Below are positions 1 to 64,000 of a stretch of DNA of 64,000 nt, piece by piece; position 1 is the first letter of the stretch; each line of letters begins with the position of its first letter. The notes beneath the pieces were generated by a model. It was given only the letters and a program-made list of their open reading frames with translations, had not been told where the DNA came from and did not search any database. The DNA is taken from contig NC_021921.1 of NCBI RefSeq assembly GCF_000470655.1, forward strand, positions 2,232,001-2,296,000, given 5' to 3'. This DNA is from Halorhabdus tiamatea SARL4B. GTDB taxonomy: Archaea; Halobacteriota; Halobacteria; Halobacteriales; Haloarculaceae. The translations under genes were made by a program, and so were the position numbers.

Positions 1-130
1 CGGGGTAGTCGAGTTCGTCGTACGTGCCGGCGGCACAGGCGGGCGGCTCGTCGCCTTCGGTGGCGAGCGTAGTCTGTCCGGCCGGCCCGATGTCCTGTGT
101 AGAGCCTGGGGTCGACGATGCCCTACTCAT
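1..130 (-). CDS. Small protein, N-terminal fragment (runs off window)
   Basis: The reading frame starts at an ATG (complement 128-130) and stays open to the window edge, giving at least 43 residues beginning MSRASSTPGSTQDIGPAG. Its start overlaps the stop of the preceding zinc-ribbon gene by 8 nt, in the same manner as the other genes of this cluster. A Cys in PPACAAGTYDEL may begin a zinc-binding motif, but the rest lies outside the window. Function unknown. It is called real because of the overlap pattern and the acidic, haloarchaeal-like composition. Confidence 0.55.
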   Translation of the reverse strand, partial: MSRASSTPGSTQDIGPAGQTTLATEGDEPPACAAGTYDELDYP

Positions 131-461
131 CGTCGATCACCGGCGGGAGCGCCACGGTCAGTTCGTCGACGCCGTCGAGAGTGGCCTCGACACGGCGGTA
201 GGACTCCGGCGCGATCACGGCGGGGGCCGGGACGATCACGTCCTCGCGTCGGTGGTGCGGACACCGGTAGCCGAACACGGGGACCTCGTCGGCTTCGAAG
301 GTGGGCGCGAGGAGTGTCGTCGGCACGCGGGGCGTCCCCCACTCCTCGAGTGCCTGCCCGCACAGCGGACAGTAGACGGCGAGGGTGTCGTACACCTCGA
401 CGTCGGGCGCGACGACCGCGACCCGCGGGAGCGCCTGCGGGTTCGACTGCGAGATCGTCAC
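123..461 (-). CDS. Zinc-ribbon protein of putative integrated element
   Basis: A protein of about 112 residues with a CPLC pair (about 31 and 34) and a CPHH motif (about 67-70), which together look like a zinc ribbon. No enzyme motif is seen. The GTG at 461 is preferred because it overlaps the upstream stop in a GTGA arrangement and has a G-rich Shine-Dalgarno run just upstream; a GTG at 470 in the same frame is the alternative. It is part of an eight-gene overlapping cluster ending at a tRNA-Glu gene. Small zinc-ribbon proteins are common in haloarchaeal viruses and integrated elements. The specific function is unknown. Confidence 0.65.
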   Translation of the reverse strand: MTISQSNPQALPRVAVVAPDVEVYDTLAVYCPLCGQALEEWGTPRVPTTLLAPTFEADEVPVFGYRCPHHRREDVIVPAPAVIAPESYRRVEATLDGVDELTVALPPVIDDE

Positions 462-529
462 GCCAGCCACCCCCCAAGTCCGGTGGATTTACGGGACAAC
501 GGCTCTAAAACGTCGATAGCGAGCGTCAT
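458..529 (-). CDS. Possible 23-residue small protein
   Basis: A short frame (MTLAIDVLEPLSRKSTGLGG and three more residues) starts with ATG overlapping the upstream stop as ATGA. It is preceded by a strong GGAGGAGGGGGTG run and ends in a TGA overlapping the next start as GTGA. The coupling at both ends and the Shine-Dalgarno site are the only evidence. It may be a leader that keeps ribosomes moving to the next gene rather than a functional protein. Confidence 0.4.
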   Translation of the reverse strand: MTLAIDVLEPLSRKSTGLGGWLA

Positions 530-675
530 GGCGCACCCCCTCCTCCTTCGGTTGGAGGGAACGTCCACTGGACCGACACCCGCTCGCCCTGCTCGACATC
601 GTAGAGTTCGGATGCGCGGACGAAGGTAGGGCTTCGTCCACAGTCGCCGCGGCCCGACTTTGGGTCGCGGGTCAC
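526..675 (-). CDS. Small hypothetical protein (49 aa)
   Basis: The frame starts at GTG (complement 673-675), overlapping the stop of the zinc-ribbon gene upstream, with GGAGGTG 7 nt before it. It ends in a TGA overlapping the next ATG. The translation begins MTRDPKSGRGDCGRSPTF and ends WTFPPTEGGGAP. A longer frame in another phase covers the same DNA but has arginine-rich non-haloarchaeal composition. No domain is recognised. Position and coupling suggest an accessory gene of the tRNA-Glu element. Confidence 0.5.
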   Translation of the reverse strand: MTRDPKSGRGDCGRSPTFVRASELYDVEQGERVSVQWTFPPTEGGGGAP

Positions 676-986
676 GACTCGACACCTCCAGCAGCGGCGA
701 ATCTATCGAGCCCGGTCTGGACGTCCTCCGGGTCCATCGACGCCTCCGTCCCGTCGGACTGGAGTTTCAGGAACGCATCACAGTCCCAGTTCCAGCAGGA
801 CGTCCATGACGGCGATTTCGCTGGTGGAACGTAGATCCCGACATCCTTGGACTTGCCACAGACGGGGCACGCGACAGTCACGCGCTCGCCGAAGGGCAGC
901 TCGATCACGGCGTCGACCCGTTCCTCGCGACGGCGGCGAGTCAAGGCGCGCGCGTCCTCGGGGATCTGGGTACTCTCACTCGCCAC
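672..986 (-). CDS. Small zinc-ribbon protein (104 aa)
   Basis: It starts at GTG (complement 984-986), 4 nt after a perfect GGAGGTGAT Shine-Dalgarno at 991-999. An upstream in-frame GTG lies inside that Shine-Dalgarno and is rejected. CPVC (about 40 and 43) and CWNWDC (about 64 and 69) form a four-cysteine zinc ribbon. The N-terminus is rich in arginine (TRRRREERVD). It overlaps its neighbours by 11 nt and 4 nt. Probable nucleic-acid-binding accessory protein of a mobile element; no specific family is recognised. Confidence 0.7.
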   Translation of the reverse strand: MASESTQIPEDARALTRRRREERVDAVIELPFGERVTVACPVCGKSKDVGIYVPPAKSPSWTSCWNWDCDAFLKLQSDGTEASMDPEDVQTGLDRFAAAGGVES

Positions 987-1092
987 GAGAATCACCTCCC
1001 GAGCGTCGCAATCGTGCGGCAGCCTCGGCCCACGTCTCGCCCTCGCCGTCGGGCACGCCGATGTCGTCGAGATCGACGTCGTAGTGGCTCAC
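976..1092 (-). CDS. Very small acidic protein (38 aa)
   Basis: The GTG start (complement 1090-1092) overlaps the upstream stop as GTGA and is preceded by a GGGGGGTGAT Shine-Dalgarno. The translation begins MSHYDVDLDDIGVPDGEGET, followed by WAEAAARLRR, so it is acidic then basic. The stop lies inside the next gene's start region. Composition is haloarchaeal and the coupling is tight, so it is likely translated. It may be an oligomerising or DNA-bending helper, but no family is recognised. Confidence 0.55.
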   Translation of the reverse strand: MSHYDVDLDDIGVPDGEGETWAEAAARLRRSGGDSRGE

Positions 1093-1406
1093 CGCTCATC
1101 ACCCCCCGCATCATGGTGGTTCTCCCCGTCCGCAGAGTGCGTCCGCTGAATGTACGCCGGATCGAGATCGTCGCCGATGTACCCCTGCTGTTGGAACCAG
1201 CGGTAGCTCTCGGCGTCCATCACCCCGGTCTCGTACCAGAGTCGATAGACGCGATCGGGCGTGAGCCACCGGAACGGTGCGAGATACGCGCGTTTGACGA
1301 CTGCCAGCCGCCGCAGGACGGGCGCGGGGAGATACCGCTTGGAGACCTCGATGAGGGCCACGAACGCCAGCGCGTAGGCCAGTCCGATCACGAGACTGTC
1401 GATCAC
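1089..1406 (-). CDS. Small membrane protein (105 aa)
   Basis: It starts at GTG (complement 1404-1406), overlapping the upstream stop as GTGA behind a GGGGGGTGGTG run. One hydrophobic N-terminal helix (about residues 3-20, SLVIGLAYALAFVALIEV) is followed by a basic segment, so the protein is likely a single-pass membrane protein with a cytoplasmic C-terminus ending HHDAGGDER. It sits between the double winged-helix protein and the zinc-ribbon genes. Function unknown; small membrane proteins of this kind are common in haloarchaeal proviruses. Confidence 0.65.
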   Translation of the reverse strand: MIDSLVIGLAYALAFVALIEVSKRYLPAPVLRRLAVVKRAYLAPFRWLTPDRVYRLWYETGVMDAESYRWFQQQGYIGDDLDPAYIQRTHSADGENHHDAGGDER

Positions 1407-2188
1407 CGCTCACCACCCCCCGCATGCGGGTGGGGGTCAGACGGCCCGATCGCGCCCGCGAGCGGCCCCTGGTAGTATGCACTCGCTTGCTCGTCCCAGA
1501 CCAGCCACCCGGCGGCCCGGGCGTCACGCAGGCCACGTTGCAGCGTTCGCTCACCGCTGACGTCGAGACGATCGGCGACGACCCTACTCGTCACCGGTGT
1601 CTCGCCGGTCAGCGCTGCGACGACGGCCCCGTGGTAGCCACGGACGCGTCGTGACGGTGAGGTAACACTATCGCGCCAATATTGTCGACCCCCCGGGGTG
1701 TGATCGTCGAAGAGTGCGGTCAGTGGCCCGGACTCGTACTGGTGGGCGCGTGGCCCGCGAGCGAGCCACCCCAGCGCCAGGGCGTCTTGCAACCCGCGCT
1801 GGATCGAGCGCTCGGTCGACTCGACGGCGAGCAGCGCGTGGACCTGCCGGCGCGTGAGTGGCGGCTCGTAGAACGACAGGTAGGTCGCCGCGATGTGGAA
1901 GGTCTGGATCCGGAGTGGCCGATTTGCGAGCGGCCCGTGCCAGAGGTGGCGTGCCGTGTCGTCGCGACGGCCGAAGCACTGCGGGTTTCCACACGGCCGG
2001 TAGTGTGGCGTTACGGCACTGACGGCGACGTCCCGGTACTCGTCGGCCTGCGCAATCTCGGCCTCCTGGCAGGCCGGCCGGGGATCGTCACTGTCGGGAT
2101 CGGGTCGGTGGACACGATCGGCGTACTGTGACCGGGCGACGACACCACGCTCGGCCCGGATCTCGCCGGGCTGGACGGCCCGACTCAC
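1403..2188 (-). CDS. Double winged-helix putative DNA-binding protein
   Basis: A 261-residue protein that starts at GTG with GGAGGT 9 nt upstream (2198-2203). It holds two similar winged-helix-like segments: STERSIQRGLQDALALGWLA (about 124-143) and SGERTLQRGLRDARAAGWLV (about 217-236). Each is followed after a short turn by a GPL motif, indicating an internal duplication. A CGNPQC motif near residue 70 could bind zinc. It is the first gene of the cluster and the closest to tRNA-Glu, where integrated elements often carry an integrase or excisionase/repressor. No integrase motif (R..HxxR..Y) is visible. Likely a regulator of the element; the role is inferred. Confidence 0.65.
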   Translation of the reverse strand: MSRAVQPGEIRAERGVVARSQYADRVHRPDPDSDDPRPACQEAEIAQADEYRDVAVSAVTPHYRPCGNPQCFGRRDDTARHLWHGPLANRPLRIQTFHIAATYLSFYEPPLTRRQVHALLAVESTERSIQRGLQDALALGWLARGPRAHQYESGPLTALFDDHTPGGRQYWRDSVTSPSRRVRGYHGAVVAALTGETPVTSRVVADRLDVSGERTLQRGLRDARAAGWLVWDEQASAYYQGPLAGAIGPSDPHPHAGGGER

Positions 2189-2250
2189 GCCGACGCACCT
2201 CCTGCGCCGACACCGGCGTTACTACTGCCGGATTTGAACAAAGAGGGGTA

Positions 2251-2325
2251 TGCTCCGGCAGGGATTTGAACCCTGGTCCTTGCCGTGAGAGGGCAAGATG
2301 ATTGGCCGGACTACACCACCGGAGC
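2251..2325 (-). tRNA. tRNA-Glu (anticodon CTC)
   Basis: A 75-nt cloverleaf read on the complement: acceptor stem GCTCCGG/CCGGAGC, T-arm with GGTTCAAATCC, anticodon stem TTGCC/GGCAA with loop CTCTCAC giving anticodon CTC, and discriminator A. No CCA is encoded, as is usual in haloarchaea. The 3' end faces the small-gene cluster at 1-2188, making this a plausible integration site. Confidence 0.97.
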
Positions 2326-2407
2326 GCATTCTACTGTTGCGATGAAACGGGTTTAACGGTTCCGCTTTCGATCGATTACGCCACTCGATCCCACGCCCGT
2401 CTCCGTC

Positions 2408-3769
2408 TCACTTTTCGTCGTCGAGGTCCTCGAACGGCGAACGCGCGGCTTCCGGCTCGGACCCGGGAAGACTCACGATGTTCTCCCGGCCGACCCGGAG
2501 CTTCGTGACCTTCCCCTCGTCTTCCATCTCCGAGAGCAGCATGCTCACCTTGGACTTCGACCACTGGGTCGCCTCGACGATCTCCGTCTGTTTCATCCGG
2601 CCGCCGTTGTCTTCGAGCAGTTGCCGAACCCGGTCGTCGTCACTCACCAGCGCGGCGTCGGTGACTGCCGATCCGCCCGCGTCGGCCGCTGCTCCACCGT
2701 CTCCCGAGCCACCGTCGTCGGTTCCGGCGTCGCCGGCCGACCCACCGCTTTCCTCGCCGACGTCGAAATATCCCAGCCGCCAGGTTCCGATCACGACGAC
2801 GAGCGTGATCGCCACGAGACCGACGACCATCCAGTCGACTCCGATACCACCCATCCCGTCGGCAGCGACCGTCGTCCCGTCGGTGTCAGCGTCAGGGCCG
2901 TCAGTGGTCGCGTTCGACGAGGTCGTCGTCCCGGTGTGTTCGCTAGTCGTCCGGTCTGTTGGCTGCTCTTCAGCCCCAGCCGTCGTCGTCACTGCGCTGG
3001 TGGCGGTCGTCGTCTCCGCGGCGACGGGATCGAACGCCACGCGCGGCCGCTGGTCCGCGAAGACGTACTCGCCGACCCACTCGACAGCGTCCGCTCCGGT
3101 CAGTGTTCCCGCGGTGGTGTTCGACGGCAGCGGGTCGACGCTGTCGCCGTCGATCGTGAGCGACGGGCCAGCCACGATGCGGAGTCGCTGGTCCGCGTTG
3201 ATGGCGAGTCCCCCCTCGAAGACGTCGCCGACGACGCTGCCCCCGTTTCGGGGCTCGGCGAAGTTCGTCCAGACGAACGACATCTCGACGACCCCGAGGT
3301 TGTCGAAGCTCCCGGTGTAGGCGTCACGCGAGAACTTGGTGGCGTTCATCTCCCGTCCAGTCACGTTCGTCCCGGTCCGGGTCAACTCCTGGGCGCTGGC
3401 GACGAATCCCCGGTAGAGTTCCGTCTCGTTTTCGCGGAACTCGGCCGCGTAGGCATCGAAGTCCGCCTCGTTCGTGTCGTTTAGCTGCTGGGTGAACTGA
3501 AAACGCCACCGGGCCGAGCGGTTCTCGTAGACCGTGATCTCGAAGAGTGTTCGATCGAATCGGTCGTCACCGATGGCAAGTGGCGACTCTGTGGCCAGGG
3601 GGTCGTCCCGACTGTTTGCGTCCGGACCGGATTCAGGGACGGCGACGTTCTCCGTGGCTGCATCGACTTCCCCCGATTCGACCCCGAGCGACCCGCTCGC
3701 GATCACGATCGGGGCCGTCAACCCGACGATCACCAGCAGAGAGACAACCGCCGCTGCCCGTTCAGACAT
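2408..3769 (-). CDS. Membrane-anchored winged-helix protein (DUF7345-like)
   Basis: A 453-residue protein with an N-terminal signal/anchor (SLLVIVGLTAPIVIASG), an extracytoplasmic beta-rich domain to about residue 235, a Thr/Asp-rich linker, one membrane helix (WMVVGLVAITLVVVIGTW) and a Gly/Asp-rich spacer. A cytoplasmic MarR-like winged helix follows near the C-terminus (RQLLEDNGGRMKQTEIVEAT ... SKSKVSMLLSEMEDEGKV). This architecture is typical of haloarchaeal membrane-bound regulators. A TATA-like GTTTTTATGC lies at 3794-3803, about 27 nt before the ATG, so the gene is likely leaderless. The signal sensed is unknown. It ends 82 nt beyond the 5' end of tRNA-Glu; nothing recognisable lies between. 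Confidence 0.85.
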   Translation of the reverse strand: MSERAAAVVSLLVIVGLTAPIVIASGSLGVESGEVDAATENVAVPESGPDANSRDDPLATESPLAIGDDRFDRTLFEITVYENRSARWRFQFTQQLNDTNEADFDAYAAEFRENETELYRGFVASAQELTRTGTNVTGREMNATKFSRDAYTGSFDNLGVVEMSFVWTNFAEPRNGGSVVGDVFEGGLAINADQRLRIVAGPSLTIDGDSVDPLPSNTTAGTLTGADAVEWVGEYVFADQRPRVAFDPVAAETTTATSAVTTTAGAEEQPTDRTTSEHTGTTTSSNATTDGPDADTDGTTVAADGMGGIGVDWMVVGLVAITLVVVIGTWRLGYFDVGEESGGSAGDAGTDDGGSGDGGAAADAGGSAVTDAALVSDDDRVRQLLEDNGGRMKQTEIVEATQWSKSKVSMLLSEMEDEGKVTKLRVGRENIVSLPGSEPEAARSPFEDLDDEK

Positions 3770-3875
3770 CTACCTCGAATTGACCCCACGACAGCATAAA
3801 AACACTGTGTCTCCGCCGGTCGAGACGGTATCTCGCCAACGTTTCAGAAGAGGTCGGTTTGAATCGACGGTTCTC

Positions 3876-6800
3876 TCAGGCTTCGAGGCCTTCAGCGAGT
3901 ACTTCGATGGGGTGTGGCGGGTCGTCGCTTGCCCCCTCGTGTTCGCCGATCTGATGGCGACAGGAGGCCCCGGGAGCGATGACGCGCTCGCCGGAACTGT
4001 CTTCGATCTGGTCGAAGAGGATGTCGGCCATCGACTGGCTGAGCGAGTAGTGTTCGGCTTCGTAGCCGAACGACCCGGACATCCCACAGCAGCTACTGTC
4101 GAGTTCGTCGACGGTGAACCCGACGGTGTCGAGGACGTCGGCGGTGTAGTGGTCCTTCTTGATTGCCTTCTGGTGGCAGTGACCGTGGTAGGTCAGCGGG
4201 CGCGCGTTCGGATCGACGTCGAGGTCGCCGACGAGGTCGTGGGTGTCGAGGTACTCGAAGATCCCGTAGGTGTTGTTCGCGACCGTCTCGGCGTCGGGGC
4301 CGGACAGCAGATCGAGGTAGTCGAGCTGGAACATCACGGCGACCGAGGGCTCGACGCTGACGACGTCCCATCCCTCCCCGACCTTCGGGGCGAGCGTCTC
4401 GACGTTGTCCTCGGCGTGTCGCTTGGCCTTCTCGAGGAAGCCCTTCGAGTGGGCCGCACGACCGCTGTCGACGACGTCGTCTGGCACGTCCACGTGGACA
4501 CCGGCCGCTTCGAGGACGCGAACGGCGGCTTTCCCGGCCTGCGGGCGGTTGTAGTTCGAGAACGTGTCGGGGAACAGCAACACCTTCTGGTCGGCCTCGG
4601 CTACCGAGACTGCTGGCTCGTGACTCGCGAACCAGTCGACGAACGTCTCCCGGTAGAAGGTGGGGAACGACCGCTCGCGGGCGATCCCGAGAACCTTCTC
4701 CTGGATGAGGCCCTGACCTGGCAGTCGCTGTGCCCAGTTGGAGATCGGAGCCAGCGCGCTTCCCAGCGGGAGCAGTCGGTCGACGTTCCCGAAGACCTTG
4801 TCCCGGAGGCTCGAGCCGTGCTCCTGGTGGTGCTGGTGGCTGACTTCCGCCTTGAGTTTGGCCATGTCGACCTCGCTCGGGCAGTCCTTCGCACAGCCCT
4901 TACACCCGACACAGAGGTCGAGCACCTCCGTCATGAACGCCTCGTCGGTGACGTCGTCGGGGAGGTCGCCGCTCATGGCCTGCCGGAGCATGTTCGCCCG
5001 GCCGCGTGTGGAGGTGATCTCCTCCTCGCTGGCCCGGAAGGTCGGGCACATCACCCCGCCGGTGGTGTCCTGGGGGCCGCGACAGCCGCCACACCCGTGA
5101 CAGAGTTCGACCATGCCCTGCATGCCGTTGTCGTTGTCCCATTCGAGAACCGGATCGAACCCGAGTTCGAAGTCGTACTCCGGGCTGAACCGGAGGTTCT
5201 CGGTCATGTCGTGATCGCCACAGACGTTCCCGGGGTTGAGCAGCCAGTCTGGGTCGAAGGCGGTCTTCAGGTCCTCGAAGGTCCCCCAGAGGTCCTCGCC
5301 GTAGAGCTTGCGGTTGAACTGCGAGCGAGCGCGACCGTCGCCGTGCTCGCCGGAGACGCTGCCGCCGTACTCGACGACCAGGTCGGTCGCCCCCTCGGCG
5401 ATGGCCTCGAACTGTTCGATGCCCTCGGTCGTCTTGGTGTTCACGAGCGGGCGGATGTGGAGACACCCTGGGCCAGCGTGGGCGTAGAAGGCCGCAAACG
5501 TCCCGACGTCTTCGAGGAGATCCTGGAAGTCCGCGACGTACTCGGGGAGGTTCTCCGGCGGGACGGCGGTGTCTTCGATGAAGCTGATGTGTTTCGCGTC
5601 GGTCGTCCGCCCCAGGAGGATCGGGTTGCCGCTCTTGCGGAGTTTCCAGAATCGCTTGCGTTCGTCGTCGTCGTGGGCCTCCTGGGCGTCGAATGCGTAG
5701 TGTGGGTCGTCGGTGATTTCGCTGGCCCCCTCGCTCGGATCCAGCTCGCTCTCGCCGTCGGGCACCCGATCGGCGATCAGGTCGGCGACTTTCTGGCGGC
5801 CTTCCTCGTCGCTGTCGGCGTAGAACTCCACCAGCAACATCGCGCCGGTCCCCTCGGGCACCATCTCCGCGACTAGCGGGCCGAACTCCTCGGTCTTGCC
5901 GGCGAGTTCCAGCAGTGTGTCGTCGAGCACCTCGAGTGCGGAGGGGTCGTGTTCGAGAATGATCGAGACGTCCTCCATCGCGTCGATGAGGTCCGCGTAC
6001 GCCAGCAGCGCGATCGACTTGGTCTCGGGTACTGGCTCCAAGGAGACCTCCGCCTCGGTGATCACGGCGAGGGTTCCCTCGCTGCCTGCCAGCAGGCGTG
6101 CGAGGTTGACCGATCCGTCTGCGGCCTCGTCGACGAGTCGGTCGAGGTTGTATCCAGAGACGTTGCGCTTCAGATCCGGGAAGATCTCGTCGATGGTTTC
6201 GGTCTCTTCGTCGAGGATGCGGCTCACCTCGGCGTAGATGCGGGCTTCGAGGTCGCCGTCGGGGTCGGCTTTGTCATCGAGTTCCGCCAGCGTCACTTCG
6301 CCGAACTCCGTCACGGTGCCGTCGGCGAGGACGACCTCGACCGACTCGACGTAGGCGTCGGTTTTGCCGTACTTCAGCGAGTGTGACCCGGTGGAGTTGT
6401 TGCCGATCGCACCCGCGACCGCGCTCTTGTCGCCGTAGGCGGGATCCGGCGCGAACTTCAGGTCGTGCTCGGCGAAGGCCGCGTTCATGTCGCCGATGTA
6501 GGTTCCGGCCTGGACGCGAGCCCGGGCGGCGTCAGGATCCGTCTCGAGCACGTTGTCCATGTACCGGGTGAAATCCAGGACGACGGCCTCGTTGACCGTC
6601 TGGCCGGCGAGGCTCGTGCCGCCGCCGCGTGGGAGGACGGGGATCTCGCGGGCGGCGCAGTATTCGACGACGCTCGCGACGTCGTCGGTCGAGCGCGGGA
6701 AGACGACGCCGATCGGTAACACTTCGTAGGCACTCGCGTCAGTCGCGTACAGTTGCCGGGAGTACTCGTCGAAGCGAACGTCGCCAGCGATGCGCTCCTC

Positions 6801-6923
6801 GAGGTCGCTGACGAGGCCCGGCCGCTGGACGTCGTCGCTGACGTAATCGTACGTGGCCCGACTGTCGGCGGCCGGATCGATTCCGCCCGGCACCCCGGGT
6901 CCGACCTGGTCACTGGTTCCCAT
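3876..6923 (-). CDS. FAD-linked dehydrogenase fused to Fe-S/CCG subunit
   Basis: About 1015 residues in two halves. The N-terminal half is a GlcD/D-lactate dehydrogenase-type FAD-binding module (PRGGGTSLAGQ, GAIGNNSTGSHSLKYG, SGEHGDGRARS). The C-terminal half holds two ferredoxin-type 4Fe-4S motifs (CHGCGGCRG with a following CP; CVGCKGCAKDCPSEVD) and a CCG domain (HGHCHQKAIKK, SCCGMSGSFG). It probably oxidises a 2-hydroxyacid such as D-lactate or glycolate and passes electrons to the membrane quinone pool. Start at ATG 6923 (MGTSDQVG) is chosen because the 12 upstream codons look non-coding. Substrate assignment is uncertain. Single-chain fusions of this kind are known in haloarchaea and bacteria. 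Confidence 0.9.
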   Translation of the reverse strand: MGTSDQVGPGVPGGIDPAADSRATYDYVSDDVQRPGLVSDLEERIAGDVRFDEYSRQLYATDASAYEVLPIGVVFPRSTDDVASVVEYCAAREIPVLPRGGGTSLAGQTVNEAVVLDFTRYMDNVLETDPDAARARVQAGTYIGDMNAAFAEHDLKFAPDPAYGDKSAVAGAIGNNSTGSHSLKYGKTDAYVESVEVVLADGTVTEFGEVTLAELDDKADPDGDLEARIYAEVSRILDEETETIDEIFPDLKRNVSGYNLDRLVDEAADGSVNLARLLAGSEGTLAVITEAEVSLEPVPETKSIALLAYADLIDAMEDVSIILEHDPSALEVLDDTLLELAGKTEEFGPLVAEMVPEGTGAMLLVEFYADSDEEGRQKVADLIADRVPDGESELDPSEGASEITDDPHYAFDAQEAHDDDERKRFWKLRKSGNPILLGRTTDAKHISFIEDTAVPPENLPEYVADFQDLLEDVGTFAAFYAHAGPGCLHIRPLVNTKTTEGIEQFEAIAEGATDLVVEYGGSVSGEHGDGRARSQFNRKLYGEDLWGTFEDLKTAFDPDWLLNPGNVCGDHDMTENLRFSPEYDFELGFDPVLEWDNDNGMQGMVELCHGCGGCRGPQDTTGGVMCPTFRASEEEITSTRGRANMLRQAMSGDLPDDVTDEAFMTEVLDLCVGCKGCAKDCPSEVDMAKLKAEVSHQHHQEHGSSLRDKVFGNVDRLLPLGSALAPISNWAQRLPGQGLIQEKVLGIARERSFPTFYRETFVDWFASHEPAVSVAEADQKVLLFPDTFSNYNRPQAGKAAVRVLEAAGVHVDVPDDVVDSGRAAHSKGFLEKAKRHAEDNVETLAPKVGEGWDVVSVEPSVAVMFQLDYLDLLSGPDAETVANNTYGIFEYLDTHDLVGDLDVDPNARPLTYHGHCHQKAIKKDHYTADVLDTVGFTVDELDSSCCGMSGSFGYEAEHYSLSQSMADILFDQIEDSSGERVIAPGASCRHQIGEHEGASDDPPHPIEVLAEGLEA

Positions 6924-7016
6924 GGTCCTACACTGCGACCCGACCGAGATTAATGTCACGCTCTCTGTGCGAGGCGGTGGGGACGCCGACTTCGTCTCGA
7001 GGAAGGAGTGGAGTGG

Positions 7017-8531
7017 TCAGCCTGTCTCGACTGCGTCGGCCTCTCCGGGCGGGGGTTCGCCGTCGTCGGGACCGGCCTTCTCGATGACGGCTTCCTTCCA
7101 GGTCCCGCGAGTGAACCACAACACGGCGACGATCCCGCCGATGATGTCGCCGGCGGCGAACCCGATCCAGATGCCCAGTTCGTTCAGGAATCCGGGGTTG
7201 ACCGCCAGCAGATACACCAGCGGGACACGGCCCAGCCACAGCGCGATGATCGAGAGGACCATCGCCGTCCGGGTGTTGCCCGCACCGCGGAACGCCCCGA
7301 GGATGACCTGGAACAGCCCCATGAAGCCGAACTCGACGGCCCTGACCTGGAGATACGTCGCGGCGAACGCGAGCGTGATCGCCGCCTCCTCGGTGCCAGT
7401 CCCGAGGAACACGCCGACGATCGGCTCGGGGAAGACGAAAGCGACGACCGCCGCGATCAGGAGCACGGCGACGGCAGCCTTCGCGGCGACCCAAGTGGCC
7501 CGCTCGGCGCGATCGGGCTTTTCGGCCCCCAGGTTCTGGCCGACCATCGTGTTGGTCGCCCGGCCCAGCCCCATCGACGGCAGGAAGACGATGGTCCCGA
7601 TCCGGTTGGTGAGGCCGTAGGCGGCCACGACCGCGGGCGAGAACATCGACACCATCGCAGTCATCGTGATCTGGCCGAGTGCGGCAGCCGACTGTTCGGC
7701 CGTCGTCGGGAGGCCGAGGTCGACGATCTTCCGGATGACCTCGAGGTCCGGCCACAGGTGCTTGATCCGGACGTCGGGACCGTATCCGCCGAAGAACAGC
7801 AGGCCGATGCCGACGACTGCCGCAAGCCCCCGCGAGGAGACCGTCGCGAGTGCGGCCCCGCCGATCCCCAGCCCGCTAAAGCTCGTCAGGTCAGCGAGTG
7901 TCGCCCCGATCACGTCCAGTCCCGGCGGTGCGAACAGCGGGTTGCCGGCGAACCCGAAGATGAGAATCGGGTCGATCACGACGTTGAGGGCGACGCTGCC
8001 GGCCATGACGTACATCGGCGTCTTCGTGTCGCCGTACCCGCGCATGACTGTCGAGAAGACGAAGAAGGTAAACAGGAACGGCAGGCCGAGGTAGAAGATC
8101 TCCATGTAGTCGTTGGCCATCGGGATGATCCGCTCGGTCGTCCCCGCACTCGATGGCAACAGTGCGAGCAACTGACCAGAGAGCAGAAAGCCGAGGACGC
8201 CCAGAATCGCGGCCATACCGATGACGAAGGTTAGCTGATTGCCCGTCACCTTGCCCGCCGAGCCTTCGCTGTCCGCACCAGTGTACTGGGCGACCAGGAT
8301 TGCGCCCGCGGAGTTGAACCCGCCGGCGACCGAGATAAACAGGAACACCAGCGGCCACGCGATGCTCAGCGCGCCGACTGCGTCGGCCGAGTAGTGTCCC
8401 AGCCAGATCGTATCAGTCACGTTGTACGCGACGTTCAACAGCTGAAAGACCACCAGCGGCCACGCGATATCGAGCATCGGGCGGAGCAGTCCCCCTTCCG
8501 TCACGTTCGTCTGCGGCCCGGAATCGTCCAC
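7017..8531 (-). CDS. MATE-family multidrug/cation efflux transporter
   Basis: About 504 residues with roughly twelve hydrophobic helices arranged as two homologous halves. The first begins LLRPMLDIAWPLVVFQLLN with NVTDTIWLGHYSADAVGA, the second IRKIVDLGLPTTAEQSAAAL with GLTNRIGTIVFLP. Both are MATE hallmarks. The protein likely exports organic cations or drugs using a Na+ or H+ gradient. The GTG at 8531 is favoured because a TATA-like GTATTTAGA (8556-8564) lies about 29 nt upstream, giving a leaderless message. An upstream in-frame start at 8612 would precede that promoter. Confidence 0.9.
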   Translation of the reverse strand: MDDSGPQTNVTEGGLLRPMLDIAWPLVVFQLLNVAYNVTDTIWLGHYSADAVGALSIAWPLVFLFISVAGGFNSAGAILVAQYTGADSEGSAGKVTGNQLTFVIGMAAILGVLGFLLSGQLLALLPSSAGTTERIIPMANDYMEIFYLGLPFLFTFFVFSTVMRGYGDTKTPMYVMAGSVALNVVIDPILIFGFAGNPLFAPPGLDVIGATLADLTSFSGLGIGGAALATVSSRGLAAVVGIGLLFFGGYGPDVRIKHLWPDLEVIRKIVDLGLPTTAEQSAAALGQITMTAMVSMFSPAVVAAYGLTNRIGTIVFLPSMGLGRATNTMVGQNLGAEKPDRAERATWVAAKAAVAVLLIAAVVAFVFPEPIVGVFLGTGTEEAAITLAFAATYLQVRAVEFGFMGLFQVILGAFRGAGNTRTAMVLSIIALWLGRVPLVYLLAVNPGFLNELGIWIGFAAGDIIGGIVAVLWFTRGTWKEAVIEKAGPDDGEPPPGEADAVETG

Positions 8532-8633
8532 GAAGAAATAGTTCAGCCGCTGTGGTCTAAATACCCTTCGAAACGCACGGCGGGCGAGCAAACCGCGGTT
8601 GGACGCAGTCACAGCCCCTCGGCGAGGACTCGG

Positions 8634-11171
8634 CTAGTACGTCTCTCTGAGGTGTCTCGTCGAGAGGTGTTGCCGGAGACGCGCTTCGATCAGGCCGTCG
8701 CGGTGGTTCTCACGCGCCTCGAAGGCGAGGGTCCGCGTCTCGCCGGGCCGCAGGTGGACGTAGTTGTCTGTGAACCACCCCGCGAGTGGTCCGGCGTCGA
8801 GCTCGACGAACAGTGCGGCCCCCTCGGGCGCGCTGACTGTCACTTCGTCGCCGTCGATCGTCACGTCGAGGTCGACAGTCGGCAGATCCAACGCCTTGTA
8901 GTCCTCGAAGAAGGCCGTCGCCGGATAGGACTCGCCCGGCCCGTCGTACTCGGCCCGGATCATCACGGAGGCGGGGTCGACGTCGTCGGGGAGGTCCGCC
9001 CGTTCGACCGTCGCGAGTGGCGTGCTTTCCTGTGGCTCGATGTCCACGTCGACGGCCCGTTCGTCGACGACCTCGCCGTCGAAGGTGACCACCTCGAGGT
9101 CGATCTCGCCGGCGAGCGGCCGCGGCTCGTCGCTGGTGAGCCACAGCGTCTGCGCACTGACATCCCCGAAATCGCGTTCGTCTTCGTCGTCGGCCTGGGC
9201 GTTCTCCCCGCCGGTGTCGTCCTCGAACTCGGGATGGAACGAGACGAGGACCGGTGCGAACTGCCGGCGGGCGGCGTACTGCTGGGCCTTCCACTGTCCG
9301 TCGTATTCGATGGACGCCCAGGAGGCGACCGGCCAGAGGTCGTTGAGTTGCCAGTACAGCGCGCCCATCGTCTTCGGCTTGCGCCGTCGCCAGTGTTCGA
9401 TCGCGGTCGACATCGCCTCGGCCTGGAGAATCTGTGAGAGATAGACGAAATCTCCGAAGTCGAAGGGCACCCGGAAGTACGAGGCCAGTCGGGTGAGGAT
9501 GGTCGCGTTCCCGTCGGGGTTGCGCTGGTGGTGTTCCATCAGCGGGGCGGTCGGGTTCAACTGGTCGTCCGGCAACACCGTCCGCAACGAGTCGACCGAC
9601 GGGAACGACTGATAGCCGAACTCCGAAACGAACCGGGGCTCGGTCGTGTAGTAGTCTTCGAAGGGCTGACCTTCGTGCCAGACGTCCCAGTAGTGGACGT
9701 CACCCGACCCGAACGCGTAGGGATCGTCACTGTCGGGGCCGCTGGAGGGTGATCCGGGCCAGAAGGTCCGCGAGGGGTCCTCTTCGCGGCAGGTCGGCCC
9801 GACGGTCTCCTCGTAGAGCGCCTCGTAATCGTCGACGTGTTCGTCGTGGGCCGGGTGGTCGACGAACCAGTTGTAGAGGGCCTCCTCGTTCTCGTTGTTC
9901 GCACACCACACCGCGATCGAGGCGTGGTTCGCCAGCCGACGGACCTGATAGCGGACCTCTTGCTCGACGGTCTCCAGAAAGTCCTCGTCCGAAGGGTGGA
10001 GCGAACATGAGAACATGATGTCCTGCCAGACCAGCAGGCCGTGTTCGTCACACAACTCGTAGAAGGCGTCGTTCTCGTAGTAGCCGCCACCCCAGACCCG
10101 GAGCATCGTCATGTTCGCTTCCGCGGCGCTCTCGATGAGGTGCTCGTACCGGTCGCGGGTCACGTCGCCGTACATCGGGGCGATGGGGATCGTGTTGGCT
10201 CCCTTCGCGAAAACAGGGGTGTCGTTGACCTCGAACTGAAAGGACGCCCCTTCGGCATCGGGTTCGACCACGAGTTCGAGTTCCCGAAAGCCCAGCCGGT
10301 CGGTCACGGTGTGGCTGGTCGGATCACCGGCTCCATTTCGATCGGTGACCGTCACCGCGAGGTCGTACAGCGGCTGGTCGCCGTAGCCGTTTGGCCACCA
10401 CAGCTCGACGTCTTCGACGCCGAGCGTGAGTGAGACGTCCTGCTCTCCTTCGTCCAGGTCGACCGTCTCGGTCGTCTCGCCGTCGGCGACCGACGCCGCC
10501 AGTTCGTACTCGCCCGCTCTCGGCGCATCGACGCCGACTCGGACGGTCAGGTCGACCCCCTCGCCATCGTGGTCTTGCTCGGTCGTCGTGTGGGTGATCC
10601 GTGGACTGGAGTACGCCACCAGCGAAACGTCCCGGTAGATTCCCATCGTCGGCAGGCTCGGCCCCCAGTCCCACCCGAAGTGACACTGGGCCTTCCGGAC
10701 GAAGGGCCGACCCGGCTGTTCGACCGGGTAGTGGGTATGGGGAACCTCGTAGGGAGTGGACTCTTTCTGTTCGAGCGCGTACTCCACCGGCGACTGGAAC
10801 TCGACTCGGATCTCGTTGTCACCCGGTTGCAGTACCTCGCCCACGTCGAACTCGTGGCCGACGTGCATGTTGACCGACTCGCCGACCACCTCGCCGTTGA
10901 CTCGAACGGTCGCGACCGTGTCCAGGCCGTCGAATTGCAACAGGACGCGATCGTGCTCGAGCATCGACGGCTCGACCTCGAACGTCCGGCGATAGGTCCA
11001 GTCAGTCCGACCGACCCACTGGACGTCGAGTTCGTTGTCGGCCTCGAGCGGATCGTCGATCACGTCGTTCGCGAGCAGATCCGTATAGACGCCACCGGGA
11101 ACGGCCCCGTCGCGCCATTCGCCGCCGGTTTCGCGGAACTCCCAGCGACCGTTGAGGAATTTTTTCTGCAT
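8634..11171 (-). CDS. GH2 beta-mannosidase
   Basis: An 845-residue protein typical in length for GH2 beta-mannosidases, starting MQKKFLNGRWEFRETGGEWR. Domains in order are the sugar-binding beta-sandwich (VPGGVYTDLL, PFVRKAQCHFGWDWGP), an Ig-like domain and the TIM barrel with RVWGGGYYENDAFYELCDEH. The acid/base Glu is in WCANNENEE and the likely nucleophile in SEFGYQSFPS. No signal peptide is visible, so it probably acts inside the cell on manno-oligosaccharides imported from mannan breakdown. It lies just downstream of a UspA gene and near the xylose genes, suggesting a plant-polysaccharide region. A small chance remains that its substrate is another beta-linked sugar. Confidence 0.92.
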   Translation of the reverse strand: MQKKFLNGRWEFRETGGEWRDGAVPGGVYTDLLANDVIDDPLEADNELDVQWVGRTDWTYRRTFEVEPSMLEHDRVLLQFDGLDTVATVRVNGEVVGESVNMHVGHEFDVGEVLQPGDNEIRVEFQSPVEYALEQKESTPYEVPHTHYPVEQPGRPFVRKAQCHFGWDWGPSLPTMGIYRDVSLVAYSSPRITHTTTEQDHDGEGVDLTVRVGVDAPRAGEYELAASVADGETTETVDLDEGEQDVSLTLGVEDVELWWPNGYGDQPLYDLAVTVTDRNGAGDPTSHTVTDRLGFRELELVVEPDAEGASFQFEVNDTPVFAKGANTIPIAPMYGDVTRDRYEHLIESAAEANMTMLRVWGGGYYENDAFYELCDEHGLLVWQDIMFSCSLHPSDEDFLETVEQEVRYQVRRLANHASIAVWCANNENEEALYNWFVDHPAHDEHVDDYEALYEETVGPTCREEDPSRTFWPGSPSSGPDSDDPYAFGSGDVHYWDVWHEGQPFEDYYTTEPRFVSEFGYQSFPSVDSLRTVLPDDQLNPTAPLMEHHQRNPDGNATILTRLASYFRVPFDFGDFVYLSQILQAEAMSTAIEHWRRRKPKTMGALYWQLNDLWPVASWASIEYDGQWKAQQYAARRQFAPVLVSFHPEFEDDTGGENAQADDEDERDFGDVSAQTLWLTSDEPRPLAGEIDLEVVTFDGEVVDERAVDVDIEPQESTPLATVERADLPDDVDPASVMIRAEYDGPGESYPATAFFEDYKALDLPTVDLDVTIDGDEVTVSAPEGAALFVELDAGPLAGWFTDNYVHLRPGETRTLAFEARENHRDGLIEARLRQHLSTRHLRETY

Positions 11172-11286
11172 ATTTACACGGGTTCGATCCCTGACACCAT
11201 GAATGTTGGTGCGTGAGACGCGACGGCTGCTCTCGGGAGAGACGAGCCTCTCTCGACGGTGACGCAGGCCGAAAAAGACCTCTCCG

Positions 11287-11745
11287 TCACTGGAGGTTGA
11301 CCGTGACTTCGCCGTCGAAGTCGAGCAGGACAGACTGGACCGTGTCGCCGAACAGCGCTTTCCCGGTCGGCGAGCGCTTGCGGCCCGACAGGAAGATGTG
11401 CTCACACTCGAACTTCTCGGCGGCCTCGATGACTTTCGACGCGCGGTCGCCCTCGCCGGCGACTGCGCCGACGGTCTCGTACTCGAAGTCGGGTTCGGTG
11501 AAGACCTCCTCGATGGTTTCGTTCAGCGAGTTGTGGACCGTTTTCAGGATGTCCGAATCGGTGTAGGACGTGTTCTCGACCTCGCCGATCGTGTCGAGGG
11601 TCTCTCTGGCCTCGTCGAACTCCTCGGGATCGAGAGTCCCAAAGAGGTACAGCTTCGCGCCGAGTCCCTCGGCGATTTCGCCGGCCTTCTGGAGCATCTC
11701 AAGGCTCGCTTCGGTGTCGTCGACGACAACTAGTGCTCGTTCCAT
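11287..11745 (-). CDS. UspA-family universal stress protein
   Basis: A 152-residue single Usp domain. It has the N-terminal strand RALVVVDDTEASLEMLQKA and the C-terminal nucleotide-binding segment LSGRKRSPTGKALFGDTVQS, a variant usual in haloarchaea. Family members bind ATP and respond to stress; the partner here is unknown. Start at ATG 11745 (MERAL) is preferred because a TATA-like CTTTAGTG lies about 27 nt upstream on the complement. It sits 115 nt upstream of the beta-mannosidase gene on the same strand, and both may share a transcript. Confidence 0.88.
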   Translation of the reverse strand: MERALVVVDDTEASLEMLQKAGEIAEGLGAKLYLFGTLDPEEFDEARETLDTIGEVENTSYTDSDILKTVHNSLNETIEEVFTEPDFEYETVGAVAGEGDRASKVIEAAEKFECEHIFLSGRKRSPTGKALFGDTVQSVLLDFDGEVTVNLQ

Positions 11746-11865
11746 ACGCGTGTCATCGTACAAAATACACTAAAGTGTTGCCCTCGCCGATTCGGACCGG
11801 CGTCTTCCCCGGCGTGTGAGGCCGCAAAAACAAACGACGTCGCAGATCAGATCGCCCGTGACCGC

Positions 11866-13182
11866 TCAGGATTCGAGGATGTAGCGGTTGAGGACCGACT
11901 TCAGCTTCTCCTGGCGTCCCGACTCCAGGTCGATACCGTCGTTGTTCAGGGCGTACTCCGCGAGCGACTCGAAGTCGGTCGACTCCGCGGCGATCTCGGC
12001 ACCGATACCCTCGTCGTAGCCGTAGCGGTCGTCGAGGACGTCCTCGAAGACGTTGTCCTCGCGGAGTTCGTGAGCGACTTCGAGCCCACGGGCGAAGGTG
12101 TCCATGCCGGTGACGTGGCCGTAGAAGAGGTCGACCGGCTCGAAGGATTCACGCCGGACCTTCGCGTCGAAGTTGAGGCCGCCCGGCGCGAGCCCGTCGT
12201 TCTCGAGGACTTCCCACATCGCCAGCGTCGTCATGTAGACGTCGGTCGGGAACTCGTCGGTGTCCCAGCCGATGAGCTTATCGCCCTGGTTTGCGTCGAC
12301 GCTGCCGAGCGAATCGTTGATCCGGGCGTACTGGAGTTCGTGGCGGAAGGTGTGGCCCGCAAGCGTCGCGTGGTTGGCCTCGAGGTTGAGGTTGAAGCGA
12401 TCTTCCAGACCGTACTCACGCAGGAACGCCAGGACGTTCGCGGCGTCGAAGTCGTACTGGTGTTTGGTGGGCTCTTTGGGCTTTGGCTCGATGAGCAACT
12501 GGCCGTCGAAGCCGATGTCGTCGGCGTAGTCGGCGGCCATCCGGAAGAACCGACCCATGTTGTCGAGTTCCCGGCCCATGTCGGCGTTCAGCAGCGTCTT
12601 GTAGCCTTCGCGGCCGCCCCAGAAGACGAAGTTCTCGCCGCCGAGGCGCTCGGTGACCTCCATCGCTTTCTTGACCTGGCCCGCGGCGTGAGCGAAGACG
12701 TCAGGGTTCGGTGAGGTTGCCGCGCCGTGCATGAATTTGGGCTCCATGAACAGCTGGGAGGTGCCCCACAGCAACTCGACGCCCGTCTCGTCCATCTTCT
12801 CCTCGACGTGGTCGACGATCTCGTCGAGATTTTCGTTAGACTCGGCGAGGTTCTCGCCCTTCGGCGCGATGTCGCGGTCGTGGAAACAGAAGTACGGGAC
12901 GCCGAGTTTCTCGAAGAACTCGAAGCCGGCGTCGACACGGGCGTGGGCCTTCTCCATCGGGTCGTCGATGTCGTCCCAGGGCCGCTGCATCGTCCCCGCC
13001 CCGAACGGGTCCGAGCCGTCCTCGGTCAGCGTATGCCAGAACGCCACCGAGAACCGGAGGTGCTCGGCCATCGTCTTCTCGCCGACCTGTTTGTCCGGCT
13101 GATAATAGCTATACGAAAGCGGATCTTCGGAATCCGGTCCCTCGTACGTGATCTCGTCGATTTCAGGGAAGTATTCAGTCAT
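11866..13182 (-). CDS. xylA: Xylose isomerase
   Basis: A 438-residue enzyme interconverting D-xylose and D-xylulose in the cytoplasm, matching the long (class II) bacterial-type family. Seen motifs are the catalytic-His segment [11 protein letters not shown] and metal-ligand segments [32 protein letters not shown] and [20 protein letters not shown]. Start at ATG 13182 ([11 protein letters not shown]) follows a short leader from the TATA at about 13213-13219. Most haloarchaea use the oxidative pentose route instead, so this gene with xylB points to an acquired isomerase pathway. It is divergent from the transducer-like genes at 13494 and 15761, which separate it from xylB. Confidence 0.95.
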
Positions 13183-13493
13183 AATGTCACCTGTGCCGTG
13201 GTACAGACACACTAAAAATCCACGAAGTGGATACTTGAATATTGCGGTACTCTGTGATTCAATAGGTCGTTGACAGTGTTGCCACTGTCGCCCGGAATCG
13301 TGAGTCTTCTAAACGAGGTTTCGTCTCTACTCCCGGAGGGAATCTTCGCGCGCTGAATCTACCCCCTGCTCTTTTTTATTGATGCGAGTGGAGTAGAAAT
13401 GTCCACGACGATAGTCGAATCTGTAGTATTGAGAATAAAAACAATGAATATAGCAGGCACCATCAGTACATAACAGGTAATTTATAACAAACT
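13183..13493. other. Intergenic region between xylA and transducer gene
   Basis: A lower-GC 311-bp spacer with divergent promoters. On the xylA side it holds the TATA-like box and a palindrome (separate entry). On the other side it holds two blocks shared with the spacer before the second transducer gene: TCTTCGCGCGCTGAATC at 13343-13359 and GAATAAAAACAATGAATA at 13433-13450, plus TTTATTGATGCGAGTGG from about 13376. No gene is seen. Confidence 0.6.
13213..13232 (-). promoter_or_regulatory. xylA promoter with perfect inverted repeat
   Basis: The complement reads a TATA-like ATTTTTAG at 13213-13219, about 32 nt before the xylA ATG. The perfect inverted repeat ATCCAC-GAA-GTGGAT (13218-13232, on the plus strand) overlaps it at the position expected for the BRE. 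An operator controlling xylA is a reasonable inference; the regulator is not in view. Confidence 0.5.
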
Positions 13494-15419
13494 ATGAGTG
13501 ACGATCCAGACACTGAATCTACGGATGACGACGCAGGGGGTAGCGCAATCGGCCGTCTCTTGGCGACGGCCGTTCCGGACGTCATCAGGAAGCGCTTCGC
13601 GCTGAAGTTCGCCCTGGTCTTGGCGATCATGGGGTTGCTTCTTGCCGGGATCGGGTTCACGGCGACGGGTACCCTCTCCGAACAGGTTGAGGACAACGTC
13701 AACCAGGAGTACGAAGAGTTGGCGAACCGGCAGGCGACGATCGTCGAGGAGTGGGTAAAACGGAACACCGTTTCGGTCCAGTTGGCCTCCCAGAACAGTG
13801 GGTTACGGGAGGATCCCCAGCAGGCAGAACTGACGTTGAACCAACAGTCCGCACCGCTCACCGGTAGTGCTGAGAGCATGCATCTCGTCTCCTTCGCGGG
13901 CGACCAACCGCAAGTCATCGCTCGATCTACCGGGATGGCAGCGACTGACCTGCCGATCTCACTCTCAGAGACGCCACAATCCTGGATCCTGGACACTGAC
14001 ATCCAGAACGCGGACGCGGAAAGCGTCTCCATGTCAGACGTGTATCGGAAAGACGGGGACACGATCATCGGCTTCGCCAGTCGTGTCAAGAACTCAGGCA
14101 ATCGGTTTCTGGTCGTCGAATATTTTGTCGATGAAGTAGGCGAGTCGATCGAGAACAGCCCGCGAACGAACCACTTCGCACAGGCCATCAACACCGACGG
14201 CACGGTCCAGATCGACTCGCGCATGACTGGGGAGAACGCCGACGACTCTCGCGTGGGAAGCGAGTACGGCAACAGCGAGACGGTAGCGCTGGCGTTCGAG
14301 CAGGCGACAGGAGATGACGACCGACGGTCCGGCGTCCGGATCATCGAGAACAATCCGTCTGTCATCGACGAGGAGTACGCCGTCGGGTACGCTTCAATCG
14401 AGGTTCGAGGGGTCGAAACGCAGTGGGCGATCGTTACCCACGCCCCGACCAGTGATCTGTTCGCCTTGGTCAACAGCGTCACGACAGGTGGGCAACTCGT
14501 CGTCGGCGTCGGGGTATTGCTGATCGTTCTCGTCGGCGCGTCGCTGGGGTACTCGACGGCGAGCGCACTCGACCGCCTCCGCGCGAAAGTCGAGGAGATG
14601 GAAGCGGGGAACCTCGACGTGCCGATTCACTCTACCCGGATCGACTCGATCGGCCGGCTCTACGACGGCTTCGCAAACATGCGAGATTCACTCCGCGAGC
14701 AGATCTCCGAGGCCGAGCAGGCCCGGAAAGAGGCCGAGGTCTCCCGGGCCGAAGCCATGGAGATGAGCGAGTATCTCCAGGAGAAAGCCGAGGAGTACAG
14801 CCAGACGATGGAGCGGTGTGCAGCCGGGGACCTGACTCGCCGGATGGACATCGACGGGGAGAACGAGGCGATGGACCGGATCGCCAGCGAGTTCAACGAG
14901 ATGATCGACGAACTCGAGAAGACTACGGGCCAGCTCAAGAGCTTCGCCGACGAGGTCGAAGAGTCCAGCGAGATCGTGCTCAACTCCGCCGATAGCGTCC
15001 AAGAAGCCTCAGAGCAGGTGGCCGACTCGGTCCAGCGCATCTCCGACGACGCCTACGAGCAGCAAGAGCGTCTCCAGGATATCTCCGAGGAGATCGACGC
15101 GATCTCCGCACGGCTCGACGACTTCGCTGCTGAGCACCCCGATATCGACTTCGAAGACCAACTCGCCCAGATCGACGAGGTGGCCCGGACGGTCGCGGCG
15201 GTCGTCGATCTCGCCGAGGAAACGCTCGAAGAATCCGAGAGCGTCGCGGGTGCGGCCGAAGAACAGGCCGCGGAACTCAACGAAGTCTCACAGCGTGCCG
15301 ACGACCTCATCCGGTACGCCGGGCCGTTGCACGACGTGCTGGATCGCTTCGAGACCCAGTCCGAACACGAGTTCTACTTCCCGACCGGGCCGCGTGACGA
15401 GGAGGAGAACGGCGAGTAA
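13494..15419 (+). CDS. Transducer-like HAMP membrane protein, copy 1
   Basis: 641 residues: a short acidic N-tail, TM1 (about 35-58, FALKFALVLAIMGLLLAGIGF), an extracytoplasmic Cache-like sensor of about 275 residues and TM2 (about 336-358, GGQLVVGVGVLLIVLVGASL). A HAMP domain follows, then a long acidic coiled coil with a second HAMP-like segment (CAAGDLTRRMDIDGENEAMDRI). It resembles haloarchaeal Htr transducers, but the conserved hairpin tip that binds CheA/CheW (E.A.QTNLLALNAAIEAARAG type) is absent. The region instead reads LDDFAAEHPDIDFEDQLAQI. It probably senses an extracellular ligand and signals by another route. Its position between xylA and xylB suggests a link to pentose use, which is an inference. 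Confidence 0.8.
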   Translation: MSDDPDTESTDDDAGGSAIGRLLATAVPDVIRKRFALKFALVLAIMGLLLAGIGFTATGTLSEQVEDNVNQEYEELANRQATIVEEWVKRNTVSVQLASQNSGLREDPQQAELTLNQQSAPLTGSAESMHLVSFAGDQPQVIARSTGMAATDLPISLSETPQSWILDTDIQNADAESVSMSDVYRKDGDTIIGFASRVKNSGNRFLVVEYFVDEVGESIENSPRTNHFAQAINTDGTVQIDSRMTGENADDSRVGSEYGNSETVALAFEQATGDDDRRSGVRIIENNPSVIDEEYAVGYASIEVRGVETQWAIVTHAPTSDLFALVNSVTTGGQLVVGVGVLLIVLVGASLGYSTASALDRLRAKVEEMEAGNLDVPIHSTRIDSIGRLYDGFANMRDSLREQISEAEQARKEAEVSRAEAMEMSEYLQEKAEEYSQTMERCAAGDLTRRMDIDGENEAMDRIASEFNEMIDELEKTTGQLKSFADEVEESSEIVLNSADSVQEASEQVADSVQRISDDAYEQQERLQDISEEIDAISARLDDFAAEHPDIDFEDQLAQIDEVARTVAAVVDLAEETLEESESVAGAAEEQAAELNEVSQRADDLIRYAGPLHDVLDRFETQSEHEFYFPTGPRDEEENGE

Positions 15420-15760
15420 GGACATCAGGGAGAACGGAGCCCCTCCCACTCCCCTCGGTATCGTTTGATCGGCTGTTTTCGACCGACTGTGGCGGCTCGT
15501 ATTCTTGCTCGGCCGTCTGGATGAGCGCAACGACGCCCGAGTATCGTTACTTGGTCACTTGACGGGTTCGACCACTGAGGGTGCTCGCGAGAGGGCAGCC
15601 TCTTCGCGCGCTGAATCGACCTCTCGACGCTTGTTTATTGCTGCGAGTGGGGGAGGGAGTAGATATATTAACAATGATTTTCGTATTTGTAGTACAGAGA
15701 ATAAAAACAATGAATACGGATGGCATTATCGGTTTACAACAGCTCGATTTTTGACAAACA
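15420..15760 (+). other. Intergenic spacer between the two transducer-like genes
   Basis: 341 bp without a credible gene. From 15601 it is a diverged copy of the spacer upstream of the first transducer-like gene, including TTTATTGCTGCGAGTGG (about 15634) and GAATAAAAACAATGAATA (15699-15716, 45 nt before the ATG). These retained blocks are the best promoter candidates for both copies. The first 180 bp are unrecognised. Confidence 0.6.
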
Positions 15761-17731
15761 ATGAGCCACGAATCAGACATCGAATCTACGGATGACGACG
15801 CAAGGGGTAGTGCAATTGGCCGTCTACTGGCGACGGTCGTTCCGGACGTCATCAGAAAGCGCTTCGCGCTGAAATTCGCTTTGGTCTTGGCGATCATGGG
15901 GATCATCCTGGCCGGGATCGGGTTCACGGCGACGGGCGCACTCGCTGATCAGGTCGAAGACGACACCCAAGAAGAGTATGAGCGCCTTGCTTCACAGCAG
16001 GCGTCGATCGTCGAACAGTGGGTGCAACGCAACGCGGTGACGGTCGACCTCGCCTCGACGAACGACGGACTGGGCGCTGATCTCTCCGAACGGGGGACGC
16101 TCAACCGTCAGTTGGCGCGGCCACTGTTCTCGGAGCTAGCTAACGGGTCACATGCAATATACCTCCTCTCGCCGAACAACCAGACCGAGATCGTCGCGAT
16201 GCAGTACGCGGGTGACTCCATCGAGGAGGTCAACCGGGGACTTCTCCAGTCAGAGACCATCTCCGTCGCGGAGACGAGCCACCCATTGCTGAAAGACCTC
16301 CAGCTCGGTATCGGCGAGTATCCGCAGGTTCAGATGACCGAGGTGTATGAAGTCTCGGGGGAACCGGTCGTCGGCTTCATCAAGCGCGTCGAGCACAACG
16401 TCGCCAACCGGTATCTCTACATGGAGTTCCGCGTCGAGGACCTGGCCAGGGCCATCAAGAACGAGGGGCTGACGGAAGGCGACGCCGACACCCACTTCTC
16501 ACAGGTGGTCAACGCCAACAACTCCGTCCAGGCCGACACTCGAGGGCCTGCAGACGGGGCAGCGTCGAACGTCCTCGGCACCTACGGCAACAGTGAGACG
16601 ATTCAGAAAGCGATGGCTGCACCCGCCGACGGACAACAGCGGACGACCGGCGTCCGGATCGTCGGAAACGACCCCAGCGTCCTCGACGAGGAGTACGCTG
16701 TCGGGTACGCGTCAATCGACGGTGACGTGATCGACCCGCCGTGGGCGATCGTGACCCATGCGCCGACCAGCGACCTCTTCGGATTCGTCCAGACGATCTC
16801 GCAGTGGGGCAACATCGTGACGGTCCTGGCCGTGGTGTTGATCGGCGGCGTCGGAGCCATTCTCGGGTACTCGACGGCGAGCGCTGTCGATCGGCTCCGC
16901 CGGAAGGCCGAGGAGATCGAGGAGGGGAACCTCGACGTGCCGATTCACTCTACCCGGATCGACTCGATCGGCCGGCTCTACGACGGCTTCGACAACATGC
17001 GTGACGCGCTGCGCGAGCAGATCTCCGAGGCCGAGCAGGCCCGGAAAGAGGCCGAGGTCTCCCGGGCCGAGGCCATGGAGATGAGCGAGTATCTCCAGGA
17101 GAAAGCCGAGGAGTACAGCCAGACGATGGAACAGTGTGCGGCCGGAGACCTCACCCGTCGCATGGAGATAGACGGGGAGAACGAGGCGATGGACCGGATC
17201 GCCAGCGAGTTCAACGAGATGATCGACGAACTCGAGAAGACCACCGGTCAGCTCAAGAGCTTCGCCGACGAGGTCGAAGAGTCCGGCGAGATCGTGCTCA
17301 ACTCCGCCGATAGCGTCCAGGAGGCCTCAGAGCAGGTGGCCGACTCGGTCCAGCGCATCTCCGACGACGCCTACGAGCAGCAGGAACGCCTCCAGGAGAT
17401 CTCCGAGGAGATCGACGCGATCTCTGCCCGACTCGACGACTTCGCTGCTGAGCACCCCGATATCGACTTCGAAGACCAACTCGCCCAGATCGACGAGGTG
17501 GCCCGGACGGTCGCGGCGGTCGTCGATCTCGCCGAGGAAACGCTCGAAGAATCCGAGAGCGTCGCGGGCGCGGCCGAAGAACAGGCCGCGGAACTCAACG
17601 AAGTCTCACAGCGTGCTGACGACCTCATCCGGTACGCCGGGCCGCTGCACGACGTGCTGGATCGCTTCGAGACCCAGTCCGAACACGAGTTCTACTTCCC
17701 GACCGGGCCGCGTGACGAGGAAGGGGAGTAA
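15761..17731 (+). CDS. Transducer-like HAMP membrane protein, copy 2
   Basis: 656 residues with the same plan as copy 1: TM1, Cache-like sensor, TM2 (WGNIVTVLAVVLIGGVGAIL), HAMP and acidic coiled coil, again without the chemotaxis signalling tip. From the HAMP to the C-terminus only about seven scattered substitutions separate the copies by eye (for example DNMRDALRE for ANMRDSLRE). The sensor between about residues 60 and 340 differs strongly apart from a shared NDPSVLDEEYAVGYASI-type block. It is likely a sensor with a different ligand feeding the same output. It lies 143 bp upstream of xylB on the same strand. Confidence 0.8.
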   Translation: MSHESDIESTDDDARGSAIGRLLATVVPDVIRKRFALKFALVLAIMGIILAGIGFTATGALADQVEDDTQEEYERLASQQASIVEQWVQRNAVTVDLASTNDGLGADLSERGTLNRQLARPLFSELANGSHAIYLLSPNNQTEIVAMQYAGDSIEEVNRGLLQSETISVAETSHPLLKDLQLGIGEYPQVQMTEVYEVSGEPVVGFIKRVEHNVANRYLYMEFRVEDLARAIKNEGLTEGDADTHFSQVVNANNSVQADTRGPADGAASNVLGTYGNSETIQKAMAAPADGQQRTTGVRIVGNDPSVLDEEYAVGYASIDGDVIDPPWAIVTHAPTSDLFGFVQTISQWGNIVTVLAVVLIGGVGAILGYSTASAVDRLRRKAEEIEEGNLDVPIHSTRIDSIGRLYDGFDNMRDALREQISEAEQARKEAEVSRAEAMEMSEYLQEKAEEYSQTMEQCAAGDLTRRMEIDGENEAMDRIASEFNEMIDELEKTTGQLKSFADEVEESGEIVLNSADSVQEASEQVADSVQRISDDAYEQQERLQEISEEIDAISARLDDFAAEHPDIDFEDQLAQIDEVARTVAAVVDLAEETLEESESVAGAAEEQAAELNEVSQRADDLIRYAGPLHDVLDRFETQSEHEFYFPTGPRDEEGE

Positions 17732-17874
17732 CGCCAAGCGTTCGGTTTCGAGGGTCGCTCGCCTGTTTTCGCGGGTTTCAGTCCGGTGGTCGTCTCTGCT
17801 GGCCGATTTCGAGTCTCGCCGACGCGAAGAACAGCAACATTTAACCCTAGAAATGGCGAGTACACAGACGTACA

Positions 17875-19431
17875 ATGAGCCTTTTGATGGGACTCGACCT
17901 GGGGACCTCAGGCGTAAAGACCCTCGTCGCGAACGCCGACGGGGAGGTTCTCGCGACGAATACCGAAGCGTACCCGCTCTATCAGCCCGAAGTCGGCTGG
18001 TCCGAGCAGGACCCGGCCGAGTGGTGGGAGGCAACGCTCGACGGCATCGAGGCCGTCCTCGAGGATCCCGCCGTCGATCCGGCCGAGGTCGAAGCCCTCG
18101 GCCTCACCGGCCAGATGCACGGGTCGGTCTTCCTCGACGACGAGGGCGATGTCCTCCGTCCGGCGATCCTCTGGAACGACACGCGAACCTCCGCGCAGTG
18201 TGACGAGATCGAGGAGCGCGTCGGCGAGGATCGGATCATCGAACTCGCATCGAACCCGCCGTTCGAGGGCTTTACCGCACCGAAGATTCTCTGGGTCCAG
18301 CAGCACGAACCCGAGGTCTACGACCAGACCGAGTGGATCCTGCTGCCCAAGGACTACATCCGGTACAAACTGACCGAGGCGTTCGCCACGGACGTCAGCG
18401 ACGCCTCGGGGACGCTCCTGCTCGACGTCGGCGAGCGCGACTGGTCGCCCGAAATCCTCGACGAACTCGACATCTCGCGGGACCTCCTGCCGGATGTCTA
18501 CGAGTCCCCGGAGGTCACCGGTTCGATCACGGATGCCGTCGCCGAACGGACGGGACTGCCGGCCGAGACGCCGGTCGTCGCCGGTGCCGGTGACAACGCC
18601 GCGGGCGCTGTCGGGTCGGGGGTCGTCGAGGACGGCGACGTCTGGGGCTCGATCGGCACGTCCGGCGTCATCTTCGTCGCGACCGACGACGAACGAACGG
18701 ACCCCGAGGGGCGGGTCCACACGTTCTGTCACGCTGTCCCGGGCAAGTGGCACGCGATGGGCGTGATGCTCTCGGCCGGTGGCGCGTTCAGCTGGTTCTC
18801 CGACACGCTCGGCGGGCCAGAGGCGGTCGTCGCCGACCAACTGGGCAACGATTCCTTCGAGGTGCTGACCGACGAGGCCGCGACCGTCGAGCCGGGGTCG
18901 GAGGGACTCATCTTCCTGCCGTACCTCAACGGCGAGCGGACGCCCCACCGCGACGCCGACGCCCGGGGGGTCTTCTTCGGGCTCTCGACCCGCCACGACA
19001 AATCCCACGTCGTCCGGTCGGTGCTCGAGGGCGTCACCTACGGCCTGCGTGACTCCTTCCGGATCGTGCGTGACGACCTCGGCGTCGACACCGGCCAGCT
19101 CAAGGCGGCCGGCGGTGGCGCCAAGAGCCCGCTGTGGAAGCAGATCCAGGCGGACATCTTCGACGCGGAGATCCTGACGCCGAACGTCGACGAGGGGCCG
19201 GCCTACGGCTCGGCACTCCTTGCCGGCGTCGGGGCTGACGTCTACGACAGCGTCGAAGACGCGACCGAGCGGGCGGTCGACATCGTCGACAGCGTCGAAC
19301 CGATCGAACAGCACACCCGCGTCTACGACGAGTACTACGACATTTACGAGTCGCTGTACCCTGCGCTGGAAGACTCCTTCGCCAAGAACAGCGCCGCGAT
19401 CGAATCCGCCCAGGACATCCTCGACGAGTGA
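17875..19431 (+). CDS. xylB: Xylulokinase (FGGY family)
   Basis: A 518-residue kinase phosphorylating D-xylulose to xylulose-5-phosphate. It has the N-terminal phosphate loop MGLDLGTSGVKTLVAN, substrate motif LTGQMHGSVFLD, the catalytic Asp in AGAGDNAAGAVGSG and the adenine-side AAGGGAKSPLWKQI. Length and motifs fit bacterial XylB. A TATA-like CATTTAACCC (about 17838-17847) lies about 30 nt before the ATG, so the gene is leaderless and has its own promoter. It completes the isomerase pathway with xylA. Other FGGY substrates are less likely given the TGQMHG motif and the neighbourhood. Confidence 0.93.
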   Translation: MSLLMGLDLGTSGVKTLVANADGEVLATNTEAYPLYQPEVGWSEQDPAEWWEATLDGIEAVLEDPAVDPAEVEALGLTGQMHGSVFLDDEGDVLRPAILWNDTRTSAQCDEIEERVGEDRIIELASNPPFEGFTAPKILWVQQHEPEVYDQTEWILLPKDYIRYKLTEAFATDVSDASGTLLLDVGERDWSPEILDELDISRDLLPDVYESPEVTGSITDAVAERTGLPAETPVVAGAGDNAAGAVGSGVVEDGDVWGSIGTSGVIFVATDDERTDPEGRVHTFCHAVPGKWHAMGVMLSAGGAFSWFSDTLGGPEAVVADQLGNDSFEVLTDEAATVEPGSEGLIFLPYLNGERTPHRDADARGVFFGLSTRHDKSHVVRSVLEGVTYGLRDSFRIVRDDLGVDTGQLKAAGGGAKSPLWKQIQADIFDAEILTPNVDEGPAYGSALLAGVGADVYDSVEDATERAVDIVDSVEPIEQHTRVYDEYYDIYESLYPALEDSFAKNSAAIESAQDILDE

Positions 19432-19489
19432 TCGCCCCGTAACCGTTGTTTTCTGGCACTGTCGAACCCGTCTTTTGGGCCGGACGGAG

Positions 19490-21232
19490 TCAGTCGAGGA
19501 ACGCACGGAGGCCGTCAGCCGAGCGAGCATTGAGTACGTCACCGTCTTCCGCCCAGCCGCGCCGCGCGGTGTGGACGCCAAAGCGCCTGTAATCGAACGA
19601 TTCGGGTCGGTGGGCGTCGGTGTCGATGGCGATTGTCGCCCCCGCTTCGATGGCCCGCTTGACCTGGCCCCCTTCGAGATCGAGTCGGTACGGGTTGGCG
19701 TTGACCTCCAGGGCCGTGTCGTGCTCGGCCGCCACCTCGGCGACGGCGGGCACGTCCACGTCGAGTCCGGGGCGGCGATTGAGCTGTCGACCCGTCGGAT
19801 GGCCGATTACGTCCACCGCGGGGTGGCGTGCGGCTTCGATCAGACGATCGGTGCCGTCGCCGTCGAGGCCGGCGTGTGGCGAGGCGACGACCAGATCCAG
19901 CGTTTCGAGCACCTCGTCGCCGACCGAAACCTCTCCGGTCGCGCTGATGTTGGCTTCGACGCCGGCCAGCACTGTGATATCGTCGCGCGCCTCGTCGACT
20001 CCCTCGATTGCCGCACGCTGGTCACGGAGTTCGTCGTCCGAGAGGCCGACGCCGCCGACCATCCCCGGCCCGGTCGCGTGATCGGTGATGCAGACGTACT
20101 CGTCGCCCCGCTCGGCGGCGGCCGCGGCCATCTCCTCGATCGTGTTGTTGCCGTCCGACCAGTCCGTGTGGACGTGGAGATCGCCACTGAGGTCGTCTAT
20201 CTCGACCAGTTCGGGGAGGTTTCCCTCGGCGGCGGCCGCGATCTCGCCGCGGTTCTCCCGCAACTCCGGTGGGATCCAGGACAGGTCGAGTGCGTCGTAG
20301 ACGCCGGCCTCTGACTCGCCGGCGACGCGCTCGCCCGCCCGCTGATCGTCCGCGTCGTCCGCGACCGCCGAGACGTCGAAGACGCCGTACTCGTTGAGTT
20401 TCAGGTCCCGGTCGATCGCCCGGTTGCGCAGGTCGACGTTGTGGTCCTTGCTTCCCGTGAAGTACTGCAACGCCGCGCCGAACTCCGAGGGGTCGATAAC
20501 CCGGAGGTCGATCCGGACGCCCCCCGACCGGACGCTCGCCTTTTGGTCGCCGGCCTCGATCACCCGGTCGGCCCCGTCCCAGTCGGTGAACGCCTCGACG
20601 ACGGCGGGGCCCTCAGTGCTCGCGACCAGCGCGTCGACGTCGCCGATCGTCGGCTTCCAGCGGCGGAGCGATCCGGCGAGTTCACACTGCTCGACGGCCG
20701 CCACGTCCTGGAGATACTCACGCACGCGCTCGCCACGCGGCCGGGCCTCGCCCAGCAACTGGCGTTCGTGGGCTTCCCTGGCGAAGTCGATTCCGCCCAG
20801 GATGTTCTGCTCGGTCTTCGCGCCGAACCCGGAGACGTCCTGAATTTCACCCGCCTCGGCGGCCGCTTCGAGGTCGTCGAGGGTCTGGATTCCGAGTGCC
20901 TCGTAGAGCGTGCCGACCGTCTTCGGACCGACGCCCTCGACGCTCGTCAGTGCGTCCATTTCGACAGGTAACTCCTCGCGCAACGCTTCGAGTTCCTCGA
21001 TCGTCCCAGTCTCGACGTACTCGACGATCTTGGCGGCGATCGCCTCGCCGACGCGGTCGATTTCTTCGACGGCCTTGACGCCCTCCGTGGCGAGGTCGGC
21101 GACGTCCTCGGGGTACTCGGCGACGTTCTCGGCCGCCCGGCGATAGGCGCGTGGCTTGTACTCGACGTCGTTGGCTTCGAGCAGGTCGGCGAACTCCTCG
21201 AGACGGTCGGCGAGTTCGGCGTTGTCCGTCAT
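19490..21232 (-). CDS. polX: DNA polymerase X with PHP domain
   Basis: 580 residues: an N-terminal helix-hairpin-helix 8-kDa-like domain (SVEGVGPKTVGTLYEALG), then polymerase beta palm with the nucleotidyl-transfer motif AGSLRRWKPTIGDVDAL. A C-terminal PHP domain carries metal ligands in GDLHVHTDWSDGNN, CITDHATG, GVEANIS, ASPHAGLDGDG and IGHPTGR. The family fills short gaps in base-excision repair, and the PHP domain gives 3'-5' exonuclease or phosphodiesterase activity. The start overlaps the stop of the DUF5788 gene, so the two are probably co-translated. It converges on xylB. Confidence 0.93.
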   Translation of the reverse strand: MTDNAELADRLEEFADLLEANDVEYKPRAYRRAAENVAEYPEDVADLATEGVKAVEEIDRVGEAIAAKIVEYVETGTIEELEALREELPVEMDALTSVEGVGPKTVGTLYEALGIQTLDDLEAAAEAGEIQDVSGFGAKTEQNILGGIDFAREAHERQLLGEARPRGERVREYLQDVAAVEQCELAGSLRRWKPTIGDVDALVASTEGPAVVEAFTDWDGADRVIEAGDQKASVRSGGVRIDLRVIDPSEFGAALQYFTGSKDHNVDLRNRAIDRDLKLNEYGVFDVSAVADDADDQRAGERVAGESEAGVYDALDLSWIPPELRENRGEIAAAAEGNLPELVEIDDLSGDLHVHTDWSDGNNTIEEMAAAAAERGDEYVCITDHATGPGMVGGVGLSDDELRDQRAAIEGVDEARDDITVLAGVEANISATGEVSVGDEVLETLDLVVASPHAGLDGDGTDRLIEAARHPAVDVIGHPTGRQLNRRPGLDVDVPAVAEVAAEHDTALEVNANPYRLDLEGGQVKRAIEAGATIAIDTDAHRPESFDYRRFGVHTARRGWAEDGDVLNARSADGLRAFLD

Positions 21233-21678
21233 GGGCCACCTCGCGCCCGCCGGTCGCCCGACTCGCCGTCCTGGCCGAGTGCGTTCTGGAGGAACCGCAT
21301 CCAGCGCTTGCGGTCGGCCGTCTTCGCGGTCTGTCGCTCAGCCTCGACGTCTGCAGGTTCGAGGTCTTCGAGCGCGCCCAGCGCGCGGTCGATCCCCACG
21401 ATCGACTCGGCCAGGGTCTCGCCTTCGTCGTAGTTCAGTGCGTCCGTTTCGAGCCGTTCGACCCGTCGATTGCGCTCACGGCGAAGTTTCGTCTTGACGG
21501 CCTCGACCCGCTCGCGCTGGTCCGGCGGGACAGTCTCCTGGCGTCGGGTCTCGAAGACGAACGCCGACAGATCGAGGGATTCGCCGTCGATCTCGATCGT
21601 GTCGGGGATCGTCGCGCCAACGGTCGCGGCCTCGCGCCCGACGCGTTCGAGGAGCTGTTTGCGTTCGTACTCGTGCAC
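21229..21678 (-). CDS. DUF5788-family protein
   Basis: About 149 residues from the GTG at 21678 (MHEYERKQLLERVGREAATV); a TTG at 21705 in the same frame is the alternative. The protein is charged and helical (PPDQRERVEAVKTKLRRERN) with a conserved C-terminal DRKRWMRFLQNALG segment, recalled as the haloarchaeal DUF5788 family. No catalytic motif is seen. Its stop overlaps the polX start by 4 nt, which hints at a role linked to PolX, but that is only context. Confidence 0.75.
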   Translation of the reverse strand: MHEYERKQLLERVGREAATVGATIPDTIEIDGESLDLSAFVFETRRQETVPPDQRERVEAVKTKLRRERNRRVERLETDALNYDEGETLAESIVGIDRALGALEDLEPADVEAERQTAKTADRKRWMRFLQNALGQDGESGDRRARGGP

Positions 21679-21791
21679 GGTCGCCTCTCCGGGGCCGACG
21701 GACAAAAATCCACGTCAGGTGGACGAAGCGTCGGCGAAGGCCACTCGGATTCGGCCAAGCACAATCTCTTTGCCCACGGATCCGTTATGCG

Positions 21792-22775
21792 ATGGCAATG
21801 ACGACCTGTGACGTGTGCGGCACGGAGACGAATATGCCGTATCACTGCAATCACTGCGGGGGAACGTTCTGTGCGGAACATCGCCTCCCGGAGAACCACG
21901 ACTGTCCGGGGCTGGACGACTGGAACGATCCCGAGGGGGTCTTCGACAGCGGGTTCGACGACAGCGTCTCGACGGGCCGCGATCCGAGTTCCTCGAAGAG
22001 CCTCCTCGATCGGATCGGGATCGATACCGGACCCGGCGGCCCGCTGGCGTATTTCCGCGGGAACATGACGTACGTCTTCTTGATCTTGATGGCGGTCACC
22101 TTCTTCGCCCAGGAGCTGTTCAAAGCGCTGTTCATCGGCTTCGATGTCAATGAGTTCGGGAGGGTCGTGACGACGACACCCGAAATGTGGGAACTCTATC
22201 GCAGTATCTTCATTCTGCAGGCCGAACACCCCGAGTACGTCTGGACGTGGTTCACGTCGATATTTTCCCACGGCAGCGTCAGCCACATCTTCCTCAACGG
22301 GATCGTGATCTTCTTCTTCGGCCGGCTGGTCGAGGACTACGTCGGTTCGCGTGATTTCACGCTCCTGTTTCTGGCCAGCGGTGTTCTCGCCGGCCTCGGA
22401 CAGATCGTGATCATGCTCGTCCAGAGCGATATGGGGGGTGTCCTCGGTGCCAGCGGCGCTGCACTGGCGATCCTGGGCGTCTTGACGATCCTGAACCCCG
22501 GCCTGCGCGTGTATCTGTACTTCGTCATTCCCGTGCCGATCTGGTTGCTGACGATCGGGATGGTCGCGATCAACGTCCTCGGCATGTTCGGTACTGGCGG
22601 CGGTGGCGTCGCCAACGCTGCCCACCTGATCGGCCTCGCGATCGGTCTCGCCTACGGCCAGCACGTCCGTGACCGGATTCGGCTTCCCAACCAACTCCAA
22701 CTCGGCGGCGGCGGTCGCGGCCCCGGCGGACCGGGTGGCCCGGGCGGTCCGGGTCGCGGTCGCGGGCCGTTCTGA
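21792..22775 (+). CDS. Rhomboid protease with N-terminal AN1-type zinc finger
   Basis: 327 residues. The N-terminal 45 residues form an AN1-like zinc finger (CDVCGTETNMPYHCNHC, then CAEHRLPENHDC). A six-helix rhomboid domain follows with catalytic Ser221 in GASGAALAILG and His278 in NAAHLIGLAIG. The C-terminus is a Gly/Pro/Arg tail (GGGGRGPGGPGGPGGPGRG). Rhomboids cleave transmembrane segments within the membrane. The cytoplasmic zinc finger is a common haloarchaeal addition and may select substrates. ATG 21792 or ATG 21798 may be used. The endonuclease V gene follows 3 nt downstream. Confidence 0.92.
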   Translation: MAMTTCDVCGTETNMPYHCNHCGGTFCAEHRLPENHDCPGLDDWNDPEGVFDSGFDDSVSTGRDPSSSKSLLDRIGIDTGPGGPLAYFRGNMTYVFLILMAVTFFAQELFKALFIGFDVNEFGRVVTTTPEMWELYRSIFILQAEHPEYVWTWFTSIFSHGSVSHIFLNGIVIFFFGRLVEDYVGSRDFTLLFLASGVLAGLGQIVIMLVQSDMGGVLGASGAALAILGVLTILNPGLRVYLYFVIPVPIWLLTIGMVAINVLGMFGTGGGGVANAAHLIGLAIGLAYGQHVRDRIRLPNQLQLGGGGRGPGGPGGPGGPGRGRGPF

Positions 22776-22778
22776 GCG

Positions 22779-23588
22779 ATGGAGCCAGTCTGCCCCGAAT
22801 TCGTCCCCGATCCCTCGCTCTCCCGCGAGGAGATGGAATCTCTGCAGCGTGAAATCGCCGACGTTGCCGTCTTCGAGGACGCCTTCGCCTTCGATCCCGC
22901 AGCGATCGAGTTTGATTCACCAGTCGATTTGGGGGACGACGATCAGCACCGACTCACCGGCGACGGCCCGATCGTCGCGGGTGTCGATCAGGCGTTTCTC
23001 GACGATGGCGATCGAGCCCTGAGCGCCGTCGTCGCCCTGCAGGACGGACGTATCGTCGATCGGGCGTACGCTGTCCTCGACACCGAAATTCCGTACATCC
23101 CTGGATTGCTGAGTTTCCGCGAGGGTGGGGCGATTCTCGCGGCGCTGTCGAACCTCACTGTCGAACCTGACTTGCTCGTCGTCGACGGCAGCGGGCGTAT
23201 CCACTTCCGGGAAGCCGGCCTGGCGACCCACATCGGCGTCGTGGTGGACGTCCCCGCCATCGGCGTCGCAAAGAACCTCCTCTGTGGCACGCCGGCCGAG
23301 CCGATCCCCGACCGGATGGAAGCGGGCGCACGCATCCCGATCGAGGCCGACGACAGTGTCGAGACCACCGAGTCCGGGACCGTCATCGGCCACGCGGTCC
23401 AGACCCGCCAGTACGACTCCGGGTCGACGTCGATCAACCCGCTGTACGTCAGTCCGGGCCACCGCGTGAGCGCGGAAACGACCGCAGACATCGTAGCCCA
23501 ATGCGCTGGTGGGTACAAGCTACCCGAGCCCACGCGGCTGGCCGACCGGGCCGCCGATCGCCAAAAGCGTGCGGGCAGTCCGGACTGA
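22779..23588 (+). CDS. nfi: Endonuclease V
   Basis: A 269-residue enzyme cutting DNA (or RNA) one base 3' of deoxyinosine and other deaminated bases. Metal-binding motifs are seen in VAGVDQAFLDDG, DTEIPYIPGLLSFREG and LVVDGSGRIHFREAG. The N-terminal part (residues 1-65) is acidic and variable. It begins 3 nt after the rhomboid stop and is probably co-transcribed. Length is slightly above the bacterial form because of the N-terminal extension. Confidence 0.92.
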   Translation: MEPVCPEFVPDPSLSREEMESLQREIADVAVFEDAFAFDPAAIEFDSPVDLGDDDQHRLTGDGPIVAGVDQAFLDDGDRALSAVVALQDGRIVDRAYAVLDTEIPYIPGLLSFREGGAILAALSNLTVEPDLLVVDGSGRIHFREAGLATHIGVVVDVPAIGVAKNLLCGTPAEPIPDRMEAGARIPIEADDSVETTESGTVIGHAVQTRQYDSGSTSINPLYVSPGHRVSAETTADIVAQCAGGYKLPEPTRLADRAADRQKRAGSPD

Positions 23589-23630
23589 TCGACCGCCAGG
23601 GCTTACTTCTCCCCGCTCGACGGCGACCGT

Positions 23631-24467
23631 ATGGAAGACCACATCGCACTCATCACCGGCTGTTCGTCTGGCGTCGGCCGAGCGAGCGCCGAACGCTTTC
23701 TCGAAGAGGACTGGACAGTCTACGCGACCGCTCGGGACACCGACGATATCGCCGACCTCGCCGACGCCGGCGCGAAGACGGCTGCCCTGGACGTCACGAA
23801 CGCCCGCGCAGTCGAGCGGGTCGTCGACCGGATCATCGACGAAGAAGGCCGGATCGACTGTCTGGTCAACAACGCCGGAACCGGCCAGTTCGGCCCGGTC
23901 GAAGACGTGCCGACCGACGCACTCCACGACCAGTTCGACGTCAACCTCTATGGCCCCCACCGACTCATTCGAGCCGTCTTACCCCACATGCGCGAGCAGG
24001 CGGCGGGGACGATCGTCAACGTCTCCAGCCTCCAGGGTCGGCTTGCCGTCCCCGGTATGGGTGCCTACGCGGCTTCGAAGTTCTCCCTCGAAGCGATGAG
24101 CGACTCCCTCCGGGCCGAGGTCGGCCCCCACGGCGTCGACGTGGTCGTCGTCGAACCGGGCGTCGTGGAGACGTCGTTTGCCGACCGGACCGACGCGAGT
24201 CGCGAACGGCTCGAACAGTCCGGGGCGTACGACGCGATCTACGAGGGCCAGGACGACCGGCGGGCGATCGAGTACGACGGCGTCTTCGGGATCTCACCCG
24301 CGGAGGTCGCGACGGTGATCTACGACGCCGCGGCGATGACCGACCCCGATCCACGCTACGTGGTGGGTCACGGCGCGAAACTGATCCTGGCGTTGCGATA
24401 CCTTCCCGATCGCTGGCGAGACGCCGCATTCGGTCTATTTCAGCGAGTGACCCGGCTCGGACGATGA
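23631..24467 (+). CDS. SDR-family oxidoreductase
   Basis: A 278-residue short-chain dehydrogenase. It shows the Rossmann TGCSSGVGRASAE motif, NNAGTGQFG, the catalytic Ser in VNVSSLQG and YAASK at the active site. Asp in CTARDTDDIADL after the second strand does not settle NAD versus NADP use. The C-terminal segment LPDRWRDAAFGLFQRVTRL resembles retinol-dehydrogenase-like SDRs. The substrate is unknown. The stop overlaps the glycerate kinase start, so the two are translationally coupled. Confidence 0.88.
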   Translation: MEDHIALITGCSSGVGRASAERFLEEDWTVYATARDTDDIADLADAGAKTAALDVTNARAVERVVDRIIDEEGRIDCLVNNAGTGQFGPVEDVPTDALHDQFDVNLYGPHRLIRAVLPHMREQAAGTIVNVSSLQGRLAVPGMGAYAASKFSLEAMSDSLRAEVGPHGVDVVVVEPGVVETSFADRTDASRERLEQSGAYDAIYEGQDDRRAIEYDGVFGISPAEVATVIYDAAAMTDPDPRYVVGHGAKLILALRYLPDRWRDAAFGLFQRVTRLGR

Positions 24468-25783
24468 TAGCCGACCGCGATCGGCTGGCGACGACGCCGG
24501 CCCACGACGTCGCGCTGTCCTGCGTCGAAGCGGGGATCGAGGCGGCGACGCCCGAGCGCGTCCTCCGGGAGTCGATCTCGGTCGAGGAGGACGTCTTGAC
24601 CGTCGCTGACAGCCAATACGACCTCGCGGCCTACGACTCGGTGGTCGTCCTCGGCGGCGGGAAGGCCGCCGACGTCGTCGCCCGCGAACTCGAACGCCAC
24701 CTCGAGGGCTACCTCGATCGGGGGCTCGTCGTCTCGACGAAACCAGTTGCGACTGACACCGTCGAGACAGTCGCGGGAAGTCATCCGATCCCCGACGCCG
24801 ACAGTCTGGCGGGTGCCCGGCGGATCTTCCAGCGAGCCCAGGGACTGGGCGAGGGGACGCTCGTCCTCGCGCCGATCACGGGCGGCGGGAGCGCGCTGCT
24901 GGCGTTGCCCGCCGGCGACATCACCCTCGTCGACCTCCAGGCCACCACCGAGGAACTCGTCGAGAGCGGCGCGTCGATCAACGAGATCAACGCCGTTCGC
25001 AAACACTGCTCGGCGATCAAGGGCGGCGGGCTGGCCCGGGCAGCAGCCCCGGCGACAGTCGTCGGCCTGCTGTTCTCGGACGTCGTCGGCGACGACCCCG
25101 GCGTGATCGCCAGCGGGCCGACCGCACCCGACGCGACCACCTACGAGGATGCCCTCGAGATCCTGGATCGCTACGACGTGGCTGTCCCCGCTGTGGTCCG
25201 CGAGCACCTCGAAGCTGGTGTGGCCGGCGAGCGCGCGGAGACGCCCACCGATCCGGCCGTCCTGGGCCACGTCGACAACCACGTCCTCGCCGACGCCTGG
25301 ACGGCACTGTCGGCTGCTCGCGACATCGCCAGCGAGGCCGGGTACGAACCGCTCGTCCTGTCCTCGCGGGTTCGCGGCGAGGCGACCGAGGCAGCCCTTT
25401 CTCAACTCGCCATCGCTGAGGAGTCTGCAGCCACCGGAACACCCGTCGAACCGCCGACCGTGCTGCTCTCGGCTGGCGAGACGACGGTCACGGTCATGGG
25501 TAAGGGCGACGGCGGCCCGAACCTCGAATTCGCGCTCCGGGTCGCCGTCGAACGGTCTGAGGGGATCGTCTGTGCCAGCGTCGACACTGACGGCGAGGAC
25601 GGCGGCACCGAAGTTGCCGGTGCGATCGTCGACGGCGAAACGCTCTCGAACCCACAGCGTGGTCGGGCCGCACTGCTGGAGAACGACGCACTGCCGGCGC
25701 TCGAAGAATCCAACGCGGTGATCGAGACCGGGCCGACGGGGACGAACGTCAACGATCTGCGGGTGTTCGTGATCGAGGCGTGA
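24464..25783 (+). CDS. Glycerate 2-kinase (MOFRL family)
   Basis: 439 residues from the ATG that overlaps the SDR stop (ATGATAG). Motifs of the DUF4147/MOFRL glycerate kinases are VVLGGGKAADVVA, APITGGGSALLALP, INAVRKHCSAIKGGG and the C-terminal ETGPTGTNVNDLRV. It makes 2-phosphoglycerate from D-glycerate, feeding sugar-acid products into lower glycolysis, where the enolase at 59772 acts next. The wider open frame upstream, in phase with it, is out of the SDR frame and not coding. Confidence 0.92.
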   Translation: MIADRDRLATTPAHDVALSCVEAGIEAATPERVLRESISVEEDVLTVADSQYDLAAYDSVVVLGGGKAADVVARELERHLEGYLDRGLVVSTKPVATDTVETVAGSHPIPDADSLAGARRIFQRAQGLGEGTLVLAPITGGGSALLALPAGDITLVDLQATTEELVESGASINEINAVRKHCSAIKGGGLARAAAPATVVGLLFSDVVGDDPGVIASGPTAPDATTYEDALEILDRYDVAVPAVVREHLEAGVAGERAETPTDPAVLGHVDNHVLADAWTALSAARDIASEAGYEPLVLSSRVRGEATEAALSQLAIAEESAATGTPVEPPTVLLSAGETTVTVMGKGDGGPNLEFALRVAVERSEGIVCASVDTDGEDGGTEVAGAIVDGETLSNPQRGRAALLENDALPALEESNAVIETGPTGTNVNDLRVFVIEA

Positions 25784-25826
25784 CTCACCTCAAACGCTAA
25801 GTGGTTTGGCTCACATTGTACACATA

Positions 25827-26129
25827 ATGAGCAGCGACAAGAAGCGCGTCCAGTTCAGAGCGCCGCATCGACTCGTCGATCGGACGGACGCACTCGCGGA
25901 CGTTCTCGGCGAGGACCGGACGGACATTCTCGTGACGGCGCTTCGGGAGTACCTGCAGGACGCGACCCACGACGACGCGCTCACCCAGGAGATCGCGGCC
26001 GCCTACTACGACGACGAGATCTCTTTCGACCAACTCAAAGCACTCGTCGGTGCCGAAGAGGCCGCGAACCTCCGGGTGTTGAAACAGCAACTCGACCGGG
26101 ACTTCGTCGACGAGGTCGCGGACGCATAG
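25827..26129 (+). CDS. Antitoxin-like ribbon-helix-helix protein
   Basis: 100 residues beginning MSSDKKRVQFRAPHRLVDRT. The N-terminal RHH-like segment (KRVQFRAPHRLVDRTDALAD, then RTDILVTALREYLQ) should bind DNA as a dimer, and the acidic C-terminal half (ISFDQLKALVGAEEAANLRV) should wrap the toxin. The stop codon directly abuts the toxin ATG. In VapBC systems the antitoxin represses the operon with the toxin. An AT-rich stretch (CACATTGTACACATA) just upstream includes the palindromic TGTACA and could be the operator. Confidence 0.8.
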   Translation: MSSDKKRVQFRAPHRLVDRTDALADVLGEDRTDILVTALREYLQDATHDDALTQEIAAAYYDDEISFDQLKALVGAEEAANLRVLKQQLDRDFVDEVADA

Positions 26130-26642
26130 ATGTCGGTCCTCGTCGCCGATGCCTCCGCACTCGTCAGCCTCGCGATCGTGGCGAAAGCGGATCCCGATCC
26201 ACTCGCGCTGTCACTGGATCGATACGCGGTCGTCGTCCCGACGGTAGTCGTCGACGAACTCCGAGAGATCGCCGCTTACGATGACGAGCACGGTCGGGCG
26301 GCTACGGCCGTCCTCGACCGAACTGACGCGTTCGAGACGCGATCGGTCGATCTCGACGCCGACTTCCCGCTCGATGACGGCGAGAACGCCGCCGTCACCC
26401 TGGCGAACGATCTCGACGCGGCGCTGTTCCTCTGTGACGAGTTCAACCAGCTCGGGCTGATCCACGCGTCGCTCGCCGACACCCGGCTCGTCACGACCCC
26501 GACGCTGCTTTCGGTTCTCGTTCGGTCCGGACAGCTATCGTCGACGGCTGCACAGGGGCTCCTCGACGAGATCAGTGACGCCCGGAGCTGGGACGCCAAT
26601 AGCTACGTCCAGCGCGCTCGCTCGCTGCTTGAAGAGCCATGA
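26130..26642 (+). CDS. PIN-domain toxin (VapC-like)
   Basis: A 170-residue PIN-fold protein. Acidic residues expected for metal-dependent RNase activity are Asp7 (VLVADASALVSL), Glu in VVVDELREI, Glu in LDDGENAAVTLA and Asp in LFLCDEFNQLG. It directly follows the ribbon-helix-helix gene, giving a type II toxin-antitoxin arrangement. It is longer than classic VapC (about 130), with an extra C-terminal helix pair. The alternative is a stand-alone RNA-processing PIN protein; linkage to the RHH gene favours toxin. Confidence 0.78.
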   Translation: MSVLVADASALVSLAIVAKADPDPLALSLDRYAVVVPTVVVDELREIAAYDDEHGRAATAVLDRTDAFETRSVDLDADFPLDDGENAAVTLANDLDAALFLCDEFNQLGLIHASLADTRLVTTPTLLSVLVRSGQLSSTAAQGLLDEISDARSWDANSYVQRARSLLEEP

Positions 26643-26716
26643 CACAGACTCTGTCGTCTTCTTCGTCGCTTTCAACCACGAATCGAAGGGCAGACGACGG
26701 ACCGTTTCCCGCTCGC

Positions 26717-27415
26717 TCAAAAGTCGATGACTTGCTTGTCTTTCCAGAAGAGGCCGCTCGGCGACCCCGGACCGAAGCGTGACAGCCAGATCGGCGTCTC
26801 GGCCCCTTTCTCGGGTTCGCGCGGGGCCTCCTCGCCGCCGAGGTCGGTCGCCACCCAGCCGGGATCGACGGAGTTGGCGATGAGTCCGTCTTCGCCGTGG
26901 GTCTGATCAAGCGAGACCGTCAGGGCGTTGATGCCAGCTTTCGAGATCCGGTAGGCCGGCATTTCGGATTCGATCGGGTCGGCGAGAATGCCCACGCCGG
27001 AGGAGACGTTCACGATCCGTGGGGCGTCCGTCTCCAGCAAGTGCGGAAGTGCGTACTTACTCAGTAGTGACGGCCCGCGGAGATTCACGTCCAGGATTCG
27101 ATCGAAGGCCTCGCTGTCGACGTCCGTGAGACCTGCACCGGCCCCGCCGACGCCGGCGTTGTTGACGAGGACGTCGAGCTGGCCGCCGGCGGTGACTACC
27201 TCTTCGACCGCGCTCTCGATCATGGATTCGTCGGTCACGTCGATCTCGACAGCCTCGACACCGTCCGGAAGGGCCGCCGTCGGATCACGGACACCGCCGT
27301 AGACTGTCGCGTCGAGTTCGACGAGGCCGCTGGCGATTTCGCGACCGATACCTCGATTCGCTCCCGTGACGAGGGCAACCTGTCCATCGAGTGTTTCCAG
27401 CAGATTTGGCTCCAT
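26717..27415 (-). CDS. SDR-family oxidoreductase
   Basis: 232 residues from ATG 27415 (MEPNLLETLDGQVALVTGAN). Motifs are TGANRGIGREIA, NNAGVGGAG, NVSSGVG and YRISK. It resembles NADPH carbonyl-reductase-type SDRs; the conserved SVDPGWVATDLGG segment is typical. Substrate unknown. It converges with the VapC-like gene across a 74-bp gap with nothing recognisable. An upstream extension of 13 codons has weaker coding character. Confidence 0.87.
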   Translation of the reverse strand: MEPNLLETLDGQVALVTGANRGIGREIASGLVELDATVYGGVRDPTAALPDGVEAVEIDVTDESMIESAVEEVVTAGGQLDVLVNNAGVGGAGAGLTDVDSEAFDRILDVNLRGPSLLSKYALPHLLETDAPRIVNVSSGVGILADPIESEMPAYRISKAGINALTVSLDQTHGEDGLIANSVDPGWVATDLGGEEAPREPEKGAETPIWLSRFGPGSPSGLFWKDKQVIDF

Positions 27416-27496
27416 CGTCGGACGTTGGTCGTGAGTCGGTTTGGATGTTGTCACTGGCGGCTGCAGAGAAGGCGGATAAATCGACAGCGCGGCCGG

Positions 27497-28534
27497 CTAC
27501 TCCTCGAGACAGGCGGCGACGACCCGCAGCAACTGCTCGCCACGGACTTCGTCGGCGAACAGCGGCACCCGCCGGACGTCGTGGCCCCGGAAGACGTCCT
27601 GGGAGCGTTCGAGCGCCTTCTGCTGGACGTCCCAGCGCCGCTGGCAGAACTCACACGTCTCCAGGTTCGGCGAGACGTACCAGTCGGTCTCGACGTCCGC
27701 GACGTCGGCCAGGTCTTCCATCACGCGGTTGACGACGATCGTCCCGACGGGGATGTCGAAGGCGGCCAGTCGCTCAAGGAGGCGCTCGGACTCCATGACG
27801 CTCAACTCCTCGGGCACCATGACGACCCGGAAGTCCGTCTTCTGGGGGTCCTGAAGGATCGTCCGGAGGCGCTCGATCCGCTCCCGGAGGACGCGCAGGT
27901 CGTCGAGGCCCTCCTCGATGTCCTCCTCGTCTGCGTCGCCGAACATCCCCGTGATGGTGCCCATCATCCCGCTCAGGCGCTCGCGGAAGGACAGCAGTTT
28001 CCCGACCATCGTGTCCATCACTTCGGGGAGTTCGAGCAGTCGGAGTGTGTGGCCGGTGGGAGCCGTGTCGACCACGACCCGGTCGAAGCGCTCGTCGTCG
28101 AGATACCGGATGAGCAGTCGAATTGCAGCCGCTTCGTCCGTGCCAGGCATCGCGTTCGTAAAGGGGTCGGTGACGTCCTCGCCAAGCAGTTGACCGAGGC
28201 CACCGAGTCCACCGCCCTCGAGGCCGAGCGGGTCGTCGCCGAGGGCTGCTTCGGGATCTATCTCGGCGGCGTAGAGGGGGATGTCCTCGCGGATCTGGGC
28301 CGGCTCGGCGGGGATGTCCGTCTCCAGCGTATCCGACAACGAGTGGGCGGGGTCGGTCGAGACGACCAGCGTGGCGGTCCCGTCGCGGGCGCTGGCGAGT
28401 GCCGTTGCCGCCGCCATCGTCGTCTTGCCGACGCCGCCCTTCCCGCCGTAGAGGACGTACTCCGGCCCCTCGATTCCGCTCGGGACGACCGACTCGTCGA
28501 TCTCCTCGACGGCCTCGACGTCGATGTCGTTCAT
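27497..28534 (-). CDS. ArsA/Get3-family ATPase
   Basis: 345 residues with the deviant Walker A YGGKGGVGKTTMAAA (about 29-43), switch DPAHSLSDTL, VVVDTAPTGHTLRLLELP and a C-terminal CEFC pair (about residue 300) that in Get3 binds zinc at the dimer interface. Family members are ATP-driven targeting factors for tail-anchored proteins (Get3) or arsenite pumps (ArsA). With one ATPase domain, the CxxC pair and no arsB/arsR neighbours, a Get3-like role is more likely. ATG start 28534. Confidence 0.9.
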   Translation of the reverse strand: MNDIDVEAVEEIDESVVPSGIEGPEYVLYGGKGGVGKTTMAAATALASARDGTATLVVSTDPAHSLSDTLETDIPAEPAQIREDIPLYAAEIDPEAALGDDPLGLEGGGLGGLGQLLGEDVTDPFTNAMPGTDEAAAIRLLIRYLDDERFDRVVVDTAPTGHTLRLLELPEVMDTMVGKLLSFRERLSGMMGTITGMFGDADEEDIEEGLDDLRVLRERIERLRTILQDPQKTDFRVVMVPEELSVMESERLLERLAAFDIPVGTIVVNRVMEDLADVADVETDWYVSPNLETCEFCQRRWDVQQKALERSQDVFRGHDVRRVPLFADEVRGEQLLRVVAACLEE

Positions 28535-28915
28535 GGACGGTCTTTCCTGCCCGGCCTTACGAACTTCCCGGTCGTGGGACGCGCGTACGGGTCGACTTCG
28601 TCTGCTGTCCAGTACTCACCACCATGAGTTCGACGCCTGAATTCGAGTAGATACTCGGTCGCGCTCTGTAGTCAGATCCGGACGATCTCGATCGAGCACC
28701 GAGTCCGTGAGAACCTCGGGTCGATCCCGGCCGAGCGCATGGCGGAAGTGGATACCGCACTCGAATACAGCCTGGGTCTTGTCGAGATTTGATCGATCGC
28801 ACTGACTACTTGCCGTGGGGTGGTATCGAACGGTGCATGAGTTGCTGCGGTGCAGTTTTGGTGAATCCGATCGAGATCGAGATGTACACGGACGGCACGA
28901 CATTCCGAGAGCGCT
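28535..28915. other. Gene-poor spacer with toxin relic
   Basis: 381 bp of lower GC. Apart from the MazF-like relic (separate entry), no frame with haloarchaeal codon character or a start signal is seen. It may be decayed toxin-antitoxin DNA. Confidence 0.5.
28628..28792 (+). pseudogene. C-terminal relic of PemK/MazF-family toxin
   Basis: The plus-strand frame from about 28628 to the TGA at 28790-28792 encodes SVALCSQIRTISIEHRVREN followed by LGSIPAERMAEVDTALEYSL. This lines up with the C-terminal half of MazF proteins (pattern SVAL-x-D/S-Q-x-R-T-I, then LG-x-L/I-x-x-x-x-x-x-E-V). No start codon, N-terminal half or antitoxin is present upstream, where the frame is closed by a TGA at 28625. 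It is therefore called a truncated remnant. Recognition is by eye only. Confidence 0.55.
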
Positions 28916-29227
28916 TCAGCGGTGTTCGTTCGGATCGTAATCTTCACCGGGTTCGATCGGCGTGTCCGACTGAACCTTGTACGTTCGGGCTTTTTGATGA
29001 CGCTTGTAGAAGTACACAAGGGGAAACGGGAGCACAAGCAGCGTCAACAGGTATCGTTGTCGGGCGAACGTATACCCGACAAGCGCAGTGGCGAGGAGGA
29101 TTGACAGGTGGCCGTACACCCAGAGACTGTGAGAGACGGATTCCCAGTCCCCGTACAGATACGCATAAAAGAATTCCTCGATCCATCTCGTCAGCTGGGG
29201 CATACCGAAAGACGATAGTTCGACCAT
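28916..29227 (-). CDS. Small hypothetical membrane protein (103 aa)
   Basis: The protein starts at ATG 29227. It has two hydrophobic segments (LWVYGHLSILLATALVGYTF and YLLTLLVLPFPLVYFY) separated by FARQR, with a hydrophilic C-tail ending PGEDYDPNEHR. It lies 40 nt downstream of the helicase gene on the same strand and could share its transcript. GC content is lower than in the neighbours. No family is recognised. Confidence 0.6.
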   Translation of the reverse strand: MVELSSFGMPQLTRWIEEFFYAYLYGDWESVSHSLWVYGHLSILLATALVGYTFARQRYLLTLLVLPFPLVYFYKRHQKARTYKVQSDTPIEPGEDYDPNEHR

Positions 29228-29266
29228 CTTAGGTGTGTTGGACGACTGAACGCAGCGATCGCCGAC

Positions 29267-31705
29267 TCACCGCTCCGCCCAGAACCGATCGATCTGGTCG
29301 GGCAGGAACTCCGGACTCATGGTGACGAACTCCTCGCGTTCGGCCGGCGAGAGATACCCGTAGACCGAGTGGCGGGCGTCGGGTGTGTACCGCGCCCCGA
29401 CGAAGGCCCGGACGCCGACCTCCTCAGCCCCGCGGATCACCCGGCCGATCGCCTGGCGGGCGCGCCTGACCGCCGGAATCGTCAGCGCGTACTCGAAGGC
29501 GTGGTCCTCGCCGAAGACGTCGCCGTAGGCGCGCTGGACGGCCCGGACGCGGGGCGAGCCGATGTTGACTAAGGGGACGCCGACGACCGCCGCCGCCCGG
29601 AGCTTCGCGCCGTCGTAGTCGACGCCCTCGGTGAGCGTCCCGCGGGTGCTCGTGACCAGCACCTTCCCCTCGCCGGCGAAGAACGATCCTTTGAGGTCCT
29701 CCGTCGCTTCGTTGCTGGAGGACTCGTCGACGAGGACGGGCTTCTCGACCGCGCCGTCGAGATACGCGCCGGCCCAGGTCGCCTCGCGGTAGTTCGGCAT
29801 CGCGATCAGGACGTTGCCCGGGTTGCGAGCGATGGCCCGTAGGACGTGGGCGTACTCGTCTCGGGTCGAGTTCCACTCGTTGCCGAGCGGTTCCATCGTC
29901 GCTGGATCGCCACGATTTCGCGCGGTAAACGGCGTCGCGTCGACGATCCAGCTTGCCCGGTTCGCCGGCGGAAAGGAGAGGCCATAGGAACGGGTCAGGA
30001 CGGAGCGACCGTCGTCCTGGTCTCCGGCTGGCTGGCCAGCGCCACCGCCCCCATCGCCACCCAGCGCGTCGAGCCCGGCCACGCGCGTGAACACGTCGAG
30101 CGGGGCGAGCGTCGCACTCATCAGGATCCCGCCGCCGACGTCGTCGAACGTCGACGCCAGCGATTCCGCCGGCAGACAATCGAACAGCGTCAGCCCGGCG
30201 GTGTACGTCGATCGCCAGCCTTCGATGCGCTGGTCGTCTCGTGGGGAGTGATCGAGTTCGATCTCCCGGAACGTCCTCGCGTGGTCGCGCTCCCACCACC
30301 GGCGGGCGATCACGCCGGCAGCGGCGACGACGGGCGTGCGCCCGATGCCGAGTTCCTCGCTCGCGTCCTCGACGGCCAGGCCGATCGTATCGAGTTGCCG
30401 GAAGAGTCCGCCGTCGTAGCCCGCCTGCTCGGCCCAGCGCGTGAGTTCGTCGGGTTCGGGCTCGTCGGGATCGCGGAGCGGGATCTCCAGGTCGTGGGCC
30501 GGCAACGCCGTCTCGTCGGCCCGCCAGCCTCGCCCCACTGCGTCGTCGAGATGGTCGGCGATCCGATCGTCGAGCCAGCCCAGCAGGTCGTCGTAGAAGT
30601 CCCGGGCACGCTCGACGGCCTCCAGGGGGACGTCCTGGCTGCCGAGGTGGGCCCGGACCTCGCGTTTGTGATCCCCGCTCTGGCGGGAAAGCGAGAGCAA
30701 CTGGTGGCAGTCGTTGCGGGCCTGGACGATCGTCTGGCGACCGAGTCGGTCCGACAGCAGGTCCCGGACGCGCTCCTCTACGCGGTGGGCCTCGTCGACG
30801 ATCACGAACGTCCGCTCGTCGAGGATGCCCTCGATTAACCCCCTGGAGGCGGGATCGAAGAGGTGGTTGTAGTTGCCGATCACCACGTCGGCGGCTCCGA
30901 CGAGCGTCTGCATGGCGCGGTGGGGACAGGTCCCCCGTTCGACGGCCCCGGGCAGGTACTCATCGGCGGTGACGACCGATTCCGCGCCCGCGTCGAAGCC
31001 GATCGGTGAGCCCCGATTGCGGGCGTACCAGTCGGCCTCGAAGGGACAGTAAAGCGGCGGGTCCTCGCCGCCGATGTCGTCGGGGGCGGTCGGCTGGGTT
31101 CGGCGATAGGGCGACTCGGCCCCTGCTGTCGACAGCGCGCCCGCGACCGCCTGCTGACCGATCCCGCCGGGTCGGGCCGCTTTCGCCAGGTCGCTGCCCG
31201 TCTGTGGGTCCCACCAGACGTCGTCGTTCCGCGGGCGGATTACCGCGTCGGCGACGGGGCGATCGTCGCTCGATCCGTCGCTCTCGACGAGTTCAGCCGT
31301 GTTCTCTCGGAGGTCCTCACAGCGATCGTGAACCCCTGAATCCGGTGGAAACACGTCTTCCCGGCCATAGGGACAGAGGTCGCGCTTGCCAACGAGAGCG
31401 ACGCCGGCGAGCGGTTCGTCGAGGCCGGCGTTGAGCTGTCGGAGGTCGGCGACGAACTGGCGGCGTTGCTGTTTGACCGGCGTCACCACGAGCAGGCGCT
31501 CGTAGTCGTCTTCGCGGACGAGTGTCGCACCGGCGGTGAGGGCGGCCATCGTTTTCCCGGTCCCGCACGGGCCTTCCATCGCGAGAAAGCCCTGTCGGCG
31601 ACCGGCCGCGATCGCCGTCTCGATCGCGTCGGCCTGGTCGTCGTAGGGCTCTTCGAAGCCGAATCGCTCCCGCCAGGTCGCCTCCTCGTGTTCGCCCGTC
31701 CCCAT
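29267..31705 (-). CDS. XPD/DinG-family ATP-dependent DNA helicase
   Basis: 812 residues, superfamily 2. Walker A is GPCGTGKT (45-52) and the DEAH box VIVDEAHRVEE (DEAH at 304-307). Helicase-C motifs include LVTSTRGTLTEGVDY and RRARQAIGRVIRGAEEVG. Four cysteines between motifs I and II (111, 129, 220, 260) fit the 4Fe-4S cluster of the XPD family, though the second and third are separated by about 90 residues. It unwinds DNA 5'-3' and probably works in repair. ATG start 31705. Confidence 0.9.
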   Translation of the reverse strand: MGTGEHEEATWRERFGFEEPYDDQADAIETAIAAGRRQGFLAMEGPCGTGKTMAALTAGATLVREDDYERLLVVTPVKQQRRQFVADLRQLNAGLDEPLAGVALVGKRDLCPYGREDVFPPDSGVHDRCEDLRENTAELVESDGSSDDRPVADAVIRPRNDDVWWDPQTGSDLAKAARPGGIGQQAVAGALSTAGAESPYRRTQPTAPDDIGGEDPPLYCPFEADWYARNRGSPIGFDAGAESVVTADEYLPGAVERGTCPHRAMQTLVGAADVVIGNYNHLFDPASRGLIEGILDERTFVIVDEAHRVEERVRDLLSDRLGRQTIVQARNDCHQLLSLSRQSGDHKREVRAHLGSQDVPLEAVERARDFYDDLLGWLDDRIADHLDDAVGRGWRADETALPAHDLEIPLRDPDEPEPDELTRWAEQAGYDGGLFRQLDTIGLAVEDASEELGIGRTPVVAAAGVIARRWWERDHARTFREIELDHSPRDDQRIEGWRSTYTAGLTLFDCLPAESLASTFDDVGGGILMSATLAPLDVFTRVAGLDALGGDGGGGAGQPAGDQDDGRSVLTRSYGLSFPPANRASWIVDATPFTARNRGDPATMEPLGNEWNSTRDEYAHVLRAIARNPGNVLIAMPNYREATWAGAYLDGAVEKPVLVDESSSNEATEDLKGSFFAGEGKVLVTSTRGTLTEGVDYDGAKLRAAAVVGVPLVNIGSPRVRAVQRAYGDVFGEDHAFEYALTIPAVRRARQAIGRVIRGAEEVGVRAFVGARYTPDARHSVYGYLSPAEREEFVTMSPEFLPDQIDRFWAER

Positions 31706-31833
31706 CGATACGGGTACTGGACCCCGGTCGGGTTTGAACCCACGGATTCACGTGGGCGTCGCCTGTCACTGTGACCGCACTGGGCCCACACCGATAGGGA
31801 TTTTTATACCGTGTGCCCTTCTACCCCCCATAC

Positions 31834-32850
31834 GTGTCGTCGGCCGACGAGATCATCGAAGCCATACTCGCAGAGTCCGGGCCGGACTACGAGTCGTTCT
31901 CCTTCGAGGAGACACCGGGGGACACCCGGACCGACAGTCACTTCGTTACCGTCGAGTATCGCGGCGAGTCCTACGAGGTGGTCGTCAAACTCGCCCCGGA
32001 GGTCGATTCGACCTTCGCTGTCGAGCCGTTCCTCCACGAGTACGTCGCCGAACGGACCGACGTTCCACTCCCCGGTATCCTCGTCTTTAAAGAAGACCCA
32101 GAACAGGACGTTCCACCGTATTTCATCACCGAACGCATCCACGGCGACAACCTCGACGAACACTTCGAGGGGCTCTCCCTCGAGGAGCGGGGCCAACTCA
32201 TGCGCCAGATCGGCGCGATCCTGGGTGACCTGCATTCGACGATCGCATTCGAGGGATACGGTCGGTTGGATCTCGAGAATGGCCGACTCGTCGTCCGAGA
32301 CCTCTCCTGGGACTGGCAGGACTACTTCGAGGGGTTGACTGAGGGCCACATCGAGAAGCTAGGCGGGACGACCTTCGAGGACCTTCAGGAGACTGCTCGC
32401 GAACGCCTGGTCGATCGACTCTCAGCCGTGCCCCAGCAGGGCGTCCCGCGGCTCGTCCACGACGATTTCCGGCCGGGCAATCTCCTGATCGAACCAGACG
32501 GCCCCGAGATCACGGCAGTCCTCGACTGGGAACAGTCCCTGGCCGGCGATCCGGAGTATAACCTCGCGCAGGTCGAACTTCTCTTTATCGACTCGATCTT
32601 CCGGGACCGTGACGAGCGCGAGACTCTCCGAGAGTCCCTGTACGAGGGTTATCAGATCGAGACGGACTTCGAGGTAACGGAGAGCTACGAGGCCGTCAGG
32701 CCGCTGTATCAGTTCTCGACGCTCGTCTGGCGGATGGCCGGCTTCGATTCGATCTACGCCGACGCCTCGCCGCTGGCTCGAACCCGGGCCGAAGCCTACT
32801 ACCGGGAACAGTTCACGACCCTCGCGCGGCGACTCGAGTCCGACCGGTAG
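31834..32850 (+). CDS. APH-family phosphotransferase
   Basis: 338 residues with a protein-kinase-like fold. It has PYFITERIHGDNLDEHFEG, the catalytic loop LVHDDFRPGNLLIEPDG and the metal-binding AVLDWEQSLAGDPEYNLAQV. Such enzymes phosphorylate aminoglycosides, choline, homoserine or other small molecules; the substrate here is unknown. The GTG at 31834 is chosen because the TATA-like TTTTTATACC (31801-31810) lies 26-30 nt upstream; a GTG at 31813 would be too close. A haloarchaeal homologue is more likely metabolic than a resistance determinant. Confidence 0.85.
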   Translation: MSSADEIIEAILAESGPDYESFSFEETPGDTRTDSHFVTVEYRGESYEVVVKLAPEVDSTFAVEPFLHEYVAERTDVPLPGILVFKEDPEQDVPPYFITERIHGDNLDEHFEGLSLEERGQLMRQIGAILGDLHSTIAFEGYGRLDLENGRLVVRDLSWDWQDYFEGLTEGHIEKLGGTTFEDLQETARERLVDRLSAVPQQGVPRLVHDDFRPGNLLIEPDGPEITAVLDWEQSLAGDPEYNLAQVELLFIDSIFRDRDERETLRESLYEGYQIETDFEVTESYEAVRPLYQFSTLVWRMAGFDSIYADASPLARTRAEAYYREQFTTLARRLESDR

Positions 32851-32931
32851 GACCGTCGGAACGACGGGAGGGTCGATCGGAGCGACAATTCGGTGCGTGT
32901 GTTTTTCACCTGGGCCACCCACTGACCAGCC

Positions 32932-33450
32932 ATGTCGAACGAGACCGAACGGCCGATCGAGGAGCGCGTCGGGACGGCCCTCGGCGAGCGCGGGGAGACC
33001 GTCGCGGTCGCCGAGTCCTGCACGGGTGGATTGATCGGCTCGCTGCTGTCTGATATTCCGGGGTCCAGTGACTACTTCGATCGATCGCTGGTGACGTACT
33101 CCTACGACGCAAAGCGCGCGGAACTGGCCGTCTCCCGGGAAGCTCTCGACGAGGAAGGGGCCGTCAGCGACCCCGTCGCGCGACAGATGGCCCAGGGCGT
33201 TCGCGACCGCGCGGACGTGACCTGGGGCGTCTCGACGACCGGCATCGCCGGCCCGACTGGCGGCACCGAGGACAAACCCGTCGGGACCGTCTTCATCGGT
33301 GTGGCCTACGCCGCGCCGTGGGACAGTGGCGAGTCGGCGACGCGGGTCCGCCGGTACAGCTTCGATGGAACTCGAACCGAAATCAAGCGACAGATCGCCG
33401 AGCAGGCACTCGCGGACCTGCTGGACGCGGTCGATGCAGGGCGTCTCTGA
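32932..33450 (+). CDS. pncC: Nicotinamide-nucleotide amidase (PncC/CinA C-domain)
   Basis: 172 residues, the size of a stand-alone CinA C-terminal domain. It shows VAVAESCTGGLIGSLLSDIPG with the active Ser, YFDRSLVTYSYDAKRAEL and the TTGIAGPTGGTEDKPVGTV signature. It deamidates NMN to nicotinate mononucleotide in NAD recycling. A possible TATA-like GTTTTTCACC lies about 30 nt upstream of the ATG. No N-terminal competence-damage domain is attached. Confidence 0.9.
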   Translation: MSNETERPIEERVGTALGERGETVAVAESCTGGLIGSLLSDIPGSSDYFDRSLVTYSYDAKRAELAVSREALDEEGAVSDPVARQMAQGVRDRADVTWGVSTTGIAGPTGGTEDKPVGTVFIGVAYAAPWDSGESATRVRRYSFDGTRTEIKRQIAEQALADLLDAVDAGRL

Positions 33451-33522
33451 TGGGTGGGTCGGTGACCAGCATCTCGCCGACATGAGAAACGCTTTCGGGG
33501 CCGGCCCCCGTCGCTTCGGTCG

Positions 33523-34011
33523 ATGAACAAACGCGGACACGTTCTCAATGCCCTGCTTTTGAGTATCGGTCTCGGGTACGTGCTCGAACCGTCCGGTGAC
33601 GTCGTCACCTTCGAAACGATCGCGGCCGTCACCGTCCCGGTCGTCCTGGGTGCGATGGTCCCGGACATCGACACGGCCTTTGGCCGCCATCGCAAGACGT
33701 TGCACAACCTTCTCGTCCTGGGAGTCGTCGCGGCCTATCCGGTATACTTCGGGAACCTCCAGTACGTCTGGATCGGGGTTTTGAGTCACTTCGTCCTCGA
33801 CATTTTGGGATCGCGTCGCGGCCTCGCGCTGTTGTATCCGCTCTCGGACAACGAGTTCAACCTCCCGGTCGGCGTCCCGGTCGACAGCAAGTACGCCGAC
33901 GCTGTGATGGCCGCCGTCACGGCTGTCGAACTCGCGACAGCGGCCGTGATCGTCTATCGAGTCCCTCAGTCTGCCCTCCAAGCCGGACTTCAGGCCGCCG
34001 GACTCGCGTGA
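33523..34011 (+). CDS. DUF457/YdjM-like membrane-bound hydrolase-family protein
   Basis: 162 residues with four hydrophobic segments. The metal-binding type motifs are GAMVPDIDTAFGRHRKTLHN and LSHFVLDILG, and MNKRGHVLNALLLS is at the N-terminus. These match the LexA-regulated/DUF457 family of predicted membrane metal-dependent hydrolases. Substrate unknown. It lies 72 bp after pncC and is convergent with the PHP gene. Confidence 0.82.
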   Translation: MNKRGHVLNALLLSIGLGYVLEPSGDVVTFETIAAVTVPVVLGAMVPDIDTAFGRHRKTLHNLLVLGVVAAYPVYFGNLQYVWIGVLSHFVLDILGSRRGLALLYPLSDNEFNLPVGVPVDSKYADAVMAAVTAVELATAAVIVYRVPQSALQAGLQAAGLA

Positions 34012-34019
34012 GTGGCGGG

Positions 34020-34769
34020 TCAATAGACGCTCGCGTCGTCGAAGCGACCGTCGTAGACTGACTGTTCGGGGTGGGTCGCTTCCTGGCCCGACAGCAAGAG
34101 CCGATCGACCTTCTTGGCTGAGTTCTCCCAGCCCAGGTGTGCGAATTCGAGGGCCCGCCGGGCGTAGTGGTCGACACTCGATCGGTGTCGGGGCCTTCGG
34201 GACGCCCCATTCCGGAGGACTTCGACGAGGTCGGGCGCGTCGTCGATTTCCCGGTCGAAAGCCGTCCAGACTTCGCCGACGGTTCCCGGCAGGTGAGCGT
34301 ACGACGACCCGAACGCAGGCAACTCGAACTCGCGTGCGATCGATGTCGCGCGGCGGTTGTGCTGGGGCCAGTGTTTCGGGTTGTAGGTCTCGACGGCGTC
34401 GATCACGTCCCGATGGCGCTCGATCTGTTTCGCTTCGAGACTGACCGTCAAAAACGAGGGATGAGGAACCAGCACGGCCGCGTTCTGGCGGTCGAACTCG
34501 GCCATCGCGGCCTCGAGCGTGATGAAGTCCGGGACTGGTTCGTCGAGGCCGATCGCGAGGACGTGCCGGCGATCCCGCCAGGTGCCGGTGAACACTTCGC
34601 GGCCGGGGACGACGAGCAGTTCGTCGTCGGAGTAGCGCTCGGCCGTCTTCTCGATGTCTTCCAGTTGCGTGAAATGTGGCGCGTAGACGAGGACATCCAG
34701 GCCACTGGCTTTGGCGCGTCGGACGACCGTTTCGTCGAGCACCTTGACGTGGAGATCGACGGCAGTCAC
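34020..34769 (-). CDS. PHP-domain phosphoesterase
   Basis: 249 residues from GTG 34769. Metal-ligand motifs appear as AVDLHVKVLDE, VYAPHFTQLED, VVPGREVFTG, LVPHPSFLTV and GSSYAHLP. The family hydrolyses phosphoesters, but the substrate is unknown and the first motif is shorter than the classic HxHxxxSDG. The C-terminal half (RRALEFAHLGWENSAKKVDR) is helical. Convergent with the DUF457 gene at 34011. Confidence 0.82.
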   Translation of the reverse strand: MTAVDLHVKVLDETVVRRAKASGLDVLVYAPHFTQLEDIEKTAERYSDDELLVVPGREVFTGTWRDRRHVLAIGLDEPVPDFITLEAAMAEFDRQNAAVLVPHPSFLTVSLEAKQIERHRDVIDAVETYNPKHWPQHNRRATSIAREFELPAFGSSYAHLPGTVGEVWTAFDREIDDAPDLVEVLRNGASRRPRHRSSVDHYARRALEFAHLGWENSAKKVDRLLLSGQEATHPEQSVYDGRFDDASVY

Positions 34770-34875
34770 GCCGTTGGGTTCTCTGCGGTCGAAGAAATCC
34801 GTTCTGGTTCGGCCGCGTCCGGTGGGTCGGTGTCGAAAGGTGGCTTTATGCCCCTCTCCCGATATACGTCAGGGT

Positions 34876-35184
34876 ATGCCACGCTGGGAGTGTACGATCG
34901 AAGGCTGCGGGGAGACGTTCGATCGGGTCGAGGATCTGATCGTCCATCAGTCGACGGCTCACGAACGCATCGAGTGTGCGGTCTGTGGGACGGTCCTGCC
35001 CGACGGTTACTTCGCGATCCGTCACGCCTTCGAAGAGCACACGCGCGCGGAGTACGTCCGGTCGTACGACGCCAGCGCAGCCGACGTCCGCCACCGCGAG
35101 ACCGTCAAGGAGACCATCGAGGAGGCGGCCGACATCCGCGAGGTCGTCGATCGGCTCGAAGGCGGCGACGGGCGGAGTTTTTGA
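34876..35184 (+). CDS. Small C2H2-type zinc-finger protein (DUF7565-like)
   Basis: 102 residues from ATG 34876. There are two zinc-finger-like units: CTIEGCGETFDRVEDLIVHQ with STAH, and CAVCGTVLPDGYFAIRHAFE with EH. A charged helical tail follows. A TTTATG box at 34843-34849, about 30 nt upstream, supports a leaderless start. Such small zinc fingers are abundant in haloarchaea and presumed to bind nucleic acid or protein. Specific role unknown. The longer upstream frame is non-coding. Confidence 0.82.
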   Translation: MPRWECTIEGCGETFDRVEDLIVHQSTAHERIECAVCGTVLPDGYFAIRHAFEEHTRAEYVRSYDASAADVRHRETVKETIEEAADIREVVDRLEGGDGRSF

Positions 35185-35237
35185 GTCCTGGCCTCGGCCT
35201 GCAAATACTTTTGCCCCCGGCGGCGTAACCCATCGTC

Positions 35238-35819
35238 ATGTACGTCCGGGACGCGAAAAACCGAGACGAAGTCTGGTTGTTAGACCGGATCGAGGAGATG
35301 GGCCTGGACGAGACGGCCTTTCGATCTCGCGATTACGTCATCGCGGTCGACGAACGCTCGAACGACCGGGCTGGATTCGGCCGGATCCGTCTCCACAAGA
35401 GCGACGACGGAGACGTCTGTGAACTCACGAGTATCGGGGTCCTCGAGTCCTGGCGCGACCAGGGTATCGGCGCTCACGTCGTCGAGCGACTGGTCCAGGA
35501 GGCCAGCGACCAGGACTTCGAGACGGTCTACTCGTTGACCGACGAACCTAACTTCCTCGTGCAGTTCGGCTTCGGCCCTCTCGATGCCGAGGATCTGCCG
35601 CCGTCGCTGCAAGACCGCCTCGAGACCAAACGCGAGACGATCGACGCCGACGTCGTCCCCGTCGAACTCGCTATCGAGGAATTCACGATGCCCGAACACC
35701 TCCGTGAGTCCTTCAAGTCCGCCGCCGAGAACGACGGCCCTGACGAACCCGAGGAGTCGGCCGAGGACTTCGGCATCGACCCCGACGAGGCCACGTACAA
35801 ATACGACACCAGTCGGTAA
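35238..35819 (+). CDS. GNAT-family N-acetyltransferase
   Basis: 193 residues with a GNAT fold. The acetyl-CoA pyrophosphate-binding loop is VLESWRDQGIGAHVVERL, and FLVQFGFGPLDAEDLPPSLQ resembles the C-terminal part of amino-acid acetyltransferases. The tail (FKSAAENDGPDEPEESAEDF) is acidic and probably disordered. Acceptor unknown. It follows the zinc-finger gene by 53 bp on the same strand with a TATA-like AATACTTTTG between. Confidence 0.83.
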   Translation: MYVRDAKNRDEVWLLDRIEEMGLDETAFRSRDYVIAVDERSNDRAGFGRIRLHKSDDGDVCELTSIGVLESWRDQGIGAHVVERLVQEASDQDFETVYSLTDEPNFLVQFGFGPLDAEDLPPSLQDRLETKRETIDADVVPVELAIEEFTMPEHLRESFKSAAENDGPDEPEESAEDFGIDPDEATYKYDTSR

Positions 35820-35963
35820 CGCGTCTGCTCCCGTGTGGCTGTCTTTCGACTGAGTTCTTCTCCGCTCTATTAGCCTCCCCAGACGCTGGTTCTGAAGCCA
35901 GTCGCTTGTCGTCTACTGTGCCACCACTAGATTATATAACCCGGTAGTACAATGATACACTCG

Positions 35964-37409
35964 ATGACGGCAACCCAACTCCAGCGCGCACGCGACGGCG
36001 AGATCACGCCAGCGATGGAACGTGTCGCAGAGCGGGAGAACCGCGATCCAGTGTTCGTCCGCGAGCAAGTCGCATCGGGCGAGGCAGTGATCCCGACCAA
36101 CCACGAGCACGACTCGTTGGACCCGATGATCATCGGGAAAGAGTTCTCGACGAAGATCAACGCCAACATCGGCAACAGTGAACCCGAGAGCGACGTCGAG
36201 ACCGAGCGGGAGAAACTCCACACCGCGATCGAGTACGGGGCCGATACGGTGATGGATCTCTCGACGGGAGGGGATATTCCGGAACTCCGGGCCGGCCAGA
36301 TCGAACACTCGCCGGTCCCGCTCGGGACAGTTCCAATCTACGAGGCGCTCAAGCAAGCGGGGTCGCCTGAGGAACTCACGGCCGACCTCCTTCTCGACGT
36401 GATCGAATCCCAGGCCGCCCAGGGCACCGACTACCAGACGATCCACGCGGGCATCCTCCGGGAACACCTGGCGCTGACCGACGGGCGAATCACGGGGATC
36501 GTCTCCCGTGGTGGGTCGATCCTCGCCGAGTGGATGGAGAGTCACGGCGAGCAGAATCCGCTGTACACCCACTTCGAGGAAATCTGTGCGATCCTCGCCG
36601 AGTACGACGTGACGATCAGCCTGGGCGACGGCCTCCGACCCGGATCGCTCGCCGACGCCAACGACGACGCCCAGCTGGCGGAACTGGAGACGCTGGGTGA
36701 ACTGACCGAGCGCGCCCAGGCCCAGGGCGTCCAGGTCATGGTCGAGGGGCCGGGCCACGTCCCCTTAGACGAGATCGGCGAGCACGTCCGCCACCAGCAG
36801 GACGTCTGTGACGGTGCGCCCTTCTACTTGCTGGGGCCGCTGGTGACCGATGTCGCGCCGGGGTATGACCACATCACGAGTGCTATCGGCGCGACCGAGG
36901 CCGCCCGTCACGGTGCGGCGATGCTGTGTTACGTCACGCCCAAGGAGCACCTCGGATTGCCCGACGCCGAGGACGTCCGGGACGGTCTGGCGGCCTACCG
37001 GATCGCCGCTCACGCGGGCGACGTGGCAGCCGGGAAACCGGGCGCTCGCGACTGGGACGACGCCCTCTCGCAGGCCCGGTACAACTTCGACTGGCGCGAG
37101 CAGTTCACCCTCGCACTCGATCCCGGTCGCGCAAGGGAGTATCACGACCAGACCCTACCGGAGGACAACTACAAGGACGCCCGCTACTGCTCGATGTGTG
37201 GCGCGGCGTTCTGTTCGATGCGGATCGACCAGGATGCGAGAGACGGCGAAGAGATGGACGGACTGGACGCGGACGTTGATCTCGCAGACTCGCCCGCCGC
37301 TGAGGTGAACTTGCCGCCGACGGGCACCCACGACACCAGCGGTCTCCCGACCGTGCCCGAGGCGCTGTGTGACCACGCCGGGGGCGCGAGCGCGTCCGGA
37401 GACGACTGA
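35964..37409 (+). CDS. thiC: Phosphomethylpyrimidine synthase ThiC
   Basis: 481 residues. This is the radical-SAM enzyme converting aminoimidazole ribotide to hydroxymethylpyrimidine phosphate for thiamine. The C-terminal cluster motif [13 protein letters not shown] (CX2CX4C) is seen, with [24 protein letters not shown] and [13 protein letters not shown] 35964 is preferred over 35952 because the TATA ATTATATAAC (35931-35940) is centred about 28 nt upstream. The message is then leaderless, leaving no room for a TPP riboswitch. The last about 55 residues are an acidic extension. Confidence 0.93.
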
Positions 37410-37473
37410 GCGAAATCACGGCAAAACCCGTTCCGAAACCAACCGTTACCCGGACCTCGTGGTAATCACCGGT

Positions 37474-37857
37474 ATGTCACAGAGCGATCCCGACGCCCAG
37501 CGGAACGTGGTGGGCGAGCCACTCGAACCCTGTAGCAACACACTCTCGACCGGGTATCAGCGCGACGGCCACTGCACCGCGGTTCCCGGCGACCGCGGTA
37601 GCCACCATCTCTGTGCGAAGATGACTCAGGACTTTCTGGAATTCTCGCGAGCGCAGGGCAACGACCTGATCACGCCGCGGCCGGAACTAGACTTCCCAGG
37701 ATTGAATCCCAAAGATCACTGGTGTCTCTGTGTCGGCCGCTGGCTGGAAGCTCACGAAGCCGGCGTCGCCCCGCCGGTCGTCCTCGAAGCCACGAACGAA
37801 ACAGTGCTGGAAGCAATCGATCTGGAGACACTGGAAGCCCACGCGATCGAGGAGTGA
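37474..37857 (+). CDS. DUF2237-family protein
   Basis: 127 residues. The family pattern is NVVGEPLEPCSNTLSTGYQR, GSHHLCAKMTQDFLEFSRAQ, GNDLITPRPELDFPGL and HWCLCVGRWLEAHEAGVAPP. Conserved Cys and His residues suggest metal binding or redox chemistry, but the family has no firm function. It follows thiC by 64 bp on the same strand. ATG start 37474; the upstream extension reads through thiC-proximal spacer. Confidence 0.87.
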   Translation: MSQSDPDAQRNVVGEPLEPCSNTLSTGYQRDGHCTAVPGDRGSHHLCAKMTQDFLEFSRAQGNDLITPRPELDFPGLNPKDHWCLCVGRWLEAHEAGVAPPVVLEATNETVLEAIDLETLEAHAIEE

Positions 37858-37879
37858 GGGGCCGACTGGCCGTTTCCAG

Positions 37880-39232
37880 TCAGACCGAGAACGTCGCTTC
37901 TCGCTCCCGACTAACTGCCTCGGGTTCGACGGTCTCGCCGTCGATTTCGACCGGTCGTCCGCTCGCGAGTTTGCCGAACTTCGGTCCCTCCGGGACGCCC
38001 GCTTTCGCTGCGAGTTCGGGGTCGAAGGCTTCTTTCCTCGCGACGACGCGCTTCTCTCCGACGGTCACCTCATCGTAGTCCGACCGTAGGACGTCTGCGA
38101 GCGCTTCGATCAACTCGTCGAGGTCGTCGCTGTCGGCGATAGCGGCACGGTCTCCGACGAGCGTGGCGCTCTGCTCCGTGGTGAACGCGAGCGCGACGCC
38201 TTCGACGGCCTCGCGGGTCGCCTCCCGGTCGATCCCCTGTGCTTCGTCCAGCAGATCCTTGGCCATCTCGATGACTTCGAAATCACCGTCGAACCCGCGG
38301 GCCGGGTCGCCGAATCGGAGTCCGTCGTCGACGGCTGTCAGTCGGTCCTCGACGCGGCGGGCGAAGGACAGCGGGACGCCCTCGACCGCTCGGAGCCACG
38401 TCTCGCCGACGATTTCGTAGCCAAGTTCGTCGATCGCTCGCTCGAGACGTGGGCGGTCCCCATCGATCAGGGCGTATTCGGCCCTGCTCTCCTCGAAGGC
38501 CGCCCGGAGGACGTCCTCGTTGTCGAGCGGATCGCCGAGTTCGTCGAGTCCCCAGTCGGCAGCGATGTGGCCCACGACCCAGTCGGTCTCGCGGACGATC
38601 CGCTCGAAGCGCGGGACGTAGTGGTTCCCGTCGAACCCGACGAGGTGCCGGCGGGCGCTGTCGTCACTGTCTTCTTGAGGCGCGTCGACCTCGACGCCAC
38701 GCAGGTCGAGGATCGCGCGAGCGACCGCCCGGGCGGCGTCGGGGTCGTCCCACTGGTCGGGCCCGCTGCCGACCTCGACGAACATCGACGGTACGCCCAC
38801 GTCGGTCGGGCCGTGGTGGGTACACTCCATGCCGATTTCGTAATTCTCCGGCGCGTGCTCGGCGAGCGCCTCGAGAACCTGGCTGTGTGCGTTCGGGGCG
38901 GCGCGAGCGAGGTCCCGGTCCGCGCCGCCGTACTCGGCCGGCCCGACGTTGCCGGTGTGGTGGGCGGTCAGCAACGGGCCGGTCTCCCCGGAGTGCCGGG
39001 ACGCGAAGACGACGAGGTCGGGATCGTCGAAGGCCGCGGCGACGCCGTCGAGTTCGAGATGCCATTCCTCGAAGACGCGCATCTCGACGCCGTCGATCCG
39101 GTAGACGTCACCGCCGCCTTCGCCCGGAGATCGACTCTCGTCACGGCTTGTCGTCCAGTCCGTCACGTCGAGCAGCTGCTCGAAGATGTGTTCCGAGGCG
39201 CGATCCGCAGTCGAGACGACGACGGCGATCAT
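37880..39232 (-). CDS. dtdA: D-aminoacyl-tRNA deacylase (archaeal DTD2 type)
   Basis: 450 residues. The archaeal/plant GEK1 core appears in residues 1-300 (FASRHSGETGPLLTAHHTGN, ECTHHGPTDVGVPSMFVEVG, HLVGFDGNHYVPRFERIV, HIAADWGLDELG). The enzyme removes D-amino acids, and acetaldehyde-modified D-aminoacyl groups, from tRNA. A C-terminal extension of about 150 residues goes beyond the shorter archaeal forms; I believe it is common in haloarchaea. It is upstream of no obvious operon partner and convergent with the DUF2237 gene. Confidence 0.9.
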   Translation of the reverse strand: MIAVVVSTADRASEHIFEQLLDVTDWTTSRDESRSPGEGGGDVYRIDGVEMRVFEEWHLELDGVAAAFDDPDLVVFASRHSGETGPLLTAHHTGNVGPAEYGGADRDLARAAPNAHSQVLEALAEHAPENYEIGMECTHHGPTDVGVPSMFVEVGSGPDQWDDPDAARAVARAILDLRGVEVDAPQEDSDDSARRHLVGFDGNHYVPRFERIVRETDWVVGHIAADWGLDELGDPLDNEDVLRAAFEESRAEYALIDGDRPRLERAIDELGYEIVGETWLRAVEGVPLSFARRVEDRLTAVDDGLRFGDPARGFDGDFEVIEMAKDLLDEAQGIDREATREAVEGVALAFTTEQSATLVGDRAAIADSDDLDELIEALADVLRSDYDEVTVGEKRVVARKEAFDPELAAKAGVPEGPKFGKLASGRPVEIDGETVEPEAVSREREATFSV

Positions 39233-39259
39233 GGATAGTCCTGCTTCGAGCGTCTTCCT

Positions 39260-40627
39260 TTACTCGATGTCGAAGTCGCTCCGGCGACCCAGCGCCGTCT
39301 GGACCACCTCGGCGGTCATGCCGAGCATCTCCCTGACTGCCTGGCGGCGACGGATGAACATCGCCAGCCCGACGAGGAGGTAGACGGCTGTGTACCCGAG
39401 CAGGATCTGGTGGCTGAGTGCTTCAGGGTGGGCCAGCGAGAGGACGTTCAACACCAGGAACTCGGCGACAACCTGGCTGACGAATAGCACGAGCAACGCC
39501 ACGGCCTCACGGAGGCTGATGTTGAAGTTGACCAGGATCGCCAACGCGAAGAACGATTGGGCGGCCGTGATCCAGATCTCCAGGCTCTGCTTGTAGTCGA
39601 ACTCGAGGACGCCGACCCCGCCCGCCGCGATCGAGTAGACGACCGCGAGGGTTCCGATCAACAGCGTCCACTGGTTGAGCTTCGAGGAGATCAGGGCGTT
39701 GAACCCGGCCGAAGACCGGGCTTTGTTGACCAGATAGACCACGACGATCAGCTCGGGGGATTCGCTGGCCAGCGGGGCGATCCACTGGATCATGAAGAAA
39801 CTCGGGACGCCGTACTGGAGGCCGAGTTCTTCGAGGCCGTGGGCGAAGGGCTCGACGGCGATCAGGATCATGATGCCCGAGTAGACGAACAGCCCCAGCA
39901 CGGTCGCGATCCGCTTTGGCTTGCGGTAGGACTGGAGGTAGCCCGGGACGCCGATCTGCTCTTCTTCCGTTTCGATGCCCGAACGAATGATGATCAGGAT
40001 GTAGCTCACGTACAGGCCGACGAGGACGACGGTGTCGATCAGGTCGATGCCGCCGCCCAGCGGGACGAGAAACGCCCACAGCGTCGCCAGCCAGAGGAAC
40101 GTGATCTCGGTCGTCAGCGCCTTGTCCAGGGTCACGACGTCGGCGAGGAAGCCGGATCGCTTCTCGACGTTGTCGTCCCGGACTGAGTAGGCGCGATAGA
40201 CCGTGAACAGCGCGATCCCGGACCACCCCAACCCGATGAGAATCCGGTTGGCCCCGGTCATGTTCGCGATGGCGAGGTTGCCGGCCTCCGCGCCTGCGGC
40301 CGTTCCGGCTCCCGCGCCGGCGTTCCAGGCGTACAGTGCGTCGACGGCGTACTCCGGGGCCACCGCCAAGACTGCGAGGACGGCGAGTGCGAACGCCCGT
40401 GGGACGTCCTTCTCGGCCGTCTCGGCTCCCCACGCGAGCAGGAACGACGCGCCGACGACGGCCAGCCCGGTCACCAGGACGGTGAGGGCCGTCGAGAGGG
40501 CGATCCCCGACTCGATCGGGACAGCGTCGAGTCCAGCGGCGACCCGTGACAGTTCGACGACGACCCACGGCAGCGTCAGTGCGAGTGCAGCGGCGACTGC
40601 CGTCAGCGGATGGCGTAGACGAGACAC
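39260..40627 (-). CDS. CaCA-family sodium/calcium exchanger
   Basis: 455 residues with about eleven membrane helices. Two alpha-repeats carry [20 protein letters not shown] with [13 protein letters not shown] and [14 protein letters not shown], and [18 protein letters not shown] with [13 protein letters not shown]. Paired acidic ligands in each repeat bind Ca2+ or another cation in exchange for Na+ or H+. The GTG start at 40627 has a TATA-like ATTATTTTCG about 25 nt upstream. It diverges from aroE across a 151-bp promoter region. Confidence 0.88.
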
Positions 40628-40778
40628 ACTGAGAGCTTACCCCTGCGAAAATAATGTCTTGCGGTGTCGAGTGGCCGTGTCACAGGGTGACACACTCGGT
40701 CGAAGTCGTCGCCCGACTCCTCCCCAGAGCCTCCCGTCAACCGTCGTGGTTTTGACGCTCCCGGTCGTCGGCCCCGCC

Positions 40779-41576
40779 ATGGACGTCTACGGACTCCTGG
40801 GCAATCCAGTCGAACACTCGCTGTCGCCGCCGATGCACGAGGCGGCCTACGACGAACTCGGCATCGACGCACGGTACGTCACCTTCGAGCCCCCGGTCGA
40901 CGCGGCACGCGAGGCCGTCGCGGCGGCCGAGACGCTCGGTGTCTCTGGACTGAACGTCACGATCCCGTTCAAACAGGACGTCCTCGGGGCGGTCGAGGCC
41001 GACGACCTGGCTTCCCGGATCGGCGCAGTCAACACCATCGACTTCTCGGGCGAACGGCCGACGGGGCACAACACCGACGCGCTCGGCGCGGTGCGGGCCT
41101 TAGAGCGCCACGACGTGGCGCTCTCCGGGCAGGCGGTCGTCGTCGGAGCGGGCGGGGCCGGGCGGGCGATCACCTTTGGCCTCGCCGACGAGGGCATGGA
41201 CGTCGCGATCGCCAACCGGACCGTCGAGACGGCCCACGAACTCGCCACAGAGGTTCCGGGAGCGAGCGGCCACGGGCTCGACGCGCTCGACTCCCTTCTC
41301 GCAGACGCGGACGTCCTCGTCAACGCGACCAGCGTCGGCATGGACGAGGACCGATCGCCGGTCCCCGCTACGGCACTCCACGCCGGCCTGGCGGTCCTCG
41401 ATGCGGTGTACAGCCCGATCCAGACGCGGCTCCTCCGGGAGGCGGCCGCAGCGGGTTCGACGACCGTCGATGGCGCGTGGATGTTGTTGTTCCAGGGCGT
41501 CGAGGCCTTCGAGCGCTGGACTGGCCGAGATGCGCCTGTCGACGTGATGAATGCGGCGCTGCGTGAACGCCTTTAA
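40779..41576 (+). CDS. aroE: Shikimate dehydrogenase
   Basis: 265 residues catalysing NADPH reduction of 3-dehydroshikimate. The substrate site is [16 protein letters not shown], the catalytic Lys lies in [12 protein letters not shown], and further motifs are [21 protein letters not shown], the NADP loop [18 protein letters not shown] and [21 protein letters not shown] 40779 gives the standard length; the open frame continues far upstream but is non-coding. It is three genes away from the pab operon, consistent with a chorismate-related region. Confidence 0.94.
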
Positions 41577-41600
41577 GTCCTGGCGTGTGTATCTACCCGT

Positions 41601-42200
41601 ATGGCACTCTTCGACCAGATCAAGGAACTTCTCGGCCTGGGATCGGGGGGATCCAGCGCGGGGACATCGGAACAAGGACCAGGTAGTCGTGACGACGTCG
41701 CCGTCACGGTCGAGCACGAACCGGACACCGAAAGCGAGGACGCCGTCAAAGGAACCGGCCCGGAACCGACGAGTGAGACGGCCGGGGACACGTCGAGTGC
41801 GGGCGCGACGACCGACGGCGAGGCGGACACCGAGGCGGACGTGACGACCGACAGAGAGGCAGATACCGAAGCGGACGCGACGGAATCGACGGAGGGCGAC
41901 GGAGACGAATCCGAGGACACTACCAAGACGGCGTCGTCTGGGGAGCCTGCGGCGGAGACAGCAGAGACCGAAGCACACACGGACGAGGCGGCAGAAACAT
42001 CTGCGTCTGAACCGGCGTCGGCGAGTACCGAGGACGTCCAGTCGATCAATGGCATCGGGCCGGCCTACGCCGAACGACTCGCGGAGGCGGACGTCGAGAC
42101 AGTCGGGGACCTTGCGACCGCTGACGCTGACGCCGTCGCCGAGACGACCGGTATCGCTCTCTCCCGGGTCGAAGGCTGGATCGAACAGGCCAGCGAGTGA
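41601..42200 (+). CDS. Acidic protein with C-terminal helix-hairpin-helix
   Basis: 199 residues. A short N-terminal amphipathic stretch (ALFDQIKELLGLG) is followed by about 120 residues of extremely acidic, Thr/Asp/Glu-rich low-complexity sequence. A helix-hairpin-helix pair closes the protein (INGIGPAYAERLAEADVETV, then GIALSRVEGWIEQA). The HhH probably binds DNA non-specifically; the linker is a halophilic spacer. A TATA-like CTTTAAGT at the aroE stop (41570-41577) is about 27 nt upstream, so the gene has its own leaderless promoter. Role unknown. Confidence 0.82.
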   Translation: MALFDQIKELLGLGSGGSSAGTSEQGPGSRDDVAVTVEHEPDTESEDAVKGTGPEPTSETAGDTSSAGATTDGEADTEADVTTDREADTEADATESTEGDGDESEDTTKTASSGEPAAETAETEAHTDEAAETSASEPASASTEDVQSINGIGPAYAERLAEADVETVGDLATADADAVAETTGIALSRVEGWIEQASE

Positions 42201-42277
42201 GCCTTCGGATCTAGGTAGTCCAGCGATTCCTGCCCCGATCGTAACACGATTAGTGGCCCTCCGTGTGTGTTGGCGCA

Positions 42278-43774
42278 ATGACGACCCCGGAACTCGTGAC
42301 CGACCTGGCGACCTTCCGCGAGCGTGCGGCGGGAGCCGATCCCGGCGATCGTGTCCCGGTCGAAGCACGGGTCACAGTCGCTGATCCCTTCGAGGCCTAC
42401 CGGCGTGCGCGCCAGGTATCGGGTGGTTGTTTTCTCGAGACCAGCGGCGGTACCGACGGCTGGAGTTACTTCGGCGTCGAGCCGTTCGAGTGGCTGACCG
42501 TCGATCCGGGCAGTGACACGATCGGGACGCTCGTCGATCGACTCGACGAGGAGCACCTTCACCGGCGGGGAACAGACGTCCCCTATCCGTGTGGGACCAT
42601 CGGGTGGCTCTCGTATGACGTCGCCCGGGAGATCGAGGACCTCCCCGGGTCGGCCGAGCGCGACCGGGATCTGCCGCGGCTGCAAGTGGCCTTCTACGAC
42701 ACACTCGCCGCCTGGCAAGAGCCCGCCGAATCGCCGGTGACACTCCGCGTGACGGCGTGTCCGAGGGTCGAGAGCGACCCGGACGCGGCCTTCGAGCGGG
42801 GACGCGAGCGCGCACTCGATCTGGCCCGGCGGGCCGTCGACGGGGATATCGACGTTCAGGACCCGCCATCGGCGGGGACGGTCCGCTTCGAGAGCGATAC
42901 CGGCCGGAATGCCTTCACCGACCGCGTCGACCGCGTCAGGGAGTACATTCACGAGGGCGACACCTTCCAGGCCAATATCTCCCATCGCCTGACTGCCCCG
43001 GCGGCGGTCCACCCTGTCGACGCTTTCGAGTCGCTTCGTGCCGGGAACCCGGCTCCATACTCGGCGCTGCTGGAATTTCCGGCCGCCGATCTGGTGAGTG
43101 CGAGTCCCGAACTCCTCCTCCATCGCGAGGGCGACCGGCTCGTCACTGAACCCATCGCCGGGACGCGGCCGCGGGGAGAGACGCCCGCGGAGGACCGCGA
43201 TCTCGAGGCCGACCTCCGCGCGGACGAAAAAGAGCGGGCCGAACACGCGATGCTGGTCGATCTCGAACGCAACGACCTGGGGAAGGTCAGCGAATTCGGG
43301 AGCGTCGACGTCCGGGAGTACCGGCGGGTGGATCGCTACTCCGAGGTGATGCATCTCGTCTCGCTCGTCGAAGGACAACTTCGGGACGACCGGGATCTGG
43401 CCGACGCGATCCGCGCGGTGTTCCCCGGGGGGACGATCACCGGCGCGCCGAAACCACGGACGATGGCGATCATCGACGAACTCGAAGCGACCCGTCGCGG
43501 CCCCTACACCGGCAGCATCGGGATCTTCGGCTTCGACGACCGGGCGACACTGAACATCGTCATCCGGACGCTGGTCCGCCAGTCAGAGGCATACCACCTC
43601 CGGGTCGGCGCGGGGATCGTCCACGATTCGGTGCCCGACCGGGAGTACGACGAGACGCTCGACAAGGCCCGGGCGCTGGTGACGGCCGTCGGCGACGCGC
43701 TCGATCGGGACCTCTCGGTGGACGGCGTTCGTCCCACCGATCGAGGCGACCCCACTCCGGAGGGATCTGAATGA
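42278..43774 (+). CDS. pabB: Aminodeoxychorismate synthase component I
   Basis: 498 residues of the chorismate-binding family, with [60 protein letters not shown] and [15 protein letters not shown]. It is first of a pabB-pabA-pabC run with overlapping ends, so aminodeoxychorismate for p-aminobenzoate is the likely product. Anthranilate synthase is the alternative, but the class IV aminotransferase partner argues against it. ATG start 42278. Confidence 0.9.
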
Positions 43775-44403
43775 CTGGTCCGATCCTCGTCGTCGACAAC
43801 TACGACTCCTTTGCGTACAACCTCGTCCAGTACGTCGGGACGGCGCTCTCGAGTGGCGTTTCCCCCCACCTGCGACCTGCGGACCCCCGCGAAGCCGTCG
43901 TCGTCAGGCGCAACGACGAGATCGACGCAGCCGGAATCCGCGACCTCGATCCGGCCGGGATCGTCGTCTCTCCGGGGCCGGGGACGCCAGCGGATGCCGG
44001 TGTCTCGAAGGCCGTTTTCGAGCTCAACTATCCGGCGTTCGGCGTCTGCCTGGGCCATCAGGCGCTGTGTGCCGCCCGCGGTGCCGCGGTCACGCACGCC
44101 CCCGAGGTCGTCCACGGCAAGCCATCGACGATTACCCACGACGGCCGAGAGCTGTTCGCCGACCTGCCGGCGGGGATCGACGTCGGGCGGTATCACTCGC
44201 TGGCGATCGAACGCGAGGGACTTCCCGATCGCCTCGAAGAGACGGCCTGGACCGACGACGAGTCCCGCGTGGTCATGGGCGTCCGCGACCGCGAGCGGCC
44301 ACACGTCGGCGTCCAGTTTCACCCCGAGAGCATCCTGACGGACGCGGGCCAGCAACTGGTGACGGCCTTCTGTGAACGCGCACTCGGGGGTGAGTGGGCG
44401 TGA
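43771..44403 (+). CDS. pabA: Aminodeoxychorismate synthase glutamine amidotransferase
   Basis: 210 residues, class I glutamine amidotransferase. The nucleophile Cys is in [15 protein letters not shown], the His-Glu pair in [10 protein letters not shown], and the oxyanion region is [12 protein letters not shown]. It supplies ammonia to the PabB subunit. The ATG overlaps the pabB stop (ATGA), showing translational coupling and 1:1 production. It could also serve an anthranilate synthase elsewhere. Confidence 0.92.
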
Positions 44404-45299
44404 GCGATTCTCCCGACGAGCGGCGATATCACGTCGACGGGGAACTCGTCCCGGCCGAAGAGGCGACCGTGAACGTGCGCGATCGCGGGTTCATGTACGG
44501 CGACGGGGCCTTCGAGACGCTCCGGGCCTACGGCGGCGAGGTCCTCGCCTGGGACGCCCACGCCGACCGCCTCGAACGCACCTGCGAGCGGCTGGGATTC
44601 GCTCGGGCGATCCCGCCACGGGACGACCTCCGTGATCGAATTGCTGAGACGCTCGCGGCCAACGACCTCGCCGACGCGTACGTCAAACTCTCGATCTCCC
44701 GGGGCGTCCAGGCCGGGAAACTCACCCCAGACCCCGCGGTCGACCCGACGATCGTCGTGATGGTCGATTCGCTCCCCCGGGGCGGCATCGACGGCGACCC
44801 GGTCTGGGACAGTCCGGCGACCGTCCGGACGGCCGAGACTCGGAAGATCCCCGACGATGCGTTGCCAGCGGCTGTGAAAACGCACAACTACCTCAACGGG
44901 ATCCTCGCCCGACTCGAACTCCAGCAGGGGATCGACGGCGACCCGGCCGACGAGGCGCTGCTGTTCGACACCGACGAGTATCTCGCGGAAGGAGCGACGA
45001 GCAACGTCTTCTTCGTCGCGGGTGGCGTCCTCTACACGCCGACGGCCGACCAGTCGATCCTCCCCGGCGTGACTCGCTCGATGGTCCTGGACCTCGCCCG
45101 TGAGGAGGGACTGCCGGTCGAGACGGGCCGCTACGAGCGCGAAGAGCTGCTTGGGGCTGACGAGGCGTTTCTGACGAACACGACCTGGGAACTCCGCCCG
45201 ATCGAGGCCGTCGACGGCGAGTCGATCGGTGCCGGCCCGGTGACTCGCCTGCTCGCCCGACTCTACGATCGGCGCGTCGAGCGATCGTGTTACGAGTAA
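44400..45299 (+). CDS. pabC: Class IV aminotransferase, likely aminodeoxychorismate lyase
   Basis: 299 residues, PLP-dependent fold type IV. The catalytic Lys is in LPAAVKTHNYLNGILA. Other motifs are VRDRGFMYGDGAFETLRAYG, LAEGATSNVFFVAGGVLYTP and LGADEAFLTNTTWELRPIEA. The GTG start (44400) overlaps the pabA stop. By context it releases p-aminobenzoate from aminodeoxychorismate. Branched-chain or D-amino-acid aminotransferase activity is possible for this family, but linkage favours PabC. Confidence 0.88.
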   Translation: MSDSPDERRYHVDGELVPAEEATVNVRDRGFMYGDGAFETLRAYGGEVLAWDAHADRLERTCERLGFARAIPPRDDLRDRIAETLAANDLADAYVKLSISRGVQAGKLTPDPAVDPTIVVMVDSLPRGGIDGDPVWDSPATVRTAETRKIPDDALPAAVKTHNYLNGILARLELQQGIDGDPADEALLFDTDEYLAEGATSNVFFVAGGVLYTPTADQSILPGVTRSMVLDLAREEGLPVETGRYEREELLGADEAFLTNTTWELRPIEAVDGESIGAGPVTRLLARLYDRRVERSCYE

Positions 45300-45330
45300 C
45301 GGTCTCGAACGGCGGTGCAGTCACGGTCGC

Positions 45331-46122
45331 TCAGTCCGTCCGGGGCAACGTGAACGCGCCGAGCCCGAACGTCACAATCGCGAGCACCGACAGGATCGCG
45401 AGGTTGACGGCCGGATCGGGGCCGGCGGGCCAGACGGCGACGACCGTTCCCTCGACGCCTGCGCCGGGGTCGGTCACGACCGCTCGGACACCTCGTGAAA
45501 AGTACGTGAGCGGCGAGAGCTCGATCAGCGGCCGGAACCACTCCGGGAGGAGTTCCGGCGGGACGAACGTCTCCGAGAGGAAGAGCAGCGGGAGCGCAAG
45601 CGTATTCGACGCGGCGATCACGCCGTCCTGAGAATCGGTGAAACTCCCGAGCAACGCGCCGATACCACAGAACAGCGCGACGCCGATGACGAGGAACGGA
45701 ACCAGCCACGGCGAGGGGACGATCGTCGCGCCGGTGACGGCCACCATCACCGCGAGGACCAGCACGGCCGCGACGCCGATGATGGCGACGTTGACGATCG
45801 TCTGGGCCAGCAACCACTCCGCCCGCGACAGCGGCGTGGTCGCCAGCTTCTCGAAGCGACGGCCGTCGCGGTGGCGCGCGACCTCACTCCCCACCCTGGA
45901 GAGCGGTGTAAAGAGGACGACGACCGCGAGATACCCCGGGACGTAGTACGCCGGCGGTTCGGTGAAGAGGCCACCGCCGGTGGGCTGGGTCTGGACCAGC
46001 GCGCCGAAGATGAGGACGATCAGGAGCGGAAACAGGAACGTAAAGAAGACCGCCGTCCGGCGACGGAGAAACGCCCGCGTCGCCGCGCGGGTCTCGCTCG
46101 CGATCCGACCGAGTCGGCTCAC
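45331..46122 (-). CDS. ABC-2 type permease subunit
   Basis: 263 residues with six hydrophobic segments of the ABC-2 export family: FLRRRTAVFFTFLFPLLIVL near the N-terminus, PLSRAEWLLAQTIVNVAIIG, and FLSETFVPPELLPEWFRPLI with ELSPLTYFSRGVRAVV. GTG 46122 overlaps the ATPase stop by 4 nt. It is last of the minus-strand run ctaB - DUF7546 - ATPase - permease, so a role in cytochrome oxidase maturation is a reasonable inference. The substrate is unknown. Confidence 0.88.
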   Translation of the reverse strand: MSRLGRIASETRAATRAFLRRRTAVFFTFLFPLLIVLIFGALVQTQPTGGGLFTEPPAYYVPGYLAVVVLFTPLSRVGSEVARHRDGRRFEKLATTPLSRAEWLLAQTIVNVAIIGVAAVLVLAVMVAVTGATIVPSPWLVPFLVIGVALFCGIGALLGSFTDSQDGVIAASNTLALPLLFLSETFVPPELLPEWFRPLIELSPLTYFSRGVRAVVTDPGAGVEGTVVAVWPAGPDPAVNLAILSVLAIVTFGLGAFTLPRTD

Positions 46123-47093
46123 GACGATCCCTCCGTGGGGGTTGCTGACGCGCTCGGGTTGTCGGCCCCCGTTTCGGTCTCGTCGTCGAGTCGCCGTCCG
46201 CCGCGGCCGACAGCAGTCCCCGTGAGTTCGAGGTAGACGTCTTCGAGGGCCGGCTCGCTCCAACTTAGCGACTCGGTTTCGATCCCCGACTCCGTGAGCG
46301 CGTCGACGACGTTGCCGATCTCGGTCGGGGCGACGTCGAACACCCGCAGATCCCCATCGGTGATCGCGGTTCGGTAGCCGAGGGTGGGCGCGTCTGCTTC
46401 AGCGAGCGGCGTGGGCGTCTCGATCGTCAACCGACTCTCGCCGCCGTGGGCGTCGATAAGTGCTGTGGGCGTGTCCACGGCGACCACCGACCCGTCGGCG
46501 AGCAGTCCCACGCGGTCGGCCAGCCGGTCGGCCTCGTGCATGTCGTGGGTCGTCAGAAAGATCGTCGTGCCGTCTGCGGCCAGCGCTTCGAGGAGATTCC
46601 AGAGCTGACGTCGCCCGGCAGGATCGATCCCCGTCGTCGGCTCGTCGAGGACGAGCAGATCGGGGTCGTTGACGAGCGCGCTCCCGACGCAGACCCGGCG
46701 TTGCTGGCCGCCCGAGAGATTTTCGTAGTAGGTGTCGGCGCTCTCGACCAGGCCGACGTCCCGGAGGACGCGCCCGGGTGCGAGGGCGTCGTCGTACAGC
46801 CCGGCGTAGTATTCGAGTAGCTCACGAGCCGTCAGGCGCTCGTGGGGCGAGAACGACTGGGGAAGCGAGCCGAGTCGCGACCGGTCGATCGCGCGCGGGT
46901 CCTCGCCGAACAGCGAGACTGTACCCTCGTAGTCGGTCGTCCCCGTGATCGCCCGGGCGAGCGTCGTCTTGCCCGCGCCGTTTGGCCCGACCAGTCCGAA
47001 TATTTCACCAGCGTCGACCGACAGCGAGACGGAATCGAGTGCAACAGTGTCGCCGTAGGTTCGCCGGACCTCCTCGATCGCGATGGCACTCAC
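46119..47093 (-). CDS. ABC transporter ATP-binding protein (export type)
   Basis: 324 residues: Walker [19 protein letters not shown]-loop GSLPQSFSPHERLTARELLE, signature LSGGQQRRVCVGSAL, Walker B LLVLDEPTTGIDPAGR and the H-loop in IFLTTHDMHEAD. The C-terminal DUF4162-like segment (about 220-300) is typical of CcmA/NatA drug-export ATPases. GTG 47093 is used as start because the upstream frame is low-complexity Arg/Ser and non-coding. It partners the permease at 45331. Confidence 0.9.
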   Translation of the reverse strand: MSAIAIEEVRRTYGDTVALDSVSLSVDAGEIFGLVGPNGAGKTTLARAITGTTDYEGTVSLFGEDPRAIDRSRLGSLPQSFSPHERLTARELLEYYAGLYDDALAPGRVLRDVGLVESADTYYENLSGGQQRRVCVGSALVNDPDLLVLDEPTTGIDPAGRRQLWNLLEALAADGTTIFLTTHDMHEADRLADRVGLLADGSVVAVDTPTALIDAHGGESRLTIETPTPLAEADAPTLGYRTAITDGDLRVFDVAPTEIGNVVDALTESGIETESLSWSEPALEDVYLELTGTAVGRGGRRLDDETETGADNPSASATPTEGSS

Positions 47094-47100
47094 GCTTCGA

Positions 47101-47802
47101 TCACCACCGACCACTCCTATAGTCGATTCGGTTCCCGACAGTCGGTCGCCACGCGAGCAGGACGACCGAGACGACGAAGATCGCCGTCGAGAGGTCGTAG
47201 CCGCCGCCGAAGACGACCGTCGCGAGCGCCGTCGATCCACCGATCGTGCCGGCCAGCGGGACCACGACGGCGGCCCAGACGCAGGAGACACACGAGAAGA
47301 GTCCGAGGATCGCGGGCAGCACGCCGGCGGCCTCGACGACCAGTGTGTATACGAGGTAAGACAACGTAATGTATCCCAGGACCTTGTAGGGCAGCAGCGT
47401 CACCGAGAGGCCGGCGAGATCAGCTGAGACGACTGGGGCCCAGCCGGGCGGGAACACCAGCGGCCGGATCGAGAGGGTGGCGGCGTCGGTCATGGCCGTC
47501 GAGACAAGGCCACCGAGATATGTGAGGAGGAGGGCGTAGCCGGTAGCGACCGCGCCCCCGAACAGTTTCCGCCATCGTGGGGCGTCCGGTGGTCGGACTG
47601 TCGCGAGCGCCCACAGGGAGACGTTGATCCAGACGAACGGGTAGACGTACAGCCTGGACGACGCCAGATCGAACACCTGGGCGTCGGCGACGAAGAGATA
47701 GCCCAACAGGAGGAGTATCTCGACGTTGATCAGCGTCGCCCACCGGAGGACGCCACGCTTCGAGACCGTCGGGAGCCGTCCGGGGAGGGTGGCCGTACTC
47801 AT
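47101..47802 (-). CDS. DUF7546-like membrane protein of heme/oxidase cluster
   Basis: 233 residues with about six hydrophobic helices, including GVLRWATLINVEILLLLGYL, FGGAVATGYALLLTYLGGLV and VLPAILGLFSCVSCVWAAVV with a CVSC motif. Haloarchaeal proteins of this kind sit next to heme O synthase. The CxxC pair inside a membrane helix could bind copper or heme, but that is speculation. The start overlaps the ctaB stop by 4 nt and the ATPase start follows 7 nt after its own stop. Confidence 0.78.
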   Translation of the reverse strand: MSTATLPGRLPTVSKRGVLRWATLINVEILLLLGYLFVADAQVFDLASSRLYVYPFVWINVSLWALATVRPPDAPRWRKLFGGAVATGYALLLTYLGGLVSTAMTDAATLSIRPLVFPPGWAPVVSADLAGLSVTLLPYKVLGYITLSYLVYTLVVEAAGVLPAILGLFSCVSCVWAAVVVPLAGTIGGSTALATVVFGGGYDLSTAIFVVSVVLLAWRPTVGNRIDYRSGRW

Positions 47803-49232
47803 ATCGCCATCGCGTCGATCACGACCGCGACCAGCAGTGCCCCGAGGAAGGCGTTCGAGGCGTGAAAGGCCCGGAAGGCCGCGTTCGTCGTCCGTTCACG
47901 ATGCAATCGGATAACTGCCCACAGGAAGACGGCCCCGACGGCCGCGACCGTCGCCCCGTAGAGGACGCCGAGGTTCGCGAGCGCGGCGAGTCCGCTGGCT
48001 GCCAGCAGCGTCGCGCCGAGATACAGCAGGATGTGCTTGTGAGTCTCCGTCTCGCCGCGGACGACCGGCATCATCGGGAAGCCGCCGCGCGCGTAGTCCT
48101 CGCGGTAGGCCAGCGCCAGGTTGTAGAAGTGCGCCGGCGTCCACAGGAAGATGATCCCCGCAAGCGCCAGTCCGGGGACGCCGATCGTCCCCGTCACGGC
48201 GACCCAGCCGATGAGTGCCGGTAGCGCGCCCGCAAAGCCGCCGATGACCGTGTTCTGGACGGTGTTTGGCTTGAGGACGAGCGTGTAGACGACGCTGTAA
48301 AAGAGGATCGCCGCGAGTCCCAGCGCAGCGGCGAGCAGGTTGATGGTGGCGAAGACAGCAAGCGAGAGGACGGACAGGGCGAATCCGAAGGCGACTGCGT
48401 TCCGGATCGGAATTCGATCCGTCACCACCGGCCGGTCGGACGTTCGCTGCATCCGCTTGTCGACGTCGCGTTCGAGGACGTGGTTGAAGGTTCCGCTGGC
48501 ACCGATCGCGAGGACGCCGCCAGTCAGCGTGGCGAGGATCGTCCCCACCGTCAGCGCCGGCCCCGCCGCCAGTGCCATTCCGGCGGAGGCGACCAGACAC
48601 AGCAGCCACATCAGGCGTGGCTTGGTCAGTCGAACGTACGCTCGCACCGTCGCGAGCAGGCCGGTCTGCCCGCCCGGGGGAGTCGCCCCGGCTTCCTCAC
48701 TGCCGGCCGACTCCGTCACCTCCGGCGGCTGTGGGACGCCGTCCGGTCGGTCCGTCGGATCGCCGTACTCCGTCTCGAGGTGCCAGGCGAGTGCGAGGAC
48801 CAGCGTCGTAAAGAGCGCCATCGCGGCCCCGAGGTGGACAATCGGCGCGATTCCGGTCCCGCCGGTCACCGTCACGACGGCTCCGAGGCCGACCTGGGCC
48901 GCGAACAGGACGACGGCGACCGCGAGCGCCACCCGGACGCGCCGGTCCTCGAGCCGTTGTATGCCGATCGCTGCAGTCCCGAGGACTGCGAGGCCGACAA
49001 CGGCTGCGAGCAGGCGGTGGCCCCACGCGACCGCGAGCGCCGGCGAGTCGGCGGTCGGGAGTCCACAGGCCGGCCAGCTCGAGCAGGCGGCCGCGGCGTC
49101 GGTGATCGCGGCCGTCGCGCCGGCGATCACGAGCAGATAGACGCCGACGATCGTCCCGGCCAGCAGCGTCGACAGCGGGACGCCGTCGGTTTGGTTTCCT
49201 ACCACTGTTCTGTGACTCTCCGTGGCGGGCAT
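47799..49232 (-). CDS. ctaB: Heme O synthase with N-terminal CtaA-like half
   Basis: 477 residues in two parts. Residues 1-155 have four helices with heme-A-synthase (CtaA/COX15)-like features: CSSWPACGLPTADSPA, VAWGHRLLAAVVGLAVLGTA and VHLGAAMALFTT. Residues about 200-477 are the UbiA-family protoheme farnesyltransferase: YVRLTKPRLMWLLCLVASAG, NHVLERDVDKRMQRTSDRPV, YTLVLKPNTVQNTVIGGFAG and REDYARGGFPMMPVVRG. It makes heme O, and the first half may support heme A formation or heme binding. This fused form is known in haloarchaea. It diverges from coxB. Confidence 0.92.
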   Translation of the reverse strand: MPATESHRTVVGNQTDGVPLSTLLAGTIVGVYLLVIAGATAAITDAAAACSSWPACGLPTADSPALAVAWGHRLLAAVVGLAVLGTAAIGIQRLEDRRVRVALAVAVVLFAAQVGLGAVVTVTGGTGIAPIVHLGAAMALFTTLVLALAWHLETEYGDPTDRPDGVPQPPEVTESAGSEEAGATPPGGQTGLLATVRAYVRLTKPRLMWLLCLVASAGMALAAGPALTVGTILATLTGGVLAIGASGTFNHVLERDVDKRMQRTSDRPVVTDRIPIRNAVAFGFALSVLSLAVFATINLLAAALGLAAILFYSVVYTLVLKPNTVQNTVIGGFAGALPALIGWVAVTGTIGVPGLALAGIIFLWTPAHFYNLALAYREDYARGGFPMMPVVRGETETHKHILLYLGATLLAASGLAALANLGVLYGATVAAVGAVFLWAVIRLHRERTTNAAFRAFHASNAFLGALLVAVVIDAMAI

Positions 49233-49359
49233 TAGTTAGGCTTCGCTCCGCTGCAACACTTGTCGGGTTCGAGCCCCGGGGTTCGTGTGCGGGTCGAAAG
49301 AATCGCCGAAATTCGCCGGATGAACGCTCTTTATGAGCAGCTACCCCGAAGCCCGAGCC

Positions 49360-50064
49360 ATGACTGAGACGCGCAACGGCCTGGTGGCGACCCTGGTGGT
49401 GGTCGGGCTGGCGACGCTCGTCCCCTCCGTGGCCGCCCAGACCGGGGGATCCTCGACGACGGACGGCCTGATCTGGGGGCTCAACACCGAGTTGCTGGCG
49501 GTCGCGATTCCGATTACCATCCTGGTCGAAGCCATCCTGTTCTATACTGTCTGGCGCTTCCGTGCCGCCAAGAGCGAGGGGGCCAAACCGACCCAGGAGA
49601 ACCGCCGACTCGAGGTCACCTGGACCGTCACGACCGCGATCGTCCTGCTGTTCGTCGGCGTCGCCTCCTACGGCGTTCTCGCCCAGGACCACGTCACCGA
49701 CACAGGGCCGTCCGAAGACGCCCTCGAGGTCGACGTGATCGCCGAGAAGTACAGCTGGACGTTCCACTATCCCGAGCAGAACGTCACGACGATGGACACC
49801 CTCGTCCTTCCGGTCGATCAGGAGGTGCGGCTCAACGTCACCTCGACGGACTGGATTCACTCGTTTCACGTCCCCGATATGGGCCTGAAACAGGACGCCT
49901 TCCCCGGTGGGTCGAACCACCTGACGACAGAGCCGACCGAGACGGGGTCCTACCAGCTCTACTGTGCGGAGTTCTGCGGTGTCGGCCACTCGAGCATGCT
50001 CGGGACTGTCGAGGTCAAGAGCCAGGAGGGCTTCCAGGACTGGCTCGATCAGCAGTCCGAGTAA
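49360..50064 (+). CDS. coxB: Cytochrome c oxidase subunit II (CuA)
   Basis: 234 residues. A cleavable N-terminal signal (LVATLVVVGLATLVPSVAAQ) and two membrane helices precede the cupredoxin domain with CuA ligands in TDWIHSFHVPDMGLKQD and CAEFCGVGHSSMLG. It accepts electrons from the donor (halocyanin or cytochrome) and passes them to subunit I. ATG 49360 is about 28 nt after the TATA-like CTTTATGAG, itself inside an inverted repeat GCTC-TTTAT-GAGC (49326-49338). Subunit I is not adjacent and must be encoded elsewhere. Confidence 0.94.
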   Translation: MTETRNGLVATLVVVGLATLVPSVAAQTGGSSTTDGLIWGLNTELLAVAIPITILVEAILFYTVWRFRAAKSEGAKPTQENRRLEVTWTVTTAIVLLFVGVASYGVLAQDHVTDTGPSEDALEVDVIAEKYSWTFHYPEQNVTTMDTLVLPVDQEVRLNVTSTDWIHSFHVPDMGLKQDAFPGGSNHLTTEPTETGSYQLYCAEFCGVGHSSMLGTVEVKSQEGFQDWLDQQSE

Positions 50065-50170
50065 GGGCTCCCGGCTGAATTGATGAGTAGCGACTGATTT
50101 CTCCGGTTCAGTTCTCGCGGTCGATCGCGCTTCGGGGTTGTTTTGGGTCGCGGGTCACAACCTTCTCACG

Positions 50171-50617
50171 ATGGTTCGGTACTACGAGGACTTCGCCGTC
50201 GGTGATTCCTGGACGTTCGGGACGCGAGACGTCACCGCCGCGGAGATCACGGACTTCGCCCGCCAGTTCGACCCCCAGCCGATGCACGTCGACAGCGAGG
50301 CCGCGAGCGATGGCCCCTTCGACGGCCTGATCGCGAGCGGGTGGCACACCGCCGCGCTGTCGATGCGCCTGCTCGCGGACGGCCTCTTTCTGGACGCCGC
50401 CGGCCGTGGCGGGCTGGGCGTCGACGATCTGGAGTGGCGGACGCCACTGCGGCCGGGCGACGAACTCACTGTCGACGCGGAAGTCGTCGCTCGTGAACCG
50501 CTCGACGACGAGCGCGGCGAGGTCGACTTCGCCGTCCGGACGACGAACAGCGACGACGAGGAAGTCCTCTCGATGGTCGTCAAAGGGCTATTTGCGCGGC
50601 GGGACGCCGAAGACTGA
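50171..50617 (+). CDS. MaoC-like hot-dog dehydratase
   Basis: 148 residues with a single hot-dog fold: RYYEDFAVGDSWTFGTRDVT, FARQFDPQPMHVDSEAASDG (the R-hydratase active-site Asp/His pair) and LIASGWHTAALSMRLLADGL. It hydrates trans-2-enoyl-CoA or a related substrate. ATG 50171. It stands alone, with no fatty-acid or PHA genes nearby, and converges on btuD. Confidence 0.88.
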   Translation: MVRYYEDFAVGDSWTFGTRDVTAAEITDFARQFDPQPMHVDSEAASDGPFDGLIASGWHTAALSMRLLADGLFLDAAGRGGLGVDDLEWRTPLRPGDELTVDAEVVAREPLDDERGEVDFAVRTTNSDDEEVLSMVVKGLFARRDAED

Positions 50618-50643
50618 TTTTCCCCACTCGATCCCACTCTCTC

Positions 50644-50753
50644 ATACGGACAGTTGTAATTCGTTACCGCCCTGGGGATACCAGATGACGGGGTTCGAGG
50701 GGCGATCGGACGAGTATTCCATACATGCCGAAAATAGTTACAACTGTCCGTAT
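50644..50753. repeat. 110-bp element with perfect 16-bp terminal inverted repeats
   Basis: ATACGGACAGTTGTAA at 50644-50659 is repeated as its exact reverse complement TTACAACTGTCCGTAT at 50738-50753, with 78 bp between. The match stops sharply at 16 bp on both sides. The right end coincides with the btuD stop codon. No gene is encoded inside. It looks like a miniature inverted-repeat element, or a repeated 3'-end signal between convergent genes. Confidence 0.7.
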
Positions 50754-52045
50754 CAGTCGTCTGCGGGCACTGCCTGTGGACTCGTCGCCTCGGCGATCGC
50801 CGGCACGAGCCCGTGGATCGACGCCGTGAGCGCCCGCGATTCGAGGTCGCGATAGCACGCTCTCGCGTCTGGGCCGGCGTGGTTCCGTTCAGTTGGCGGG
50901 CGCGTCTCGACCAGGATCGGGCGCGCGCTCGATTCGGCGAGGTCGAGGACGGTCGAATCGGGGCCGACGACGGGATCGGCCAGGACTGTCGCCGCGGCGC
51001 TCCGGCAGTGCTCGCGGGCCGCTTCGAGCGCCGCTTCGTCAGGGCTCGAAAGCGGCGGGACGGCGATCGCCTCGACACCGAGTTCCTCGGCGACCGACAG
51101 CGCGGCGTCGCCGCTGGGAAGCGGGCCGGCAGTCACCTCGAAGCCGGCCTGCCAGAGCGTCGTGATGACGCGGGCAGCGGTCGCGCCGTTGCCGAGGACA
51201 TGAACCTGGGCGTCCCGGTCGCGTCGCGGTTCGGCGATGGCGGTCACGCTGGGGGTGCCGGTGACGGCGTCCGGCGTCACGGCCGTCCGGGTGTCGAAGG
51301 CGGGCTGGAGGTGCTCGTCCGTGAGGACTGTCTCGGGGTCGCCGACGGCCTGGACGTCCCCGTCGGCGAGCAACGCCAGGCGGTCACAGTACCGCGCGGC
51401 GAGATCGAGGTCGTGGATCGCCGCGATGGCCGTCTTGCCCCCCGCGACCAGATCGGCGACGAGTTCGAGGACCCGGACCTGGTGGTTGATGTCGAGGCTG
51501 GCGGTCGGTTCGTCCAGGACGAGCGCCGGCGTGTCCTGGGCGAGCGCGCGAGCCACGAACGCCCGCTGGCGCTCGCCGCCGCTGACGGCTGTGATCGGCC
51601 GGTCTCGGAGGGCTACCATTTCGGTCCGTTCGAGGGCACGATCGACGGCTTTCCGGTCGGCTTCGTCACCCGTCAGGTCGGTCCGGCCCCGGTAGGGTGT
51701 CCGTCCCATGCGGACGACATCCTCGACGGTGAACGCGAAGGAGACGGACGTATCCTGGGGGACCGTCGCGACACGGCGGCTCACGCCTCGGGGTCCGAGG
51801 TCGGCGACTGGGGTTCCGTCGAGGCGAACCGTGCCACCGGCCGGCTCGAAGACCCCGTTGATCGCCCGGGCGAGCGTCGTCTTGCCGGCCCCGTTCGGGC
51901 CGACGAGGCCGAGGAACTCGCCGGACGCGACCGAGAGCGAGACGTCTTCGAGGACATCGAGATCCCCAAACGAGACACTGATGTCCTCGACAGCGATCGT
52001 CGCTTCCGTGTCTGTGCGATCGGCGTGTGTTCGTTGTCCGGTCAT
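50753..52045 (-). CDS. btuD: Cobalamin/heme/iron-type ABC ATPase with C-terminal extension
   Basis: 430 residues. Residues about 15-265 are a FecE/BtuD ATPase: [56 protein letters not shown] and [20 protein letters not shown]. The remaining about 165 residues form a Rossmann-like domain of unknown role ([40 protein letters not shown]). ATG 52045 overlaps the btuC stop. With btuC and btuF it forms an uptake system, most likely for a corrinoid or siderophore. Confidence 0.88.
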
Positions 52046-53142
52046 AGTTCGTGTACCTCCCGGCGACCCAGCAGATAGAGGAAGAAGGGCGCACCGAGCG
52101 CCGCGGTAACGATCCCGACGGGCAGCTCGGCGGGGCCCGACCGCGCGACGGTGTCCGTCGCGACGAGGAAGGTCGCGCCGGCCAGTGCGCTCGTCGGCAG
52201 CAGAATCCGGTGGTCGGGACCGACGAGCAGGCGCATCACGTGTGGGACGATCAACCCGACGAAGCCGATGACGCCCGCGACGGCGACCGCCGCGGCCGTG
52301 AGGACACTCGAGAGCGCCAGCAGGATTCGTTTGGTCCGCTCGACGGCGATACCGACGGTCTGGGCGTCCTCCTCGCCCAGCATGAGTACGTTGAGGTCTC
52401 GGGCGTAGGCGAACAGCCCGACGAACGTCACCACCGCCACGGGGAGGGTCACCTCGACTTCGGCCCAGGAGCTGTTGTGAAGATGCCCCATCAGCCAGAA
52501 AACGGCCCGATCGAGACTCTCACCGGCTTCTAACAGGAGATAGGAGATCACGGCACCCAGGAACGTCTGGACGGCGACGCCGGCGAGCAACAGCGTCGCG
52601 ACCGGCGTCCGACCGTTCTCGGTCGCGATCGCGTAGACGGCGAAGGCCGCTACGAGCGCGCCGACGAACGCAGCCCCCTGCAGTCCAAAGGGGACAGCCA
52701 CTGGTACGGCGATGGTCGCCACGGCCCCGACCGCCGCGCCGGCCGAGACGCCGATGATCGACGGGTCGGCCATCGGGTTCCGGAAGAACCCCTGCATGAC
52801 CGCCCCGGCACTCGCGAGCGCGAACCCGACGACTGCGCCGAGTGCGATCCGCGGCAGCCGGATCTGTCGGACGATCGTCTCGGCCGTGCCGGGGACGCCG
52901 AACGAGAACGGGTAGGTGTAATGGACGTCGACAACCGGGGCTGGCATCGACAGTCCGAGGACCGACGCCTCGCTGATTCCGACATCGAGGCCCGCCGGAA
53001 TCCCGACAGCGTTGAGCGAGGCCTTCGCGACGGTCGATACGTCTATCGCGACCGGCCCGACGGTCGCACTCACGACTGTGACGACGACGAGTGCCACCGT
53101 CAACCCGGCCGTCCAGACGCCGATTCGGAGTCCGATCCGCAT
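52042..53142 (-). CDS. btuC: FecCD/BtuC-family ABC permease
   Basis: 366 residues with about ten hydrophobic helices. It shows [60 protein letters not shown] and [20 protein letters not shown], all hallmarks of vitamin B12 and iron-siderophore permeases. ATG 53142 (MRIGLRIG) is preferred. An in-frame ATG at 53163 is only about 10 nt from the TATA at 53167-53178, too close for archaeal initiation. Translated together with btuD. Confidence 0.9.
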
Positions 53143-53166
53143 TGACGACAAGTTGAGTTGCATTAG

Positions 53167-53178
53167 ATAAATATTTAT
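53167..53178. promoter_or_regulatory. Palindromic TATA shared by divergent btuCD and btuF
   Basis: ATAAATATTTAT is a perfect 12-bp palindrome centred 30 nt from the btuF ATG (53204) and 30 nt from the btuC ATG (53142). Each gene is therefore leaderless from the same box read in opposite directions. Confidence 0.7.
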
Positions 53179-53203
53179 TGGATAAGGCCGGACGCCGGAG
53201 TGC

Positions 53204-54424
53204 ATGTCACGAACCATCGCCGGATTGTTTGCCGTGCTGTTGGTCGTCGGCGGCGTCGCGGGTGTCGCCGTTTCCCCCGCCGTTGGGGGGCCCGCCGCGA
53301 CCGAGACGACTGTCGACTGTTCGTTCCCGATCACCGTCACCGACGCCAGCGGGGCGAACGTGACCGTGAGCGAGGAGCCACAGCGAGTCGTCACGCTCGC
53401 ACCGAGTGCCTCCCAGGTCGTCTGGGAACTCGGTGCCGAAGACAGGGTCGTGGGGATGCCCGTCAACCCCTACACGAGCTACCTGAACGGATCGAGCGAG
53501 AAGACGAACGTCGTCGATGAGGAGGGCCAACCCCAGGTCGAGACGATCATCGGTCTCGAGCCCGATCTGGTGCTCGCGCCGAACGTCATCAGTCCAGATG
53601 CGGTCGGACAGCTCCGGGACGCTGGCGTGACGGTCTATCGCTTCGAGAGTGCGAGTTCGATCGGAGACGTCGTCGAGAAGACGCGACTCACCGGGCGACT
53701 GCTCGGCACCGACGAGACAGCCATGGAAGTCAGTGCCCGGACACGAGCGACCGTCGAGGCCTACCGGAACGCAACCGCGAGCCAGGAACGGCCGACGGTC
53801 TACTACGCCATGGGCGGTGGCTTCACCGCCGGCCCCGGCACCTTCATCGGCGACGTGATCGACGCTGCCGGCGGTGACAACGTCGCCCTTGCCGCAAACA
53901 TCAGCACCTACGACACCATCAACACCGAAATCCTCGTCGAGGAAGACCCCGACTGGATCGTCGTCTCGGGGGAGTCGCCGATCCCGTCCGATCCCGCGCT
54001 CTCGAACACGACGGCAATTCGGGAAAAGCAGACAGTCCGCGTCGACGCCAACTTCATCAGCCAGCCCGGACCGCGGGTGACCCAGCCGCTACGGACGCTG
54101 GCGACGACGTTCCACCCCGAGGCAGCAGCCGACGTAACCGTCGATCCCGCAACGGTGTCGGCTCCGATCTGTGCGGCCGACGCCACGGAGCCGACGACGA
54201 CCGAGTCAGTAGCGGAACCGACGACGGAGCCAACGACCGAGACGACGACTGCGTCACCCACTGAGACGACGGCCGAGCCGACGACGATCGATACGGTCAC
54301 CCTCGACACGAACCAGACGACGGGTTCGACCACCGAGACCACGACCGCCACCGGTCCCGGATTCGGGGTCGTGACGGCGATCGTCGCCTTGCTCGGTTCT
54401 GGGCTGTTCGTCAGACGGGATTGA
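53204..54424 (+). CDS. btuF: PGF-CTERM-anchored ABC substrate-binding protein
   Basis: 406 residues. A Sec-type signal ([20 protein letters not shown]) precedes a type III periplasmic-binding fold: [40 protein letters not shown] and [17 protein letters not shown] Thr/Glu-rich surface linker of about 60 residues follows. The PGF-CTERM sorting signal closes it ([20 protein letters not shown] with RRD), normally processed by archaeosortase A. It captures a corrinoid or metal chelate for BtuCD. The specific ligand cannot be told from sequence. Confidence 0.9.
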
Positions 54425-54514
54425 CTCGCTTTTGGCTGCCTGTCGACACCTGGAGTCGGTGTCTCCCGACGGCGACCAGTAAGGGGTTTACCCCTGGGCC
54501 GACGACCGGGACAC

Positions 54515-54793
54515 ATGGTCGAAAACGTCATCTGGCCGGCTGCCCTCGACGCCGAGTTGACGCGCAGCGAGGGGCGACGGGTGCCCCAGGATCTCGCGGT
54601 CGAGGAGCCGACAGTCGACGAGATCGCACAGGCGGTCCAGCAGGTCGGCTACGACGCGGTGATCGAGCGCGAGAAGACCTACTCCCGCGAGTACGAGGCT
54701 CGCGGGCGCGTACTGGTCAAGGACGCCGACGACGCGACCAAGAGCGACCTCCTGGGAGCCGTGGCGGCCTACGTCGCCGCGCTCCGCGAGTGA
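54515..54793 (+). CDS. srp19: Signal recognition particle protein SRP19
   Basis: 92 residues with [20 protein letters not shown] and a C-terminal [23 protein letters not shown]19 binds the tip of helices 6 and 8 of 7S RNA and lets SRP54 join. A GGGG-TTTA-CCCC inverted repeat (54483-54494) contains the TATA-like core about 27 nt before the ATG. The stop shares one base with the Gar1 start. Confidence 0.93.
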
Positions 54794-55020
54794 TGCGCCG
54801 GGCCGGGGAGGTTCGGGGGATCGCCCAGAGTGTGGCCGTCGTCCAGTGCCCCGAGGAGACTCACCCGGACATCGGGACGATGGTGATCGACGAATCGCTT
54901 GACACCGTCGGTCGCGTGGTCGACGTCTTCGGACCGGTCGAGCGGCCGTACCTCGCGGTTTCGCCGGTCGACAGCGTTCACCCGCCCGCCCTGGTCGGTC
55001 AGCCGCTGTACTATCGGTGA
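54793..55020 (+). CDS. H/ACA RNP protein Gar1
   Basis: 75 residues of the Gar1/Naf1 beta-barrel: RRAGEVRGIAQSVAVVQCPE, TMVIDESLDTVGRVVDVFGP and VERPYLAVSP. It helps Cbf5 place pseudouridines guided by H/ACA RNAs. ATG 54793 overlaps the srp19 TGA by one base (TGATG), so the two RNP proteins are co-translated, a common archaeal linkage. The longer upstream frame is non-coding. Confidence 0.9.
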   Translation: MRRAGEVRGIAQSVAVVQCPEETHPDIGTMVIDESLDTVGRVVDVFGPVERPYLAVSPVDSVHPPALVGQPLYYR

Positions 55021-55104
55021 GGACTACGACAATCACTTGCCGGCCTGGACGGCCCGCGTTGCCGGACCGAAATCGCTTTTCCCGACGCCTCCCCCACGAA
55101 CTGT

Positions 55105-56172
55105 ATGGCTCGCGACCGCGGACTCACGCTCTCGATCTCGGTGATCGTCTCGATCTTCCTCGCCGTCCAACTCGGCGCACTCGCGCTGGTCGATCCCTTC
55201 CAGACGGCCGGGCTCCAGCCGGTCGAAGACCCACAGAACCCACTGAACACGCTACTGTACATCGGGGCGATCCTGGTGATGACCGGCGTGATGCTCGCCG
55301 CGTTCCGATACGACGTCCAGTGGGCGATCCGTGGACTCATCGTCGCGACCAGTGTGTACATCGCCCTGATCGTCTTCTCGATTCTGCTGCCGCCCGTCGT
55401 GACGATTCCCGTCGCCGGTGGGCTCCACGGCCCCGCCTGGCTCGGCGCGATCGGCCTTGGGATCGCAGTGTTCGCCTATCCCGAGTGGTACGTCATCGAC
55501 GCCGCGGGGGCGATCATGGGCGCGGGGGCGGCCGGGCTCTTCGGGATCACGTTTGGCGTCTTCCCGGCGCTGGTGTTGCTTTCCGTCCTGGCGGTCTACG
55601 ACGCCATCAGCGTCTACGGCACCGAGCACATGCTGACGCTCGCCTCCGGCGTGATGGACTTACAGGTCCCCGTCGTGCTCGTCGCACCGACGTCGCTCGG
55701 CTACTCCTTTCTGGACGACGACGGACCGATGGTCGACGATTCGAGCGAATCCGGCTCGGAGGCCGACAGTGACGAGGCCGATGTCGCTGCCGAGACTGCG
55801 GCCGACGAGGACAGCGACGACAACGAAGACGCGACCGACGAGAGCGACGACCCGCTTGAGGACCGCGACGCGCTGTTCATCGGCCTCGGCGACGCGATCA
55901 TCCCCACAGTGTTGGTCGCCTCGGTCGCCTTCTTCGCCGGTCCGGCGGTCCCGACCGTCGGCCTCGGCGGTCTCTCGGTCGCGGTGCCCGCCGCCACCGC
56001 CGTGATGGGGACGTTCATCGGGCTGGCCGTGCTGTTGCGCATGGTCCTCGCCGGGCGAGCTCACGCCGGGCTCCCGCTGTTGAACGGCGGGGCGATCGCC
56101 GGCTACCTCGTCGGCGCACTCGCTACCGGGATGGGCCTGCTCGAAACACTTGGCCTTACGCCGTATCTGTGA
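55105..56172 (+). CDS. Presenilin/signal-peptide-peptidase-like aspartyl protease (A22)
   Basis: 355 residues with about nine helices. The first catalytic Asp is in LAVYDAISVYGTEHML, the second in FIGLGDAIIPTVLVA, and a GLPLL segment takes the place of the PAL motif. Between the two catalytic helices is an acidic cytoplasmic loop of about 60 residues (DSSESGSEADSDEADVAAET). It cleaves membrane-spanning segments, probably of signal peptides or anchors. ATG start 55105. Confidence 0.88.
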   Translation: MARDRGLTLSISVIVSIFLAVQLGALALVDPFQTAGLQPVEDPQNPLNTLLYIGAILVMTGVMLAAFRYDVQWAIRGLIVATSVYIALIVFSILLPPVVTIPVAGGLHGPAWLGAIGLGIAVFAYPEWYVIDAAGAIMGAGAAGLFGITFGVFPALVLLSVLAVYDAISVYGTEHMLTLASGVMDLQVPVVLVAPTSLGYSFLDDDGPMVDDSSESGSEADSDEADVAAETAADEDSDDNEDATDESDDPLEDRDALFIGLGDAIIPTVLVASVAFFAGPAVPTVGLGGLSVAVPAATAVMGTFIGLAVLLRMVLAGRAHAGLPLLNGGAIAGYLVGALATGMGLLETLGLTPYL

Positions 56173-56260
56173 GATCACGAGTCACGTTCCGGCATCCGAC
56201 CGAAAGCAAACGAATCTCAGCTGAAAGTCCCCGCGTCGTTGCCCAGCCGACCGCCGTCCG

Positions 56261-56695
56261 TCACCGTAGCGTGCCACCGCCGAGCCAGTATGCCACAACC
56301 GCCCGCCAGGACGCCAACAGAACCAGTCCGATGACGATAGAGATCAGCAGAAAGCTCGGTGAGAACGACCCGTGGAACAACGACGATGCCCGGAGAAGCT
56401 GGCCGATCAGCGCCGCGGTGATCCAGGCCGGAACAGTCCAGGAGACCGCCCTCAGGACGGATCGACGTGCGTCAATCGTATAGAGGCTGCCGAGCATCGC
56501 AGCGACGACCCAGCCGACCAGAAAGGGGGCCATCGTGCCGACATGTCGCCCAACGTTCGTGAGTGATTCGCCATGGCCGAGGACTGCCCCGACGAGGACG
56601 AACGCCGCGATCGCGACGACGTCGCCGGCGGCGAGGATCGCGGTCGTCCCCGAGCGGTCGACCCGCTTTCGGAGCGTCGCGGTCACAGTACTCAT
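56261..56695 (-). CDS. DUF3054-family membrane protein
   Basis: 144 residues with four hydrophobic helices: LAAGDVVAIAAFVLVGAVLG, MAPFLVGWVVAAMLGSLYTI, VPAWITAALIGQLLRASSLF and FLLISIVIGLVLLASWRAVV. This is the DUF3054 pattern. Start at ATG 56695 (MSTVTATLRKRV) is preferred; the 38 codons upstream lack haloarchaeal character. Convergent with the presenilin-like gene. Function unknown. Confidence 0.83.
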   Translation of the reverse strand: MSTVTATLRKRVDRSGTTAILAAGDVVAIAAFVLVGAVLGHGESLTNVGRHVGTMAPFLVGWVVAAMLGSLYTIDARRSVLRAVSWTVPAWITAALIGQLLRASSLFHGSFSPSFLLISIVIGLVLLASWRAVVAYWLGGGTLR

Positions 56696-56987
56696 ACCTG
56701 CTTCGAGCGCGGCCGGAAACTTGGGCGTTCCCGTTTCGATCGATTGTTCGCCGCTGGGACGATAGCTCCCACGTCGTGAGGGCGCTACGATCGTGTAGAC
56801 AGATTTCACACGGTTCGATGCCGCTCGGTCGTGGGACAGTTCCTCTTCAGCGCCGTCCTGTACCCCTCCGATTTTACTCCACGAACCGGGTTCTCCATTT
56901 TGATAATTTGAAAGATGTGTTTATATTTCTCGGTAGGAGAAACCTACCATAGCGTCAAGAGGTGCCACCAACGCCACCGTGATTCCC
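56696..56987. other. Intergenic promoter region before DUF7331 gene
   Basis: 292 bp of lower GC without a credible gene. Its 3' part holds the TATA box and hairpin listed separately. Nothing recognisable lies in 56696-56880. Confidence 0.5.
56917..56948 (+). promoter_or_regulatory. TATA box with hairpin at the transcription start
   Basis: TGTTTATATTTC (about 56917-56928) is followed by the perfect inverted repeat GGTAGG-AGAAA-CCTACC (56932-56948), which spans the predicted start point about 26 nt from the TATA. It would act as an operator in DNA or as a 5' hairpin in the roughly 40-nt leader. Confidence 0.55.
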
Positions 56988-57155
56988 ATGAGTGTAACGC
57001 CGGCAGACGAGACGTCAGAGTGCCAGCCCGAACCGTTAGCAGACCGTTACAGTCAGTTGCTCCTCGACGACGAGGACCCCATCATTTACGATCGTGAGAA
57101 CCACGCTGCCTGGGTGCAGTCGTCTGGAGCGGTATCTCTCCTGGAGTACCGGTAG
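56988..57155 (+). CDS. Small DUF7331-like protein (55 aa)
   Basis: Starts MSVTPADETSECQPEPLADR and ends SGAVSLLEYR. The central LLLDDEDPIIYDRENHAAWV matches the pattern I recall for the short haloarchaeal DUF7331 proteins. The TATA plus hairpin upstream and the in-frame ATG with acidic composition support a real gene. No function is known. Unlike most leaderless genes here, it has a leader of about 40 nt. Confidence 0.75.
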   Translation: MSVTPADETSECQPEPLADRYSQLLLDDEDPIIYDRENHAAWVQSSGAVSLLEYR

Positions 57156-57332
57156 GATCCCGGACTCGACCGGTTGCGCCGGCAGACGCATCGGTCTCGT
57201 GCCCTCTCAATCTGACGCCGCCGAGTCGGGACACGAATGGACGGTAACCAGTTCTTACCGGTCCGGTCGACTGGCTTCCGCCGGGCGGCGTTCGGCGTCA
57301 ATCACTTGTCGCTCCGCATCGGACATCCGGCT

Positions 57333-57869
57333 GTGGAATACTCGTTGCTCGGCTGGCCCGCCGACGCCCCGACGCTCGACCTCCATCACGAACGGTTCGC
57401 GTACGCGGGGAAGTTCGTCGTCTCCAGTACCGGAAAGGCCGTCGTGCGAGCGGACGGCTCGATCGTCGCGGCGGCCGCCTTCGATCCCGACCGAACCGAC
57501 GAGGACTGTCTCCGGATCCGGTACGTGACTGTCCGCGAAGACCGACGTGGTGCGGGAATTGGATCCCGACTCCTCCGGTTCGTCGTCGTTCGAGCCCACG
57601 AACGGGGCTTCAACGAAGTGAAAGCCGGCGTCAACAATCCGCTGGCCTACGAGGCCTTCTACAAGGCCAGCCTGGCCTACACTGGCGAGCAGACGGGGCT
57701 GGCCGAACTCGTCGTCTCGACAGCCGCTGATCGGGACGCCGAGCGCTACCGTGCGGGACTTTCCACCTACCGAGACCGAGATCTCACCGAACAGGCGAAC
57801 GCGTTTCTCGACGCCCGCGAAGACGGCGATCCACCGGCCGTCGTCGACGTGCCCAGCGTAGAGTCCTGA
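57333..57869 (+). CDS. GNAT-family N-acetyltransferase
   Basis: 178 residues from GTG 57333 ([20 protein letters not shown]), a start matching related haloarchaeal proteins as I recall them. An ATG at 57237 adds 32 residues of poorer coding character. The acetyl-CoA loop is [18 protein letters not shown], followed by [20 protein letters not shown] and [14 protein letters not shown]. Acceptor unknown. It ends 70 bp before fen1. Confidence 0.8.
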
Positions 57870-57939
57870 CACAGTGCCGGTGACTGCCGACTCTGTCGAG
57901 GCGGGGGATTCAAACCCGTTTGGCGTGTTACTCCGGCTA

Positions 57940-58920
57940 ATGGGAAACGCTGATCTCCGGGACATCGCCGTCATCAAGGACGTCTCCTTCGAGGAACTGG
58001 GCGGCTCGATCGTCGCCGTCGACGCCCACAACTGGCTGTATCGCTACCTCACGACGACGGTCAAGTGGACCAGCGACGATATTTATACCACTGCCGACGG
58101 TGAGGAAGTCGCCAATCTCGTGGGAGTGATCCAGGGCCTGCCGAAGTTCTTCGAGGCCGACGTCACGCCCGTGTTCGTCTTCGATGGCGCGGTCACCGAC
58201 CTCAAAGACGACGAAGTAAAGCGCCGGCGCGAACAGCGCGAACAATACGAGGAAGACTTAGAAGCCGCCCGCGAGGAAGGTGATGCGATCCAGGTCGCCC
58301 GCCTCGAATCCCGAACCCAGCGACTCACCGACGTCATCATCGAAACGACTCGTAAACTCCTCGGGCTACTCGACGTCCCGATCGTCGACGCCCCGGCGGA
58401 GGGTGAAGCCCAGGCCGCCTACATGGCTCGACGGGGCGACGCCGACTACGTCGGCACGGAGGACTACGACGCCCTGCTCTTTGGCGCACCCTACACGCTC
58501 CGGCAACTCACCAGTTCGGGCGACCCTGAATTGATGGACTTCGAGGCGACGCTCGCCGAACACGATCTCTCCTGGGAGCAACTCGTCGACGTCGCGCTGC
58601 TCTGTGGGACGGACTTCAACGAGGGTGTCCGGGGCTACGGTCCCAAAACCGCGGTGAAAGCCATTCGCGAGCACGGCGACCTCTGGGGCGTCAGCGAGGC
58701 CGAGGACGTCTACGTCGAGAACGCCGACCGGATTCGGGATCTCTTCCTCGACCCGGCGGTTACTGACGAGTATTCGCTCGAGACCACGATCGAACCTGAT
58801 CTGGCGGCCGCCCGCGCGTTCGTCACCGACCAATGGGAGGTCGACACCGACGAAGTCGCTCGCGGATTCGAGCGGATCGAGTCCTCTGTCGTCCAGACGG
58901 GACTCGACGACTGGACCTGA
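57940..58920 (+). CDS. fen1: Flap endonuclease 1
   Basis: 326 residues, the standard archaeal length. The N-nuclease domain ([40 protein letters not shown]) and I-nuclease domain ([52 protein letters not shown]) carry the acidic metal ligands. The C-terminal QTGLDDWT is a PCNA-interacting (PIP) box. It removes 5' flaps in Okazaki fragment maturation and repair. ATG 57940 (MGNADLRD) is the conserved start; Gly2 is needed for activity in this family. Confidence 0.95.
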
Positions 58921-58974
58921 CGGAAAATCGAGTCGAAACGCCGATTACTGCGAAAATCCGAGACTGCGTCAGAC

Positions 58975-59775
58975 CTAGATCTCGCTCTCGAAGTCCGACA
59001 GCGAGTAGGCCGGCTCCGCACCGCGGCGATCGAGCGTCTCGTTGGCGAGCAACCAGTAGACGACGCTCAGTGCCTTGCGACCCTTGTTGTTGGTCGGGAC
59101 GACCAGGTCGACGTTGCCGGTCGTGTTGTTGGAGTCACACATCGCGATGACCGGGATGCCGACCGTGATGGCCTCCTTGACGGCCTGGGCGTCGCCGATC
59201 GGGTCCGTGACCACGACGACGTCCGGTTCGATGTAGCCGTCGTAGTCCGGATTGGTCAGCGTCCCCGGGATGAAGCGGCCGGTCCGGGCGCGTGCGCCGA
59301 CGGCGTCGGCGAACTTCTCGGCCGGGAAGCGACCGTACTGCCGGGAGGAGGCCACGAGGATCTGCTCGGGGTCGTAGTTGGCCAGGAAGTCCGCAGCCGT
59401 GCGGATGCGCTGGTCGGTCATACTCACGTCGAGCACGTACAGCCCGTCGGTCCGGACGCGGTGGATGAACCGGTCCATGTCGCTGGTCTTCTGCTGGGTC
59501 CCGATGTGGACACCGGCCGAGAGGTAGTCGTCGACCGGGATCAGCAGGTCTGCCTCCGACTGGGCGTCCGGCATGACGTTCTCGTCGAGCTGGGCCGGAC
59601 TCTCTTCGGCCGCGTCGTTCGTTCCAGCGTCGTCCTGTGCCCCGACCTCGTCGTCGCCCGACGGCTCCTCGCCGTCCGCCTCGGGCGCGCTCTCCTCGGT
59701 TACCACGCCGGCGTCGTCGGGCTCCGAGGCGGCCTCGGTCTCGTCTGCCTCGATGTCACTTTCCTCGTCGCTCAT
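58975..59775 (-). CDS. rps2: Small ribosomal subunit protein uS2
   Basis: 266 residues. An acidic N-terminal extension of about 75 residues (low complexity, Glu/Asp/Ala) precedes the uS2 core: [60 protein letters not shown] and [20 protein letters not shown]. Last gene of the operon; its ATG overlaps the eno stop by 4 nt. It converges on fen1. Confidence 0.96.
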
Positions 59776-60971
59776 GCGTTCTCTTCGATCCTGATGAGTT
59801 CGTTCAGCTTGGCCGTCCGCTCGCCGGCCACCGTCCCCGTCTTGATGTAGGGGGCGGCCGCGCCGACGGCCAGGTGGGCGATCGTCGTGTCCTCGGTCTC
59901 ACCCGAGCGGTGGGAGACGACCGACTCGATACCGTTTCGCGAGCCGAGTTCGATCGCGTCGACCGCGTCGGTCAGCGTCCCGATCTGGTTGGGCTTGATG
60001 AGGATGGAGTTCGACGAACCCAGGTCGATGCCTTCCTGGAGGCGCTCGACGTTCGTCACGTAGAGGTCGTCGCCACAGATGAGCGTCTGGTCGCCGACGC
60101 GCTCGGTGAGTTCGGCGAAGGCCTCGAAGTCGTTCTCGTCGAGGGGATCCTCGACGTACGCGAGGTCATACTCCTCGACCATCTCGACGACATAGTCGAT
60201 CTGCTCCTGGGTCGAGCGGTTGGGCTCTCCCTCGTAGACGTACTCCTCGCCGTCGTACATCTCGGCGGCGGCCATGTCCAACCCGAAGCTGATCTCGAAG
60301 CCGCGCTCGTCGCTAATGCGGTCGGTCGCCTCGGCGACGACCTCGAAGGCCTTGTCGTCACCGATCGGCGGGGCCCACGCGCCCTCGTCGCCCTTGTTGA
60401 CGGGCACGCCGCGCTCCTCGAGGATCGAACTGATCTCGGCGTGGACCTCGGCGTTGGCGAAGACGGCTTCCGTCACGCTCGGTGCGCCGACGGGTGCCGA
60501 GAGGAACTCCTGGATGTTGGTCGCTTCTTCGGCGTGTTCGCCACCGCCGACGACGTTGCCCAGCGGAGTCGGGAACCGGTCGCCACGGAAGGTGCCACCG
60601 AGGTGCTGATAGAGGGGCGCACCCAGGACGTCGGCACCGGCCTTCGCGGCGGCCATCGAGATGGCGACCGCGGAGTTCGCGCCGATCTCCGAGAAGTTGT
60701 CGGTCCCGTCGGCGGCGTGCAGCGCCGCGTCGACAGATCGCTGATCGCCGGCGTAGACCTCGCCCTCGAGTCGGGGGACGGCCAGGTCGCGGGCGTTCGC
60801 GATCGCCTCGCTCGGCGGCAGTTCGATCGCTTCGTGTTCGCCCGTGGATGCGCCACTCGGTGCGGCGGCACGGCCGAAGCCACCGCTCTCGGTGGTGACG
60901 TCGGCTTCGACAGTCGGGTTTCCTCGTGAGTCCAGTACGCGTCTTAGTGTTACGTTCGTGATTAGCGTCAT
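59772..60971 (-). CDS. eno: Enolase
   Basis: 399 residues interconverting 2-phosphoglycerate and PEP. It has [15 protein letters not shown], the flexible loop [15 protein letters not shown], metal-ligand strands [12 protein letters not shown] and [14 protein letters not shown], the catalytic-Lys strand [15 protein letters not shown] and [18 protein letters not shown]. It sits inside the ribosomal/RNA polymerase operon, as in other haloarchaea, 2 nt after rpoK. Its substrate is the product of the glycerate kinase at 24464. Confidence 0.97.
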
Positions 60972-60973
60972 CG

Positions 60974-61150
60974 TTAGTTACCTCGATTGACCGTAAACGG
61001 CAGGACACCAGCGTCGTACTCCTCGGCCGCGATGAGGATCGGCTGGGTCTGATCGGTGTCGATCAGTACCGGTGCTCCGTATGCCACCTGCAGCGCTCTG
61101 GCACCGAGAATCCGGGCCTTTTCGTAGCGGTTGTATTGTTCGTTCGGCAT
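60974..61150 (-). CDS. rpoK: RNA polymerase subunit Rpo6 (K, omega homologue)
   Basis: 58 residues, [20 protein letters not shown] then [20 protein letters not shown], matching subunit K/RPB6. It starts at ATG 61150, sharing one base with the rpoN stop (TAATG). It assists assembly and stability of the core enzyme. Confidence 0.96.
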
Positions 61151-61344
61151 TATTGGTAGGGGGAAACCACGTCGACCAGGTCCTCGTGGGAGACGAGCAT
61201 CCGGCGACAGCAGTGCCGTTCGACGCCGAGGTCGTCTAGGACTTCCTCGGGATCCTCGTCGCCCTCGCGGGCCCGTTCTTTGAATTCCTCCCACTCGCTG
61301 CCGATCACATTGCCACAGGTGAAACATCGGACCGGTATCATCAT
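61150..61344 (-). CDS. rpoN: RNA polymerase subunit Rpo10 (N)
   Basis: 64 residues with the zinc-binding pairs CFTCGNVIG near the N-terminus and [13 protein letters not shown]. It is the RPB10 homologue that stabilises the Rpo3/Rpo11 platform. Two consecutive ATG codons (61344, 61341) are available. Located 14 nt after rps9. Confidence 0.96.
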
Positions 61345-61358
61345 GACGTATGATCACC

Positions 61359-61757
61359 TCAGCGGTAAGATTTTTGGTATCGAGCGCGCGCACCCGGGCC
61401 GCCCCACTTCTTGGGTTCGCTCTGGCGCACGTCGTTGACCAGTAGCGACCGGTCGAACTCCATGTACGCGTCACGGAGTTCCGCGTCGTTGGTGTGCTGG
61501 ACGAGCCCGCGAGCGATGGCCGTCCGGGCAGCGTCTGCCTGTCCCATGACGCCGCCGCCCTCGAGGCGAACCTCGATGTCCACGCCCTCTCGCAGGTCGT
61601 CGTCCGCAATGCGGAACGGCTCGAGCATCTTGAGCTTCGCCAGCTCCGGGTCGACGAGTTCGACCGGGCGGGAGTCGATCCGAATCCGCCCGTCGCCGTC
61701 CGACACTGTCGCGCGGGCGACTGCCGTCTTCTTCTTGCCTGATGTATTCGTTACCAT
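61359..61757 (-). CDS. rps9: Small ribosomal subunit protein uS9
   Basis: 132 residues: [40 protein letters not shown] and the conserved C-terminus [17 protein letters not shown], whose Lys/Arg tail contacts the P-site tRNA. ATG overlaps the rpl13 stop (ATGGTAA). Confidence 0.97.
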
Positions 61758-62215
61758 GTTACGTTTGCTCCGAGGTCTTCCGAAAGCTCGCCCAGCTGGA
61801 CGAACTTGATGTTCGACAGTCGATCCAGCGACGTGCCCTCGAGGACCTCCGTCTCGACGGGGTCGCCGTTTCTGTCCTGGCCCCCCTCGTAGGGGTTGCC
61901 CAGGTACACACGGACGTTCTCGAAGGCCTCGCGACCGCGGGGCTTCTTGTACGGAAGCATCCCGCGGATGGCCCGCTTGAAGATGCCGTCCGGGCGGGTG
62001 GGATAGGCCGGCCCCCGGTCGGAGCCGACGTCGGTCCGGGTCTTGTACGTCTCGTAGACGTCCTCGTCGCTGCCGGTGATGACTGCACGCTCGGCGTTGA
62101 CGACGGCGACCGTCTCGCCGTCGAGTGCGCGTTCGGCCACCTGGCTCGCGACGCGACCCATGATGCAGTCGCGGGCGTCGACGACGACGTCCGCGTCGAT
62201 GGTCGCGATACTCAT
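61751..62215 (-). CDS. rpl13: Large ribosomal subunit protein uL13
   Basis: 154 residues: [40 protein letters not shown] and [17 protein letters not shown]. It is an early 50S assembly protein. ATG 62215 overlaps the rpl18e stop by 4 nt. Confidence 0.97.
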
Positions 62216-62562
62216 CGAATCACCCGTACGTTCGAACCGTCCGGATTGTCTTCGAGTGCCTGTTCGACGTTCAGTGTCTCGCCGACCTGGTCGATCTTCC
62301 GCTCGGCCGTCGACGAGAAGTCGACGGCGGCGACGGTGACGTCCTTCTGCAGGACGCCGCTGCCGAGAACCTTCCCGGGGACGACCACGGTTTCGTCTTC
62401 CTGGGCGTATCGCTCGATGCGACCCAGGTTGACCTCCGCGTGGGTGCGTCGGGGTTTCTCTAAGCGCTCGGCGACGTCACTCCAGACGTCACCGCCGCCG
62501 TCGCGGGCGACCGACTTGAGGTCGGCGATGAGACTACGCAGTCTCGGATTACTCTTACTCAT
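62212..62562 (-). CDS. rpl18e: Large ribosomal subunit protein eL18
   Basis: 116 residues from ATG 62562 ([20 protein letters not shown]), with [20 protein letters not shown] and [20 protein letters not shown]. It starts 18 nt after the tRNA-Leu 3' end with GGAGGAACG just upstream. A longer frame would read through the tRNA and is rejected. Confidence 0.96.
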
Positions 62563-62580
62563 GACGTTCCTCCTGAAAAG

Positions 62581-62665
62581 TGCAGGGAGCAGGATTTGAA
62601 CCTGCGGACCCCTACGGGACAGCGCCCTGAACGCTGCGCCGTTGGCCAAACTTGGCTATCCCTGC
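62581..62665 (-). tRNA. tRNA-Leu (anticodon CAG)
   Basis: An 85-nt class II tRNA on the complement: acceptor GCAGGGA/TCCCTGC, anticodon stem CAGCG/CGCTG with loop TTCAGGG, a long variable arm and T-arm GGTTCAAATCC. The discriminator is A and no CCA is encoded. It lies between rpoD and rpl18e on the same strand, so it is probably cut out of the operon transcript. Confidence 0.97.
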
Positions 62666-62782
62666 GAACATTGTTCGGTTCTGTCTGGCCCGTAAAACCC
62701 CTTTCGGTCGAACCGATGGACGCCGCGCTCGCACCGCGAGGGGCAGGCGACGTCGTCGTGGGGGTTCGGGGCACGGTCATCG

Positions 62783-63526
62783 TTATAGCTGAATCGTTTC
62801 GGTCAGTTCCTCAGCGCGTCGCCGGAGCGTGCCGACGCCCTCCTTGACCAGCGTGTCCACGTCGAAGGAACCGTCGGTCTCGACGTGGAAGACGAAGGCG
62901 TCGGTCACGTCCTCGATCTCGACCTGCGTGTCGGGGTATCGCTTCGTCAGGTCGTGATCGAAGTCCTCGGTCGGGACGAGTTCGCCGTCGTCCTCGATGA
63001 CGCCCCGGACGATCTCGGCGTCGTCGTCGGCGAACTCCTCGCGCTCGCCCTGAGGCTCGACACGCTGGAGGTGTCGGTAGGAGACGGCCACGCCGCCCTG
63101 GTGTTTGGCGTGCTCCCGTCCCGTATCGAGGACGGCATCGGCTTCGAGTTCCAGCCGCTGGTCGTCCTTGAGTTCGATGATCGGGACGTCCGGTTCGGCT
63201 GGCCCAACCATCTCGTCGTTTCCGACCAGGTCGCCGGAGTAGGCCGTATCGGGGCCTTCGACGTCGAGCGCCAGCGTGACCTCCTCGCCGATCTCGAACT
63301 CGCCGACGGGCGTCGTCAGCGGAACGAGCCCGAGTCGAAGCCCGATCTGCTCGTCGAACATCACGCTCGAGTTCTCGATGACCCGGACGGTGTCGATGCT
63401 GAACGTCGGCACGTCCGCGACCATCGCCCGGCGGACGCCGTTCGCGAACGCAGGGGTCACTCCCCGGACCAGAAACCGGGCCTCGCGTTCCCCGCGCTCG
63501 ATGAACGTGACGTCGTATTCGGCCAT
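62783..63526 (-). CDS. rpoD: RNA polymerase subunit Rpo3 (D)
   Basis: 247 residues, the alpha/RPB3 homologue: [54 protein letters not shown] and a C-terminal dimer helix ([15 protein letters not shown]). The protein has no cysteine at all, so the Fe-S cluster found in some archaeal Rpo3 proteins is absent. It follows rps11 by 1 nt; tRNA-Leu lies 117 bp downstream. Confidence 0.96.
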
Positions 63527-63527
63527 G

Positions 63528-63914
63528 TTAGAATCCGCTGGATTTTGGGCTGCGGGTGCCGTCGTGTGGGATCGGGGTCACGTCCTCGATGCGACCGATT
63601 TCGAGGCCGGCGCGAGCCAGCGCCCGGATGGTCGCCTGTGCGCCCGGTCCGGGGTTCTGCTGCTGGTTGCCACCGGGACCACGCACGCGGACGTGAACGC
63701 CTTCGACGCCCTGCTGGAGGACGTCCTCGGCGACGGTCTCGGCCATCTGCATCGCGGCGTAGGGCGAAGCCTCGTCGCGGTTCTGCTTGACGACCGTCCC
63801 GCCACTGGACTTCGCCAGTGTCTCGGCACCGGTCTGGTCGGTGATCGTGATGACCGTGTTGTTGAACGATGCGTGCACGTGGGCGATGCCCCACTTGGAT
63901 TGCTCTCCGGACAT
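63528..63914 (-). CDS. rps11: Small ribosomal subunit protein uS11
   Basis: 128 residues: [60 protein letters not shown] and [17 protein letters not shown]. It forms part of the 30S platform. It starts 3 nt after the rps4 stop. Confidence 0.97.
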
Positions 63915-63917
63915 GGC

Positions 63918-64000
63918 TTATCGTTCCTCCGCGCGTTCGGGGTGGAGTTCGTCGGCCAGCGGACTGTTCTCGTCGAACTCGATGGCCGCTTCCTCCTCGA
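63918..64000 (-). CDS. rps4: Small ribosomal subunit protein uS4, C-terminal fragment
   Basis: Only the last 27 codons are in the window, ending AIEFDENSPLADELHPERAE then ER and TAA (complement 63918-63920). The identity comes from this acidic C-terminus together with the conserved archaeal order rps13-rps4-rps11-rpoD. The body lies beyond the window edge. Confidence 0.85.
   Translation of the reverse strand, partial: EEEAAIEFDENSPLADELHPERAEER

Follow-up and report, generated by a model that had tools for sequence, protein, structure and literature searches.

Downstream of the heme O synthase gene of Halorhabdus tiamatea SARL4B lie genes for a membrane protein of the DUF7546 family and for the ATPase and permease of an ABC transporter, and the gene for subunit II of a heme-copper oxidase is transcribed divergently from them. 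The locus belongs to a window of 64,000 nucleotides, the whole stretch of DNA that was analysed (contig NC_021921.1, positions 2,232,001 to 2,296,000), and raises the question of whether the transporter and the DUF7546 protein take part in building the oxidase and, if so, what they handle. We observe that the heme O synthase gene and the three genes behind it form one compact unit next to coxB, and that the ABC pair is kept or lost together with ctaB and the oxidase.

Operon layout and the CtaA/CtaB fusion

The features of the locus, in window coordinates, are as follows.

49232-47799, minus strand: ctaA/ctaB fusion (TIGR01473 and reading of the sequence)
Residues about 1-160 of the fusion: half-size heme A synthase-like domain (COX15-CtaA, below cut-off)
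Residues about 196-476 of the fusion: heme O synthase CtaB domain (TIGR01473)
47802-47101, minus strand: DUF7546 membrane protein (PF24412)
47093-46119, minus strand: ABC transporter ATPase, GTG start (ABC_tran)
46122-45331, minus strand: ABC-2 type permease, GTG start (ABC2_membrane)
49333-50064, plus strand: coxB, oxidase subunit II with a CuA-type motif (TIGR02866)

The fusion and DUF7546 frames overlap by 4 nt, as do the ATPase and permease frames, 7 nt separate the DUF7546 stop codon from the GTG of the ATPase gene, and 100 nt lie between the fusion and the divergent coxB; these coordinates confirm the tight packing and the divergence from the CuA subunit II described in an earlier note on this DNA. 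The arrangement of coxB, divergent from a series of ctaA/ctaB fusion, DUF7546, ATPase and permease genes, is seen repeatedly across the order, which makes it more than a chance juxtaposition. The coxB product, the sole CoxB match in the host genome, scores 205.9 bits against TIGR02866 (CoxB, cut-off 147.7) and 65.5 bits against COX2, and contains CAEFCGVGHSSM, read from the sequence, which we take to match the CuA ligand pattern. The one host COX1 match over the cut-off is located at C2:405-1757, far away from the operon (around C2:2,280,000), and the operon has remained with coxB despite the separate location of COX1.

The C-terminal half of the fusion is a heme O synthase (299.4 bits against TIGR01473, cut-off 210.3; UbiA, 203 bits). 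The N-terminal half scores 21.4 bits against COX15-CtaA, under the Pfam cut-off of 29.9, and is therefore denoted CtaA-like. The half-size domain, the single Cys pair (C50/C56 in ACSSWPACG, as read from the sequence) and the fusion to heme O synthase are the defining characters of type 1A heme A synthases. Proteins with the same three characters have already been recorded in Halobacteria, judging from the accessible part of that report (PMC12808453), and the fusion itself is thus already known; by term search, neither "ABC transporter" nor "DUF7546" appears in the main text of the same paper.

Distribution of the ABC pair, ctaB and the oxidase

The permease orthologue class was delimited at a lowest accepted match of 152.9 bits, the next match scoring 76.2 bits. 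Orthologues are present in 111 of the 117 genomes of the order, and ctaB is likewise found in 111; both genes are present in 110 genomes and both are absent in five, namely G010, G012, G019, G039 and G101 (Fisher P = 2e-7, uncorrected for kinship). The two discordant genomes, G081 with the permease alone and G096 with ctaB alone, are drafts that are 71% and 61% complete, respectively, and the contigs encoding DUF7546 in G081 and ctaB together with DUF7546 in G096 are about 3.4 kb long. In a second set, which covers the family of G012, all 26 genomes agree, with both genes in 23 and neither in 3, and the two sets combined comprise 130 genomes, 128 of them in agreement. At least three lineages account for the losses (one belonging to f10, and two genera of f12), and G019, a genome that is 63% complete, is a possible fourth case; G117 and G127, from the same genera as the losing genomes of the G012 family, have nevertheless kept both genes. 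The earlier note had named ABC pairs occurring as commonly without ctaB or coxB as the finding that would speak against its proposal; the search yielded a single genome without a ctaB match among the 111 that encode the permease, and this genome (G081) does have COX1 and CoxB.

No match to COX1 or CoxB was detected in the five genomes without permease and ctaB, and both are present at E <= 0.001 in the seven other genomes tested. The joint losses of the ABC pair and ctaB may reflect a broader disappearance of genes for aerobic life; haloarchaea with a strictly anaerobic metabolism that are cytochrome oxidase-negative on testing are documented in the accessible part of PMC5437934. Because ctaB, COX1 and CoxB accompany one another in the genomes examined, co-presence fits a role of the transporter with heme and one with copper alike. 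Of the earlier proposal of a copper or heme delivery unit for the oxidase, the link to the oxidase is borne out by these patterns of co-presence and co-absence; as to the cargo, DUF7546 points to thiols or copper and the ABC pair rather to heme.

In G019, one of the losing genomes, an open frame persists that begins with a CtaA match (50.3 bits, model positions 2-50) and closes with residues corresponding to the C-terminus of DUF7546 (28.9 bits by PF24412, 24.5 bits by our own model). There is no match to ctaB or the permease in this genome, and the ATPase gene that follows the frame encodes a different protein, with 32% identity. The frame looks like what a deletion through the operon would leave or, alternatively, like an artefactual join made during assembly of this incomplete draft. 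Tree distances for ctaB, permease, ATPase, coxB and DUF7546 from 57 loci are correlated at 0.70-0.82, values compatible with vertical inheritance alone.

Among the 110 genomes with both genes, 65 have the permease start at most 5 kb from ctaB and 79 at most 12 kb; in the other 31 the two lie more than 12 kb apart or, in 12 cases, on different contigs. Permease copies located away from ctaB are found on Haloferax and Halorubrum plasmids, and G020 and G126 each carry a second copy. When the neighbours of 29 standalone pairs (28 from among these 31 genomes, the other being the second copy in G020) were clustered, no neighbour cluster occurred in more than 9 of the 29 loci, apart from frames overlapping the pair. 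The ABC pair looks like a whole transporter, and its tie to ctaB goes beyond gene order, since the two also occur together in genomes where they lie apart. The standalone pairs and plasmid copies, together with the DrrA/DrrB-type sequence and the lipid-exporter fold described below, would be compatible with a general-purpose exporter of lipids or drugs sharing only a promoter with the oxidase genes and otherwise unrelated to them. This explanation appears quite unlikely given that the pair is kept or lost with ctaB in 115 of 117 and 26 of 26 genomes and that the permease is highly conserved (65% mean column identity in the permeases of 34 ctaB-linked loci).

The DUF7546 protein and the transporter

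The DUF7546 protein is assigned to its family with 221 bits against PF24412 (cut-off 27), and its closest sequences among eight relatives carrying DUF7546 are those of two Halorhabdus (62-63% identity). The predicted structure (pLDDT 81) comprises six helices and a beta region that follows helix three. The CVSC motif falls in the fifth helix, in accord with the membrane helix assigned to it in the earlier note; charges near residues 69-75 and at the C-terminus weakly suggest that both ends are inside. The two cysteines of the motif, C171 and C174, are invariant in all 90 aligned sequences, and the pair is present in 118 of a set of 119 frames, the remaining one being a fragment. No alignment column reaches 50% His or Met across the 90 sequences. 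A relationship to CtaA was considered and rejected (profile comparison probability of 0.7%), and neither Foldseek (best E of 1.1) nor VIA (Z up to 5.9 over 56 residues, taken as chance) gave a fold relative, which does not demonstrate that the fold is new.

Altogether, 113 matches to DUF7546 were found in 83 of the 117 genomes, 28 of which carry two or three copies; the family is missing from the other 34, which indicates that the oxidase can do without it. Gene layouts were compiled for the 112 matches outside the host genome, with their flanks, and for loci of other relatives; identical frames were counted once, and some of the loci are cut by contig ends. Of the 83 distinct ctaB-linked frames, 73 have coxB within 8 kb, 71 the ATPase gene, 67 the permease gene and 50 COX1. 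Of the 36 frames away from ctaB, 28 have both coxB and COX1 at a distance of at most 8 kb; a Cu-ATPase accompanies 16 and DsbD_2 14. Two kinds of such loci are observed, one with a COX1-COX3 fusion and COX4_pro, the other with a Cu-ATPase containing an HMA domain and DsbD_2. Neither coxB nor COX1 occurs within 8 kb of the remaining 8 copies, one of which (L125) is a contig-end piece.

The permease is not found within 8 kb of any of these 36 copies, and its presence in 111 genomes against 83 for DUF7546 leaves at least 28 that encode it without DUF7546, so that a role for DUF7546 as a transporter subunit is unlikely. With 28 of the 36 ctaB-distant copies near coxB and COX1 and without the ABC pair, DUF7546 is an oxidase-linked family in its own right, found near several kinds of oxidase cluster. 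The CopA and DsbD_2 neighbours make thiol or copper chemistry a better guess for this protein than heme binding, and we put the chances that it works in this way at about even.

The ATPase of the ABC pair (ABC_tran, 97.9 bits) has DrrA (TIGR01188) as its best NCBIfam model, with 205.1 bits, under the cut-off of 312.45, and the permease scores 88.1 bits against ABC2_membrane and 62.3 bits against TIGR01247 (cut-off 223.05). The nearest single solved ATPases are 4yer, over the full length (139 bits), followed by NosF, for the nucleotide-binding domain only (118 bits); two-domain human ABCA proteins reach a higher summed score than either. The permease model (pLDDT 86) has the fold that is common to ABCG, ABCA, KpsM and NosY permeases, a fold found in exporters of lipids and of polysaccharides. 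The best superposition is with ABCH-9C, which has been solved with ceramide (Z 22.0, rmsd 3.0, 241 residues aligned), followed by NosY (7o0y chain E; Z 19.0, rmsd 3.9, 229 residues), ABCG1 (Z 18.8, rmsd 4.4, 252 residues) and KpsM (Z 18.5, rmsd 3.5, 237 residues); Foldseek ranks ABCG1 first (E 7.7e-6), with NosY at 6.1e-4. A profile of 34 permeases searched against the PDB retrieved ABCG23-like chains alone, weakly (E up to 0.1). Together with the high conservation of the permease, these observations favour a lipid-like cargo and a housekeeping role.

The earlier note had likened the exporter to the NosFY type, a resemblance that persists at the level of the permease fold and is not specific, given the comparable scores of ABCH-9C, ABCG1 and KpsM; by sequence, the ATPase is nearer to the DrrA model and to 4yer than to NosF. 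NosFY was dropped as a specific label, since many exporters share the fold and NosY was missing from the PDB profile matches. No NosD was found among the nine proteins scanned between 44394 and 53310. The corresponding functional proposal is that the pair is a NosFY-like copper- or sulfur-loading machine which drives CuA assembly in the adjacent CoxB, with DUF7546 replacing NosD/NosL. The NosY and NosF matches, the invariant CxxC of DUF7546 and the position of coxB as the oxidase gene most often near ctaB-linked DUF7546 all speak for such a loader, yet the fold match is shared with other exporters, the PDB profile search did not retrieve NosY, and the permease contains no invariant Met or His (Cys151 is present in 33 of 34 sequences and His83 in 26 of 34, and no Met is conserved beyond the start). 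Furthermore, a Cu-ATPase, without any ABC pair, accompanies coxB and COX1 in other clusters, and on balance we regard a NosFY-like loader as unlikely.

A further explanation, that the pair exports heme B or surplus heme O or A for protection of the cell, in the manner of HrtAB or CcmAB, and not for assembly, would fit the linkage to heme O synthase and the lipid-like cargo expected from the fold. However, the ATPase stays below the CcmA cut-off (TIGR01189, 104.2 bits against 131.6), and a detoxifier as universal as ctaB would be unexpected; this explanation seems very unlikely.

A probable role in oxidase assembly and comparison with known systems

Known assembly factors were searched in 31 genomes spread over the order, including three without oxidase matches (G010, G012 and G019); the panel consisted of Surf1, Caa3_CtaG, PCuAC and Sco. 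Haloarchaea make their oxidase with no match to Surf1 or Caa3_CtaG in any of the 31 genomes and none to PCuAC over the cut-off (one weak match). Sco, a known copper factor, is found over the cut-off in 22 genomes, and in 23 at E up to 0.001. In the 28 genomes left when G010, G012 and G019 are dropped, all 8 without DUF7546 have Sco at more than 38 bits, all 9 in which Sco is absent or below 28 bits carry DUF7546, and 11 have both. This complementarity, noticed post hoc with the 38 and 28 bit lines set after the scores were seen, is suggestive only (one-sided Fisher 0.024, rising to 0.089 with genomes pooled by genus).

In the relatives, the presence of the transporter tracks that of the heme-making enzymes, which makes the ABC pair and DUF7546 look like helpers in building the oxidase; that the unit serves oxidase biogenesis is very probable. 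The best overall explanation, with a probability of roughly 45%, is a haloarchaeal operon for building the CuA-type heme-copper oxidase in which the ABC pair acts on the heme side and DUF7546 on thiols or copper. We prefer a heme-side role for the pair since it follows ctaB even where DUF7546 is missing and since Surf1 was not found; taken separately, we hold this assignment tentatively, at somewhat less than even odds.

Under the preferred explanation, CtaB would attach the isoprenoid tail to heme, and heme A would be made by the half-size CtaA domain, which probably acts as a dimer. With energy from ATP, the ABC pair could then transport or present heme O or A, which is lipid-like, or power its transfer to subunit I, the step at which Surf1 would act elsewhere. 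The membrane thiol pair of DUF7546 might handle Cu(I) or the thiol-disulfide state at the copper sites, in overlap with Sco. A stronger claim, that the ABC pair and DUF7546 form an unrecognised archaeal machine for heme-copper oxidase assembly that replaces Surf1, CtaG and PCuAC by an ATP-driven heme A hand-over and a membrane thiol copper relay, is at present doubtful.

A review of bacterial oxidase assembly states that it is not known how heme A enters subunit I after its synthesis, and its accessible text contains no word starting with "ABC" (PMC9145763). Surf1, Sco, PCuAC, Caa3_CtaG and CtaM, the factors treated there, would share the job of oxidase assembly with the haloarchaeal proteins, but none of them is an ABC transporter or a DUF7546 protein. 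In the open-licence literature, no paper on DUF7546 was found, and neither this family nor the ABC pair is described as an oxidase factor. An ABC pair that tracks heme O synthase and an oxidase-linked family of membrane CxxC proteins are concrete candidates for oxidase assembly.

With NosDFY, the system for maturation of nitrous oxide reductase, the pair shares the permease fold and membership of its nucleotide-binding domain in the same broad group; unlike that system, it is linked to ctaB and coxB, has no NosD among the scanned neighbours, and matches the ABCH, ABCG and KpsM folds just as well. Genes reported as "nosFY" in a haloarchaeon without nosZ, according to a remark in the accessible part of PMC9240420, may correspond to this ABC pair. 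DrrAB-type exporters provide the best NCBIfam models for both subunits, but the pair is far under both cut-offs and tied to the presence of ctaB.

In mycobacteria, Rv1456c-Rv1457c-Rv1458c are described, in the accessible parts of two papers, as ABC transport of antibiotics or glycolipids (PMC2440535, PMC7761784). These genes resemble the haloarchaeal operon, by gene layout alone, in that an ABC-2 permease and an ATPase are encoded beside a membrane protein. We take this membrane protein, Rv1456c, which adjoins Rv1457c/Rv1458c, to be CtaA. In actinobacteria, the ABC pair adjoining ctaA is now called a drug efflux system. If Rv1456c is indeed CtaA, the same linkage between an ABC transporter and ctaA exists in another domain of life, and if the reading of the archaeal proteins as an assembly machine holds true, the ctaA-linked ABC pair of actinobacteria would be a system for oxidase biogenesis as well.

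DUF7546 and Sco in oxidase-bearing genomes

Among the 28 oxidase-bearing genomes, none lacks both DUF7546, the membrane protein family with an invariant CxxC that is encoded in the operon, and a strong Sco match (0/28). The DUF7546 versus Sco pattern in these genomes (one-sided P 0.024; 0.089 by genus; post hoc) would fit shared work of the two proteins on copper sites. In L094, L104, L109, L111, L113, L117, L118 and other loci, COX1 is directly followed by a DUF7546 copy, and the same clusters also contain coxB, Cu-ATPase and DsbD_2 genes.

Operon parts in other loci

L126 7953-8330: hybrid open frame that starts as CtaA and ends as DUF7546
L127 4823-6654: ABC pair (ATPase and ABC-2 permease), Haloferax plasmid
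L128 6001-6453: permease stretch with no listed gene there, Halorubrum plasmid

The genome carrying the hybrid frame, G019, is a draft with no oxidase matches. The frame itself is likely a deletion scar of the operon, the alternative being an assembly join in this draft. Both plasmid loci have rdfA and an SMC-related gene close by, and ctaB is close to neither.

Neighbors of the operon in the window

42263-45299, + strand: three overlapping genes, pabB/trpE-, pabA/trpG- and class IV aminotransferase-like
50753-53310, - strand: FecCD permease and ABC ATPase, 4-nt overlap (family scan)

The first three genes, named here by resemblance, converge on the permease end of the operon across a gap of 31 nt; the family scan covered the third of them only. 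From the family scan, the FecCD permease and its ATPase are predicted to form an importer of the iron-siderophore or vitamin B12 type.
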